The translations under genes and the position numbers were made by a program. Below are positions 1 through 64,000 of a stretch of 64,000 nt of DNA, in pieces. Source of the stretch: Vibrio injensis. GTDB taxonomy: Bacteria > Pseudomonadota > Gammaproteobacteria > Enterobacterales > Vibrionaceae. The notes beneath the pieces were generated by a model. That model saw only the letters and a list, made by a program, of their open reading frames with translations. It had not been told where the DNA came from and searched no databases. Every line of letters begins with the position of its first letter. The first letter of the stretch is position 1. The stretch covers positions 135,581 to 199,580 of the forward strand of contig NZ_BDJF01000006.1 in the NCBI RefSeq assembly GCF_001895205.1, written 5' to 3'.

Positions 1-3674
<3,674 letters not shown>

Positions 3675-4042
3675 AAAAGGCTCAGCTCTGTGCTTTAAAA
3701 ATGAATATAACCTAAATAACTTAACAATGTAGGTAGACGGCAAGTGCGTGAATCTCCGTGAATATAAACCCAACTAAAACTGGCACAGCCTAACACCGCT
3801 GCAACGTTAAGTAAGATGGGCATACAACGATCTATTAAATATATCGGATTACCCCAGTAAAACTATAGGGACTAATACAAAAAATGTGCCTTACCTACAA
3901 TAATCGCAGGAATCTCACATAAATATCACGCTGACCTGCGCTGTTCTCTACAGCAAACCTTATTCTAAGCTACTTGAAGATACGAGTAGGGGCAAGCAGA
4001 CATCACGACTCACATTGTCATATGGCAAAGAAAACCAATAAA
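3675..4042 (-). other. hubP upstream region
   Basis: No gene is seen in this spacer between hubP and the glnS terminator. It must hold the hubP promoter and leader. I do not see an unambiguous -35/-10 pair or operator. Confidence 0.4.
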
Positions 4043-4069
4043 AAAGCCAACCTTACGTCGGTTGGCTTT
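4043..4069 (-). terminator. Rho-independent terminator of glnS
   Basis: A perfect 10-bp stem (AAAGCCAACC / GGTTGGCTTT) with a 7-nt loop is followed on the minus strand by a T run. It lies about 30 nt after the glnS stop codon. Confidence 0.85.
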
Positions 4070-4100
4070 AAGTGAATGCCAATGGGCAATCATAATCTGT

Positions 4101-5771
4101 TTATTCTTGGTCTATTTTTGCCCAAGTATCACGCAAACCAACCGTACGGTTAAAAACTAGCGAATCAGGTCGCGAGTCTTTGATATCTGCGCAGAAATAT
4201 CCCATACGTTCAAACTGATAACCAAATTCAGGCAGAGCATCCTTCAAGCTTGGTTCGACAAAACCATGCATGGTGATCAATGAGTCAGGGTTAATTGTTG
4301 CCGCAAAGTTATCCGCAGCGGCAGGATTTGCCACCGTAAATAGACGATCGTATAAACGGAATTGAGCAGGCAATGCTTTATCTGCTGAAACCCAGTGAAT
4401 CACCCCTTTGACTTTACGTCCATCGGCTGGATTTTTGCCTAGCGTGTCTGGATCATAAGTGCAGTAAATCGTCGTGATGTTACCTTGTTGATCTTTCTCA
4501 ACACGCTCAGCTTTAATGATATAAGCACCACGTAGGCGCACTTCTTTGCCTAAGACCAAACGCTTATACTTTTTGTTGCCTTCTTCACGGAAATCTTCAC
4601 GTTCAATCCAAATTTCACGCGTGAAAGACACTTCTCGCTCACCCATCTCTGGTTTATTCGGATGATTGGCGACCGTAAGCGGCTCAACACTATTTTCAGC
4701 AAAATTTTCAATGACAATTTTCACTGGATCAAGTACAGCCATAGCACGAGGTGCATTCTCATTGAGATCGTCACGGATACAAGACTCAAGAGAGCTAAAC
4801 TCAATCATATTATCTTGTTTAGTGACCCCAATGCGCTTACAGAACTCGCGAATAGAAGCAGGAGTAAAACCACGGCGTCGTAAGCCAGAAATGGTCGGCA
4901 TGCGTGGGTCATCCCACCCTTCGACCAGCTTTTCAACCACCAACTGATTGAGCTTACGTTTTGACATTACGGTGTATTCTAGATTTAGACGGCTGAATTC
5001 ATACTGCCTTGGGTGACAATCAATGGTGATGTTGTCTAATACCCAATCGTATAAACGGCGGTTGTCTTGAAATTCCAGAGTACACAATGAGTGAGTAATG
5101 CCTTCGAGCGCATCAGAGATACAGTGCGTGAAATCATACATCGGATAAATGCACCATTTATCGCCGGTTTGGTGATGTTCTGCAAAACGCACGCGATATA
5201 ACACTGGATCACGCATCACCATAAATGAAGACGCCATATCAATTTTTGCACGAAGACAAGCTTGGCCCTCAGCAAACTCACCAGCACGCATTTTTTCAAA
5301 TAAAGCCAGGTTTTCTTCAATCGGACGATCACGATATGGGCTATTTTTACCTGCTTGGGTCAATGTGCCACGGTATTCACGAATTTGCTCAGGTGTTAGC
5401 TCTTCAACATAAGCCAACCCTTTATTGATCAGTTCTACTGCGTACAAATACAGTTGGTCGAAGTAATCGGATGAATAACGAACATGACCAGACCACTCAA
5501 AGCCTAGCCAATTAACGTCTTTTTTAATGGATTCAACGTATTCAAGATCTTCTTTTTCTGGGTTGGTGTCATCAAAACGCAGATTACACTGGCCTTGATA
5601 GTCTTGGGCAATACCAAAATTCAGACAAATCGACTTCGCATGACCAATATGTAGATAACCGTTCGGTTCTGGCGGAAAACGAGTCTGTACGCTAGTGTGT
5701 TTACCATCCGCTAAATCTTTATCAATAATTTGGCGAATGAAATTCGATGGACGAGCCTCAGCTTCACTCAT
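4101..5771 (-). CDS. glnS: Glutaminyl-tRNA synthetase
   Basis: This class I aminoacyl-tRNA synthetase charges tRNA-Gln with glutamine in the cytoplasm. The protein has 556 residues, the usual enterobacterial/vibrio length. The HIGH signature is at residues 41-44 after the conserved PPEPNGYL segment, and the KMSKS-type loop appears as MSKR near residue 270. The C-terminal part is the anticodon-binding beta-barrel region. The gene is monocistronic: a terminator follows it and a spacer of over 300 bp precedes it. The ATG start gives the N-terminus typical of the family. Confidence 0.98.
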
Positions 5772-6004
5772 CTATAGCACCTCAAAAATTTATTAGTATT
5801 GTCAGAAATGATTTTCTACGTTATGAGTTGGCGATCTCCAACTCAACATAGGCATTACCACCAATCATCCACAATTCCGCCCTATTTCACAATAAAAACT
5901 GCGGTTTTCAGACGAATATTTACCACAACTGGTGGTATAAGTGACCTAATCTATCGTTTTATACCCTAACGATGTCAATCAGGATCTTTTCGCAAGTAAA
6001 ACAA
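5772..6004 (-). promoter_or_regulatory. glnS upstream region with a small hairpin
   Basis: This spacer between nagE and glnS contains no gene and should hold the glnS promoter. An 8-bp perfect inverted repeat (TGAGTTGG / CCAACTCA, 6-nt loop) lies at 5824-5845, about 55 nt upstream of the glnS start and probably in the leader. It has no T tract, so it is not an ordinary terminator. Confidence 0.4.
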
Positions 6005-6028
6005 AAGCCTTCACTAATGTGAAGGCTT
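6005..6028 (-). terminator. Terminator of nagE
   Basis: A perfect 10-bp stem (AAGCCTTCAC / GTGAAGGCTT) with a 4-nt loop is followed on the minus strand by TTTG and TTTT. It lies 65-90 nt after the nagE stop. Confidence 0.75.
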
Positions 6029-6092
6029 GAGAATAATCACCAGCTATCGAGGCCGCTCACCGTAGTGTTCAGCTCGCTTCGCGATTGAGAGA

Positions 6093-7565
6093 TTATTGTT
6101 GTGATTTGGAATCTATTGATTTCATTTCACCAGCAATGATTTCCGCTAAAGGACCAAGAATGACTTGTAAATTATTGGTACCTAATTTAACCACACCCAT
6201 TGCACCTAATGCTTTTAACTGTTTCTCATCGATGATTGACATGTCTTTTACGGTTAAACGTAAACGAGTAATACAAGCATCAATATTCGATAAGTTTTCA
6301 TGGCCACCAAGTACTTCTAAGTACTGTTTTGCTAATTCAGAAGACTCTTGTGAACCTTTAACCGAGCTCACGGCTTCGTCATCATCTTCACGACCTGGCG
6401 TTTTTAAACCAAACTTCAAAATTACAGTACGGAAAACCACATAGTAGATAACAAAGAATACTAAACCTTGAACAATCAGCATGTACCACTGTACCGCCAA
6501 TGGGTTACGTGAAGACAGCACCATATCGACCAAACCAGCGGAGAAGCCAAAACCCGCTATCCACTGCATTGAAGCGGCGATAAAGACCGAAATACCCGTA
6601 AGCACAGCATGTAAAAGGTATAATAGCGGTGCAAGGAACATGAACGAGAATTCTAGCGGCTCTGTCACCCCGGTAAAGAAGGAAGCAAAACCTGCGGCAA
6701 TCATGATGCCCGCCACTTTTTCTTTATTTTTCGCAGTAGAGGTATGATAAATAGCCAACGCTGCACCGGGTAAACCGAACATCATGATCGGGAAGAAACC
6801 CGCTTGGTACATACCTGTTACGCCAGGAATAGCGACACCTTCAGCGATCGATTTTGCACCACCAAGGAAATTCGGAATATCATTAATACCTGCAACATCA
6901 AACCAAAACACAGAGTTAAGTGCATGGTGTAAACCCACAGGGATCAATAGACGGTTGAAAAATGCGTAGATACCAGCACCCGTTGCCCCCAAACCTTGGA
7001 TAGATTCGCCAAAAGAAACCAAACCACCGTAAACGGCAGGCCAAACGTACATTAGTACGAAGGCGATAAGGATACCAGCGAATGAGGTCAGTATCGGAAC
7101 TAAACGCTTACCAGAGAAAAAGGCGAGCGCTTTATGTAACTCAACCGTTGAATAACGATTATAGATTTCCGCTGAAATAATACCGACCAGAATGCCGACA
7201 AATTGGTTATTAATTTTGCCAAAAGCCGCAGGAACATCAGCAAGATCAATACCCTGAATCTGTGCTACTGACCCTGGTGAGAGTAGAGTTGTTACCACTA
7301 AGAAGCCCACAAAACCAGCCAATGCCGCTGAGCCATCTTTATCTTTTGACATCCCAAATGCGACACCAATTGCAAACAGTACCGACATGTTATCAATAAT
7401 GGCTGCGCCCGCTTTAATTAGGAATGCCGCGACGGCGGAGTTTGCACCCCAGCCCGTTGGGTCAATCCAGTAGCCAACACCCATCAAAATGGCTGCCGCA
7501 GGTAACGTTGCGACAGGCACCATCAGGGCCTTACCTACTTTTTGAAAATATCCAAGAATATTCAC
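6093..7565 (-). CDS. nagE: N-acetylglucosamine-specific PTS transporter, EIICB
   Basis: This inner-membrane permease takes up GlcNAc and phosphorylates it to GlcNAc-6-P. The first 370 or so residues form the multi-spanning EIIC domain. A charged linker follows, then an EIIB domain whose phosphorylated Cys sits in NIDACITRLRL. The protein ends at 490 residues, whereas E. coli NagE carries a further IIA domain. It must therefore receive phosphate from a separate IIA, most plausibly Crr (IIA-Glc), encoded at 37292-37801 in this window. It is divergent from nagAC, as expected for a NagC-controlled regulon. Confidence 0.95.
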   Translation of the reverse strand: MNILGYFQKVGKALMVPVATLPAAAILMGVGYWIDPTGWGANSAVAAFLIKAGAAIIDNMSVLFAIGVAFGMSKDKDGSAALAGFVGFLVVTTLLSPGSVAQIQGIDLADVPAAFGKINNQFVGILVGIISAEIYNRYSTVELHKALAFFSGKRLVPILTSFAGILIAFVLMYVWPAVYGGLVSFGESIQGLGATGAGIYAFFNRLLIPVGLHHALNSVFWFDVAGINDIPNFLGGAKSIAEGVAIPGVTGMYQAGFFPIMMFGLPGAALAIYHTSTAKNKEKVAGIMIAAGFASFFTGVTEPLEFSFMFLAPLLYLLHAVLTGISVFIAASMQWIAGFGFSAGLVDMVLSSRNPLAVQWYMLIVQGLVFFVIYYVVFRTVILKFGLKTPGREDDDEAVSSVKGSQESSELAKQYLEVLGGHENLSNIDACITRLRLTVKDMSIIDEKQLKALGAMGVVKLGTNNLQVILGPLAEIIAGEMKSIDSKSQQ

Positions 7566-8104
7566 CTTAAGTTCCCCCTATAGGATTTTTGTATATGTTG
7601 AGCTACTTATTTTGATCGCCCAATTTAGTCACTGTCAGTGTATGCCATTAATTTTGCTCCGCAAATTAAAACCTTATCAATTGTGATCATAATCACCAGA
7701 AATAAGCGAAATAAAGTAATTTTGCTAGCAGGATCATAAAACTTATTTTACAATATAAAAAAACAAAGCTTTGTCGCTATCCTTAACCTGAAAGATAGCT
7801 TATAAAGGATAGGTAATGAGCGAACTCAGCAACCAATCCAGTAATGATTCCTTTGTATAACAAAGTTTTTAAAAACTTATTTTTGTTTACGATATTTATA
7901 AGTACACGATGGATAGATATTTCGCGAACTAATTGAAGTTGAGATACTCGACCGACTATAGGAAGAGACTAGCCAGAAAAACGCTTCATCTATTGGCTGG
8001 CCTAACATTAGTTGTCATCGCTCTGAGTAACAGTACACTGGCTTCAAATCGTAAGAGTATCAACACCATGAATACTCCCCCGATAGATTAAGGATTAACT
8101 GATT
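7566..8104. promoter_or_regulatory. nagE-nagA divergent control region
   Basis: This 539-bp spacer separates nagE from nagAC. A good CRP-type site (TGTGATCATAATCACC) lies at 7682-7697. Two perfect palindromes follow: ACAAAGCTTTGT at 7763-7774 and AAGTTTTTAAAAACTT at 7863-7878. CTATCCTT (7776 on) and AAGGATAG (7804 on) form a further inverted repeat. CRP and NagC control of both genes is expected from other bacteria. Which palindrome, if any, binds NagC cannot be decided by eye. Confidence 0.6.
7933..8091 (+). CDS. Possible small signal-peptide-like ORF upstream of nagA
   Basis: This frame has no ATG near its start; it opens with TTG codons at 7933 and 7939, right after an in-frame TAA, and ends at 8091, 13 bp before the nagA ATG. 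It would encode about 50-52 residues: a basic N-terminus (RYSTDYRKRLARK), a hydrophobic segment (LLAGLTLVVIAL), an STLA cleavage-like site, and a short polar tail. That layout resembles a secreted or membrane peptide. No convincing ribosome-binding site precedes either TTG, so it may be chance. I recognise no family. Confidence 0.25.
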   Translation: MKLRYSTDYRKRLARKTLHLLAGLTLVVIALSNSTLASNRKSINTMNTPPID

Positions 8105-9241
8105 ATGTATGCGCTCACAAACTGCAAAATCTACACTGGTAGTGATAAGTTAACTGATCATGCCGTTATCGTGGATAACGATCTTATTCAAGCTATTTGC
8201 CCAACAAGTCAACTTCCTTCATCGATACGTCATATAGATCTTAATGGTGCCAATCTCTGCCCTGGGTTTATTGATTTACAACTGAATGGTTGTGGTGGTG
8301 TGATGTTTAATGACCAAATCACGGCGGATACTATCCAAATAATGCATCAAGCGAACCTAAAGTCGGGTTGTACTAGTTTTCTCCCAACACTCATCACCTC
8401 GTCAGATAACGATATTCAACAAGCCATCCGCGCACAACGTGAGTACCAAAATAAATACCCACACCAATCCCTTGGTCTGCATTTAGAAGGGCCTTATTTG
8501 AATGTGATGAAAAAAGGCATTCATAGCGTTGACTTCATTCGTCAGTCAGATCAAGCGATGATCGACGTCATTTGTCAAAATAGCGATGTCGTAACTAAGG
8601 TCACTTTAGCACCAGAAAATAATGACTTGAAGCATGTTGAGCAACTTGTTGACGCAGGCATTATCGTATCTATCGGTCACAGTAATGCCACTTATGCAGA
8701 AGCGCGTAAAAGCTTCGCTGCTGGTATCTCCTTCGCAACTCATCTTTTTAATGCCATGACACCGATGGCTGGTCGAGAACCGGGTGTAGTGGGCGCTATT
8801 TATGATACTCCTGAGGTTTACACAGGAGTTATCGCTGATGGTTTTCATGTTGACTACGCTAACATCCGAATTGCTCACAAAATAAAAGGCGATAAGCTCG
8901 TATTAGTGACCGATGCCACAGCTCCTGCAGGTGCTGAAATGGATTACTTTATTTTTGTCGGTAAGAAAGTATATTACCGAGACGGCAAGTGTGTCGATGA
9001 ACACGGTACACTTGGCGGCTCAGCCCTAACGATGATTGAAGCAGTCCAGAATACGGTTGAGCATGTCGGTATCGCTTTAGATGAAGCATTGCGGATGGCC
9101 AGCTTATACCCAGCTAAAGCCATCGGTGTTGATAATAAGTTAGGTCGTATTAAACCCGGCTATATTGCCAACCTGACCATTTTCGACCGCGACTTCAATG
9201 TAAAAGCGACAGTAGTGAATGGACAATACGAGCAAAAATAA
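8105..9241 (+). CDS. nagA: N-acetylglucosamine-6-phosphate deacetylase
   Basis: This cytosolic amidohydrolase converts GlcNAc-6-P to GlcN-6-P and acetate, the step after NagE uptake. It has 378 residues. Metal and substrate motifs are visible in order: HLEGPYL, GHSNATY, THLFNAM and the catalytic Asp in TDATAPAG. The C-terminal segment with [10 protein letters not shown] closes the small beta domain of the amidohydrolase fold. It sits 2 bp upstream of nagC, so the two form an operon. There is no nagB beside it in this window. Confidence 0.96.
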
Positions 9242-9243
9242 TC

Positions 9244-10458
9244 ATGAATGGCGGACAAATAGGTAATGTAGATCTCGTTAAACAGCTCAATAGCGCAGCT
9301 GTTTATCGCTTAATCGACCAACAGGGGCCAATTTCGCGCATCCAAGTTGCCGATGTCAGTCAACTTGCACCAGCAAGCGTGACAAAAATAACCCGCCAAC
9401 TCCTTGAAAGAGGATTAATTAAAGAAGTCGCACAACAGGCCTCTACTGGTGGACGTCGTGCGATCTCTTTGACCACAGAAGTCGAACCATTCCATTCTAT
9501 CGCCGTCAGATTAGGTCGCGATTATATTCAGTTGGGTCTATACAATTTGGGTGGGCAGGAACTGGCTTGCTCTTCCTATGAGTTCCATTATGCTCATCAA
9601 CCTCAGCTAATCGAAGGCTTAATTCATCATTTAAAAGCCTTTCTTGCTCAACAACAAAGTAATATTAAACAATTAATTGCGATTGGTATTGCTTTACCCG
9701 GTCTCGTCAATCCTGAGCTCGGGGTTGTTGAATATATGCCCAATATTGATATTGATGCGCTTGGGCTTGGGGATATTATTCGAGATCACTTTCATGTTGA
9801 GTGCTTTGTCGGTAATGATGTGCGTGGCATGGCGCTGGCTGAACACTACTTTGGCGCGAGCCAAGATTGTCAGGATTCGATTCTAGTCAGCGTGCATCGC
9901 GGAACAGGAGCTGGCATCATTGTTAATGGGCAGGTTTTTCTAGGGACCAACCGTAACGTTGGCGAAATCGGTCATATCCAAATTGATCCCCTTGGTGAAC
10001 AGTGTCAATGCGGTAATTTCGGTTGTTTAGAAACCGTCGCCAGTAATCCAGCCATCGTCGCTCGTGTCAAGAAACGGCTTGCTCAAGGTTATAAATCAAG
10101 TTTATCTGATCTGCCTAAAGTAACCATTGACGATATCTGTCAACACGCTTTGCAAGATGATGAGCTAGCGAAGCAAGCCCTAGTGCAAGTCGGTAATCAA
10201 CTTGGCAAAGCCATCGCCATGACGATTAACTTATTTAACCCTCAAAAAGTCATCATTGCAGGTGATATTACTGCGGCACAAGAGGTTATTTTTCCGGCTA
10301 TTCTACGTAATGTTGAAAATCAGTCGTTACAGGCTTTTCATCGTCAATTACCTATTGTGGCGTCAACGATTGACAAGCGACCTACGATTGGGGCTTTTGC
10401 TATGATAAAACGAGCCATGCTCAATGGTGTTTTACTCCAGAAATTACTTGAAGACTAA
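9244..10458 (+). CDS. nagC: ROK-family transcriptional repressor NagC
   Basis: The protein has 404 residues: an N-terminal winged helix-turn-helix (about residues 15-75, with SPASVTKIT-type recognition helix) and a ROK sugar-binding domain. The ROK zinc motif CQCGNFGCLE and the GTGAGI and GEIGH segments are present. In other gammaproteobacteria NagC binds GlcNAc-6-P and releases the nag genes. It follows nagA after 2 bp, and nagE, its likely target, is just across the divergent control region. Confidence 0.93.
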   Translation: MNGGQIGNVDLVKQLNSAAVYRLIDQQGPISRIQVADVSQLAPASVTKITRQLLERGLIKEVAQQASTGGRRAISLTTEVEPFHSIAVRLGRDYIQLGLYNLGGQELACSSYEFHYAHQPQLIEGLIHHLKAFLAQQQSNIKQLIAIGIALPGLVNPELGVVEYMPNIDIDALGLGDIIRDHFHVECFVGNDVRGMALAEHYFGASQDCQDSILVSVHRGTGAGIIVNGQVFLGTNRNVGEIGHIQIDPLGEQCQCGNFGCLETVASNPAIVARVKKRLAQGYKSSLSDLPKVTIDDICQHALQDDELAKQALVQVGNQLGKAIAMTINLFNPQKVIIAGDITAAQEVIFPAILRNVENQSLQAFHRQLPIVASTIDKRPTIGAFAMIKRAMLNGVLLQKLLED

Positions 10459-10762
10459 ACATCGTTTTAGCCTCCAACTCATCAAGTAACACCTATAAAA
10501 TCAATGATTCACCTTATTTTCCCCATGAACGTTATCATTAGCGCTATTGGGGAGTTCCCCTTTCCAGTTAGCCTCTCCATCATCTAAACTGCTGTTTTAT
10601 TCGACACAAATTAGACCTCATTCACCTAAAAGCCATTTAAATTAGATAAAATTCATCTTAAGAACCAATAATTAAACTTTTAAAGAAAGAAGTATTGCCT
10701 TTTTTAACCAAAATGGCAGATTGAAGTCATCTGATTAAACATCATCTAATTAAGGAAGCGGT
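10459..10762. other. nagC-asnB spacer
   Basis: No gene is seen. GGGGAGTTCCCC at 10549-10560 is a perfect short palindrome and may be a weak end signal for nagC. The rest is AT-rich and should contain the asnB promoter, which I cannot place with certainty. The asnB ribosome-binding site AAGGAAG is clear near its start. Confidence 0.35.
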
Positions 10763-12427
10763 ATGTGTTCTATCTTTGGTATCTTAGACATTAAAAGTGA
10801 CGCCAGTGCATTACGGACAATTGCCTTAGAAATGTCTAAAAAGCTACGTCACCGTGGCCCCGATTGGTCTGGTATTTACACTTCTGAACGCGCTATTCTT
10901 GCTCATGAGCGCTTGGCGATTGTTGGTCTCAATAGTGGTGCTCAGCCACTGTATAGCCCTGATAAAAAACTTATTCTTGCTGTTAATGGGGAAATTTATA
11001 ACCACAAAGAGATTCGTGCCCGTTATCAAGACAAATACGACTTTCAAACCGATTCCGATTGTGAAGTCATTTTGGCTCTCTACCAAGACAAAGGTGCTGA
11101 ATTGCTCGAAGAGCTCAATGGTATTTTTGCTTTTGCTCTTTATGACCAAGAAAAGGATCAATTCCTAATTGGCCGCGACCATATTGGGATCATCCCGCTC
11201 TATCAAGGTCACGATGAGCATGGCAACTACTATGTCGCCTCAGAAATGAAAGCATTGGTGCCAGTTTGTAAATCGATCAGTGAATTCCCTCCAGGCAGCT
11301 ACTTTAGCTCAACCGATCCGGAGCCTCATCGTTATTACTTACGTGACTGGACTGAGTACCATGCTGTAAAAGATAACTTATCGAGTAAAGAAGAACTCAC
11401 CGAAGCATTAGAAGCGGCGGTCAAACGCCAGTTAATGACCGATGTACCTTATGGCGTGTTATTATCTGGGGGATTAGATTCTTCTATTACTTCGGCAATC
11501 GCCAAACGTTACGCCGCAATGCGTATTGAAGATGATGAACAATCAGCCGCGTGGTGGCCTCAACTACACTCGTTTGCCATTGGTCTAGAAGGCGCACCTG
11601 ATTTAAAAGCCGCTCGTGAAGTAGCTGAAAAAATCGGCACAATACATCATGAAATGACCTATACCATTCAAGAAGGACTGGATGCCATTCGTGATGTGAT
11701 TTATCACATTGAAACTTACGACGTGACAACCATTCGCGCTTCAACACCGATGTTTTTACTCGGACGAAAAATTAAAGCGATGGGTATAAAAATGGTGCTA
11801 TCGGGTGAAGGCGCTGACGAAATATTTGGTGGGTATCTTTACTTTCATAAAGCGCCGAATGCGCAAGAGTTTCATGAAGAAACCGTCCGTAAGCTACTCG
11901 CATTAAACCTGTTTGATTGTGCTCGAGCGAATAAATCACTCGCGGCGTGGGGGGTTGAAGGGCGTGTACCGTTCTTGGATAAAGAGTTTATTGATGTCGC
12001 CATGCGTCTCAACCCAGCCGACAAAATGTGTGGTAATGGTAAGATGGAAAAACACATCTTACGCGAATGCTTTCAAGACTATTTACCAGATTCGATTGCT
12101 TGGCGTCAAAAAGAGCAATTTTCCGATGGCGTCGGCTATAACTGGATAGACACCTTGAAATCAACCGCAGAAGCGAAAGTTAGCGATCAACAGATGGCAA
12201 CGGCTAAATTCCGTTTCCCGTACAATACACCAACAACCAAAGAAGGTTATGTGTATCGAGAAATCTTTGAAGAGCTGTTCCCATTAGAGTCTGCAGCACG
12301 CTGTGTACCTGGTGGTCCATCCGTCGCCTGCTCCTCTGCCAAGGCCGTAGAATGGGATGAGTCTTTCAAAAACTGTATTGACCCTTCAGGTCGAGCAGTA
12401 AAAGCCGTACACAATGAAGCTTATTAA
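10763..12427 (+). CDS. asnB: Asparagine synthase B (glutamine-hydrolysing)
   Basis: This enzyme makes asparagine from aspartate, ATP and glutamine. Cys2, directly after the initiator Met, is the N-terminal nucleophile of the class II glutaminase domain (about residues 1-190). The synthetase domain follows, with the ATP pyrophosphatase loop LSGGLDSS. At 554 residues it matches E. coli AsnB exactly in length. A clear AAGGAAG ribosome-binding site precedes the ATG and a terminator follows the gene, so it is a single-gene unit. Confidence 0.97.
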   Translation: MCSIFGILDIKSDASALRTIALEMSKKLRHRGPDWSGIYTSERAILAHERLAIVGLNSGAQPLYSPDKKLILAVNGEIYNHKEIRARYQDKYDFQTDSDCEVILALYQDKGAELLEELNGIFAFALYDQEKDQFLIGRDHIGIIPLYQGHDEHGNYYVASEMKALVPVCKSISEFPPGSYFSSTDPEPHRYYLRDWTEYHAVKDNLSSKEELTEALEAAVKRQLMTDVPYGVLLSGGLDSSITSAIAKRYAAMRIEDDEQSAAWWPQLHSFAIGLEGAPDLKAAREVAEKIGTIHHEMTYTIQEGLDAIRDVIYHIETYDVTTIRASTPMFLLGRKIKAMGIKMVLSGEGADEIFGGYLYFHKAPNAQEFHEETVRKLLALNLFDCARANKSLAAWGVEGRVPFLDKEFIDVAMRLNPADKMCGNGKMEKHILRECFQDYLPDSIAWRQKEQFSDGVGYNWIDTLKSTAEAKVSDQQMATAKFRFPYNTPTTKEGYVYREIFEELFPLESAARCVPGGPSVACSSAKAVEWDESFKNCIDPSGRAVKAVHNEAY

Positions 12428-12445
12428 TTAAATAGCCCATTAGCT

Positions 12446-12472
12446 ATCAAGGCGCATTAATCGCGCCTTGAT
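12446..12472 (+). terminator. Terminator of asnB
   Basis: A perfect 10-bp stem (ATCAAGGCGC / GCGCCTTGAT) with a 7-nt loop is followed by GGTTTATTT. It lies 19 nt after the asnB stop. The T tract is modest. Confidence 0.7.
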
Positions 12473-12539
12473 GGTTTATTTCATCCTATAAAATCATCGT
12501 AGAGAAATAAACTTAGATGCTTATTTCTCTCTGTAGCAT

Positions 12540-13031
12540 TTACAAATCCAAATCTTTATTATCAATACTAATGACTACTGGTTGATTAATCATCTGCACT
12601 AACATCATTGAGCGTGCCTCACCGTCCGGCTCTTGATATAAAGCACGAATACCACAAAACTGACCACCTTTGACTTCAATTTCCTGCCCGACTTCTGGTA
12701 ATCCAAGTTGCTCACGATGTGGCAAATAATCCAATTTTTTTAGCTCTGCTACTAACGCTTCTGATAACTCTTTGGGCTCTGGACCAAAACGTACAAAATC
12801 AACGACACCACGTGTTGAACGAACCGTCGTAAAAGTCGGCCCTTGCTTATAATCAAAACATACAAAAATATAAGAAGGGAAAACAGGCTCTTGTACTTTT
12901 TTTCTTTTACCGCGGAGAATCTTCTCAACTTCCATTTGCGGGTAAAAACACTCAACCCCTTGATTCTCAAGATGGCATTTCGCCCTTGCTTGTTCGCCTC
13001 GCTTACAATAAAGCAGATACCAACCTTTCAT
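12540..13031 (-). CDS. rfaH: Transcription antitermination factor RfaH
   Basis: This NusG-family protein of 163 residues joins RNA polymerase at ops sites and allows full transcription of long envelope operons such as LPS and capsule. The NGN domain spans about residues 1-100 (starting KGWYLLYCKRGEQ, with FPSYIFV) and a small C-terminal KOW-like domain follows. The start at RGEQ-type spacing matches the family. It is monocistronic with a long AT-rich upstream region. Target operons are not in this window. Confidence 0.95.
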   Translation of the reverse strand: MKGWYLLYCKRGEQARAKCHLENQGVECFYPQMEVEKILRGKRKKVQEPVFPSYIFVCFDYKQGPTFTTVRSTRGVVDFVRFGPEPKELSEALVAELKKLDYLPHREQLGLPEVGQEIEVKGGQFCGIRALYQEPDGEARSMMLVQMINQPVVISIDNKDLDL

Positions 13032-13631
13032 AACCTTAGCCAGCCTTCTAATTATTCTTTATTTGCGCCACTTATGTATTGGGCATGAGAGAAAGTATAC
13101 CTAAACAGCTGGAAGTGGGAAGCAAAGAAATACGCCGCTCGACAAGTGGTGCCCGATATTAACATTAATCATACATTATCCAGTTGTTTGATAAGGAGAA
13201 TCATTGATCAAGCGATCCTGAACAACAAGTGACAACAATAGTTAAAGCAATCACTCATCGACCTTGAAAATAAAACCAAATATGAAAACTTAGTTTTCAC
13301 TTAACATCAGCATCAAGAAAAGTTAAAAATATTTTATTTTTCAAAATATTACATTTTTAGTGGTTTCTTAGTTTTCATTTACTGTATTGCAGCACTATAC
13401 ACTTATCGGTATACGTATCTCACAATGAAACAAATTATTACTAAGTTTATAACCCACACGACTTGATGTTTTTCGTCAATCAGTAGCTACCTCTGTTGAT
13501 ACCAACGTCAAGCGTGATTCGGGAATAATAACAACTAGATTAATAATCTCTGCACTACCGACATTTCGAATACGATTAACGAATCGTCATGGCGGTAAGA
13601 TAAACAGAGATACACTTACAGGAAGAGCAGT
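13032..13631. other. rfaH / peptide transporter divergent spacer
   Basis: No supported gene lies in these 600 bp. The region is AT-rich and must hold two divergent promoters. Visible structures are an inverted repeat AATATTTT / AAAATATT at 13328-13350 and a hairpin ACGATT / AATCGT at 13572-13587. The hairpin sits immediately upstream of GGCGGTAAGAT (13591 on), which partly resembles an RfaH ops element. Confidence 0.4.
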
Positions 13632-15122
13632 ATGTCTGACTTGAATATATTCAAGCAACCGAAGTCATTTTATTTGATTTTTTCCATTGAGTTTTGGGAG
13701 CGTTTTGGCTTCTACGGTATGCAAGCGATTTTGACAGTATATATGGTCAAAATCTTAGGCATGAGTGAGTCAGCTTCCTTTGTTTTATTTGGTGCATTCT
13801 CCGCTTTGGTTTACGGATTTGTGGCCGCTGGCGGTTGGATTGGCGATAAGGTCATTGGTACAAAACGCGCTATCACTCTTGGTGCAATTATTTTAATGGT
13901 CGGTTATCTATTATTAGGCTTATCGACAACAGATGGTCACTGGGGAGGGCCTACACTGATTTATATCGCGATGGGATTCATCACTGTCGGTAATGGCTTA
14001 TTTAAAGCTAACCCATCCAGCTTACTCTCTAAGGTTTATGCCGATAACGATCCTCGACTCGATGGTGCCTTTACGATGTACTATATGGCCATCAACCTTG
14101 GATCATTCTTTTCGATGATCATCACTCCAATAGTCGCTGAACGTGCAGGATATGGCATGGCTTTTGGTGTGAGTGCGATTGGTCTAGCGATCACAGTCGT
14201 TAACTTTATGATGTGCTTAAAAATGCTCAAAAAAGTTGGCTCGCCTGCGGATCTCAACCCCGTCAATCGTCGTTCATTGCTGGTGGTTATTCTAGGCTCT
14301 GTAGTCGCAAGCCTTATCTCTAGTTATCTATTACAAAATCTGTTCTTAGCCCATATGATTTTAGTTATAGCTGGCTTAACCATCTTAGGTTGTTATTTTA
14401 AAGAAACCTTTTCCATGACCGGATTAGAGCGTAAAAAAATGCTTGTCGCCTTTGCTCTCATGCTACAAGGAGTGGTCTTTTTTGTGCTCTACTTCCAAAT
14501 GCCGACATCATTAAACTTTTTCGCCATTCATAACGTTAACCCAACGCTACTTGGCTTTAACGTTGAACCAGAACAGTTCCAAGCGCTTAATCCATTTTGG
14601 ATCATGTTAGCAAGTCCGTTATTAGCCATGTTATACGGTAAATTGGGTGAGCGTTTAGCCATGCCATTTAAATTCGCCATTGGTATGGGGCTATGCGCAC
14701 TTTCTTTCTTGGTCCTTTCCTGGTCGACATATTTTGCGAATACTCAAGGGATCATCAGTTCAAACTGGTTAGTGATCAGCTATCTATTCCAATCGATCGG
14801 TGAGTTATTAGTATCAGGGCTTGGCTTGGCAATGGTGGCTCAATTGGTCCCACAACGTATGATGGGATTTGCAATGGGGATGTGGTTTTTAACCTCAGCT
14901 ACCGCTGCGGTTGCTGCTGGATGGGTAGCAAGCTTAACATCCGTCCCTCAACACATTACCACTGCGCAAGAATCACTGGCTATTTATGGTGATGTATTTG
15001 GAAAAATTGGTTATGTGACGGCAGGTATTACCGTCTTAACTTTCTTGATCGCACCAATGCTGAGCAAAATTTGTCAAAGTAGTAGCGAAGAAGTTGAAGC
15101 ACTGACTCCCGTTGAAGCATAA
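13632..15122 (+). CDS. POT/PTR-family proton-dependent oligopeptide transporter
   Basis: This 496-residue inner-membrane carrier imports di- and tripeptides with protons. The family signature ExxER is present in EFWERFGFYG (about residues 20-29), and 12-14 hydrophobic segments follow through to residue 480. The sequence is of the DtpA/DtpB (TppB) type. It is a single gene with an AGGAAGAG ribosome-binding site and a strong bidirectional terminator after it. Exact substrate range and the right dtp letter cannot be decided here. Confidence 0.9.
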   Translation: MSDLNIFKQPKSFYLIFSIEFWERFGFYGMQAILTVYMVKILGMSESASFVLFGAFSALVYGFVAAGGWIGDKVIGTKRAITLGAIILMVGYLLLGLSTTDGHWGGPTLIYIAMGFITVGNGLFKANPSSLLSKVYADNDPRLDGAFTMYYMAINLGSFFSMIITPIVAERAGYGMAFGVSAIGLAITVVNFMMCLKMLKKVGSPADLNPVNRRSLLVVILGSVVASLISSYLLQNLFLAHMILVIAGLTILGCYFKETFSMTGLERKKMLVAFALMLQGVVFFVLYFQMPTSLNFFAIHNVNPTLLGFNVEPEQFQALNPFWIMLASPLLAMLYGKLGERLAMPFKFAIGMGLCALSFLVLSWSTYFANTQGIISSNWLVISYLFQSIGELLVSGLGLAMVAQLVPQRMMGFAMGMWFLTSATAAVAAGWVASLTSVPQHITTAQESLAIYGDVFGKIGYVTAGITVLTFLIAPMLSKICQSSSEEVEALTPVEA

Positions 15123-15165
15123 ACAGGTTGATCTCTACAGCTTCTCTTTACTGTAGCGGTCACCT

Positions 15166-15207
15166 TGATCAAAAAAGCCAAACATCGCCGTTTGGCTTTT
15201 TTGATCA
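15166..15207. terminator. Bidirectional terminator between the peptide transporter and hemH
   Basis: A perfect 18-bp stem with a 6-nt loop carries A and T runs inside both arms (AAAAAAGCC / GGCTTTTTT). It can stop transcription from both convergent genes. Confidence 0.9.
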
Positions 15208-15303
15208 TTTCCCCAGTGTGAGCATTTTTTGAATCAAACAGCCACACTGCTCTAGTTATATTGCTGACCAACAACGGAAACACTCTCCCGCTAGACAACA
15301 GCA

Positions 15304-16275
15304 TTAATAACGGGTCTGGATTAAGTCAACCATCATCTCAATATGTCGATCAGAGTCATTAAGACAAGCAATATAATTAAATGCTTCCCCTCCAGCCTCA
15401 AGAAAAAGATGTTTATTCTCTTCGCTAATTTCTTCCAAGGTTTCCAAACAATCAACCGCAAAAGCTGGGCAAAGAATATCGATTTTTTTTACCCCTTGTG
15501 AAGGTAAAGCCTGCATAGTTTTGTCGGTATAGGGCTGCAACCACTCCTCTTTACCAAACTGCGATTGGTAAGTCATCATGACTTGTTGATCACTCAGACC
15601 TAATTCTTGGGCGAGTAAATGGGTCGTTTGCTGGCAGTGTTGAGGATAAATATCACCATTATCAGCATAACGTTTCGGTATGCCATGATAAGAGCAAATC
15701 AATACATCACCTTGCCCTCTTTCACTCCACGAAGTGCGAACTTTGTCAGCTAACGCACGAATGTATAAGGGGTGGTCATGGTAATCAGTAATAAAATCAA
15801 TCTCGGGTATAACCCTTAGCGTTTTCATTGCTTTGGCTAAACCATCCCACACCGCTGCTGTTGTGGTTGCTGAATATTGTGGATAGAGCGGTAATACTAT
15901 TATTTTTTCAACGCCTTGATCACGTAGTGCTTGTACGCCGCTCAGTAAACTTGGGGTTCCATACGTCATACCTAGCTCAACCGGAACACCAAGACGCTGT
16001 TGAAGTTTCTTTTGTTGTCGCTTTGAATAAACCAACAACGGCGATCCTTCCTCCATCCAAACCGATTGATACAGCTTGGCAACTCGAGGAGAGCGTAACG
16101 GTAAAATAATGCCATGGAGTAATGGACACCATATCCAACGCGTCAAATCAACTACACGCTGATCATGTAAAAACTGACTTAAAAATCGTTTGACGGCTTT
16201 CGGAGTAGGTTCATCTGGCGTACCTAAATTAGCCAGTAGTACACCAAGCTTTTTTTTCGTTTGCATAACTTCCAT
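15304..16275 (-). CDS. hemH: Ferrochelatase
   Basis: The enzyme inserts ferrous iron into protoporphyrin IX, the last step of heme synthesis, at the cytoplasmic face of the membrane. Family motifs are visible: [13 protein letters not shown] at the N-terminus, [17 protein letters not shown] with the active-site His, and [15 protein letters not shown] chose the ATG at 16275 (MEVMQTKK) because GGAA lies 7 nt before it. An ATG at 16266 is possible, and the longer open frame to 16317 lacks support. The product is 323 residues, close to the E. coli length. Confidence 0.95.
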
Positions 16276-16325
16276 TGATTTATTCCACACAGAACAGTAA
16301 ATACGTGCCAACAACAAAAAAGTTT

Positions 16326-16353
16326 AAAAAAAGCGACCGCAAAGGTCGCTTTT
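16326..16353 (-). terminator. Terminator of adk
   Basis: A 9-bp stem (AAAGCGACC / GGTCGCTTT) with a 5-nt loop is followed on the minus strand by a seven-T run. It lies about 50 nt beyond the adk stop. Confidence 0.85.
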
Positions 16354-16401
16354 ATGATCAATACGTTAGTTTACCTAAACACATTGCCAACAGGGAGACA
16401 A

Positions 16402-17226
<825 letters not shown>

Positions 17227-17250
17227 CTAAAGAATCACGCCGCTTCACAA

Positions 17251-17282
17251 AGACCAAACTCGCACAATGGCGAGTTTGGTCT
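17251..17282 (-). terminator. Terminator of htpG
   Basis: A perfect 13-bp stem (AGACCAAACTCGC / GCGAGTTTGGTCT) with a 6-nt loop lies 20 nt after the htpG stop. Only TTTG follows on the minus strand, so the T tract is short. Confidence 0.7.
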
Positions 17283-17302
17283 TATCGCTTAAAACAATAG
17301 AG

Positions 17303-19207
17303 TTATGCGTGAGTTAATAACTCATTGACCGCTTTAACATATGGCGTCGGATCTTCCATTGCTCCGCGCTCAGCCAGCATCGCTTGTCCCAATAAAACTT
17401 CAACCCATTGACCAAATGCTTGCTCATCGGCTTCATCAGCCATGCGTTTGACCATGCTATGCTCCGGGTTGATCTCAAAAATATACTTCACTTCCGGCAC
17501 GGCTTGTCCTGCAGCGGCTAATAGTTTGGCCATTTGCGTGCCCATTTCACCATCATCGGTAACTACAACAGCAGGCGTTGAAGCAAGCTTAAACGTGGTA
17601 CGAACGTCTTTCACTCTTGAACCTAAGTAAGTTTTGATACGCTCAACCACTGTTTGAAACTCTTGCTCCGTTTCTTTGTGCTTCTCTTTCTCAGCTTCAT
17701 CGTCAAACTTACTCAAATCCAAACCCGCTTTGGTAATAGATTGGAAAGATTTACCATCAAATTCGGTTAAGTAGTTCATCAGCCACTCATCAATTCGATC
17801 GTACATCAGAATGACTTCAATGCCTTTGGCCTTGAATTGCTCCAAGTGAGGGCTGTTTTTTGCCGCTAGATAGCTATCTGCCGTCAAGTAGTAAATCACC
17901 TCTTGACCTTCTTTCATTCGCTCAACATACGCAGCTAAGCTCACGTTCTGTTGTGCAGAGTCTTCATGAGTTGAGGCAAAACGCAGTAATCCAGCGATTT
18001 TTTCACGATTAGCAAAATCCTCAGCAGGCCCCTCTTTCATCACGAGACCAAACTCTTTCCAAAACGTTTGGTACTTCTCACTGTCGTTCGAGGCAAGACG
18101 CTCAAGCATGGTCAATACACGTTTGGTACAAGCATTGCGTAGCGATTGAGTCACTTTATTATCTTGTAAGATTTCTCGCGAGACGTTGAGCGGTAAATCG
18201 TTAGAGTCAATTAATCCACGAACAAAACGTAGGTACGACGGCATGAACTGCTCAGCATCATCCATGATAAAGACACGTTGTACGTACAATTTCAAACCAT
18301 GTTTATGGTCACGGTTGTACATATCCCAAGGTGCTTTAGCCGGAATATACAGTAAGCTGGTGTAGTCGTTTTTCCCTTCAACTTTGTTATGGCTCCAAGT
18401 CAACGGATCTGCAAAATCGTGGGATACATGCTTATAAAACTCTTGATACTCTTCATCACTGACGTCAGATTTAGAGCGAGTCCATAGGGCTTGAGCCTTG
18501 TTAATTTGCTCCCACTTAACTTCTCCCGTTTCTTTCCCTTCATCATCACGGACCGATGTTTGAATGTAAACTGGAATACCAATATGATCAGAGTATTTAG
18601 AGATAATTTCTCGTAAACGCCACTCAGATAAGAACTCTTTACCCTCGTCACGCATGTGCAAAACAATATCGGTACCGCGCGAAGCTTTTTCTATCGTTTC
18701 AACGGTGTACTCACCTTCTCCTTGTGAGTGCCATTGTACTGCTTGATCAGCCGCCAATCCTGCTGCACGAGTACGTACCGTCACGGCATCGGCAACAATA
18801 AACGCAGAATAGAAACCAACACCAAACTGGCCGATTAATTGTGAATCTTTAGACTGCTCTTGCGACAACTTAGAAAAGAATTCAGCCGTGCCTGATTTCG
18901 CAATCGTACCCAAGTGCTCAATCACATCCTCACGACTCATCCCGATACCATTGTCTGAAATGGTCAACGTATTAGCTTTAGCATCAAACGACAGTTTGAC
19001 GCCTAATTCTGCATCACCTTGATACCAATCAGGATTGGATAACGCTTGGAAGCGCAGTTTATCTGCCGCATCAGAAGCATTAGAAATCAACTCACGTAAA
19101 AAGATCTCTTTGTTGGAGTATAAAGAATGAATCATCAAATGAAGTAATTGCTTTACTTCAGATTGAAAACCACGTGTTTCTTTGTTGTTGGTTGTCGTCT
19201 CGCTCAT
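17303..19207 (-). CDS. htpG: Hsp90-family chaperone HtpG
   Basis: This ATP-dependent cytosolic chaperone acts on late folding intermediates. The Bergerat ATPase fold is at the N-terminus ([14 protein letters not shown], then DNGIGM and [11 protein letters not shown]). The middle domain and C-terminal dimerisation domain follow, for 634 residues in total, the usual length. I chose the ATG at 19207 ([15 protein letters not shown]) because GGAGC lies 6 nt upstream. The extra six codons to 19225 look untranslated. A heat-shock promoter is visible upstream. Confidence 0.97.
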
Positions 19208-19280
19208 TTTAGCTCCGTGTATCATATCAAACCCTATCCATCACACTAAAATGGGTAGGAAGAACATAGATTTGCTATTA

Positions 19281-19308
19281 ACATGTGGCTTGGCAATGTA
19301 AATTCAAG
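19281..19308 (-). promoter_or_regulatory. Sigma-32 heat-shock promoter of htpG
   Basis: Read on the minus strand there is CTTGAAT at 19308-19302, a 13-bp spacer, and CCACATGT at 19288-19281. The consensus is CTTGAAA-N11 to N16-CCCCATNT. It lies about 75 bp upstream of the htpG start. The rest of 19208-19607 contains no gene I can support and must also carry the toxR promoter. Confidence 0.7.
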
Positions 19309-19607
19309 GTCAAAAAACATAAAAACACTGTTTTTTGGATTTTTTTTGATTATTCTCTACTGGTTTTAGGTTTCACCACTGCAAAGTTTTGATCAGGTTA
19401 ATGAAAACGCGGTCATCGATAGCACTAAAAACGACTTAATACAGTGGCGTTGCTTCAAAAAGTAACGATAAAAAGCGGTTGTTTCATCGAAGGTGCTCAT
19501 TTTTATAACCATCAATGTGAACGAATAACCTAGAGCTAGGACAGTAAAACACCAAGCGCGAAGAACTTGGCCATTTTGAGTAACAACCATTAAAAAAGAA
19601 GAACTCA

Positions 19608-20470
19608 ATGAGCAATTTAGCTAGCAAATTCATTCTTGCCAATCGGTTTATTTTTGACTCGACATCAAACTTATTGGTCGATCAAACCGGAGAAGAAGAA
19701 ACTCGGCTCGGCAGTAATGAGAGTCGTATTCTCTCTATGTTTGTTCAACATCCTAACCAAATCATTTCTCGTGATGACCTACATAATTATGTGTGGCGAG
19801 AACAAGGCTTTGAAGTCGACGACTCTAGTTTAACTCAAGCCATTTCTACACTGCGAAAAATGCTTAAGGACTCAACAAAACTCCCGTTGTTCATTAAAAC
19901 GGTACCCAAACGTGGTTATCAGTTTATTGCTAGCGTGGAACCCATTCTGCCACTAGAGCCAGTCACCACAGCTCCCGATGCAATCTCAGACAATAACGCG
20001 ATCCAACAAGATGAGAGCACAGTTTCAGGGGCGATGAATACTAATATCACCAGCAAATCTAACGATACCTTTATCAGCCCTAAAGAGGCCGCTTCGGCTA
20101 AACGCTTATCCGATCTTCGCTCACTGGCGATGTTAGTGTGTGCTGTCTTATTACCCATTATGGTACTGTTTTTTAGCTCGCCGTCTTCTTCACAATTTCG
20201 CCAGCTAGCGGTCGTCAATAATGTCGTGATCAGCGCGCCGATCAATCCAATCATCCCGATCTAAGTACGTGGCTGCCACTGATTAAATCGTGCATCCAAA
20301 AGCATCACTCGATGCGCTCTGATGATACGATCCTGAAAGAAGTGATCGCGACAGGTGGTGATAATGGTCAACTGATCTTGAACTATATTCATTTACCTCA
20401 ATTTTCTGGGGAAAATATTACTTTGCGGATTTTTGCTAACCCAGATGACACCGATAAAGTGTGCCAGTAA
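19608..20470 (+). pseudogene. toxR: Transmembrane regulator ToxR, frameshifted before the periplasmic domain
   Basis: ToxR is an inner-membrane transcription factor of vibrios that controls outer-membrane porins and virulence genes. The first frame (19608-20264) encodes the OmpR-type winged helix (about residues 10-110, with WREQGFEVDDSSLTQ and TVPKRGYQF), a linker, and a membrane segment at residues 173-189. It stops at residue 218. The rest of the periplasmic domain continues in another frame from HPDLSTWLP to a stop at 20468-20470, including both Cys residues (SCIQK and KVCQ). A perfect duplication of CAATC at 20243-20252 causes the shift, and removing one copy restores a 285-residue ToxR. 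toxS follows after 9 bp. It could be a pseudogene, a variable allele or an assembly error. Confidence 0.85.
20243..20252 (+). repeat. 5-bp tandem duplication CAATC-CAATC in toxR
   Basis: Two adjacent perfect copies of CAATC sit exactly where the toxR frame breaks. Removing one copy gives ...APINHPDLSTW, which matches the NHPDLS segment conserved in other ToxR proteins. The lesion is therefore most simply a slipped-strand duplication. Confidence 0.85.
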
Positions 20471-20479
20471 GGAACAACG

Positions 20480-21010
20480 ATGACGAAACAAATCTCTGCA
20501 TTTTTATTGCTTATCTCAACGGTTGTCAGTAGTTGGATCTATTGGACGAATGAGACGAAATTAGACAATGTATTGATGTCACGTGAGTGGCAATCAAGAA
20601 TGATTACTTTAATCGAAACCACTCAACCCAATAACGCAGTGGGGCCTCTGCATCGCGTTGACGTTTCTTCAAACGTAAAATATCTGCCAAATGGCACTTA
20701 CTTACGGGTTTCGAGAGTCAAGTTATACTCTATTGAGCCTTCATCAGCCGACCGCCCTGATAACATTATTAATATCTCTGAGTCTGGAGAATGGAGCATC
20801 AGTGATAACTACCTTCTCGTTTCACCGACAGAATTTAAAGATATCTCATCCTCTTACAGTAAAGATTTTACGCCCAAGCAGCTGCAGTTAATCACTCAAC
20901 TGTTTAAGATGGACGCTCAACAGAGCCGCAGGATTGATATTATTAATAAGAAAACCTTACTACTCACCAGTTTGAATCATGGTTCAACGGTATTGTTTGG
21001 TAATGGGTAG
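20480..21010 (+). CDS. toxS: ToxS, periplasmic partner of ToxR
   Basis: This 176-residue inner-membrane protein has one N-terminal membrane anchor (about residues 5-22) and a periplasmic domain. In vibrios ToxS stabilises the ToxR periplasmic domain and helps bile sensing. The N-terminus (SWIYWTNETKLDNVLMSREWQS) is characteristic. It lies 9 bp after the toxR stop with an AAGGAAC ribosome-binding site, so the two are co-transcribed. It is intact although its partner is frameshifted here. Confidence 0.92.
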   Translation: MTKQISAFLLLISTVVSSWIYWTNETKLDNVLMSREWQSRMITLIETTQPNNAVGPLHRVDVSSNVKYLPNGTYLRVSRVKLYSIEPSSADRPDNIINISESGEWSISDNYLLVSPTEFKDISSSYSKDFTPKQLQLITQLFKMDAQQSRRIDIINKKTLLLTSLNHGSTVLFGNG

Positions 21011-21037
21011 CGATCATTTTTACATCATGAGTTATTA

Positions 21038-21313
21038 ATGAACAAAGCAAAAATTGATATTTATTATTGTCGACAATGCCAATGGATGCTGAGAGCTTCT
21101 TGGTTGAGCCAAGAGCTGTTACAGACGTTTAGTGAAGAAATTGAAATGGTCTCTTTACACCCAGATACTGGTGGACGTTTTGAGATATTTTGTAACCAAC
21201 ACTCAATTTGGGAGCGAAAAAGAGATGATGGCTTCCCTGAAGCAAAAATATTAAAGCAACGAGTCAGAGATATTATCGATCCACAACGCGATTTAGGTCA
21301 TGTTGATCGCTAA
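21038..21313 (+). CDS. SelT/SelW/SelH (Rdx) family protein
   Basis: This 91-residue protein starts with a beta strand followed by a CxxC redox motif (YCRQC, residues 11-15) and contains a GGRFEIF segment. Both features are typical of Rdx proteins, the thioredoxin-like family related to selenoprotein W. Here both positions are Cys, not selenocysteine. It lies 27 bp after toxS and may be co-transcribed. The substrate of this family in bacteria is unknown. Confidence 0.85.
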   Translation: MNKAKIDIYYCRQCQWMLRASWLSQELLQTFSEEIEMVSLHPDTGGRFEIFCNQHSIWERKRDDGFPEAKILKQRVRDIIDPQRDLGHVDR

Positions 21314-21333
21314 CGAATAGCGCTCAACATGAC
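21297..21333. terminator. Inverted repeat between the Rdx gene and yfcE
   Basis: GTCATGTTGA pairs perfectly with TCAACATGAC, and the inner TCGCTA / TAGCGC nearly pair. The left arm includes the last codons of the Rdx gene. The genes converge here, so this may be a shared end signal, but there is no T tract. Confidence 0.4.
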
Positions 21334-21345
21334 TTAGAAAAAATA

Positions 21346-21897
21346 TTACTGTGAAAGATCAAGCGATGCTAAGATTTCTCCATCAAAGGCATGGATGGTG
21401 AAACGAAAGCCATCTAAAACAGCAAAACTGGCGACTCCATGGTCGCGAGGAAAAGTCACCGAACCGGGATTCAATAGGTAATATTCATCACACCGCTCGG
21501 CTCGTATGATATGAGTATGCCCGTGTATAAGGGCATCTCCCCGCGATAAAGGTGGCAGATGGCTATCGTTATAAAGATGGCCATGTGTTAAAAATAATCG
21601 CTGCCCTGAAGGTAAGAGTACCCACGCAAAGTCACTCATGATTGGAAAATCCAATAACATTTGATCCACTTCGCTATCGCAATTCCCCCGCACTGCAATA
21701 ATTTGTTTGGCGTAGTCATTTAATTTTTCGGCGACAGCGGTTGGGTTATACCCTTCAGGAATCGGGTTTCTTGGGCCGTGATTCAATAAATCACCCAATA
21801 ATACCAATGTATTAGCTCCAGACTGGATAAACTGCTGCAACATTTTTTCGGTCGCAGGTAAAGCGCCATGCAAGTCAGAAGCAAAGAACAGTTTCAT
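21346..21897 (-). CDS. yfcE: YfcE-family metallophosphodiesterase
   Basis: This calcineurin-like phosphoesterase carries all the metal-ligand blocks in order: SDLHG, GDLLNHG, GNCD, LTHGH and HGHTH. E. coli YfcE cleaves artificial phosphodiesters and its natural substrate is uncertain. I placed the start at the ATG at 21897 (MKLFFASDLHG), 5 nt after a GGAGG. The ATG immediately upstream and the frame to 21912 are alternatives. The product is 183 residues. Confidence 0.92.
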   Translation of the reverse strand: MKLFFASDLHGALPATEKMLQQFIQSGANTLVLLGDLLNHGPRNPIPEGYNPTAVAEKLNDYAKQIIAVRGNCDSEVDQMLLDFPIMSDFAWVLLPSGQRLFLTHGHLYNDSHLPPLSRGDALIHGHTHIIRAERCDEYYLLNPGSVTFPRDHGVASFAVLDGFRFTIHAFDGEILASLDLSQ

Positions 21898-22181
21898 CAT
21901 CTCCTCCCCCATCTAAAATTAGATCGTGGACGACGATAAACAGACCACGATAAATCAATATTGTCTCGTAAAATGTCAACGACCTATTGGGTTTATAAAA
22001 AATGTGATTGTACGTTTTTTCATGGTCTACGTCATCGGGAGCAATCGTTATCATCATGAATAGTGACAATATTTCCTCGAAGGCTCTGCTGGATAAGAGA
22101 AAAACTTGAACACTAAGAGAGATACACATAAGCTGGTTAAGCGTTTGTTTGCTTAATACATTACCGATGCAAGGAGGCAAA

Positions 22182-23093
22182 ATGAACATATTTATCACTG
22201 GTGGAACGGGCTTAATTGGTCGCGAGTTGATCAAACAATTAATCACTCATGATATCGTCATCCTCACACGAGATATCACTAAAGCACAACGGCAACTTGC
22301 CCATGCTAACACTAAAATCTCGTTCATTAGTGATATTAATCAATGGCATGATCTTAATCACTTCGATGCGGTGATTAATTTAGCAGGGGAACCGATTGCC
22401 GATAAACGATGGACCGCCAAACAAAAACAACGCATTTGCCAAAGCCGCTGGCAATTAACTGAGCAGTTGGTTGAATTGATCCACGCGAGTACCACTCCGC
22501 CAAAAATTTTTCTGAGTGGCTCTGCGGTAGGGTATTATGGCGATCAGCAAGATCATCCCTTCGATGAGAGTTTACAAGTACAAAACCAGCAATTTTCCCA
22601 TCATGTTTGTGCCGTTTGGGAACAAACAGCGATGCGAGCCCAATCATCAAGAACACGTGTTTGTTTAATGCGGACAGGTATTGTCTTATCGCCAGAAGGA
22701 GGAGCATTAAAAAAAATGCTTCCTCCCTATCGGTTAGGATTAGGAGGGCCGATTGGCTGCGGTACCCAGTATATGCCATGGATCCACATTAGTGATATGG
22801 TAAGAGCGATCGTCTTTCTGTTGGAAACCGAACATGCTCAAGGCGCTTTCAATATGTGTGCTCCGCATCCAGTCACTAACGCTTTGTTTAGCCAAACTCT
22901 CGCTGCAAGCATCCGAAAGCCTCATTTTTTAACCACACCACGCTGGGCGATACAACTGTTGCTTGGTGAAGCAAGCGAGTTACTCTTTGATAGCTTACGC
23001 GCCAAACCGAAAAAACTGACAGAGTTAGGCTTCCAGTTTAACTTTTCACGAATTGAACCAGCATTAAAACACCTTCTACCCTATCACCATTAA
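22182..23093 (+). CDS. yfcH: TIGR01777-type NAD(P)-binding epimerase, YfcH-like
   Basis: This atypical short-chain dehydrogenase starts with the nucleotide-binding GGTGLIGREL segment. VINLAGEPIADKRWT and the SGSAVGYYG active-site region are typical of the YfcH/SulA-like subgroup, and a C-terminal DUF1731-like stretch ends the protein. AAGGAGG lies 6 nt before the ATG at 22182, which is preferred over the upstream ATG at 22149. The product is 303 residues. Its substrate is unknown. Confidence 0.9.
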   Translation: MNIFITGGTGLIGRELIKQLITHDIVILTRDITKAQRQLAHANTKISFISDINQWHDLNHFDAVINLAGEPIADKRWTAKQKQRICQSRWQLTEQLVELIHASTTPPKIFLSGSAVGYYGDQQDHPFDESLQVQNQQFSHHVCAVWEQTAMRAQSSRTRVCLMRTGIVLSPEGGALKKMLPPYRLGLGGPIGCGTQYMPWIHISDMVRAIVFLLETEHAQGAFNMCAPHPVTNALFSQTLAASIRKPHFLTTPRWAIQLLLGEASELLFDSLRAKPKKLTELGFQFNFSRIEPALKHLLPYHH

Positions 23094-23104
23094 TTGGAAC
23101 CGTT

Positions 23105-23932
23105 ATGACTCGCTCAATACTTATTACAGGTTGTTCAACTGGCATTGGCTATATGGCGGCTCTAGCGCTGAAACAACGTGGCTATGATGTTATTGCCTCT
23201 TGTCGACATATCGATGATGTCGAACGCCTACAGCAAGAGGGCTTCACGTGTATTCAGTTGGATCTCAGTGATGAACAGAGTATTCATCAGGGAGTAAAAG
23301 CAGCACTCGAACTTTCAAACCATCAACTGTACGCCCTCTTTAATAATGGCGCTTATGGTCAACCTGGCGCGCTAGAAGACCTATCAACTGCGGCATTACG
23401 AGCTCAATTTGAAACTAATTTTTTTGGCTGGCATACGTTAACGACTTTATTACTTCCCCACTTTCGTCAACAAGGCTATGGGCGAATTATTCAAAATAGC
23501 TCTATTTTAGGCTTTACTGCAATGAAATATCGTGGCGCTTACAATGCCTCTAAATTTGCCATTGAAGGATGGACAGATACCTTGCGTTTAGAACTCCAAG
23601 CGAGCAATATTCATATTAGTCTACTTGAACCAGGCCCCATTAATACTGAGTTTCGCGCTAATGCATTAACCGCTTTTAAACGTTGGATCAATATTGAGCA
23701 TTCTCTTCACCACCAAGCTTATCAAGCCCAATTGTCTCGCTTAGAGAATAGTCAATCAAATCATCCTTTTGCTCTGCCTGCAGAAGCCTGTTTAGCGCCA
23801 ATATTGCATGCTTTAGAAGCCAAACAACCTAAAATTCGCTACCGAGTGACCTTACCAACCAAGGTATTTGCGCTATTAAAAAGACTCTTACCCAGCCGAA
23901 TATTAGATAAACTGCTACTCAAAGCCGCTTAG
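23105..23932 (+). CDS. Short-chain dehydrogenase/reductase
   Basis: This classical SDR has 275 residues. It has the cofactor motif GCSTGIG near residue 10, the NNGAYG block in place of NNAG, an active-site Ser in QNSSILG, and the YxxxK pair in YNASK. The Lys residues and length fit NADP-dependent retinol-dehydrogenase-like SDRs (YbbO/YdfG neighbours). It starts 11 bp after yfcH and is probably in the same transcript. The substrate is unknown. Confidence 0.88.
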   Translation: MTRSILITGCSTGIGYMAALALKQRGYDVIASCRHIDDVERLQQEGFTCIQLDLSDEQSIHQGVKAALELSNHQLYALFNNGAYGQPGALEDLSTAALRAQFETNFFGWHTLTTLLLPHFRQQGYGRIIQNSSILGFTAMKYRGAYNASKFAIEGWTDTLRLELQASNIHISLLEPGPINTEFRANALTAFKRWINIEHSLHHQAYQAQLSRLENSQSNHPFALPAEACLAPILHALEAKQPKIRYRVTLPTKVFALLKRLLPSRILDKLLLKAA

Positions 23933-24100
23933 CTGTCATTTATTCGTCATATTGATTTGTCATACTGAACATGTTCAGGAGATATCCAAAATAAGATATC
24001 AATAACGGTATCACACCGCCTACTGAGCACCTCCTTCTAAACATATTCTGAATGATGGATTGATATTCTCTGCAATCATCATTTAGGAAAGGCATTGAGT

Positions 24101-24175
24101 ATGACCCAAATGACATTAAATCAATGGAATTGGCTCGGTGTCATGATTGTTTTGGCACTGCTAATTCTTTTTTAA
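24101..24175 (+). CDS. Possible 24-residue single-pass membrane peptide
   Basis: The ATG at 24101 opens a 24-codon frame ending at 24175. AGGAAAGG lies about 8 nt upstream. The peptide has a short polar N-terminus (MTQMTLNQWNW) and then an almost uniformly hydrophobic C-terminal half (LGVMIVLALLILF), enough for one membrane segment. A strong terminator lies 23 nt after the stop, so this looks like an independent short transcript between the SDR gene and ybbN. I recognise no family. It could instead be part of a small RNA. Confidence 0.5.
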   Translation: MTQMTLNQWNWLGVMIVLALLILF

Positions 24176-24197
24176 CACCTTTGCTTGCTGTTTTGAC

Positions 24198-24224
24198 AAA
24201 AAACCACTTCGGTGGTTTTTTTTT
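24198..24224 (+). terminator. Strong terminator after the 24-residue ORF
   Basis: An ACCAC / GTGGT stem, extended by A-T pairs, closes on a TTCG tetraloop and is followed by nine T residues. It is a textbook rho-independent terminator on the plus strand. Confidence 0.9.
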
Positions 24225-24331
24225 GCACGACCTAAAGAAATGCTTCATCTTTCATGTTATTCACCAGCCTTGAGTTTTGCTTCTTTACCCCCCATTTGTT
24301 TAACAATGCCTCCATGCAATAAGGAATGATC

Positions 24332-25186
24332 ATGCTCCCTAATCATCATAGTGATGTCTCTGCACACAATTTTCAGGAAATACTGGCCAATTCAGCTCAT
24401 CAACCTGTATTATTTTATTTTTGGGCTCCCATCAGTGATGAAAGTGCTCAACTACTCCCAGAGCTACAACAACTTGCCCAGCAATACGCTGGCGCCTTCC
24501 AATTAGCTACCTTAAATTGCCAGCAAGAGCAGCATATCGCGGCTCAATTTGGTATTCAGGCACTACCAACCATTGCATTATTTATTAATGGCCAACCGGT
24601 GGATGGATTAGGTGGACCACAGCCGCTTAGTGCCATCATCGACATGCTCGATAAACACTTACCTAGCCAAGAAGAGCGTACGGTTCAACAAGCATTACAA
24701 CTCGTTAAGCAGCAAGACTATACACAAGCGTTACCGTTACTCCTCGAGCTCAGTGAAACTTGGCAAAACCAAGGTGAAGTTAAGCTAGCATTAGCGGACT
24801 GCTTTATTGCCACTCGTCGTTTTGCCGAAGCCAAAACGTTGCTAGATAGCGTCCCTATGCAATATCAGCAAAGCGATTACAAACGTTTGTTGGCACAAAT
24901 TGAATTGTATGAACAAGCCGCTGAAAGCCCAGCGATTAAAGAGCTAGAAGAAGTGTTAGCGCAAGATAGTACCAATGCGATTATTGCTAATGAATTGGCC
25001 TCTCAATACCATCAAGTCCAACGTGATGAAGATGCACTAGAACTACTCTGGCGCTTTTTAGAACGTGATTTAACACTATTAGATGGTGAAATGAAAAAGA
25101 CATTTATGGATATTCTAAGTGCTTTAGGTCAAGGTAATCCAACTGCGACTAGTTATCGTCGACTGCTTTATTCTCAACTTTATTGA
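24332..25186 (+). CDS. ybbN: Thioredoxin-like TPR protein YbbN (CnoX-type)
   Basis: An N-terminal thioredoxin fold (about residues 10-110) precedes TPR repeats to residue 284. The active-site CxxC is absent: the loop reads WAPISDES. The protein should therefore act as a holdase or co-chaperone rather than a disulfide reductase, as described for E. coli YbbN with DnaK and GroEL. I prefer the ATG at 24332, 6 nt after AAGGA. The ATG at 24326 directly abuts that site. Confidence 0.92.
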   Translation: MLPNHHSDVSAHNFQEILANSAHQPVLFYFWAPISDESAQLLPELQQLAQQYAGAFQLATLNCQQEQHIAAQFGIQALPTIALFINGQPVDGLGGPQPLSAIIDMLDKHLPSQEERTVQQALQLVKQQDYTQALPLLLELSETWQNQGEVKLALADCFIATRRFAEAKTLLDSVPMQYQQSDYKRLLAQIELYEQAAESPAIKELEEVLAQDSTNAIIANELASQYHQVQRDEDALELLWRFLERDLTLLDGEMKKTFMDILSALGQGNPTATSYRRLLYSQLY

Positions 25187-25204
25187 TATCTTAACCCAGC
25201 CGAT

Positions 25205-25232
25205 AACGCTATCTTTAGTAAAAGATAGCGTT
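25205..25232 (+). terminator. Terminator of ybbN
   Basis: A perfect 12-bp stem (AACGCTATCTTT / AAAGATAGCGTT) with a 4-nt loop is followed by AAATTTAT. It lies 19 nt after the ybbN stop. Confidence 0.7.
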
Positions 25233-25432
25233 AAATTTATCATTTATTTTTACTCTTTTATCTTGCGTCTCTCCTCTCGTCATTAATCAGTCAGCTCTCA
25301 TTAGCCTTTAGTTTTTCATGCTAATGATTGCCTATTCCAGTGTTCTGATAGACAATGATTTGGGAATTTTTATATTGGCACTTAAGCAACGTAAAAACGT
25401 TGTCGCAAAGTCTATAACTCAAAGGGAACGTC

Positions 25433-26356
25433 ATGGCTATTGATTCATTGATTACAATCGGCATATTTGTCTTCGTCGCCATTGTATTTATTATGTCGGC
25501 AGTAAAAACCGTCACTCAAGGTAACAACTGGACCGTAGAACGTTTCGGTCGTTACACCCATACACTCCGTCCCGGCTTAAACATTATTGTTCCATTTGTT
25601 GATAAAGTCGGTAGACGCATCAATATGATGGAGCGTGTTCTCGACATTCCAGCTCAAGAAGTGATCAGCAAAGACAACGCTAGTGTCGTCATCGATGCCG
25701 TCTGTTTTGTTCAGGTTATTGATGCAGCCAAAGCCGCTTATGAAGTAACAGATTTAGAGCACGCCATTCGTAACCTCACATTAACCAATATGCGGACAGT
25801 ACTTGGTTCTATGGAACTGGATGAAATGCTCAGTCAGCGTGACATGATTAATACCAAGTTATTAACTATCATTGATCAAGCAACCAGTCCTTGGGGCGTA
25901 AAAATTACTCGTATTGAAATCAAAGATGTTCAACCACCAGCTGATCTTACTGCTGCAATGAACGCGCAAATGAAAGCCGAACGGAATAAACGTGCAGAAG
26001 TTCTCGAAGCAGAAGGGATTCGCCAAGCACAAATTTTACGCGCCGAAGGTCAAAAACAGTCTGAAATTCTTAAAGCCGAAGGTGATAAGCAGGCTGCAAT
26101 ATTACAAGCAGAGGCTCGTGAACGCGCCGCAGAAGCAGAAGCGAAAGCCACTAGCATGGTTTCTGAAGCCATTGCGAAAGGGGATATGCAAGCCGTCAAT
26201 TACTTTATTGCTCAAGGCTATACCGATGCTCTAAAATCTATTGGCCAAGCAGAAAATAGCAAAATCATTATGCTGCCACTGGAAGCAACCGGCTTGATGG
26301 GCTCTATTGCTGGGGTTGCAGAAATGTTCAAACATTCAACAGAGAAAAAGGGATAA
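25433..26356 (+). CDS. qmcA: SPFH/band-7 membrane protein QmcA
   Basis: This stomatin-like protein of 307 residues has one N-terminal membrane segment (about residues 4-24), an SPFH domain (to about residue 180, with PGLNIIVPF and [13 protein letters not shown]) and a charged Ala/Glu-rich coiled coil ([18 protein letters not shown]). SPFH proteins organise membrane microdomains and modulate FtsH-type proteases. It is followed after 3 bp by an NfeD-type gene, the standard partner. Confidence 0.94.
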
Positions 26357-26359
26357 CGC

Positions 26360-26827
26360 TTGATTGAATGGCTCGCTCAATTTAATTACTGGCATTGGTT
26401 AGCCTTAGGGCTAGCCTTATTGGCTGTCGAACTGTTAGGAACAGCAGGCTATTTCTTATGGCTTGGTCTGTCTGCTCTTTTGGTTGGCCTGGTTATGCTG
26501 CTAATCCCAATAGGTTGGCAGTTACAGTGGATGACGTTTGCCAGCTTTGTCCTATTAACTACTTGGCTTTGGTGGCGTCGCCAGTTTAAAGCTGATCGAA
26601 ATAGTGATGCTCAACGTTCGCTGAATCAAAAAGAAAAGCAATTGATTGGGCGACGCCTATTGCTCACTGAACCCGTAAAAGCACAGGTGGTCACTCGATT
26701 ACAATTAGGTGATAGCACGTGGTCAGCAATCAGTGACCAAGATATTGCAGCTCAGTGTATGGTAGAGGTTGTTGCTCTTGATGGTATTACGCTTAAAATT
26801 AAACCTTATCAGCCTTTAGAAAAATAA
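26360..26827 (+). CDS. ybbK: NfeD-family membrane protein (YbbK-like)
   Basis: This 155-residue protein has two or three membrane segments in its first 75 residues (YFLWLGLSALLVGLVM and FASFVLLTTWLWW) and a C-terminal OB-fold-like NfeD domain. It starts with TTG at 26360, 3 bp after qmcA, with AAAAGGGA just upstream. The pair forms a stomatin/NfeD operon. Confidence 0.9.
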   Translation: MIEWLAQFNYWHWLALGLALLAVELLGTAGYFLWLGLSALLVGLVMLLIPIGWQLQWMTFASFVLLTTWLWWRRQFKADRNSDAQRSLNQKEKQLIGRRLLLTEPVKAQVVTRLQLGDSTWSAISDQDIAAQCMVEVVALDGITLKIKPYQPLEK

Positions 26828-26838
26828 GTAGTTACTTT

Positions 26839-26866
26839 GAGTGAGAGCTAAGAATAACTCTCACTC
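26839..26866 (+). terminator. Terminator of qmcA-ybbK
   Basis: A 9-bp stem (GAGTGAGAG / CTCTCACTC) with a 10-nt loop is followed by TCTCTATAT. The T tract is weak. Confidence 0.5.
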
Positions 26867-26969
26867 TCTCTATATGAAGATAGACTCACTGTATTAATTA
26901 AGATAAATCAACGTAGCCTATGCTGCTGCAGCTTCAAGTCAGAAGTAGACCGTAGAAAACGATAAAAAT

Positions 26970-27386
26970 CTACGTGCTCTTATCGTCAACATCTTTACAA
27001 CAACCCTTCAATTCTTTAATGATCGGACAATCATGTCCTTCATCACCGGGACAAGATGCAATCCACTCTTCAAGCTGCCGCTTAATCAAGGTGAGTTCGG
27101 TCAGTTTACTCGATACTTCCTGCAACTTTTCTTGTGCTCGCGCACGCACCGCTGCGCGCGTGCGCTGTGGATCATTGGCCAGTGTGAGCATAGCTTTACA
27201 CTCATCCAGACTAAAACCTACTCGCCGACAGCGAGCAATTAATAATAAATCATCGACATGCTGTGGTGTGTAAGTTCGGTAACCACTTGCAGATCGTAAT
27301 GGCACAGTGATCAGACCTTTCTCTTCATATAAACGAATCGATTTAGCACTTAATCCTGTTAATTTAGCAACTTGGCTAATATTCAT
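26970..27386 (-). CDS. cueR: MerR-family copper-responsive regulator CueR
   Basis: This 138-residue protein has the MerR winged helix (MNISQVAKLTGLSAKSIRLYEEKGL), a long dimerisation helix and the Cu(I)-binding loop CPGDEGHDCP, followed by a terminal CC pair. E. coli CueR has the same loop and activates copA and cueO. I use the ATG at 27386 because the longer frame would overlap the upstream DUF2057 gene. No copA lies beside it in this window. Confidence 0.93.
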   Translation of the reverse strand: MNISQVAKLTGLSAKSIRLYEEKGLITVPLRSASGYRTYTPQHVDDLLLIARCRRVGFSLDECKAMLTLANDPQRTRAAVRARAQEKLQEVSSKLTELTLIKRQLEEWIASCPGDEGHDCPIIKELKGCCKDVDDKST

Positions 27387-27397
27387 CATATTTTTAA

Positions 27398-28030
27398 TTA
27401 TTGGCTTACTGCCCAAGATAAGAAAGATTTCTGTTGCTTTTCATCTAGCTCAAGATAAATTTTTTGAATCTCTTTTAATTTATCTATATCAATTGGAGTA
27501 TCTTTTACTAATGATTTAGGGCGTACCGTAGAACTAATCATCGATAAATCGTTTATCGCAGCTTTACTCCCCGAGCGATTAAATTGACGAAGTTGTTTCG
27601 TGTAATCTCCCATAAAAGAAAATGAACGACCAGGTATAAAATCTTGAGTAATAATAAGATCTCCTTGGGTGATTTCTACATTTAAACTCGGATAACGATC
27701 AAATTCCCTAGCATTGCTTTCATCCCGAATAGTCATTGCTGATGCTAAGTTAACGACTCCAGAATCGCCAACCACTTTTAATACCATGAGTGGAGATTTA
27801 TATTTATTTTGCTTGCCTGACATCTGAATTATTCGCTCAGTTCGTACAAGTAACTGATGTTCACCTGGATCTAAAGTCAATTCAGCTCGATGCCCAAAAC
27901 TAACACCTTCTGATTCACCATTTACGGCCAACAATTGAATATCACGATCAAAATTAACATTAATTACCGCATATCCGTTAAACGAGATACTCAATAATGA
28001 AATAAGTAAACTAATAGGTAAAATTTTCAT
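27398..28030 (-). CDS. DUF2057 (UPF0319, YccT-like) periplasmic protein
   Basis: This 210-residue protein has a signal peptide (about residues 1-21, ending NGYA) and the repeated strand pattern of the UPF0319/DUF2057 family (FDRDIQLLAVNG, LDPGEHQLLVR). The C-terminal third contains a helical segment (LKEIQKIYLELDEKQQ). The function of this family is not known. It lies 11 bp upstream of the cueR start, and so may share a transcript with it. Confidence 0.85.
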   Translation of the reverse strand: MKILPISLLISLLSISFNGYAVINVNFDRDIQLLAVNGESEGVSFGHRAELTLDPGEHQLLVRTERIIQMSGKQNKYKSPLMVLKVVGDSGVVNLASAMTIRDESNAREFDRYPSLNVEITQGDLIITQDFIPGRSFSFMGDYTKQLRQFNRSGSKAAINDLSMISSTVRPKSLVKDTPIDIDKLKEIQKIYLELDEKQQKSFLSWAVSQ

Positions 28031-28051
28031 AGAACATCCTTAAAATGAAAT

Positions 28052-28069
28052 GGCGAGCCAAAGCTCGCC
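28052..28069 (-). terminator. Terminator of the porin gene
   Basis: A 7-bp GC-rich stem (GGCGAGC / GCTCGCC) with a 4-nt loop lies 33 nt after the porin stop. On the minus strand ATTTCATTTT follows. Confidence 0.6.
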
Positions 28070-28101
28070 TTATACTCTACCGCTCAATAATCTAGCTTCG
28101 C

Positions 28102-29175
28102 TTAGAAGTAGTATTCTACACCTACAGAGTATTCATCATAATCCGCTGATTTCCAGCGACCATTATATGAGTTACCAAAATCAAGAGTACGAGCTCGTGC
28201 ATACAGTACAGCTGATGGGTCTACGAAATATAGCGCTTGCACAGAGAGCACATCATCATCGGAGCCTTTTAGCTTACTACCGCCGACTTTTAGCTCATCA
28301 TTTTTGGCATAACCTAGCTTAAACTGCCAATCACCTGTCGTATAAGCTAAACCGGCTGAATACGCATTTTGTTTCTCTTTATCACCAGCGACAGGTTTCG
28401 CTTCCATCATCTTATATTGCGCATAGAAGGAAAGTCCATTATCAAACCATCCTTGAACACCAAATAGATAGGCATCATTATCCCATTCAGTGCTTTCTTT
28501 TGCTACGTCGCGGTTACCTTCATAAGCTAAATCAAATTGGAAAACAGAAACTTTATAATGCGCCGCGGCACCTATCCAATAATCTTTACCATCGCCTTTC
28601 TGTGCGCCATCTTTACCGGCCATACCATAGGCTAGATTAAAAGATAGGCTATCTGCAAATGTTGGTGTATCCCAACGAATAGTATTTGAAGCACGGTCTT
28701 GGTGCTTAGTGCCACCGATAGCACCACCCCAGTCGTATACATCACCTAAACCAGGGTTAGATGCAGGCCAGTCCACCAATTCGTAAAGAGGTGACAAAAC
28801 TCGACCTAAACGAACAGTACCATAACTATCATGTTTAAAACCAACAAAGGTATCACGAGCACCTAGTTCAGAACCCGGATCAGAGAACGACGGATCAACA
28901 TATCCAGCCTCAATTTGCCAAATAAAAGTTGATTCAATATTTTTGAAGTCTTTCTCACCACGGAAACCAATTCGAGACTCATTATTAAGCTGAGAGCCTC
29001 CTAACTTATCATCCGTTTCTTTATTACCAGCATCGTAATCTCGGTAAGCGGCTTGTAATGCGATAACGCCATAGACCTCATAGTTATCTGCTGCAGAAAC
29101 ATTAAATGCGATACCAGATGCAAGCATTGTTGCAACTGCTGCACCGACTAAGGAAGGTTTAAAATATTTGTCCAT
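28102..29175 (-). CDS. Outer-membrane general porin
   Basis: This 357-residue protein has a signal peptide (cleavage after FNVSA, about residue 28), alternating amphipathic strands throughout and the terminal Phe (VGVEYYF) needed for BAM insertion. RIGFRGEKDF and VGFKHDSYGTVRLGR are typical of 16-stranded trimeric porins. By position next to ligA it corresponds, from memory, to the V. cholerae porin reported as chitin-induced. I cannot confirm that specificity from sequence. Genes for GlcNAc use lie elsewhere in this window. Confidence 0.88.
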   Translation of the reverse strand: MDKYFKPSLVGAAVATMLASGIAFNVSAADNYEVYGVIALQAAYRDYDAGNKETDDKLGGSQLNNESRIGFRGEKDFKNIESTFIWQIEAGYVDPSFSDPGSELGARDTFVGFKHDSYGTVRLGRVLSPLYELVDWPASNPGLGDVYDWGGAIGGTKHQDRASNTIRWDTPTFADSLSFNLAYGMAGKDGAQKGDGKDYWIGAAAHYKVSVFQFDLAYEGNRDVAKESTEWDNDAYLFGVQGWFDNGLSFYAQYKMMEAKPVAGDKEKQNAYSAGLAYTTGDWQFKLGYAKNDELKVGGSKLKGSDDDVLSVQALYFVDPSAVLYARARTLDFGNSYNGRWKSADYDEYSVGVEYYF

Positions 29176-29291
29176 GGAAAACTCCTAAAAATGGATATAG
29201 CTGTTTTTATGTTTTCCCCCAAAAGTTGGCCGCCGAAGGGAGAAAGCTTTTCCTTGTATGAGAGTAAGTGCAATCTCTCATCACTATCTGC

Positions 29292-29306
29292 ATACACATT
29301 GTGTAT
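29292..29306. promoter_or_regulatory. Perfect palindrome upstream of the porin gene
   Basis: ATACACA-T-TGTGTAT is a 15-bp perfect palindrome about 120 bp upstream of the porin start. It could be an operator. The rest of the spacer (29176-29590) is very AT-rich and contains no gene I can support. Confidence 0.4.
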
Positions 29307-29590
29307 CCATGCATTAAGACTATCTGGATAGAGTAAAACATCAATCAGATCTTAATTTTTAACTAAAAAAATATGAGCCATAACAAATTTTAAGCGAGTA
29401 AGTGATCCAGATCTAATAATTAATATATTAAACAATAAATAAAAAAATTATTTAATTAACAATAACTTAAAAATTAAAATAATTGAATAATTGAAGTAGG
29501 TCGCATTGATCAAAAATAGAAAGTGACAAAATAGTTACATTCAATCTCACTAATTTCTCCTTATAAATTAAGTTATTTTGGGCAATAAAA

Positions 29591-29623
29591 AACCCTTAGC
29601 CATTAATCAAGTGGCTAAGGGTT
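29591..29623 (-). terminator. Terminator of ligA
   Basis: A perfect 12-bp stem (AACCCTTAGCCA / TGGCTAAGGGTT) with a 9-nt loop is followed on the minus strand by a T run. It lies 20 nt after the ligA stop. Confidence 0.9.
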
Positions 29624-29643
29624 GTCGTTAGTATTTAAAATCG

Positions 29644-31668
<2,025 letters not shown>

Positions 31669-31675
31669 TCATGAA

Positions 31676-31697
31676 AAAAGGCTCCGGTCGGAGCCTT
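31676..31697 (-). terminator. Terminator or attenuator between zipA and ligA
   Basis: AAGGCTCCGACCGGAGCCTT followed by a T run on the minus strand forms a compact GC-rich hairpin 13 nt after the zipA stop. It would limit read-through into ligA. Confidence 0.85.
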
Positions 31698-31709
31698 AAG
31701 ATAGGTTAA

Positions 31710-32579
31710 TTATTTCTGTTTAAGCTTGAACTGTTGAATTTGTTTACGATATTCAGCTAGCCGATTGGGGGTCATCAAGTTGCGCGCATCATCTAAAACG
31801 TTAGCACCCATATCATCAGCAATTTGTTGAGCCGTTTTGAGCATTAACTTAAAGTTTTGCTCAGCATCACCGTAACAAGGTAAGGTCATAAAGAAAGAGA
31901 TACCTTTGGTGGTAAATTCCGCTGGATCATCATGTTTTAATGTTCCCGGCTGTAACATATTAGCCACACTAAACAAAACTTTTCCCGTTCCCGATAAATC
32001 AGCATGACGGTGATAGATGTCCAGCTCACCATACAGCAATCCATTTTGTTGGAAGCTATCAAACAATTTACTACCAACAAAAGGCTCAGCACCTGCGCAA
32101 TGTACATTAAGCACAATCACCTGCATTTCAGGCTCTTCTTCTGGGATTTCATTTTGAGTAGAGGTAATGGCTTCAGATGAGTCTTCAACTACCGACGTAT
32201 CAAGACGACGTTCCTCGTCAAAATCAACGTTTAGTTCAACTATTGGTTGTTCCGAGATAGTGTTGAGATCATGACTCAAAACGCTTTGTGCTGCCTCACT
32301 ATTCTCTTGTAAATCATAATCAGCAATTAAAGGATCAATTTCATGACTGGTTAAACCAAAATCGGGCTCTCGGCGATCAGGGCGAGTGACTTCGTCATTC
32401 GACGTCACTTTCGCCTCTTTTACCGCCTTCTTATCTTGACGTTCAACATTGATACGCCCGAGCGGCTTATCGCCGAACTTCGACTTCCCTTCCTTTTTAC
32501 TGGTCCAAAGACCATGAAACAATAAAGCGGCTATCGCTAGCCCGCCAACAATAATGAGTACGAATCGCAATTCCTGCAT
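31710..32579 (-). CDS. zipA: Cell division protein ZipA
   Basis: ZipA tethers FtsZ to the inner membrane in the early divisome. The 289-residue protein has an N-terminal membrane anchor (residues 4-24), a basic then acidic variable linker, and the C-terminal FtsZ-binding domain (from about residue 150, starting [12 protein letters not shown]). It is divergent from cysZ, matching the conserved cysZ-zipA-ligA arrangement. Confidence 0.95.
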
Positions 32580-32800
32580 CTTAAACTCTCAGTGTTTCGG
32601 TGTTGATGTTCTGAGCTTTAACGCCTATGTTGAACGTCTGCCAAAGTGGGGTGTATCGAACTATAAGGTTACTTTACCAAAAGTTACCCCTGATTTAGAA
32701 CAACTTAATGTTAGAAGTTACGTCTACAAGCGCATTTTTATTATTGTAAGCTTCAGTTACAATCTAAATTCTGCTTTTTACGTTCATATCGGAAGACATC

Positions 32801-33574
32801 ATGTCCCCACGTTCTGGATTAGATTATTTTTTTGATGGTGTTCATCTGGCTTTTTCACCGGGTATCCGTCGCTTTACTTTACTCCCACTGATCATCAACT
32901 TACTGTTGGTTGGAACGGCTTTATATTACCTTTTTACTCATCTTAACGATTGGATAAACCAGTGGCTTAACGCTCTACCCAGTTTTTTATCTTGGCTATA
33001 TTACCTACTTTGGCCATTGCTCACTATCACTATCCTCGGTACTTTTTCCTATTTTTTCAGCACGCTAGCTAATTTTATTGCTTCGCCTTTTCATGGCCTA
33101 TTGGCCGAAAAGGTCGAGCAAAAAATAACCGGAGAAATCGAAAGCGATCTTAGCTTATTCTCTGTACTCAAGGACACGCCACGCATTCTTCTTCGTGAGG
33201 GACAAAAACTCCTTTACGTTATTCCTCGCGCACTAGGACTTTTCCTGTTGTTACTCATTCCAGGTTTAGGACAAACGCTAGGGCCTGTTATCTGGTTTTT
33301 ATTCACCGCTTGGATACTCGCCATCCAATACTGTGATTATTCCTTTGATAACCATAAAGTGGACTTTAACGTGATGCGTAAGCAATTAAAACAGAAATCA
33401 GGTAAAACCTATGGCTTTGGCATGGTAGTCGCGCTATTAACCACGATCCCTGTTGTAAATCTTTTTATTATGCCAATTGCAGTATGCGGAGCTACCGCTA
33501 TGTGGGTTGGTGAATTTAAATATTCTCATACCAGCCACTCGGCCTCTGCCAGCAAGACAATATCCACAAAATAG
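32801..33574 (+). CDS. cysZ: Sulfate transporter CysZ
   Basis: This 257-residue inner-membrane protein imports sulfate for cysteine synthesis. It has four long hydrophobic segments and the family N-terminus SGLDYFFDGVHLAFSPGIRRF. IPGLGQTLGP marks the third helix pair. The conserved neighbour cysK follows 193 bp downstream. Confidence 0.95.
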   Translation: MSPRSGLDYFFDGVHLAFSPGIRRFTLLPLIINLLLVGTALYYLFTHLNDWINQWLNALPSFLSWLYYLLWPLLTITILGTFSYFFSTLANFIASPFHGLLAEKVEQKITGEIESDLSLFSVLKDTPRILLREGQKLLYVIPRALGLFLLLLIPGLGQTLGPVIWFLFTAWILAIQYCDYSFDNHKVDFNVMRKQLKQKSGKTYGFGMVVALLTTIPVVNLFIMPIAVCGATAMWVGEFKYSHTSHSASASKTISTK

Positions 33575-33767
33575 ATTAACGACCTAAATAATGAAATGAA
33601 TAACGTAAGGCTATAAGCGAAGAGAATAAAGCCATCTGATAAATCGCTAATAAGTTATAACTTTTTAATCCTTTTACTTTTCTATCGAATCTCTATTCTT
33701 GACCAGTATCAACCAATTTGTAGCAACGCATCAACGATTGACCAATGCGTAATAAAGGGACAGCACA

Positions 33768-34736
33768 ATGAATAAAATTTACGAAGATAACTCTCTGACT
33801 ATCGGTAACACGCCACTGGTTCGCCTAAACAAAGTCAGTAACGGCCGTGTATTAGCCAAAATTGAAGCGCGTAACCCAAGCTTCAGTGTTAAATGCCGTA
33901 TTGGCGCTAACATGATTTGGGAAGCGGAAAAACAAGGCAAACTGAAAGAAGGGATTGAGCTAGTCGAACCAACCAGTGGCAATACTGGCGTTGCTTTGGC
34001 CTTTGTTGCTGCGGCCCGTGGTTACAAATTGACTTTAACCATGCCAGAGTCGATGAGTCTTGAGCGTCGTAAACTACTCAAAGCGCTTGGTGCTAACCTT
34101 GAATTGACTGAAGCGGCAAAAGGCATGAAAGGCGCTATTGCCAAAGCAGAAGAAATCGTCGCCAGCAACCCAAGTAAATACTTACTGCTTCAGCAATTCG
34201 ATAACCCGGCCAACCCTGCTATTCACGAAAAAACTACAGGCCCTGAGATCTGGCAAGCCACCGATGGTCAAATTGATGTCTTCGTGGCTGGTGTTGGTAC
34301 TGGCGGTACTCTCACCGGAACAAGCCGTTATATTAAGGGTGAAAAAGGTAAAGCGATCATTTCTGTCGCCGTAGAACCAGCTGAATCCCCAGTGATTAGC
34401 CAAGCCTTGGCAGGAGAAGACATTAAACCTGCACCGCACAAAATCCAAGGCATTGGAGCTGGCTTTATTCCAGGCAACTTAGATTTAGAACTGATTGACC
34501 GTGTAGAAACGGTAACGTCTGATGAAGCTATCGATATGGCTCGCCGCTTAATGGAAGAAGAAGGCATTTTAGCCGGAATCTCTTCAGGAGCAGCTGTTGT
34601 CGCGGCTAACCGCCTAGCCGAACTCCCTGAATTTTCTGGAAAAACCATTGTTACAGTGCTACCAAGCTCAGGAGAACGTTACCTTAGCACAGCACTCTTT
34701 GCTGGTATTTTTACTGAGAAAGAAAACCAACAGTAA
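33768..34736 (+). CDS. cysK: Cysteine synthase A
   Basis: The enzyme makes cysteine from O-acetylserine and sulfide using PLP. The PLP-binding Lys is residue 42 (PSFSVKCR), and the substrate loop TSGNTG is at 69-74. A glycine-rich phosphate-binding loop (GTGGTLTG) and SSGAAV follow. The 322-residue length is standard. It follows cysZ and ends with a strong terminator. In E. coli it is CysB-controlled, but I cannot place a CysB site. Confidence 0.97.
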
Positions 34737-34762
34737 TAGGTGGTTAAATCAAATTTTCGTTT

Positions 34763-34789
34763 AAAAAAGCCCCATGCAGGGGCTTTTTT
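34763..34789 (+). terminator. Terminator of cysK
   Basis: An AAAAAAGCCCC / GGGGCTTTTTT stem with a 5-nt loop lies 26 nt after the cysK stop. It works on the plus strand and possibly on both. Confidence 0.92.
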
Positions 34790-35033
34790 GTTGATCCTAG
34801 CCCCACCTTTGGTAATATCGGGATGTTTTATTTCTAGCTTCAAAATAAAGAAGCAGGCAAGATTAAAGTCAGGGCTGATTTCTGGTAAAACTCTACCTCA
34901 GCCGCTGATTGTTTTAAACTGAAATAAGCGCTACCACGAAAATCCCGTTACTCTGCTAGCAGAAATGGGCAGTAAAGGTTAAGCTTATCTAAGTGAACAA
35001 CTTACAAAAACTACATTAATTGGGGTATAACAC
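34790..35033 (+). promoter_or_regulatory. ptsH upstream region
   Basis: This spacer should contain the pts operon promoter. No gene is supported and no clear CRP site is visible. GGGGTATAACAC precedes the ptsH ATG. Confidence 0.4.
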
Positions 35034-35291
35034 ATGTACGAGAAGCAAGTAGAAATCACTGCAGAAAATGGTCTTCATACTCGTCCAGCTGCACAGTTTG
35101 TTAAAGAAGCAAAAGCATTCGATGCTGATATTACTGTGACTTCAAACGGTAAAAGCGCCAGCGCTAAAAGCTTATTTAAACTACAAACCCTTGGCCTAGT
35201 TAAAGGCACAGTGGTCTCTATCTCGGCTGAAGGCCCTCAAGCAAAAGAAGCCGTTGATCACCTAGTTGCCCTAATGGACCAACTTCACTAA
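35034..35291 (+). CDS. ptsH: Phosphocarrier protein HPr
   Basis: HPr carries phosphate from enzyme I to the sugar-specific IIA proteins. His15 is the phosphorylation site ([10 protein letters not shown]), and Ser46 is also conserved ([12 protein letters not shown]). The 85-residue length matches the family. It is the first gene of ptsH-ptsI-crr. Confidence 0.98.
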
Positions 35292-35308
35292 TCGACGCTC
35301 TCTATTTT

Positions 35309-35350
35309 AAATAAAGGTCATTTTGTTTGAACGACAAAATGGCCTTATTT
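35309..35350 (+). promoter_or_regulatory. Long hairpin between ptsH and ptsI
   Basis: An 18-nt arm and a 17-nt arm pair (AAATAAAGGTCATTTTGT with ACAAAATGGCCTTATTT, one bulge and one G-T), leaving a 7-nt loop. No T tract follows. It may slow transcription or protect ptsH mRNA, giving more HPr than enzyme I. Confidence 0.6.
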
Positions 35351-35437
35351 GAAATATGATCAACAATAAACTACATATTATTGTTGATGCATCGTCTATA
35401 TTCTCCCGTTTACAGTTGACCAATTTAAGGTAAGGCT

Positions 35438-37162
35438 ATGATTTCAGGCATCCTAGCATCTCCAGGTATTGCTATCGGTAAAGCACTACTACTTCAAGAA
35501 GATGAAATAGTCCTAAACACAAACACCATCTCTGACGCAGAGGTAGCAGCAGAAATTGAGCGTTTTTACGACGCGCGCGCAAAATCATCAGCGCAGCTCA
35601 CCGTCATTAAACAAAAAGCGCTTGAAACCTTTGGTGAAGAGAAAGAAGCCATCTTCGAAGGCCATATCATGCTACTTGAAGATGAAGAGCTAGAAGACGA
35701 AATTTTAGCCCTCATCAAAAATGATAAATTATCAGCAGATAACGCAATTTATACCGTGATTGAAGAGCAGGCTGCTGCTCTTGAATCGCTTGATGATGAA
35801 TATTTGAAAGAGCGAGCGACCGATATTCGTGACATCGGCACCCGTTTTGTAAAAAATGCGCTCGGCATTAACATCGTGTCACTCAGCGATATTAATCAAG
35901 AAGTTATCTTGGTTGCTTACGATCTAACGCCTTCAGAAACCGCACAAATCAATCTTGACTACGTGCTTGGTTTTGCTTGTGACATTGGTGGCCGCACCTC
36001 ACATACCTCAATCATGGCTCGCTCGCTAGAACTGCCTGCCATTGTGGGAACCAATGACATTACCAAACAAGTAAAAAATGGTGACATGCTGGTCATCGAC
36101 GCGATTAACAACAAAATTTTTGTTAATCCAACCGAAGCCGAACTTGAGCAAGCCAAACAAGTTCAACACGCCTTCTTTGCAGAAAAAGAAGAGCTTGCCA
36201 AATTAAAAGACCTTCCAGCACAAACCCTTGATGGACATAGTGTTGAAGTGTGCGGCAACATTGGTACCGTAAAAGATTGTGATGGCATCATCCGTAATGG
36301 CGGAGAAGGTGTTGGTCTGTATCGTACCGAGTTCTTATTTATGGACCGTGACGCTCTGCCTACCGAAGAAGAACAGTATCAAGCTTATAAGCAAGTAGCC
36401 GAAGCCATGAAAGGCCAATCGGTCATTATCCGCACCATGGATATTGGCGGTGACAAAGATTTACCTTACATGGATTTACCAAAAGAAATGAACCCATTTT
36501 TGGGTTGGCGTGCAATCCGTATTAGCCTAGACCGCCGTGATATTCTACGCGATCAATTACGTGGCATTTTACGCGCGTCAGCACACGGCACATTGCGCAT
36601 CATGTTCCCAATGATCATTTCAGTTGAAGAAATCCGTGAACTAAAACAAGCCATCGAAGAATATAAAGCTGAGCTACGCAGCGAAGGGCTAGCATTCGAC
36701 GAAAACATCGAAATTGGTGTAATGGTAGAGACACCAGCAGCGGCCGCTATCGCTCATCATTTAGCCAAAGAAGTGGCCTTCTTCTCGATTGGTACCAACG
36801 ATTTGACCCAATATACTCTAGCGGTCGACCGTGGTAACGAAATGATTTCTCACCTCTACAACCCATTATCACCAGCGGTTTTAACGGTAATTAAACAGGT
36901 GATTGATGCCTCTCATGCCGAAGGCAAATGGACCGGAATGTGTGGTGAGCTTGCAGGGGATGAGCGCGCGACACTACTATTACTTGGTATGGGTTTAGAT
37001 GAATTCTCGATGAGTGGTATTTCTATCCCTAAAGTAAAAAAAGTGATTCGCAACACCAATTTCGCAGAAGTTAAAGCCATGGCTGAATATGCGCTGTCAT
37101 TACCGACTGCCGCTGAAATTGAAGCGTGTGTAGAAAAGTTCATCACCGAGAAGTGCCAATAA
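35438..37162 (+). CDS. ptsI: PTS enzyme I
   Basis: This 574-residue enzyme takes phosphate from PEP and passes it to HPr. The phosphorylated His sits in [12 protein letters not shown] (about residue 190). The PEP-binding TIM-barrel half includes GGDKDLPYM, and the C-terminal GMCGELAGD contains the catalytic Cys. It sits between ptsH and crr. A leader hairpin precedes it. Confidence 0.98.
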
Positions 37163-37291
37163 GTTATCAACCCCCTACAATAGGTGACGATTAGCAAACT
37201 CCTTGAAGGATATAAAAATAGTCGTCTATTGTTTGGGATTGGTATACTATACTGGTATAGAATAAATTTGAAACGTTAGGAGCATGACACA

Positions 37292-37801
37292 ATGGGTCTG
37301 TTTGACAAACTTAAAAAGCTAGTCTCTGATGACAGCGCTGACGCAAGTGCAATTGAAATTATTGCACCGCTTTCTGGTGAAATTGTAAACATTGAAGATG
37401 TGCCAGATGTCGTGTTTGCCGAGAAAATCGTTGGTGATGGTATTGCGATTAAACCTGCGGGTAACAAGATGGTTGCTCCAGTAAACGGGACTATCGGTAA
37501 AATCTTCGAAACGAATCACGCATTCTCGATTGAATCTGATGATGGCGTTGAGCTGTTTGTTCACTTCGGTATTGATACCGTTGAATTGAAAGGCGAAGGC
37601 TTTAAGCGTATCGCTCAAGAAGGCCAATCAGTAAAAGTGGGCGACACAATTATTGAGTTCGATCTTGCTTTGCTAGAAGAAAAAGCCAAATCAACACTGA
37701 CTCCGGTTGTTATCTCTAATATGGATGAGATTAAAGAACTGAGCAAGTTGTCAGGTTCTGTGACAGTTGGTGAAACTCCAGTACTTCGAGTAACTAAATA
37801 A
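37292..37801 (+). CDS. crr: PTS glucose-specific IIA component
   Basis: IIA-Glc passes phosphate to glucose and related permeases and regulates adenylate cyclase and several non-PTS transporters. The two active-site His residues are at 76 (IFETNH) and 91 (LFVHFGIDT), counting the initiator Met. The length of 169 residues is standard. NagE in this window lacks a IIA domain and should depend on this protein. A TATACT-type -10 box with nearby dyad symmetry (around 37241-37262) suggests an internal promoter. Confidence 0.98.
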
Positions 37802-37833
37802 GCGATTTATCGCTAAATTACACTCAAGACTGA

Positions 37834-37863
37834 AAAACGCTGCTACTATGGCAGCGTTTTTTT
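37834..37863 (+). terminator. Terminator of ptsHI-crr
   Basis: AAAACGCTGC / GCAGCGTTTT with a 7-nt loop and a following T run lies 32 nt after the crr stop. Confidence 0.9.
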
Positions 37864-37884
37864 GTGGCTAGCCATTCTATCCAC

Positions 37885-39039
37885 TTACAAACCAAGCGCG
37901 TAACGTAATACCTGCTGCTTAATCGGCCCCGTATGATCCGCCCCTTTCAATAAAGCATTGCGCATTACTTTTAGAGGTAACTTATTGTTACTGAAGGTTT
38001 TATAAAAAATATCCATCCCAGTTTGCATCAACAAGTTATCAGGACGACGCTGACGCTGATACTGTAAAAAATGAGTATCAGTAAACACTGAAACGTCTTT
38101 TGTTACTGCTAATAATACAGAAACATCTTTAAAACCGAGATTCACCCCCTGTCCGGCAAGAGGATTAATCGTGTGTGCAGCATCGCCAACTAAAATACAC
38201 CCCTGCTTCACGTAACACTGAGCATGACGACGAGTGAGTGGAAAATGACCATGCTGCAACACTTCAATATCACCCAGCTCTTGTGGAAAATGGCTAAGGA
38301 TCGCTTTTCTAAGTTGACTTAATGACAAATTCGCCAGTTGCTTAATCCGTTGCGGTGAGTCATACCACACCAGTGAAGCCTGATGACCCGTTAACGGTAA
38401 AAAAGATCGCGGCCCAGAAGGAAAAAACTGTTGCCAAGTAATATCTTGTTGTGGTTTTTCAGTCGCCACGTTGATCAACATACAGTGCTGACGATAATCC
38501 CAAGCCGTGATACCAATGTGTGCCATCTTTCTCACTAGTGATTGAGCGCCATCGGCCCCAATAATCCATTGGCTATGCAAAACCTGACCCGATTGTAAAG
38601 TGATCGCTTTGAGCTCAGAACTAAAATCAATATGACTGAGTTGATCGGGGCAAAATAGTGTCAAATGAGGATAAAGCGCAAACTGCTCCCATAATCCCAA
38701 TTGAAGAATTCGGTTTTCAACCATAAAACCCAGTTGTGCTAACCCTAGCGAATCGCTCGAAAAACGTGTGCGACACTCTGGATGCTCCCAGGTTTCTAAA
38801 CGACGATAGGGACAGAGACGCTTTTGTGCAATCGCTGGCCAAGCGCCTAACGACTGCAATAAGTCCACAGAGGTTTGCGAGATGGCTGAAATCCGGACAT
38901 CCATCGGTTGCTCTGACGAAAATGGCTGCGGAGCGTAACCTTCGACTAACGCCACTCGTCGTCCTTGCTTTGCAAAACCCAAGGCAGCAGCAGCACCGAC
39001 CATTCCACCACCGACCACAACAACATCAAATTTATTCAT
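37885..39039 (-). CDS. FAD-dependent ubiquinone-biosynthesis hydroxylase, UbiF/UbiH type
   Basis: This 384-residue flavoprotein has an N-terminal Rossmann FAD motif (VVGGGMVGAAAALG), the DG motif (IGADGAQSLVRK) and the second FAD motif GDAAHTINPLAGQGVNLGFKD. The family hydroxylates the benzoquinone ring during ubiquinone synthesis. Its place next to miaB suggests UbiF (C6 hydroxylase), but UbiH or UbiI cannot be excluded from motifs alone. It is divergent from miaB. Confidence 0.88.
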   Translation of the reverse strand: MNKFDVVVVGGGMVGAAAALGFAKQGRRVALVEGYAPQPFSSEQPMDVRISAISQTSVDLLQSLGAWPAIAQKRLCPYRRLETWEHPECRTRFSSDSLGLAQLGFMVENRILQLGLWEQFALYPHLTLFCPDQLSHIDFSSELKAITLQSGQVLHSQWIIGADGAQSLVRKMAHIGITAWDYRQHCMLINVATEKPQQDITWQQFFPSGPRSFLPLTGHQASLVWYDSPQRIKQLANLSLSQLRKAILSHFPQELGDIEVLQHGHFPLTRRHAQCYVKQGCILVGDAAHTINPLAGQGVNLGFKDVSVLLAVTKDVSVFTDTHFLQYQRQRRPDNLLMQTGMDIFYKTFSNNKLPLKVMRNALLKGADHTGPIKQQVLRYALGL

Positions 39040-39272
39040 TCTCGACCCTTTGGGGTTACTCTTTTTTCTTAGCTCATTGTACGGAGTGAGTTTTTTTTTG
39101 CGAACATATTTATCGTAAAACCTTGCACAAAACAGGGTAAAAACCTAGTAACAGCAACGGTTATAATTTATTTCTAACCCTAGTCAGTCACAAACGAAAG
39201 CAGTACAATACGCCGCTACCGTCGTGATGGCGGATCCTTATTTGAACAAACTATTGAACGAGCGAAAGTGAG

Positions 39273-40697
39273 ATGAGTAAGAAACTGCTAATTAAAACCT
39301 GGGGCTGTCAGATGAACGAATACGATTCATCGAAAATGGCCGATTTGCTCAACGCGGCAAATGGTTATGAGCTAACTGAAGAGCCAGAGGAAGCAGACGT
39401 ACTTCTACTTAATACCTGTTCAATCCGGGAAAAAGCCCAAGAGAAGGTCTTCCATCAACTCGGGCGTTGGAAAAATCTTAAAGACAAAAAACCAGGTGTC
39501 GTGATTGGTGTCGGCGGCTGTGTGGCCACCCAAGAAGGCGATCATATTCGTGAACGCGCCCCGTTTGTTGATGTGATTTTTGGCCCACAAACTTTGCATC
39601 GCTTGCCTGAAATGATCAAGCAATCACAATCGACTGATGCACCAGTGATGGATATCTCTTTCCCTGAAATCGAGAAATTCGATCGCTTACCTGAACCTAA
39701 AGCAGAAGGCCCTACCGCTTTTGTCTCCATTATGGAAGGTTGCTCGAAATATTGTACTTACTGTGTCGTACCTTATACGCGTGGTGAGGAAGTCAGCCGT
39801 CCGATGGATGATGTGTTATATGAAATAGCCCAATTGGCCGAACAAGGCGTGCGTGAAGTCAACCTCCTAGGGCAAAACGTCAATGCTTATCGTGGTCCAA
39901 TGCACGATGGGACCATCTGCTCATTTGCTGAACTATTACGTTTAGTGGCTTCAATCGATGGTATTGACCGTATTCGCTTCACGACCAGTCACCCGCTAGA
40001 ATTTACTGATGACATCATCGCCGTATATGAAGATACGCCGGAGCTAGTGAGCTTCCTGCATCTTCCAGTACAAAGTGGCAGTGATCGTATCTTAACCATG
40101 ATGAAGCGCCCACACACAGCGATTGAATATAAGTCGATCATCCGTAAGCTACGTAAAGCTCGTCCTGATATCCAAATCAGCTCTGACTTTATCGTCGGCT
40201 TCCCAGGCGAATCAGACAGTGATTTCCAAGCTACGATGAAACTGATCAGAGACGTTGATTTTGATATGAGCTTTAGCTTTATTTTCTCACCTCGCCCTGG
40301 TACGCCAGCCGCCGATTACCCTTGTGATGTATCGGAAGAGACGAAAAAAGAGCGCTTATATGAACTTCAGCAACAAATTAATAGTCAAGCGATGCGTTAT
40401 TCTCGTTTGATGCTTGGTACTGAACAGCGTATTTTAGTCGAAGGCCCATCAAAGAAAAACTTGATGGAACTGCGCGGACGCACTGAGAATAACCGTGTCG
40501 TTAATTTTGAGGGCTCACCTGATCTGATTGGTCAATTCGTTGATGTGAAGATCGTCGATGTTTTCTCCAATTCCCTACGTGGTGAACTGATCCGTACTGA
40601 GTCAGAAATGAACTTACGCGTCGTTATTTCACCTTCACAGATGATGGCGAAAACGCGCCGAGAAGATGCCTTAGGCGTTGCTTCTTTCACACCATAG
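39273..40697 (+). CDS. miaB: tRNA-2-methylthio-N6-isopentenyladenosine synthase MiaB
   Basis: This radical SAM methylthiotransferase adds a methylthio group to i6A37 of tRNA. The N-terminal UPF0004 domain has Cys residues in [19 protein letters not shown] and GGCVA for one iron-sulfur cluster. The radical SAM motif is CSKYCTYC near residue 157. A TRAM domain ends the 474-residue protein ([15 protein letters not shown] onward). Confidence 0.97.
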
Positions 40698-40764
40698 ATA
40701 TGGGGCATATCCCCTCATAATGACGTGTGAGGAAGATTGACGTTTTTGGTCACAACATTCCATG

Positions 40765-40788
40765 AGTAGCCGGTCAACATCGGCTACT
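40765..40788 (+). terminator. Hairpin between miaB and ybeZ
   Basis: A perfect 8-bp stem (AGTAGCCG / CGGCTACT) with an 8-nt loop is followed by TATTCATGATTTATT. It may attenuate rather than fully end transcription. Confidence 0.45.
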
Positions 40789-40814
40789 TATTCATGATTT
40801 ATTGAGAGGCCAAT

Positions 40815-41900
40815 TTGAGCAATAAAATCGTTACTTTAGAGATCACTCTCGAACCTTCCGACAACCGCCGCTTAGCCAGCTTATGCGGTCCTTTTGATGA
40901 TAATATTAAACATCTTGAGCGTCGCCTCGGTGTCGAAATTAACCACCGTAGCAATTTCTTTACTATTGTCGGCAAGCCTCATACTGCCGCAGCCGCCCTA
41001 GACATCATTAAAACGCTATATGTAGACACGGCACCTTTGCAAGGCAATATTACTGATATTGAGCCAGAGCGTATTCATCTTGCGATTAAAGAAGCTGGTG
41101 TGCTCGAGCAAAATCAAGAATCTGCCATCACTTATGGCAAAGAAGTCTTCATCAAGACCAAAAAAGGCGTGATTAAACCACGCACACCAAACCAAGCTCA
41201 GTATTTGGTCAATATGGTCACCCACGACATTACCTTTGGGATTGGTCCTGCCGGTACGGGTAAAACCTATTTGGCGGTAGCTGCCGCGGTTGATGCCCTA
41301 GAGCGACAAGAAGTACGGCGTATTCTTCTCACTCGTCCTGCGGTAGAGGCGGGGGAAAAACTGGGCTTTTTACCCGGTGATTTGAGTCAAAAGGTTGATC
41401 CCTACTTACGCCCACTCTATGACGCCCTATTTGAAATGCTCGGTTTTGAACGCGTTGAAAAACTCATTGAGCGTAACGTTATCGAAGTCGCTCCACTGGC
41501 GTACATGCGTGGACGAACGCTAAATGATGCATTTATCATCCTTGATGAAAGCCAAAACACCACTGTGGAACAGATGAAAATGTTCCTGACCCGCATCGGT
41601 TTTAACTCACGCGCAGTGATCACTGGTGACGTAACGCAAATCGATTTACCTCGTGGTGCTCGTTCAGGGCTACGCCATGCCATCGAAGTGCTCAAGGAAG
41701 TCGATGAGATTAGCTTTAACTTTTTCTTAGCTGATGATGTGGTTCGTCATCCGGTTGTCGCCCGTATCGTTAATGCTTATGAAAAGTGGGAAGCTGAAGA
41801 TCAAAAACAACGTAAAATCAATGAGCAACGTCGTCGTGAAGAACGGGAATCAATGAACATGACGCCGACAACCGCATCGAATACTGAGGAATCTCATTAG
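40815..41900 (+). CDS. ybeZ: PhoH-like ATPase YbeZ
   Basis: This 361-residue protein has an N-terminal KH/SpoVR-like region and a PhoH-type ATPase core with Walker [11 protein letters not shown] (about residue 142) and an [11 protein letters not shown] Walker B. It partners YbeY in rRNA maturation. It starts with TTG at 40815, 5 nt after GAGAGG. The operon continues as ybeZ-ybeY-corC-lnt. Confidence 0.94.
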
Positions 41901-41902
41901 TC

Positions 41903-42367
41903 ATGTCTATCGAACTAGACTTACAAATCGCCGTTGCAGACGAGCAAGGCCTGCCTAGCTTTGATGATTTTTTAACGTGGTTTAGCGCCGCAGTAACGCC
42001 TTTTCAATCTCAAGCCGAAGTCACCATTCGTGTGGTTGATCAAGCGGAGAGTCATCAGCTAAATTTAAACTACCGTGGCAAAGATAAACCGACGAATGTG
42101 CTATCTTTTCCATTTGAAGCCCCAGCTGAAATTGAACTGGATCTACTGGGAGATTTAGTCATTTGCCGGCAAGTGGTTGAGCAAGAGGCTCTTGAACAGC
42201 AGAAGCCTTTGATGGCTCATTGGGCGCATATGGTTGTACATGGCACTCTTCATCTGCTAGGTTATGACCATATTGATGATCAAGACGCGGACGAAATGGA
42301 AGCCCTTGAGACCGAAATCATGCAAAACATGGGTTTTGATGACCCATATTTAGCAGAGAAAAACTAA
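41903..42367 (+). CDS. ybeY: Endoribonuclease YbeY
   Basis: This 154-residue metalloprotein takes part in 16S rRNA 3' maturation and ribosome quality control. The zinc motif [11 protein letters not shown] (H-x3-H-x5-H) is intact near residue 113. It begins 2 bp after ybeZ, so the two are co-transcribed. Confidence 0.97.
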
Positions 42368-42384
42368 GCCAATACGCCCCATTA

Positions 42385-42425
42385 ACCAAGCGCTGTAGGT
42401 AACCATAAAACCACTGCCGCTTGGT
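42385..42425. repeat. Repeat copy 1 in the ybeY-corC spacer, with flanking stem
   Basis: The 24 bp at 42395-42418 match 22 of 24 positions at 43426-43449 in the next spacer. This copy is enclosed by an 8-bp perfect inverted repeat (ACCAAGCG at 42385, CGCTTGGT at 42418), making a 25-nt loop that shows most of the repeat. Confidence 0.75.
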
Positions 42426-42499
42426 CGCTGGGAACCGATGCGGATAAAGCTTACATGTGAGCTATCACACATCTGATAGCGTTACCAATAAGAGAAATA

Positions 42500-43399
42500 A
42501 TGAACGACGATAACTCGCCCTATTCGACCGAAGGAAAAAAAGAAAAATCTGAAGGTCCGAGTAGAAAGTCCTTCTTTGAACGCCTAGGTCAACTGTTTCA
42601 AACGGATCCTAAAGACCGTCAAGATTTAGTTGATGTGATCAGAGACTCAGAAATCAATGACCTTATCGACCACGATACACGCGACATGCTTGAAGGCGTG
42701 ATGGAAATTGCAGAGATGAGAGTACGGGATATTATGATCCCCCGCTCACAAATGGTGACCGTTGAACGCACCCACGATATGGATACGCTCATAGCGATCA
42801 TTACCGATGCTCAACACTCCCGCTATCCTGTTATCAGTGAAGACAAAGACCATGTCGAAGGCATACTTCTTGCGAAGGACTTACTCAAATATTTAGGCTC
42901 AAGCAGCGCTCCCTTCAATATCGAAGAAGTCATTCGGCCTGCCGTGGTAGTTCCTGAAAGTAAACGCGTTGATCGCCTATTAAAAGAGTTCCGTGAGGAA
43001 CGTTATCATATGGCGATTGTCGTAGATGAGTTTGGCGGTGTATCTGGCTTAGTCACTATCGAAGATATTCTCGAAGAGATTGTTGGTGATATCGAGGACG
43101 AATTCGATGATGAAGAGCAACTGGATATTCGTAAATTAAGTAAACATACCTACGCCGTGAAAGCGTTAACGACCATCGAGTCGTTTAACGAAACGTTTGG
43201 CACTTCGTTTAGCGATGAAGAAGTGGATACCGTTGGCGGTTTGGTAATGACCGCGTTTGGTCATTTACCTTCTCGTGGAGAGATCATTGATATCAGTGGC
43301 TATAACTTTAAAGTCACTGCCGCCGACAGCCGAAGAGTAGTCCAACTGCAAGTGACTATTCCTGACTTACAAGCCCTTCCAGAAACCATGGAAGAATAG
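42500..43399 (+). CDS. corC: CorC/HlyC-family protein
   Basis: This 299-residue cytosolic protein has two CBS domains (about residues 70-190, with [10 protein letters not shown] and [24 protein letters not shown]) and a C-terminal CorC_HlyC domain that ends at about residue 290. It lacks the membrane DUF21 domain of its larger relatives. E. coli CorC (YbeX) affects CorA-dependent magnesium efflux and ribosome function. It lies between ybeY and lnt, as is usual. Confidence 0.94.
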
Positions 43400-43425
43400 C
43401 TCGCTAGCGAGAACGGCCAGTCACG

Positions 43426-43449
43426 GTACGTAACCATAAAATCACTGCC
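43426..43449. repeat. Repeat copy 2 in the corC-lnt spacer
   Basis: This 24-bp segment differs at only two positions from 42395-42418 and has the same orientation. It sits 27 bp after the corC stop. The flanks differ from copy 1 except for scattered matches. Confidence 0.8.
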
Positions 43450-43457
43450 ATTGAACC

Positions 43458-43540
43458 TTGACGCGAACCATCAACATAACGCTGACGATTCGCGTCAAAC
43501 TTAAAGGTAACGATGCTGATTCAGGCTCTCTGCCTGAATC
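43458..43540 (+). promoter_or_regulatory. Two stem-loops in the lnt leader
   Basis: A perfect 10-bp stem TTGACGCGAA / TTCGCGTCAA (43458-43498, 21-nt loop) is followed by a perfect 9-bp stem GATTCAGGC / GCCTGAATC (43518-43540, 5-nt loop). The second ends 21 nt before the lnt start. Neither has a T tract. Confidence 0.65.
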
Positions 43541-43561
43541 ACTTAATGAGAGCATGACTGG

Positions 43562-45073
43562 ATGAAAGATCTTATCCCACAGCGCCTACAGCCTATCTTG
43601 GCTGTTTTTTTTGGTTCGCTGACCACATTAGCCTTTGCCCCTTATCAAATCTGGCCTATCGCTATTCTCAGCCCTTTGGTTTTATTACTGCTTATAGAGA
43701 AGAAAACGCCCAAACAAGCCGCACTACTCGGATATGGCTGGGGACTCGGGCAATTTGGTTTTGGGATCAGTTGGGTCTATGTCAGTATTGATACCTTCGG
43801 AGGAATGCCAACAATAGCCGGCTTGTTGCTGATGCTATTACTGGTTGCCTATCTCGCTCTGTATAATGGCTTATTTGCTTGGACTCTCAATCGTTTTTTC
43901 TCGACCACTCATTGGTCACGTTTTCTCTTCGCTGCGCCCGCACTGTGGCTACTCAGTGATTGGTTACGCGGCTGGGTTATGACCGGATTCCCCTGGCTAT
44001 GGCTTGGCTATAGCCAAATCGACGGGCCGTTGGCTTCTTTCGCTCCTTTGGCGGGTGTTGAACTATTAACATTATTACTGATCATCAGTGCTGGTTCATT
44101 CGCCTATGCTTGGCAAAATAAAGCTTGGCGCTACTTACTGCTGCCCATCGGTATTTTTATCATCGGTGTCGTACTTCGCCCTGTCCAATGGGTAACACCG
44201 CAACCAGAACGAGCCACTAGCGTAGCGATTATCCAAGGTAATGTTGAGCAATCTTTAAAATGGCATCCCAGCCAACGCTGGCCCACCATCATGAAATATA
44301 CTGATCTGAGCCGTGAAAACTGGGATGCTGATATTATTATTTGGCCAGAAGCCGCCATCCCTGCTTTTGAAGTAGAAATTGGTTCATTTCTTAGCAATTT
44401 AGATTCAGCCGCACAAATGAACCAGAGCGCAGTCATCACTGGCATTTTAAACCATGACCAGCAGGGGCACTATTTTAATAGTATTTTAGCGTTAGGTGAG
44501 ACGGAACATGCAGAGTATCGCTACGATGTGACTCAACGCTATCACAAACATCACTTGTTACCGTTTGGTGAGTTTGTCCCCTTCGAAGAGTGGTTAAGAC
44601 CATTGGCACCCTTATTTAATCTACCGATGTCTTCATTTAGTCGGGGAGATTATATTCAACCGAATATCATCGCTAAAGGATTCGCCTTCGCCCCCGCACT
44701 GTGTTACGAAATCATCTTTAATGAACAACTTCGTGTCAACGTCACCGAACAAACCGATTTTTTGCTGACTTTATCGAATGACGCTTGGTTCGGTGATTCG
44801 ATTGGCCCATTGCAGCATATGGAAATTGCCCGTATGCGGGCCTTAGAACTTGGTAAGCCTCTGATTCGTTCAACAAATAACGGAGTCACCGCGATCACCG
44901 ATCATTATGGCCGAATCACGCATCAAATCCCGCAATTCGAAACGGCAGTGTTGAGAGCCGAGATCATTCCGACTCGCGGACAGACGCCCTATCATCGACT
45001 CGGGAGCTGGCCACTCTATTTATGGGTTATTGTCAGCCTTGCCATAGGGATGATCACGATTCGCCGCTCTTAA
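43562..45073 (+). CDS. lnt: Apolipoprotein N-acyltransferase
   Basis: The enzyme adds the third acyl chain to outer-membrane lipoproteins at the periplasmic face of the inner membrane. Several membrane segments cover residues 10-210. A carbon-nitrogen hydrolase domain follows with the catalytic triad in WPEAAIP (Glu), HHLLPFGEF (Lys just before, in YHKH) and ALCYEIIF (Cys). A last membrane helix ends the 503-residue protein. The lipoproteins LptE and RlpA are encoded downstream in this window. Confidence 0.96.
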
Positions 45074-45096
45074 ATCAGCAATAACACTCGATCTAT

Positions 45097-45126
45097 CCTC
45101 AAGCGCTATCCATATCGCGCTTGGGG
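45097..45126. terminator. Convergent terminator between lnt and ybeL-like gene
   Basis: CCTCAAGCGC pairs with GCGCTTGGGG over 10 positions including G-T pairs, with a 10-nt loop. It lies 23-52 nt after lnt and just beyond the stop of the opposite gene. Confidence 0.6.
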
Positions 45127-45145
45127 GTCGTCCCTTTGATTTTTG

Positions 45146-45616
45146 CTAAGGTTGCAAAGGCTGACGGCTAAATAATTTATGGCCGCAGCGCAGACAAGGA
45201 ACTATTTCTGTTGGGTGATTATACTCAACTTTATGATTGCAACTTTCGCACACTAAGATCCCCAAACCAATCATTTCCCCAGCTTGATAGACACCTTGAT
45301 GCTCAAGATCTTGAAATAGCTCCACCCACTCTACTTTAGTTTTATCCGTAATATCCAACAGTCCTTGCCAGATAGAATTAGCAATCATTAAATAAAATGG
45401 CCCCGTTTTACTCTGCTCATACTGTTCAGAAAAAGCTTTTAAATCCGCTTTAACATAAGCCGAAATCAGCGCTAATTCATCTTGAGTCAGGTCATTGGCC
45501 GCCGCCACGATCTTACCCGACGTGTCTAAAATATGCTCTAACTCTTCTGGACTTTGTTTCAACGTTTCGAGCACTTCTTCTACTAACGCCTCATAACCTG
45601 CTTTTTGTTTTCGCAT
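45146..45616 (-). CDS. DUF1451 zinc-ribbon protein, YbeL-like
   Basis: This 156-residue protein is mostly helical and ends with a zinc ribbon made of two CxxC pairs (CESCNHK and CLRCGHK). The family function is unknown. It is divergent from leuS and convergent with lnt, as in related genomes. Confidence 0.88.
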   Translation of the reverse strand: MRKQKAGYEALVEEVLETLKQSPEELEHILDTSGKIVAAANDLTQDELALISAYVKADLKAFSEQYEQSKTGPFYLMIANSIWQGLLDITDKTKVEWVELFQDLEHQGVYQAGEMIGLGILVCESCNHKVEYNHPTEIVPCLRCGHKLFSRQPLQP

Positions 45617-45737
45617 AAGTCACCTCGTTCAGTCGTATTGGCTATTGTTGTGCTGTGCCGCTTTAGGTATTCTATGTTGATCTATTACTACCTGTTCGAA
45701 CCGAACTCACAAATTCCAAGATAACCGGATGTCATCG

Positions 45738-48314
45738 ATGCAAGATCAATATAACCCGCAAGATATTGAACAGAAAGTTCAACAGCACTGGGACAACAAC
45801 AAAACCTTTGTTGTAAGTGAAGACCCAAATAAAGAAAAATTCTACTGTCTTTCGATGTTTCCTTATCCAAGCGGTCGACTGCACATGGGCCACGTACGTA
45901 ACTACACGATTGGTGACGTCGTTTCTCGCTTCCAACGTTTACAAGGTAAAAACGTCATGCAACCGATTGGTTGGGATGCGTTTGGCTTGCCGGCCGAAAA
46001 TGCTGCAGTTAAAAATAAAACAGCACCAGCGCCATGGACTTACGAAAATATCCAATACATGAAAAACCAGCTCAAATTACTGGGCTTTGGTTATGACTGG
46101 AGTCGTGAATTCGCTACCTGCCGTCCTGAATACTACCGTTGGGAACAAGAGTTTTTCACCAAACTGTACGAAAAAGGGTTGGTTTATAAGAAAACCTCCT
46201 CAGTAAACTGGTGTCCTAATGACCAAACCGTACTTGCTAACGAACAAGTGGAAGACGGCTGCTGCTGGCGCTGTGATACGCCTGTTGAGCAAAAAGAGAT
46301 CCCACAGTGGTTTATTAAGATCACCGCTTACGCGCAAGAATTGCTTGATGATTTAGATAACCTTGACGGCTGGCCAGAAATGGTTAAAACCATGCAACGC
46401 AATTGGATCGGCCGCTCTGAAGGGGTAGAACTGAGCTTCCAAGTTAAAGATCAGGCGCAAGATCTGGAAGTCTATACAACTCGCCCAGACACGCTGATGG
46501 GGGTTACCTATGTGGGTATTGCCGCCGCGCACCCTCTCGCGGTTCAAGCTGCTGCCAATAATCCGCAACTTGCGGCCTTTATCGAAGAGTGTAAAAACAC
46601 CAAAGTTGCCGAAGCCGAACTCGCGACGATGGAGAAAAAAGGCATGGCGACGGGCCTGACAGCTATCCATCCTTTAAATGGCCGAGAAGTGCCTATCTAT
46701 GTCGCGAACTTCGTACTAATGCACTATGGTACTGGTGCGGTAATGGCCGTTCCGGCACACGACCAACGCGATTACGAATTTGCCACCAAATACGGCTTAG
46801 ATATCATCCCGGTGATTAAGCCTGAAGATGGCAGCGAGTTAGATATCAGCCAGCAAGCTTATACAGAAAAAGGCGTACTGTTTGACTCTGGTGAATTCGA
46901 CGGCCTAACTTTCCAAGCGGCTTTTGATGCCATTTCAGCAAAACTCGAAGCGCTAGGTAAAGGTAAAAAGACCGTTAACTTCCGTCTACGTGACTGGGGC
47001 GTTTCTCGTCAGCGCTACTGGGGTGCCCCCATCCCAATGGTCACCACTGAAGATGGTCAAGTTCATCCCGTCCCTGCCGACCAATTACCAGTAATCCTGC
47101 CTGAAGATGTCACAATGGATGGTGTAACCAGTCCGATTAAAGCCGATAAAACGTGGGCTGAAACTACATTTAATGGTCAACCAGCACTGCGTGAAACCGA
47201 TACTTTTGATACCTTTATGGAATCTTCTTGGTATTACGCACGTTACTGCTCACCACAAGCAGACGATATTTTAGACCCAGCTAAAGCCAACTACTGGCTA
47301 CCGGTTGATCAATACATCGGTGGTATTGAACACGCTTGTATGCATCTACTCTACTCACGCTTTTTCCATAAGCTATTGCGTGATGCTGGTTATGTCACCT
47401 CCGATGAACCATTCAAACAATTACTTTGCCAAGGCATGGTATTAGCTGATGCTTTCTATTATAGCAATGAAAAAGGCACCAAAGAGTGGATTTCACCTAC
47501 TGATGTTAAAGTAGAACGCGATGGTAAAGGTCGCATTATTTCAGCGATTGATCATCAAGGCCGACAAGTTGAGCACTCAGGCATGATCAAAATGTCTAAG
47601 TCAAAAAATAACGGCATTGACCCGCAAGAGATGGTCGATAAATACGGTGCAGATACAGTACGCTTATTTATGATGTTCGCTTCGCCTGCCGATATGACAT
47701 TGGAGTGGCAAGAGTCTGGTGTTGAAGGAGCAAACCGCTTCCTAAGACGGGTATGGAAGCTTGTCGCTGAACATACCGCTAAAGGCGCGGCGGTTGCGGT
47801 ACAAAGCGATGCCTTAAATGCCGACCAAAAAGCGCTGCGTCGTGATGTGCATAAAACCATTGCTAAAGTGACTGATGATATTGCTCGTCGTCAAACCTTT
47901 AACACGGCGATTGCTGCGATCATGGAGCTGATGAATAAACTCACTAAAGCGCCACAAGAATCTGAACAAGACCGAGCTATTTTGGATGAAGCGGCCAAAG
48001 CCATCACCTTAATGCTTTACCCTATTGCACCACATATCTGTTTTGAAATGTGGCAAGCACTAGGTGAAGCGGATATTGACCAAGCAACGTGGCCGACATA
48101 CGACGAAGCAGCATTAGTTGAAGATCAGAAACTGGTTGTCCTGCAAGTTAATGGTAAGTTACGTGGTAAATTAACCGTTGCTGCGGATGCCAGCAAAGAA
48201 CAGGTTGAAGCGCTTGGTCTACAAGATGAAAACGTACAGAAATTTACTGATGGTTTAACCATTCGTAAAGTTATTTACGTACCGGGCAAACTGCTCAATA
48301 TTGTGGCGAACTAA
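45738..48314 (+). CDS. leuS: Leucyl-tRNA synthetase
   Basis: This class I synthetase charges tRNA-Leu and edits misactivated amino acids. The HIGH motif appears as HMGH (about residue 47), the CP1 editing domain contains the TTRPDT segment, and KMSKS is intact ([11 protein letters not shown]). I prefer the ATG at 45738 (MQDQYNPQ), which gives 858 residues and aligns with the family start. The ATG at 45729 adds three residues and lacks a better ribosome-binding site. Confidence 0.97.
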
Positions 48315-48431
48315 TCGCTAAGCTGATTGTCTGTATAGCCAAGCAACGTTAGGTTATCCGCTTACTATTCATGGTGGTCATCAATATCGAGCTGACCACC
48401 GAAATAGACTAAGCTGCCTTCGTTATCAGCA

Positions 48432-48500
48432 AGTAAACAGGGCTTGTGCCCTGTTTACTTATCTCAGTTTATCGAACGAGGTAAGCTAAGATAAGTAAAC
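48432..48500 (+). promoter_or_regulatory. Mutually exclusive hairpins in the leuS-lptE spacer
   Basis: Arm 1 (AGTAAACAGGGC, 48432-48443) pairs 12/12 with 48448-48459. The segment 48453-48464 (GTTTACTTATCT) also pairs 12/12 with AGATAAGTAAAC at 48489-48500, and this second stem continues inward with eight more pairs after one mismatch, closing on a 6-nt loop. The two stems share 48453-48459, so they cannot form together. The second stem ends 23 nt before the lptE start. It resembles a terminator/antiterminator pair, though the first stem has only a weak U tract. Confidence 0.6.
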
Positions 48501-48523
48501 TCACTGACGAGAACTAATACCCC

Positions 48524-49117
48524 ATGCGTTTTATATTGCCTGTAACAACTCGACCTTGGTTGATTCTTTTGTTGATCACTTCAACATTTCTTGCTGGCTG
48601 CGGCTTCCATCTACGTGGAGACTACGACATTCCAGAAGAGTTGAGTATGATGTCTCTGACCAGTAACGATCAATACAGCACCTTAACACGGCTGGTCAAA
48701 GGTCAACTGCGCATGAACGAGATCCAACTCGTTGAACCTGCAAGCAATGTAGCTAATTTGCATCTCAATGGGGAAAGCCTGAGTGAACGAACCTTGTCGC
48801 TGTATCAAAACACTCGCGCTGCCGAAAAAGAACTGACGTTTAACACTTCTTATCGCGTCACCATACCAGACGTTGGGACTAAGACATTTTCTACCAGCGT
48901 AACCCGAAGTTACTTGGATAACCCACTGACTGCATTAGCAAAATCAGCTGAACGAGAAATGATTGTCGACGAAATGCGTAAACTGGCCGCCAGTCAAATT
49001 ATTCGCCAAATGGCTCGCCTAAAGGCCAGCATTCCTAATGGCAGTTTTGAAGAGACTGACTCTAACGTCCAAACTCAATCTGAGCTTGATAACTCAAATA
49101 CCATTAATATGTTATAG
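48524..49117 (+). CDS. lptE: LPS-assembly lipoprotein LptE
   Basis: LptE plugs and helps assemble the outer-membrane LPS translocon LptD. The 197-residue protein has a lipoprotein signal with lipobox LAGC (Cys at about residue 26), followed by GFHLRGDYDIPEEL, typical of the family. holA follows after 8 bp, the usual order in gammaproteobacteria. Confidence 0.95.
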   Translation: MRFILPVTTRPWLILLLITSTFLAGCGFHLRGDYDIPEELSMMSLTSNDQYSTLTRLVKGQLRMNEIQLVEPASNVANLHLNGESLSERTLSLYQNTRAAEKELTFNTSYRVTIPDVGTKTFSTSVTRSYLDNPLTALAKSAEREMIVDEMRKLAASQIIRQMARLKASIPNGSFEETDSNVQTQSELDNSNTINML

Positions 49118-49125
49118 GGTTAACC

Positions 49126-50151
49126 ATGCGATTGTACGCCGATAAACTCAGCGAAACCCTCAACCGCTCGCTCTCTTCTATCTATTTAATCTTGGGTAAT
49201 GAACCTTTATTGATTCAAGAATCACGTTTAGCGATTGAACGCAAAGCGCGAGAGCAAGGATTTACTGAGAAATACCGTTTTAATGCCGATGCTTCTCTTA
49301 ATTGGGACGAGGTGTATGATTGTTGCCAATCAATGAGTCTCTTTTCTCAACGCCAGATCGTTGAAATAGAAGTCGCTGATAGTGGCTTTAACGCAGCATT
49401 AGGTAAAGAACTCGCCAGCTTAACCAGTACTCTAAGTCCTGATGTGTTATTGGTGATCATCGGTGGCAAACTGGCTAAAGCACAAGAAAATACGGCTTGG
49501 TTTAAAGCATTAAGCGCACAAGCTTGTTGGGTTAACTGTTTGACTCCCGAACTTTCTCGTTTACCTCAGTTCGTTGCAGCGCGCTGCCGAGCTCTAGGTT
49601 TAAAACCGGATAATGAAGCGATTCAAATGCTCGCTCAATGGCACGAAGGCAATTTACTGGCTTTGGTACAAAGTCTCGAAAAATTAGTACTTCTTTATCC
49701 TGATGGGCAATTAACATTATTACGTTTAGAAGAGTCACTCAGTCGCCACAACCAGTTTACCGCTTTCCACTGGATCGATGCCTTACTCGAAGGTAAGGCC
49801 AATCGAGCGCAACGCATTTTACGCCAACTGGCTGCCGAAGAGACTGAAGTGATTATCTTAATCCGTACAGTACAAAAAGAACTGTTTCAATTGTTACAGA
49901 TGCGGCAGGCATTAGAAACACAAGCGATAGGTACTGTCTTTAACCAACATCGGATTTGGCAAACCAAACGACCACTTTATTCTGCCGCTCTACAGCGATT
50001 ATCCGTGCCGCAACTGCGACATCTGTTGCAACTGCTTGCTCAGTGTGAATTATTGGCTAAAACTCAATATGTTCAACCCATTTGGCCATTGATGCAGCAA
50101 CTGAGCTTGCAATGTTGTTTACCGCAAGCAAACGTCGCTTTACCGACTTAA
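49126..50151 (+). CDS. holA: DNA polymerase III delta subunit
   Basis: Delta opens the beta clamp within the clamp loader. The 341-residue protein has the DNA_pol3_delta N-terminal domain (SSIYLILGNEPLLIQES) with degenerate AAA folds and a helical C-terminal collar domain. It follows lptE closely. A short AAAAGCG / CGCTTTT stem with T residues at about 50150-50177 may end the transcript. Confidence 0.95.
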   Translation: MRLYADKLSETLNRSLSSIYLILGNEPLLIQESRLAIERKAREQGFTEKYRFNADASLNWDEVYDCCQSMSLFSQRQIVEIEVADSGFNAALGKELASLTSTLSPDVLLVIIGGKLAKAQENTAWFKALSAQACWVNCLTPELSRLPQFVAARCRALGLKPDNEAIQMLAQWHEGNLLALVQSLEKLVLLYPDGQLTLLRLEESLSRHNQFTAFHWIDALLEGKANRAQRILRQLAAEETEVIILIRTVQKELFQLLQMRQALETQAIGTVFNQHRIWQTKRPLYSAALQRLSVPQLRHLLQLLAQCELLAKTQYVQPIWPLMQQLSLQCCLPQANVALPT

Positions 50152-50236
50152 AAGCGTGTTATACTACGGCGCTTTTTTAGAAGCAGAATAACCCTTGATG
50201 ACCATCATCAACGAACCATACTATGAGGATTCACCA

Positions 50237-50557
50237 TTGCAACAGCAACAACAACTTACCCATTTCCTTGCTGATAAAGCCGATGACATGAAAGCCGTTA
50301 ATATCGTTACCCTTGATGTCCAAGGCAAATCGAGTGTGACTGACTACATGGTGATTTGTACTGGCACATCAAAACGCCATGTGGCTTCGATTACTGATCA
50401 CATTGCCAGTGAAGTCAAAAAAATCGGCCTAGAACCTCTCGGTATGGATGGCGAGAAAGAAGGCGAATGGGTCGTGTTAGATATGGGTTCGACCATGCTC
50501 CATGTCATGCAAGAAGAGCATCGCGCTTTATATCAATTAGAAAAGCTCTGGGGCTAA
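50237..50557 (+). CDS. rsfS: Ribosomal silencing factor RsfS
   Basis: RsfS binds ribosomal protein uL14 and blocks subunit joining in stationary phase. The core [25 protein letters not shown] is intact. I prefer the TTG at 50237 ([19 protein letters not shown]): GAGGAT lies 6 nt before it and it gives 106 residues, the normal length. The frame is open to an ATG at 50198, which would add 13 residues and lacks a clear ribosome-binding site. rlmH follows after 2 bp. Confidence 0.93.
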
Positions 50558-50559
50558 GT

Positions 50560-51030
50560 GTGAAAATTCAACTGATCGCCGTCGGCACTAAAATGCCGAA
50601 ATGGGTTGAAGAAGGCTTTCAAGAGTACCGTCGACGCTTTCCTCATGATTTACCATTGGAATTAGTCGAAATAACGGCGGGTAAACGTGGAAAGAATGCT
50701 GACATTGCACGTATTTTACAAAAAGAAGGCGAAGCCATGCTCGCCGCCGTGCCCAAGGGAAATCGAATTATTACGCTCGATATCCCCGGAAAACCTTGGA
50801 ATACTGAGCAGTTGGCAGAGCAATTAGAAAGTTGGAAACTCGATGCACGAGATGTGTCTATTTTAATTGGTGGACCAGAAGGGCTAGCACCAAGCTGCAA
50901 AGCGGCCGCCGAACAAAGCTGGTCATTATCACCGTTAACTCTGCCTCATCCACTGGTGCGTGTGGTTATGGCCGAAAGTCTCTATCGAGCATGGAGTATC
51001 ACGGCCAATCATCCTTACCATCGAGAGTAA
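50560..51030 (+). CDS. rlmH: 23S rRNA pseudouridine-1915 N3-methyltransferase RlmH
   Basis: This SPOUT-class methyltransferase modifies pseudouridine 1915 of 23S rRNA. The SAM-binding knot segment is ILIGGPEGL, and the C-terminus ends [14 protein letters not shown], nearly universal in the family. It starts with GTG at 50560, 2 bp after rsfS, giving 156 residues. The upstream open frame to 50467 overlaps rsfS and is not used. Confidence 0.96.
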
Positions 51031-51036
51031 TGAACG

Positions 51037-52920
51037 ATGCTGCGTAAGCGAAGTCCAATCAGAGATTACCAAGCGGAAGCCCGACTGTTTCGTCGTCGAG
51101 CTATCGTGGCCTTCATGGGAATTATCGTGGCGATGGGTGTGCTGATCACCAACCTCTATCATATTCAGGTGAAACAGTACCAAGATTATAAAACTCGCTC
51201 CAACGACAATCGCATTAAAATTGTCCCGATTGCCCCCAACCGTGGATTAATTTACGATCGCAATGGTCATTTACTGGCGGAAAATCGCCCTGTGTTTAAC
51301 TTGGAAATTATTCCTGAACAAGTAAACAATATGGACGAGACTATCGCTCGTCTGCAGCAAATTTTAACCATTCCAGAAGAACGAATTGCGGCGTTCGAAA
51401 GAGATCGCCGCCAAACTCGACGCTTCAATGCCATTCCTTTACTCACACAACTCAGTCATGAAGACGTGGCAAAGTTTTCCGTGCATCAGCATAACTTCCC
51501 TGGAGTCTCCGTTAGCGCAAATTTAAAGCGTTTTTATCCTTATGGAGAAGTCTTAACTCATGTAATTGGGTACGTATCACGAATTAACGATCGAGACGTA
51601 GAACGACTACAACGTGAAGGTAAAGCCGCTAATTATCAAGCAACACGGGATATTGGTAAGTTAGGTATTGAGCGTTACTACGAAGATCTGTTACACGGCA
51701 CTGCCGGCTATCAAGAAGTTGAAGTCAATAGCCGTGGACGTATTATCCGGACGTTGAAATACGTGCCGCCTTCTCCCGGTAAAGATATTGTTCTCAATTT
51801 GGATATTGATTTACAGCTTTATATCCATCAATTACTTGACGGTCGCCGCGGCTCGGCGATTGTCTTAGATCCAGAAGATAACGGCATACTAGCGATGGTT
51901 TCAAGCCCAAGTTATGATCCGAATCCTTTTGTGCATGGCATTTCGTCAACCGAATACAATAAGTTACTGAATGACATCAACCGTCCTTTAGTTAACCGAG
52001 CGACCTTGGGGATTTATCCACCAGCCTCAACCGTAAAACCATTTATTGCTCCAGCTGCATTGCATGACGGCATCATTACACCAAGAACGACACGTAACGA
52101 TCATGGTTCCTGGCAAATCCCTAATTCCGATACGCGTCCCTTTCGAGATTGGCTACGCTGGGGACATGGCCGGGTTGATATTTTAAAAGCGATTGAAGAA
52201 TCGGTGGATACCTTTTTCTACCAAATTGCGTACGACATGGGAATTGATAACCTATCGACCTGGATGATGCGCTTTGGATTTGGTGATTTAACGGGTATTG
52301 ATATCTTCGAAGAAAGTCGAGCCAATATGCCCACTCGCGAATGGAAAATGGCTCGTCATCGAACCCCTTGGTATAAAGGTGACACCATCCCAGTCGGGAT
52401 CGGTCAAGGTTATTGGACCGCAACACCAATGCAATTGGCGAAAGCCACTTCGGTGGTTGCAAATAAAGGTAAAGTGATTGCTCCGCATTTACTGCGCTCT
52501 ACGATTAAAAATGGTCAGCCCTTTTCGACTCAAAAAGAGACCGAGTATGTCACCTATCCTCCTATTGATGAGATCGATGACAAATATTGGGACATTGCAA
52601 TACAAGGAATGTATCTGGTTAACCATGGCAGTCGAGGCACCGCACGACGCGCCTTTCAAGGCTTAAAGTACAAAAGTGCCGGTAAATCAGGAACCGCGCA
52701 AGTCTTTGGTCTGGCTGAAGGTCAAGAGTATAACGCTGACGAACTGGCCGAGCATTTACGAAATCATGCTCTCTATGTCGGTTTTGCACCGATAGATCAT
52801 CCGAAACTGATCGTCAGCTTGGTGCTCGAGAACGCAGGCGGTGGTTCAGGTACTGCCGCCCCCGTTGTTAGACGAATTTTTGATCATGTAATCTTGGGAC
52901 CACAAGAGGATAAACCATAA
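51037..52920 (+). CDS. mrdA: Penicillin-binding protein 2
   Basis: PBP2 is the transpeptidase of the elongation complex that keeps rod shape. It has an N-terminal membrane anchor (about residues 22-42), a pedestal domain, and the transpeptidase domain with the SxxK Ser in PPASTVKPF and the KSGTAQV motif. The length is 627 residues. It overlaps rodA, its glycosyltransferase partner, by one base. Confidence 0.97.
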
Positions 52921-54041
52921 TGAAGATGGATCCCGCAACCGGACAAAACCGGGCTTTCTTTGAACGTTTACATATTGATCTCCCTCTATTACTTGCCTTA
53001 TTAGTGGTTATGGGATTTGGTTTGGTGGTGATGTACAGTGCTGGTGGACAAAGTTTAGCGATGATGGAGCGCCAAGCCATGCGCATGGCCATGGCGCTGT
53101 TAGTCATGGTTGGCTTGGCACAGCTGTCGCCACGCAGTTATGAACGATTGGCGCCGCTGCTGTTTTTTTGTGGCGTGATATTACTACTAGGCGTACTCTT
53201 TTTTGGAGAATCGTCCAAAGGGGCACAACGTTGGCTTAACCTTGGTTTTATCCGCTTCCAGCCCTCTGAACTACTGAAACTGGCTGTACCACTAATGGTG
53301 GCACGATATATTGGTCAACGACCTATTCCAGCAGATTTAATGACCCTAGCCGTCGCATTAATGATGGTCTTTTTCCCAGCAATATTGATCGCCAAACAGC
53401 CTGACTTAGGGACCGCCATTTTGATTGCAGCTTCCGGTATTTTTGTTATTTTCTTAGCCGGTATTAGCTGGAAAATCATCTCGGCAGCCGTGATCGCCGT
53501 TGGCGCATTTGTCCCTGTCATGTGGTTTTTCTTTATGCGCGAATATCAAAAAACTCGCGTACGTACCCTTTTTGATCCAGAATCCGATCCACTGGGAGCG
53601 GGGTATCACATTATTCAAAGTAAAATCGCAATTGGTTCGGGAGGCTTATCTGGTAAAGGGTGGTTACATGGCACCCAGTCTAACTTAGAGTTTTTACCCG
53701 AAAGGCACACTGACTTTATCTTTGCCGTCATTGCTGAAGAGTGGGGGTTAATTGGCGTGCTTGCTCTGCTCGCGGTGTATTTATTTATCATTGGCCGAGG
53801 GCTATACCTTGCCGGTAGTGCTCAAACCGCTTTTGGCCGAATGATGGCAGGGAGTATTGTTTTAAGTTTCTTTGTCTATGTCTTTGTTAATATCGGCATG
53901 GTAAGTGGCATTTTACCCGTTGTCGGTGTCCCCTTACCCCTCATCAGTTATGGCGGCACATCGATGGTGACACTGATGGCCGGATTTGGCATTTTGATGT
54001 CGATTCACACTCATCGTAAAGCGTTTTCTAAGGCGAATTGA
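52920..54041 (+). CDS. rodA: Rod-shape-determining protein RodA
   Basis: RodA is a SEDS-family peptidoglycan polymerase that works with PBP2. The 373-residue protein has ten or so membrane segments. Conserved blocks include [27 protein letters not shown] and the C-terminal [17 protein letters not shown]. Its ATG overlaps the mrdA stop (TAATG), which indicates translational coupling. Confidence 0.97.
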
Positions 54042-54046
54042 ACCGT

Positions 54047-54844
54047 ATGAAATCCTCTCACTATTCATTACTCTTAAGCTTACTTTGTAGCGCTTTACTC
54101 ATCGGTTGCAGCAGTAAACCGACAGGGCGCTATACTTTGTTTGATGATGTAGCGCCTAACACGCCAATTTCTGTCGAACATATTGAAGATGCCTACCCGC
54201 AATACGAACCCTATAGCCTAGGGGGAAATAGAGACTACACACTGCGTGGCCAGAGTTACCAGATCATTCGTAACCCCAAAGGGTTCACTGAGCGTGGTCA
54301 AGCATCTTGGTATGGGAAAAAATTTCATGGTCATCTAACGTCTAATGGCGAAATTTATGACATGTATTCGATGACAGCTGCACATAAAACGCTGCCCCTG
54401 CCAAGTTATGTCAAAGTCACCAATTTGGATAATGGCCGAGAAGCCATTGTTAGAGTCAATGATCGAGGGCCGTTTCATGAAGGACGGATTATTGATTTAA
54501 GCTACGCCGCCGCGTATAAGTTAGGTGTCATACAGACGGGAACAGCCAATGTTGATATCGCGGTCATCACCGTAGAAAGAAACAACAGTCGCCCGCTAAA
54601 GACACCCTTTGCTCAGTATGTTATTCAAGTTGCTGCCTCCCAGCATCAACAGCGAGTAGAACAGTTATCCGCCGAGATGAGTGACCAACTAACGGTCCCA
54701 AGTTTTGTCGAGAGTAACCATCAACAGCATCGGTTATTTCTAGGGCCATTTACTGACTATGCCCTGACGCAAGAAATACTTGAACGTGTAAAATCGCTCG
54801 GTTACGACACCGCTTTTGTGAGAAAAAACCACGCAAAACCGTAA
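54047..54844 (+). CDS. rlpA: Septal-ring lytic transglycosylase-type lipoprotein RlpA
   Basis: The signal peptide ends with lipobox LIGC (Cys at about residue 21). A double-psi beta-barrel domain follows (RGQASWYGKKFHGHLTSNGE and VNDRGPFHEGR) and a C-terminal SPOR domain binds denuded glycan (YVIQVAASQHQQRVEQL). I chose the ATG at 54047. A TTG at 54038 overlapping the rodA stop is an alternative. It lies in the mrdA-rodA-rlpA-dacA cluster. Confidence 0.93.
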   Translation: MKSSHYSLLLSLLCSALLIGCSSKPTGRYTLFDDVAPNTPISVEHIEDAYPQYEPYSLGGNRDYTLRGQSYQIIRNPKGFTERGQASWYGKKFHGHLTSNGEIYDMYSMTAAHKTLPLPSYVKVTNLDNGREAIVRVNDRGPFHEGRIIDLSYAAAYKLGVIQTGTANVDIAVITVERNNSRPLKTPFAQYVIQVAASQHQQRVEQLSAEMSDQLTVPSFVESNHQQHRLFLGPFTDYALTQEILERVKSLGYDTAFVRKNHAKP

Positions 54845-54851
54845 CGTCGAT

Positions 54852-54918
54852 GCAAAGCAGATCGGCCTTCTCCTTTATCCGCTCAACGATGCCGGGAGGA
54901 ATGGGCGGTCTGATTTGC
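54852..54918 (+). promoter_or_regulatory. Long stem-loop in the rlpA-dacA spacer
   Basis: The 16-nt arms 54852-54867 (GCAAAGCAGATCGGCC) and 54903-54918 (GGGCGGTCTGATTTGC) pair at 13 Watson-Crick positions plus one G-T. The 35-nt loop is rich in CTCC and GGAGG. No T tract follows. Confidence 0.55.
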
Positions 54919-54971
54919 AAGGTCGTTTCTGTTAAGCTATTCGATAACTAACCAATAGTTTTAATATTATT

Positions 54972-56147
54972 ATGAAAAAAATCTCTCTATCTTCTGTTTT
55001 AGCGACATCTTTTGCGCTATCTGCTACGTTTTCAGCATCCTCTTTTGCTGCACCGACCGTCATTCCAGATGCTCCACAAATTGCCGCCAAAGGCTATGTG
55101 TTGATGGACTACCATTCGGGGAAAATCCTCGCTGAGAAAGAGATGAACACAAAGCTTTCTCCAGCCAGTCTCACCAAGATGATGACCAGCTATGTTATCG
55201 GCCAAGAGCTTAACCGTGGCAATATTTCTCTCGATGACGATGTGGTGATCAGCGAAAATGCGTGGGCGAAAAACTACCCCGATTCATCCAAAATGTTTAT
55301 CGAGGTAGGAACCTCGGTTAAAGTCCGAGATCTGAATAAAGGGATTATTATTCAATCAGGTAACGATGCTTGTGTTGCGATGGCAGAACATGTCGCTGGT
55401 TCAGAAGATGCTTTTGTCGATCTCATGAATGCTTGGGCCAGTTCACTGAACATGACCAACACACATTTTGCCAACGTGCATGGACTCGATCATCCTGAAC
55501 TCTACTCTACGCCTTATGACATGGCCTTATTAGGTCAAGCATTAATCCGAGATGTGCCAGATGAATACGCTCTCTACGCCGAGCAAAAGTACACCTACAA
55601 CGGCATAACCCAATACAATCGTAACGGATTACTTTGGGATAAAAGTATGAACGTCGATGGTATTAAAACTGGCCATACGACTAATGCAGGATACAGTTTG
55701 GTCAGCTCAGCGACCGAAGGCAATATGCGCTTAATTGCCGTCGTGATGGGCACTAAAGATATTAATTCTCGTAAAACGGAAAGTAAAAAGCTGCTTAGTT
55801 ATGGGTTCCGCTTTTTTGAAACAGTTGCTCCACACAAAGCAGGCGAAACCTTTGTTAACGAAACGATTTGGATGGGCGACAAACCAACCGTTGCGCTCGG
55901 CGTAAAACAAGATACTTACGTTACGCTGCCCCGTGGCCAAACCAAAGATCTGACGGCTAGCTTTGTCTTAGAAAAAGAGCTCAAAGCACCGATTAATAAA
56001 GGGGATGTCGTGGGTACTCTCTATTACCAAGTACAAGGTAATGAAGTTGCTCAATATCCTCTGATGGCATTAGAAGACGTCAAAGAAGGCGGGCTATTAA
56101 GTCGTCTATGGGATTACTTAGTGCTCCTGTTTAAAAGCCTATTCTAA
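54972..56147 (+). CDS. dacA: D-alanyl-D-alanine carboxypeptidase, PBP5/6 type
   Basis: This low-molecular-weight PBP trims pentapeptides in the periplasm. The signal peptide ends SSFAA (about residue 27). SxxK is in LSPASLTKMM, SxN in QSGNDACVAM and KTG in GIKTGHT. A PBP5 C-terminal domain and an amphipathic membrane helix (LLSRLWDYLVLLFKSLF) complete the 391-residue protein. Confidence 0.97.
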   Translation: MKKISLSSVLATSFALSATFSASSFAAPTVIPDAPQIAAKGYVLMDYHSGKILAEKEMNTKLSPASLTKMMTSYVIGQELNRGNISLDDDVVISENAWAKNYPDSSKMFIEVGTSVKVRDLNKGIIIQSGNDACVAMAEHVAGSEDAFVDLMNAWASSLNMTNTHFANVHGLDHPELYSTPYDMALLGQALIRDVPDEYALYAEQKYTYNGITQYNRNGLLWDKSMNVDGIKTGHTTNAGYSLVSSATEGNMRLIAVVMGTKDINSRKTESKKLLSYGFRFFETVAPHKAGETFVNETIWMGDKPTVALGVKQDTYVTLPRGQTKDLTASFVLEKELKAPINKGDVVGTLYYQVQGNEVAQYPLMALEDVKEGGLLSRLWDYLVLLFKSLF

Positions 56148-56160
56148 TTGATAATCGATA

Positions 56161-56183
56161 AAGAGGGGGAGCTTTCCCCCTTT
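56161..56183 (+). terminator. Terminator of dacA
   Basis: AGGGGGA / TCCCCCT with a 4-nt loop lies 14 nt after the stop and is followed by TTAATGG. The stem is strong but the T tract short. Confidence 0.65.
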
Positions 56184-56319
56184 AATGGCTAGTAACAATA
56201 TTGGCTACGTTTGCTCGCTGAGAGAAACTCATGCTCACCTCAGTCTATCGTCAACTTGAGATATCTTTAAATTGACGGTACTATCCGCCACCGCTTAAGC
56301 AAATCTTGGAGCTTTCATT

Positions 56320-56598
56320 ATGATGACCATTAACTCTGATGCAAAATTAAAAGATCTTTTAGAGTTTCCTTGTTCTTTTACTTACAAAGTTATGGGCCAT
56401 GCGAAACCTGAGTTACCAGAACTTGTGTTAGAAGTGATTCAGCGCCATGCTCCTGGTGACTATAGTCCACGAGTTAAACCAAGTGGCAAAGGCAACTACC
56501 ATTCAGTTTCTGTGACCATCACGGCGACGTCGATTGAGCAAGTAGAAACACTGTATAAAGAACTAGGCGATATCGAGATCGTTCGTATGGTTCTGTAA
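56320..56598 (+). CDS. ybeD: DUF493 (YbeD-like) small regulatory-fold protein
   Basis: This 92-residue protein of the UPF0250 family has an ACT-like fold: [43 protein letters not shown] and the ending IVRMVL are diagnostic. The function is unknown. Its place just before lipB is conserved and suggests a link to lipoylation. The second ATG at 56323 is an alternative start. Confidence 0.94.
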
Positions 56599-56652
56599 CA
56601 TTAAGTTGCAGCGAAATATCAAAAAAATTTTAATTGTTATACATTATTTTTA

Positions 56653-56677
56653 AAGCAGCATTACGCTGCTTTTTTTT
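56653..56677 (+). terminator. Terminator of ybeD
   Basis: AAGCAGC / GCTGCTT with a 5-nt loop and a long T run lies 54 nt after the ybeD stop. Confidence 0.9.
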
Positions 56678-56802
56678 ATTTTTCATTACCTTAAATTACT
56701 CATAGAAAAAATGAGGTTAAAAAAATCCCCGAGATGAGTAGTTCAAAACGCCTAAGATGTTTATAATCAAAAAACTTTATATATCACTGGTGGACAACGA
56801 CA

Positions 56803-57465
56803 ATGGATAATCCGCTTGTTATCAGGCGACTGGGTAGACAAGATTATTTGCCTGTTTGGCAAGCCATGCATCAGTTTACCGATCAACGTGATGAACAAAC
56901 GGCCGATGAAATATGGCTTGTTGAACACCATCCCGTTTTTACCCAAGGTCAAACAGGCAAAGCTGAGCATCTTCTCAATCCAGGAAATATCCCGATCGTA
57001 CAGAGTGATCGTGGAGGTCAAGTGACTTACCATGGCCCAGGTCAATTAGTTGCTTATGTATTGATTAATTTAAGACGCAAAAAACTCGGCGTTCGAGAAT
57101 TAGTCACACGTATTGAACAACTCGTGATAGACACCTTAAAAACCTACCATATTGATTCTGCCGCTCGCCCAGACGCTCCGGGTGTCTATGTCGATGGAAA
57201 GAAAATATGCTCGCTAGGTTTACGTATTCGTAAAGGCTGTTCATTTCACGGTCTTGCCCTTAACGTCAATATGGATCTTTCTCCTTTTCTGCGCATTAAC
57301 CCTTGTGGCTATCAAGGCATGGAAATGGTACAAGTCTGTGATTTAGGTGGGCCAGACAACTTACCAGAAATTGAACAGCAAATGATCCAAGAGCTTGTCC
57401 GTTTATTCGGTTATCAACAAGTCGAATTCAGCACAGAAGCACCTTTTATAGGTAAAATAGCATGA
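56803..57465 (+). CDS. lipB: Octanoyltransferase LipB
   Basis: LipB moves octanoate from acyl carrier protein to lipoyl domains. Conserved blocks are [36 protein letters not shown] with the catalytic Lys, and INPCGYQG with the catalytic Cys. The 220-residue length is standard. lipA overlaps it by 4 bp (ATGA). Confidence 0.96.
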
Positions 57466-58427
57466 GCAAACCAATTCAAATGGAAAAAGGCGTTAAATAT
57501 CGTGACGCTGATAAAATGGCACTGATTCCGGTGAAAAACATGCCGGTTGAGCAAAAAGAAGTGCTACGTAAGCCATCGTGGATGAAGATTAAACTCCCTG
57601 CCGATAGCCAGCGTATACAAGAAATTAAAGCCGCGATGCGTAAAAATAATCTTCACTCTGTCTGTGAAGAAGCGTCTTGCCCCAACTTGGCGGAGTGCTT
57701 TAATCATGGCACCGCTACGTTTATGATCCTTGGTGCTATTTGTACTCGACGCTGCCCATTTTGTGATGTAGCCCATGGACGTCCAAATGCCGTTGATGGC
57801 GCAGAGCCGAAAAAACTCGCTGAAACCATTCGTGATATGAAGCTCAAGTATGTCGTGATCACTTCGGTCGACCGCGATGACTTACGCGATGGTGGCGCTG
57901 AACATTTTGCCAACTGTAATCGTGAAATTCGTGCTTTAAATCCAGGAATTCGAATTGAAACTTTAGTCCCTGACTTTCGAGGCCGGATGGACATTGCGCT
58001 AGAAAAACTCAAAGATAATCCGCCAGATGTGCTTAACCATAACCTAGAAACAGCTCCACGCCTGTACCGTAAAGCGCGCCCTGGGGCAAACTATAAATGG
58101 TCTTTAGAATTGCTGCGTAAGTTTAAAGAGCAACATCCTGATATCCCAACCAAATCAGGTATCATGATGGGCTTAGGTGAAACCAAAGAAGAGATCATCC
58201 AAGTTTTAAAAGATTTACGAGAGCATGGCGTAACAATGCTGACATTAGGTCAGTATTTAGCACCAAGTCGTCACCATCTACCGGTTGAGCGCTACGTGCC
58301 ACCTGAAGAGTTTGATGAGCTAAAAGAGATCGCTCTTGAGCTTGGCTTTACCCATGCTGCCTGTGGACCTTTTGTCCGCTCATCTTATCATGCGGATTTG
58401 CAGGCTAAGGGCTTAGAAGTCAAATAA
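57462..58427 (+). CDS. lipA: Lipoyl synthase
   Basis: This radical SAM enzyme inserts two sulfur atoms into octanoyl groups made by LipB. The auxiliary cluster Cys residues lie in [12 protein letters not shown], and the radical SAM motif is CTRRCPFC. The C-terminal RSSYHA provides the Ser ligand. The length is 321 residues. ATGA overlap with lipB implies coupled translation. Confidence 0.98.
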
Positions 58428-58498
58428 CCCTATCGCGAATCTATACGGTTATCAGCAGTAGAGCCTATCCCTCCGCTGATTAATGATTGCGTTATAAA

Positions 58499-58525
58499 AA
58501 AATGGCCCGCACAGCGGGCCATTTT
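58499..58525. terminator. Bidirectional terminator between lipA and glyA
   Basis: A perfect 12-bp stem AAAATGGCCCGC / GCGGGCCATTTT with a 3-nt loop separates the two convergent genes. Confidence 0.88.
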
Positions 58526-58543
58526 ATCTACTATGACAAAGTA

Positions 58544-59794
58544 TTAAGCGTAAACCGGTAAGCGTTGACAAATCGCTAACACTTTCTGTTTAGTCGCTTC
58601 AATAACCGCTTGATCGTTGGCGTTATCTAATACGTCACACATCCAGTTTGCCAAATCTTGTGCATCTTGCTCAGTAAATCCACGACGTGTGATCGCTGGT
58701 GTTCCAATACGAATACCCGAGGTTACAAATGGGCTACGAGGATCGTTAGGTACCGAGTTTTTATTCACGGTGATATTCGCTGCACCCAGTGCGGCATCGG
58801 CTTCTTTACCAGTAATCCCTTTATCAATCAGATCAACTAAAAACAGGTGATTTTCAGTGCTGTTAGAAACAATCTTGTAACCGCGTTCTTGGAATTGAGC
58901 CACCATCGCTTTGGCATTTTTTACCACGCGAGCTTGGTACTCTTTAAACTCAGGCTCCATTGCTTCTTTAAATGCTACCGCTTTCGCCGCAATAACATGC
59001 ATTAATGGCCCACCTTGGCCACCCGGGAAAACCGCCGAGTTAAGCTTTTTGTACATCTCTTCGCCCGCATTGGACAAAATCAAACCGCCACGAGGGCCAG
59101 CTAACGTTTTATGCGTCGTCGTGGTCACCACATGCGCATAAGGGAGCGGAGTTGGATAAACTCCCGCCGCAATCAAACCAGCAACGTGCGCCATATCGAC
59201 AAAAAAGTAAGCGTCAACTTTATCGGCAATCTCACGCATCCGTTTCCAATCAACGATTTGTGAATAAGCCGAGAAACCACCAATAATCATCTTCGGCTTG
59301 TGCTCAAGAGCTAATGCTTCCATCTCTTCGTAATTGATCTTACCGCTTTCATCAATACCGTATGGGATAACATTATAGTGTTTACCCGAAAAGTTAACTG
59401 GAGAGCCATGAGTTAAATGACCACCATGAGCGAGACTCATGCCTAATACGGTATCGCCTGGGTTAAGTAACGCCATATAAACGGCACTGTTAGCCTGAGA
59501 ACCAGAGTGAGGCTGAACGTTAGCGTACTCACAACCAAATAGCTGACAAGCACGGTCAATAGCTAATGCTTCGGCTTTATCAACGTATTCACAACCGCCG
59601 TAATAACGTTTACCTGGGTAACCTTCAGCGTATTTGTTGGTGAGCTGAGAGCCTTGTGCTTCCATAACCCGTGGGCTAGTGTAGTTTTCTGAAGCAATAA
59701 GCTCGATGTGTTCTTCTTGACGAAGCGTTTCTTCTTGGATTGCTGCGAATAACTCCGCATCGTAATCAGCGATATTCATATCACGCTTAAGCAT
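58544..59794 (-). CDS. glyA: Serine hydroxymethyltransferase
   Basis: This PLP enzyme interconverts serine and glycine and charges tetrahydrofolate with one-carbon units. The PLP Lys is in [13 protein letters not shown] (about residue 230). [17 protein letters not shown] and YPGKRYYGG are family signatures. The length is 416 residues. The ATG at 59794 has GGAG 7 nt upstream. A PurR operator lies about 90 bp upstream, matching purine control of glyA in E. coli. Confidence 0.98.
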
Positions 59795-60171
59795 CTGTAT
59801 CTCCTGACTCAGATTTATCTGAAATTAGCTATCCCCAAACGACTTAGTATCTTTTGGGCATAAAAACCACACAATGACCCAACGCAAACGTTTTCGTCAC
59901 CCTAACGGCGCGCATTCTACCTAATTTAACGTGTCTCATAAAGCGTAAATTACATAAAATATCATGCAGTTTTTTCATCATGACTAACGATAATAGTCCG
60001 CTGAACGTGAACCTATCGCTTAAGTGTCAATGTTACGCTTTACAGCCTGTAAAACGCTCATGACATAGATCTACCTTAATTTCTGCCTGTATGCTACCGA
60101 AAATCGCCACTTTTCATTACTATAGCGCGCAACTATTCCCTCTAATCCGATTGATCTTTTGAGCTGTAGCA
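59795..60171. other. glyA / YitT-family divergent spacer
   Basis: This 377-bp spacer holds the glyA promoter and PurR operator and the promoter of the YitT-family gene. No additional gene or riboswitch is recognised. Confidence 0.45.
59882..59897. promoter_or_regulatory. PurR operator upstream of glyA
   Basis: ACGCAAACGTTTTCGT matches the PurR consensus ACGCAAACGTTTGCGT at 15 of 16 positions. It lies 88 bp upstream of the glyA start. Confidence 0.85.
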
Positions 60172-60774
60172 ATGGATAAACACACCCACAAAGAAGATAT
60201 AATCGCCATGCTGACTGGAACGTTCTTAGTCGCGCAAGGCGTGTTTTTTCTCCAAGCTGGAGAACTACTGACTGGCGGAACTGCTGGATTAGCACTGCTG
60301 ATGACCCACTTTTTGCCTTGGTCATTTGGCTGGCTGTATTTTATGGCTAATAGTCCATTTTATTTATTAGCTTGGCGTCGTTTCGGCGGTCGATTTGCTA
60401 TCAATAGCGCGTTATGCGGGGCATTAGTCTCGATTTTTACTGATCATTTGGCCATGTTCATTACCCTCAGCGAAATAGATCCATTTTATTGCGCACTGGC
60501 GGGCGGACTATTAATGGGCCTTGGCATGCTGATTCTTTTTCGTCATCGCGCGAGTTTAGGCGGTTTTAATGTCCTCTGTTTAGCGATACAAGATAGGTAT
60601 GCAATACCTGCAGGCCATGTACAGATGGTGATCGACGGATTAATACTGAGTGCTTCTTTGTTCTTTATCAGTCCAAGTACGGTGTTGTTGTCTATTTTTG
60701 GGGCGATTATCTTGAATCTAGTGCTGAGTATGAATCATAAGCCTACTCGCTATAACGTTACTTATCAGCCTTAA
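60172..60774 (+). CDS. YitT-family (DUF161) membrane protein
   Basis: This 200-residue protein has five or six membrane segments and the YitT-type glycine-rich segment GELLTGGTAGLALL near the N-terminus, with LGGFNVLCL further on. It lacks the C-terminal DUF2179 domain found in longer relatives. The function is unknown. It is a single gene between two strong signals. Confidence 0.85.
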   Translation: MDKHTHKEDIIAMLTGTFLVAQGVFFLQAGELLTGGTAGLALLMTHFLPWSFGWLYFMANSPFYLLAWRRFGGRFAINSALCGALVSIFTDHLAMFITLSEIDPFYCALAGGLLMGLGMLILFRHRASLGGFNVLCLAIQDRYAIPAGHVQMVIDGLILSASLFFISPSTVLLSIFGAIILNLVLSMNHKPTRYNVTYQP

Positions 60775-60792
60775 ATCTAAGTGCTAGCCATG

Positions 60793-60830
60793 AAAAACGC
60801 CTTAAGCCAATATCGGTTTAAGGCGTTTTT
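60793..60830. terminator. Bidirectional terminator between the YitT gene and the RND pump
   Basis: AAAAACGCCTTAA pairs with TTAAGGCGTTTTT across a short loop. T runs follow in both directions. Confidence 0.9.
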
Positions 60831-60863
60831 TTATACGCAAATCGAAACAGCGTTCGTCATTGA

Positions 60864-63800
60864 CTAATGGGTCGCGCGTGATTTCACATCATGACTGATC
60901 GCTTTATCCAGTTCAGCCGCCACGTGCCCCGGTGAACGCGTCGTTTGTGAAATCAATCGATACATCGCTGGAATAACAAATAATGTCACCAATGACGCAA
61001 ACGCCATCCCAAAGAAAATCACGGTCCCTACCGAGACTCGACTTTCATAGCCCGCCCCTGTCGATAAAATCAGGGGTATCGCTCCAGCCAATGTGGTGAA
61101 CGCCGTCATCAGAATCGGCCGTAGACGTCGCGCAGAAGCATCAATAATGGCTTTCTCGAATTCATAACCTCGATCGCGCAACTGGTTGGCAAATTCAACA
61201 ATCAGAATACCATTTTTCGTCACCATACCGATCAGCATGATCATCCCTATTTGGCTATAAATGTTCATCCCCTGCCCCATGACAAATAGCCCGACAAATC
61301 CACCGAACACCCCCATAGGCACAGTAAACATCACCACTAACGGATTAATAAAGCTTTCAAATTGCGCCGCCAAGACCAAATAGGCGACTAGCAAAGCTAA
61401 TGCAAAGACAATCGCAACGCTGGATTGATTTTCCCGAAAATCTTTTGACTCCCCAGAGTAACTGACGGTGATGTCACTCGGTAATATCTCTTGAGCTGTC
61501 TTATCCAAAAAGTCGAGTGCTTGGCCTAAGGTATACCCCTCGGCAAGGTTAGCCGTCATAGTGATCGCTTTTTGCTTATTGTAGCGCGCTAAACGAATCG
61601 AGGATGCAACCTCCTCAATATGGGTCAAGGTGTCTAAGGTCACTAGCTCCCCTGATGCTGTTCGCAAATAGATCTGACTCAAATCCGAAGCGTTATTGAA
61701 GCGATTTTCGTCACCACGTAAATACACATCGTATTCTTCCCCTCGCTCGACAAAGGTTGTCACCTTTTGTCCACCGAGCATCACTTCTAAGGTATTGGAA
61801 ATCTCTTGCACACTGATACCGAGTTCAGCGGCACGCTGACGATCAACCGAAACAACCAGTTCTGGCGTTTTCTCTGAATAGTTACTGTCAACACCAGTCA
61901 TCATCTGTGATTCTGTTGCACGCTGTTTAAGTACTTCAGTCCATTGTTGTAGCTCTTCATAATCGGAGCCGCCAAGAACAAACTGCACCGGTTCACTAGA
62001 CCCGCCTCGAAACCCCGGCATAAATGGGAACACACGCACATCAGGAATCCCCGCCAACGCTTGTCGTATATGATTCAAGGCTTGTTGAGCGGTGATATCG
62101 CGCTCATTCCAATCATCCAGAATCATAATCACAAAACCCGTTTGATCCCCAGCGTTACCACCAAACGCTGGCGACTGGATACTGAAAGACTTTAAAAAAC
62201 CTTGACCGAGTAATGGCATTAATCGTGACTCGACCAAATCCATATTGGCTGCCATGCGGTTATAACTGGTCGCATCAGCACCACGCACAAAGGCAAAAAT
62301 CACGCCGCGATCTTCGGAAGGGGTTAACTGAGCGGGAACCTGTTGATTAAGCGCATAGCTGCCCCCGACACAAGCCATAATCACTAACGGTGCGGCCCAC
62401 TTTATCCGTAAAGCCAATTGTAAAGCACGGCGATAATTAGCTTCTAATCGAGCAAACAATTTATCGACCAAGCGATTAAAACGGTTTGGTTTAACATTGG
62501 CGCGTAAAATTTTGCTGCTCAACACTGGCGTCAGGGTTAAAGCAATTAAGGAAGAGAAAATCACGGACATTGCTAGCAGCACCGAAAATTCAGTGAAGAG
62601 TAGCCCTACCATGCCATCCATAAACGAGATCGGTAAAAAAACCATCACTAAAACCAGTGTGGTAGCAATCACCGCAAACCCAACTTCCTGCGCCCCTTTA
62701 TAAGCGGCCAGTAAGGGTTTATCTCCCTGCTCAATATGATGATAGATATTCTCCATCACCACAATGGCATCATCAACGACCAATCCAATAGCTAAAATTA
62801 ACGCCATTAACGTGATCAAATTAATCGAAAAACCAAAATAATAGGCGGCAATCAGCGAAGATATCAATGAAACTGGTACAGTCACTGCAGGGATTAAAGT
62901 AGCACGAGCTTGACCAATAAAAATATACAGTACCAGTACCACCAACCCGCCAGTAATAAACAGCGTGCTATAAACTTCTTCAATCGAACGCTCGATAAAC
63001 ACCGTTGAGTCGTAATCAATCGCTAATCGAGTTCCTTCGGGCAAAAACTGTTGGACACGATCAACCTCTTGATGAATTCGAGCGGCAACTTCCAACGGGT
63101 TAGCATCAGATTGAGGAATTATCCCCATGCTGACATTGACCACCCCATCACTTTTAAAGGTCGAGTTTTCATTTTCTGCACCAATAAAGACGTCCGCTAC
63201 GTCGCGTAAATAGATCGGCGTATTGTCACTGGCTTGTTTAATCACTAGTGACTGAAAATCCTCTTCGCTTTGATAGCTTCTCGCCGTACGTACTGACATG
63301 ACTGTAGAATCATTACGAACTTGTCCCCCAGGGCTTTCAATGTTTTCTCGCCGCAATGCATTAGTAATATCGGTGGTGGTGATACCGCGTCCGGCCATTT
63401 GTTCTGGATTAAGACGAACGTACATGACTTTATATAAGCCGCCAGAAATATCCACCGAGCTAACGCCACTGATCAAGCTAAACCTATCAACTAAAACCCG
63501 ATCGATATAATCGGTAAGCTGAGTACGATCCATATTGGATGAGCTTAAGTTAATGTATACCGAGGCTTCACCCGAACCATTATTCTTAAACACTTGTGGA
63601 TCGTCCGCTTGCTCTGGTAGTGATCGTTTTGCTCGCGCAACTGCATCACGAATATCGCTCACGCCTTCATTCAAATCGTAACCAAGCTTAAAGGTGACAG
63701 TAATCCGTGACATGCCATTACGAGTAGTTGAACTAATTTCATCTATACCACTGATCCCGGCCAATTGGTCTTCAAGTACTGAAGTGATTTGACTTTCAAT

Positions 63801-63974
63801 AATGGTCGCAGAAGCACCGCTGTATCGCGTCGAAATTGATACGACAGGGCTTTCAATATCCGGCATTTCACGTACAGACAGTTTAGAAAAAGAAACCAAA
63901 CCAAAAACACACAATAATAAACTTAGTACCACCGCCGCAACGGGGCGTTTTACTGAAATATCTGATAACAACAT
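60864..63974 (-). CDS. RND (HAE-1) multidrug efflux inner-membrane subunit
   Basis: This AcrB-type proton-driven pump has 1036 residues and 12 membrane segments with two large periplasmic loops. The proton-relay Asp pair is in GLVVDDAIVVMEN (about residue 407). SVREMPDIESPVV and GASATIIESQIT mark the first periplasmic domain. The single long subunit with a preceding adaptor gene points to a tripartite pump. It resembles the MexF/VexH-like branch, but the substrate range is unknown. Its ATG overlaps the stop of the upstream gene. Confidence 0.94.
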   Translation of the reverse strand: MLLSDISVKRPVAAVVLSLLLCVFGLVSFSKLSVREMPDIESPVVSISTRYSGASATIIESQITSVLEDQLAGISGIDEISSTTRNGMSRITVTFKLGYDLNEGVSDIRDAVARAKRSLPEQADDPQVFKNNGSGEASVYINLSSSNMDRTQLTDYIDRVLVDRFSLISGVSSVDISGGLYKVMYVRLNPEQMAGRGITTTDITNALRRENIESPGGQVRNDSTVMSVRTARSYQSEEDFQSLVIKQASDNTPIYLRDVADVFIGAENENSTFKSDGVVNVSMGIIPQSDANPLEVAARIHQEVDRVQQFLPEGTRLAIDYDSTVFIERSIEEVYSTLFITGGLVVLVLYIFIGQARATLIPAVTVPVSLISSLIAAYYFGFSINLITLMALILAIGLVVDDAIVVMENIYHHIEQGDKPLLAAYKGAQEVGFAVIATTLVLVMVFLPISFMDGMVGLLFTEFSVLLAMSVIFSSLIALTLTPVLSSKILRANVKPNRFNRLVDKLFARLEANYRRALQLALRIKWAAPLVIMACVGGSYALNQQVPAQLTPSEDRGVIFAFVRGADATSYNRMAANMDLVESRLMPLLGQGFLKSFSIQSPAFGGNAGDQTGFVIMILDDWNERDITAQQALNHIRQALAGIPDVRVFPFMPGFRGGSSEPVQFVLGGSDYEELQQWTEVLKQRATESQMMTGVDSNYSEKTPELVVSVDRQRAAELGISVQEISNTLEVMLGGQKVTTFVERGEEYDVYLRGDENRFNNASDLSQIYLRTASGELVTLDTLTHIEEVASSIRLARYNKQKAITMTANLAEGYTLGQALDFLDKTAQEILPSDITVSYSGESKDFRENQSSVAIVFALALLVAYLVLAAQFESFINPLVVMFTVPMGVFGGFVGLFVMGQGMNIYSQIGMIMLIGMVTKNGILIVEFANQLRDRGYEFEKAIIDASARRLRPILMTAFTTLAGAIPLILSTGAGYESRVSVGTVIFFGMAFASLVTLFVIPAMYRLISQTTRSPGHVAAELDKAISHDVKSRATH

Positions 63975-64000
63975 TATTGTGCGCCTTTCTTAACCGGTTG
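63974..64000 (-). CDS. Probable RND membrane-fusion protein (last residues only)
   Basis: In the minus-strand frame that ends in TAA at 63976-63974, the window edge encodes QPVKKGAQ and then stops. The TAA shares its last A with the pump ATG, the TAATG coupling common between an adaptor (MFP) gene and its RND pump. The identity is inferred from position only. Confidence 0.5.
   Translation of the reverse strand, partial: QPVKKGAQ

Follow-up and report, generated by a model that had tools for sequence, protein, structure and literature searches.

Tandem RNA hairpins conserved between leuS and lptE in Vibrio

INTRODUCTION

In Escherichia coli, the intergenic region that separates rplL from rpoB carries a partial terminator and, downstream of it, an RNase III hairpin. 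Other regulatory RNAs, such as attenuators and riboswitches with exclusive folds, contain a segment able to pair with either an upstream or a downstream partner, and a segment with this ability also occurs in the spacer between leuS and lptE in Vibrio. Both of these genes are essential in Vibrio, and in Gram-negative bacteria lptE, which acts in LPS assembly, and the genes that follow it are essential.

Here we describe two hairpins, HP1 and HP2, that lie in tandem in this spacer within a 64-kb stretch of DNA (the window), and we compare them with the corresponding loci of related bacteria. No Rfam family matches at its gathering score anywhere in the window, and the weak matches reach at best 12.2-16.3 bits against cut-offs of 50-80, in agreement with the original prediction made from this DNA, which recognised no known riboswitch. 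A literature search, mostly judged by titles, found no paper on the leuS-lptE spacer. In the main texts of two relevant papers, leuS is unnamed in that on E. coli RNase III sites (PMC5371410), and leuS, rlpB and lptE are absent from that on direct RNA sequencing of V. parahaemolyticus (PMC8577284). With no Rfam match and no paper found on the spacer, we count the HP1/HP2 tandem as a new conserved element, one whose general kind is already known.

RESULTS

Two abutting hairpins in the leuS-lptE spacer

The spacer comprises 209 nt between the end of the leuS stop codon and the lptE ATG (Table 1). The upstream gene matches NCBIfam TIGR00396 (leuS_bact) with 1248.6 bits, over the cut-off of 548.4, and the best and sole family match of the downstream reading frame is NCBIfam NF008062 (LptE; E 1e-43), whose 149.4 bits lie under the curated cut-off of 235.

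Table 1. Features of the leuS-lptE region, in positions of the window
Feature	Position	Strand	Description
leuS, leucyl-tRNA synthetase, upstream gene	45729-48314	+	ORF of 861 aa
HP1, 13-bp hairpin	48431-48460	+	arms 48431-48443/48448-48460, 13/13 paired; loop 48444-48447 (4 nt)
Segment able to join either HP1 or HP2	48453-48460	+	8 nt
HP2, 20-bp hairpin with one C.A mismatch	48453-48500	+	arms 48453-48473/48480-48500; loop 48474-48479
Probable ribosome-binding region	48506-48513	+	GACGAGAA, outside HP1 and HP2; judged from sequence
lptE, LPS-assembly lipoprotein, downstream gene	48524-49117	+	ORF of 197 aa

HP1 is of the terminator type, with a GC core (CAGGGC/GCCCTG) that is flanked by A and T tracts and is followed by a poor U-tract, TTTACTTA. 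In HP2, the outer 12 positions of each arm (48453-48464 with 48489-48500) pair perfectly, and inward of these lie the C.A mismatch (48465/48488), eight pairs that include two U.G pairs, and a 6-nt loop. The original prediction, which placed two inverted repeats upstream of lptE and described the downstream one as a hairpin of about 20 bp with a 6-nt loop that ends 23 nt before the gene, was accurate in each of these respects. It also held that one segment pairs 12/12 in both directions, and here the geometry is different: 48448-48460 takes part in the upstream pairing and 48453-48464 in the downstream one, with 8 nt in common.

A perfect 12-bp inverted repeat appeared anywhere in 11 of 20,000 mononucleotide shuffles of the spacer. 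Moreover, the interval 48420-48524 folds at -38.0, compared with -18.4 +/- 3.3 for 200 dinucleotide shuffles (z -6.0, no shuffle as low). Taken together, these comparisons make it unlikely that the repeats of HP1 and HP2 arose by chance. Another perfect hairpin, of 8 bp (GGTGGTCA/TGACCACC), occupies 48373-48400 in the 5' half of the spacer; a similar hairpin is kept in Vibrio metschnikovii, with an altered loop and a wobble in place of one pair.

Compatibility of the two folds

The two folds had been predicted to be mutually exclusive, as in attenuators and riboswitches, with the choice of partner for the shared segment setting lptE expression. Alone, HP1 is worth -21.5 kcal/mol and HP2 -23.9 kcal/mol. 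When the shared 8 nt are divided between them in each of the nine possible ways, both hairpins form and the energy stays between -32.4 and -33.2 kcal/mol; the minimum-energy fold likewise holds both, each slightly shortened. The folds therefore coexist at essentially equal energy for every split. A direct repeat, AAGTAAAC, is present at 48431-48438 and 48493-48500, and it allows the HP1/HP2 junction to slide without energy cost. Furthermore, no T run or U-tract follows HP2 (after 48500) in the window and the ribosome-binding region lies outside the hairpin, so that HP2 is neither a terminator nor a sequestor, and neither state of the supposed switch amounts to a terminator or a mask of the ribosome-binding region.

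Other pairings with the ribosome-binding region were considered. In most sequences of the alignment with flanks (A2, see below), a purine stretch of the GAGA or AGGA type is visible by eye at the ribosome-binding place. A long-range stem that closes both hairpins and hides this region is seen when the window sequence or that of V. metschnikovii is folded, but among 50 sequences its duplex energies are no better than those of shuffles (mean z 0.53, none below -2). The 5' arm of HP2 as an anti-ribosome-binding site fared similarly (mean z -0.45, 2 of 50 below -2), and in the same number of sequences no pairing of the upstream flank or this arm with the ribosome-binding region stood out.

Close relatives bear unequally on the two hairpins. 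In the nearest named record, V. metschnikovii CIP 69.14 (LptE 97% identical), positions 48432 and 48433 are changed and the 3' arm is unchanged, with the loss of two outer HP1 pairs; this uncompensated loss in the upstream arm of a close relative speaks against an exclusive switch. HP2 of the same strain is uninterrupted, with C-G in place of the C.A mismatch of the window and U-A in place of an inner U.G. In another genome with a close leuS match (L033), little of HP1 remains, and HP2 forms an 18-bp stem with perfect pairing. These two patterns indicate that HP2 is steadier than HP1 near the window.

Genus-wide covariation on the coding strand

Matches were obtained in 162 of 196 genus genomes searched, and 80 leuS-lptE spacers were fetched, along with 40 spacers from other genera of the family. 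Fifty-five loci were tandem candidates, from which three differently built loci (L060, L088, L107) and four near copies (L039, L047, L090, L098) were kept out of the main alignment. The latter (A1) thus consists of the window and 48 loci (49 rows), and A2 consists of the same rows plus flanks.

RNAalifold recovers HP1 and HP2 from A1, with 27 pairs of which 19 show compensatory change: six of the nine conserved pairs in HP1 and 13 of the 18 in HP2. Double-change cells number 193, compared with 58.3 after shuffling (0 of 500 shuffles as high). Paired cells make up 96.0% of A1, compared with 83.9% after shuffling and 37-49% for slid structures; this percentage is inflated because the rows were picked for folding as a tandem, and the compensatory changes are less biased in this respect. 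An alignment of this kind had been proposed as a check for compensatory changes, and it reveals covariation in both hairpins, although the outer pairs of HP1 are poorly kept. Six loci (L049, L057, L062, L063, L064, L085) share an ACC/GGT pair in HP2 and, in place of the GAGA found in most other rows, a ribosome-binding stretch that reads AGGATG; they look like one clade.

The kinds of imperfect pair found in the alignment also bear on the level at which the element acts. Among HP2 cells, G.U occurs 78 times and A.C 17 times (46 against 17 when the commonest U.G column is set aside), and the corresponding counts for HP1 are 26 and 3. An excess of G.U over A.C is expected for RNA of the + strand, and it is explained by nothing else. 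The arms of HP2 do hold partly conserved words, e.g. CTTATCT/AGATAAG, which would suit a DNA-level element such as a protein-bound inverted repeat or an extruded cruciform. However, the apical loop and the stem length vary, and the profile described below (R1) scores higher on the gene strand than on the other strand at each compared locus having both. In view of this strand asymmetry, a DNA-level element has scarcely any probability.

The shared segment across species

If HP1 and HP2 competed, the outer HP1 pairs should be kept. In A2, 44-49 of the 49 rows retain each of the HP1 pairs at 48453-48457, and those at 48458, 48459 and 48460, which competition would require, are kept in 23, 17 and 6 rows, respectively. 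The HP2 pairs show the reverse, being kept in 47-49 rows at 48456-48460, in 26 at 48455 and in 9 at 48454; pairing of 48453 with 48500 is possible in 47 of 48 rows, mostly without neighbouring pairs. This pattern places the handover between the hairpins at 48456-48457.

The extent of arm overlap was counted for individual loci. For this count, and for those of hairpin length and HP2-to-start distance, rows that had a gap or a long HP1 were excluded, as were eleven rows in which the automatic fold chose other hairpins or which had none (the window row, L042, L061, L073, L078, L088, L089, L100, L102, L107, L108); the window row was re-added by hand for the overlap count. Among the resulting 56 sequences, the mean overlap is 2.7 nt, compared with 1.54 in a flank-shuffle null that ignores the kinship of rows (largest of 500 null means, 2.2). 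Overlaps of at least 6 nt occur in 7 sequences (1.3 expected) and of at least 4 nt in 23 (6.2 expected), and 12 sequences have none. Six of the seven long overlaps (the window, L034, L035, L037, L040, L052) are alike in sequence, such that the excess lies mainly, but not solely, in the window's own clade. In loci of the sister genus g11, a different segment, AAGCAT, is repeated by eye at the two matching places, and the overlap may therefore have arisen more than once.

The overlap excess and the repeat in g11 are what a switch would predict, and a role of the overlap that is specific to a lineage may exist. Nevertheless, the cost-free coexistence of the folds, the poor upkeep of the outer HP1 pairs (two of which are broken in V. 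metschnikovii) and the rows with no overlap all run against it, and we regard the predicted switch as very improbable. HP1 and HP2 are more likely to be a side-by-side tandem whose members form together, as judged from these sequence comparisons. A striking pattern of two exclusive folds in one genome can thus dissolve once its relatives are compared.

Distribution of the tandem

The profile R1 was used in searches for further tandems. In its own genome this locus scores 66.1 bits (33.8 at the same place on the other strand), and the next unrelated match has 20.8 bits (E 1.5). A scan of both strands of the window for such tandems returned HP1/HP2 alone, on the + strand. A repeat family was considered and set aside: the genome has a single R1 locus (with 150 of 1512 first-look candidates scored) and a single CAGGGC/GCCCTG hairpin.

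Among 150 genomes drawn from the family, 47 match R1 at E <=0.1 (40 from the genus, one from g11 and six from g8). The best match lies directly after leuS in all 40 genus genomes and in the g11 genome, and the six g8 matches sit elsewhere; at least 11 genus genomes in the same draw have no R1 match. At the fetched genus loci, 58 of 80 have gene-strand scores no lower than 43.6 bits, ten of these being outside model building, and 22 score below this value, some of them without an HP2-like hairpin. In the nearest-relative search set, R1 matches 11 of 12 Vibrionaceae loci.

Spacer type differs by genus among the 40 loci from elsewhere in the family (L149-L188). All seven g11 loci match R1 (29.0-35.2 bits), and none of the other 33 does so at E 0.1: 14 (g6, g8, g9) have a single terminator-like hairpin, and 19 spacers, of 0-53 nt by the script's choice of start, are free of hairpins. 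From this distribution, the tandem either originated in the branch that holds g1 and g11 or has been lost outside it. The g11 loci (L160, L164, L166, L167, L170, L171, L184) spell the tandem in other letters (AAGCATAAGC...); AAGCAT is repeated at its two outer ends, and HP2 is followed by a T run. A weak R1 match in genome G119 is an ordinary terminator after a paaZ-like gene, and another in G180 has the same gene context by its translations. Between the paaZ-like gene and paaA of a Vibrio genome other than that of the window (L189:1033-1076), an ordinary terminator carries the HP1 core (AAACAGGGC/GCCCTGTTT) and then an unbroken T7 run.

Termination, promoters and position

HP1 has a GC-rich stem, with T at 4 of the 8 nt after the folded stem and at 5 of the 8 nt after the GC core; across 55 rows, the T count after HP1 is 3-6. 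A scan for consensus terminators made no call in 48200-48700, and HP1 was accordingly passed over. By eye, where HP1 is not fused to HP2 (e.g. L058, L080, L107) it is an ordinary-looking terminator followed by T runs, and in L058, L080, L099 and L102 the upstream hairpin is separate and terminator-like, an HP2-like hairpin often remaining apart from it.

The distance from the end of HP2 to the lptE start is 21-31 nt in 48 of 55 rows (sd 2.5 within those 48) and 59-178 nt from the script-chosen start in the other 7. With these 7 rows removed as outside 15-40 nt, the set of 48 shows a leuS stop-to-HP1 distance that varies from 16 to 88 nt (sd 24). Because the one distance is steady and the other is not, HP2 seems to be set relative to lptE. 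The median length of HP2 is 20 bp, with a range of 15-25 in the 48 rows and 7-32 across all 55. This median agrees with the roughly 20 bp or more of double-stranded RNA expected of an RNase III intercistronic site, although a stem of sufficient length is not in itself such a site.

A consensus promoter scan found none between leuS and lptE in the window. A conserved sigma70-like promoter was likewise rejected: such sites occur in 23 of 73 spacers (taken with the leuS tail), compared with a shuffle mean of 16.1 (range 10-24), and their positions are scattered.

These observations weigh on two further explanations. HP2 might stabilise the 5' end of the lptE message or serve it as a ribosome stand-by structure, or it might be bound by a protein of the ProQ or Hfq type, in each case uncut by RNase III and with HP1 simply the leuS terminator. 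The steady distance to lptE and the upkeep of HP2 structure rather than sequence are in keeping with this possibility, and mRNA-stabilising 5' stem-loops are known in E. coli, as the title of a work in the reference list of PMC5371410 indicates. However, this reading requires an RNA 5' end on or close to HP2, where sigma70-like sites do not stand out, and we consider it possible but unlikely. Alternatively, the hairpins could be two weak tandem leuS terminators serving as plain insulation, with lptE transcribed from its own non-consensus promoter in or just after HP2. The single ordinary terminator-like hairpin of the Photobacterium-like and other genera g6, g8 and g9, where lptE must be transcribed past or after it, and the T run seen by eye after HP2 in g11 loci fit such an arrangement. 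Most Vibrio rows of A2 lack a T run after HP2, though, and the genus offers no promoter excess to set against the empty scan of the window, which leaves plain insulation quite unlikely.

DISCUSSION

A terminator core with a broken U-tract in HP1, the steady spacing of HP2, and the failure to find a conserved promoter or a hidden third pairing together favour weak termination combined with a structured boundary. We tentatively propose, with somewhat less than even confidence, that HP1 is a weak terminator limiting read-through from leuS into lptE and that HP2 is a structured boundary, plausibly an RNase III site. HP1 would be a remnant or a form of the leuS intrinsic terminator whose U-tract has been interrupted. 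Some polymerases would stop there, and others would continue into lptE and the genes that follow. In the read-through RNA, the poor U-tract of HP1 would become the 5' arm of HP2, which could provide lptE mRNA with a structured 5' boundary, some 10 nt upstream of the ribosome-binding region. With its stem of about 20 bp, HP2 is also a plausible RNase III substrate, and cleavage is predicted to part the leuS and lptE messages. The original prediction had suggested that the element couples LPS-assembly expression to leuS read-through; what survives of this idea is a selected RNA structure at a place where leuS read-through could be acted on, and what does not is the exclusive-fold switch.

A more elaborate form of read-through control can also be imagined, in which HP2 has, throughout Vibrio, taken up the weak U-tract of the leuS terminator into its own stem. 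With a freely sliding junction, HP2 would form behind the polymerase without undoing HP1 and would set the share of transcription that reaches the lptE operon, possibly with leuS translation as an input. We consider this proposal improbable; if it were true, the above-chance overlap and its re-creation with other letters in g11 would be functional.

An RNA element that sets the share of leuS transcription reaching lptE would constitute a simple control point throughout Vibrio, and one open to experimental test; the HP1/HP2 tandem is a candidate new family for RNA libraries. Although its shared segment recalls attenuators and riboswitches, the tandem differs from them in that its folds are compatible, the overlap is unconserved, and there is no downstream terminator or sequestor. 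With the RNase III sites described in E. coli mRNAs and intergenic regions (PMC5371410), it shares an intergenic double-stranded stem within an operon, here a predicted one. HP1 resembles intrinsic (Rho-independent) terminators in its GC core and flanking A and T tracts, but differs from them in its broken U-tract and in escaping the consensus scan. The known arrangement that the tandem appears to resemble most is the rplL-rpoB spacer of E. coli. In both cases, a terminator-type hairpin that is leaky, or in Vibrio predicted to be so, and then a long hairpin precede the next essential gene of an operon. Unlike in the E. coli spacer, the two hairpins in Vibrio abut without a gap, such that the U-tract of HP1 is the 5' arm of HP2, and both termination and cutting are predicted.
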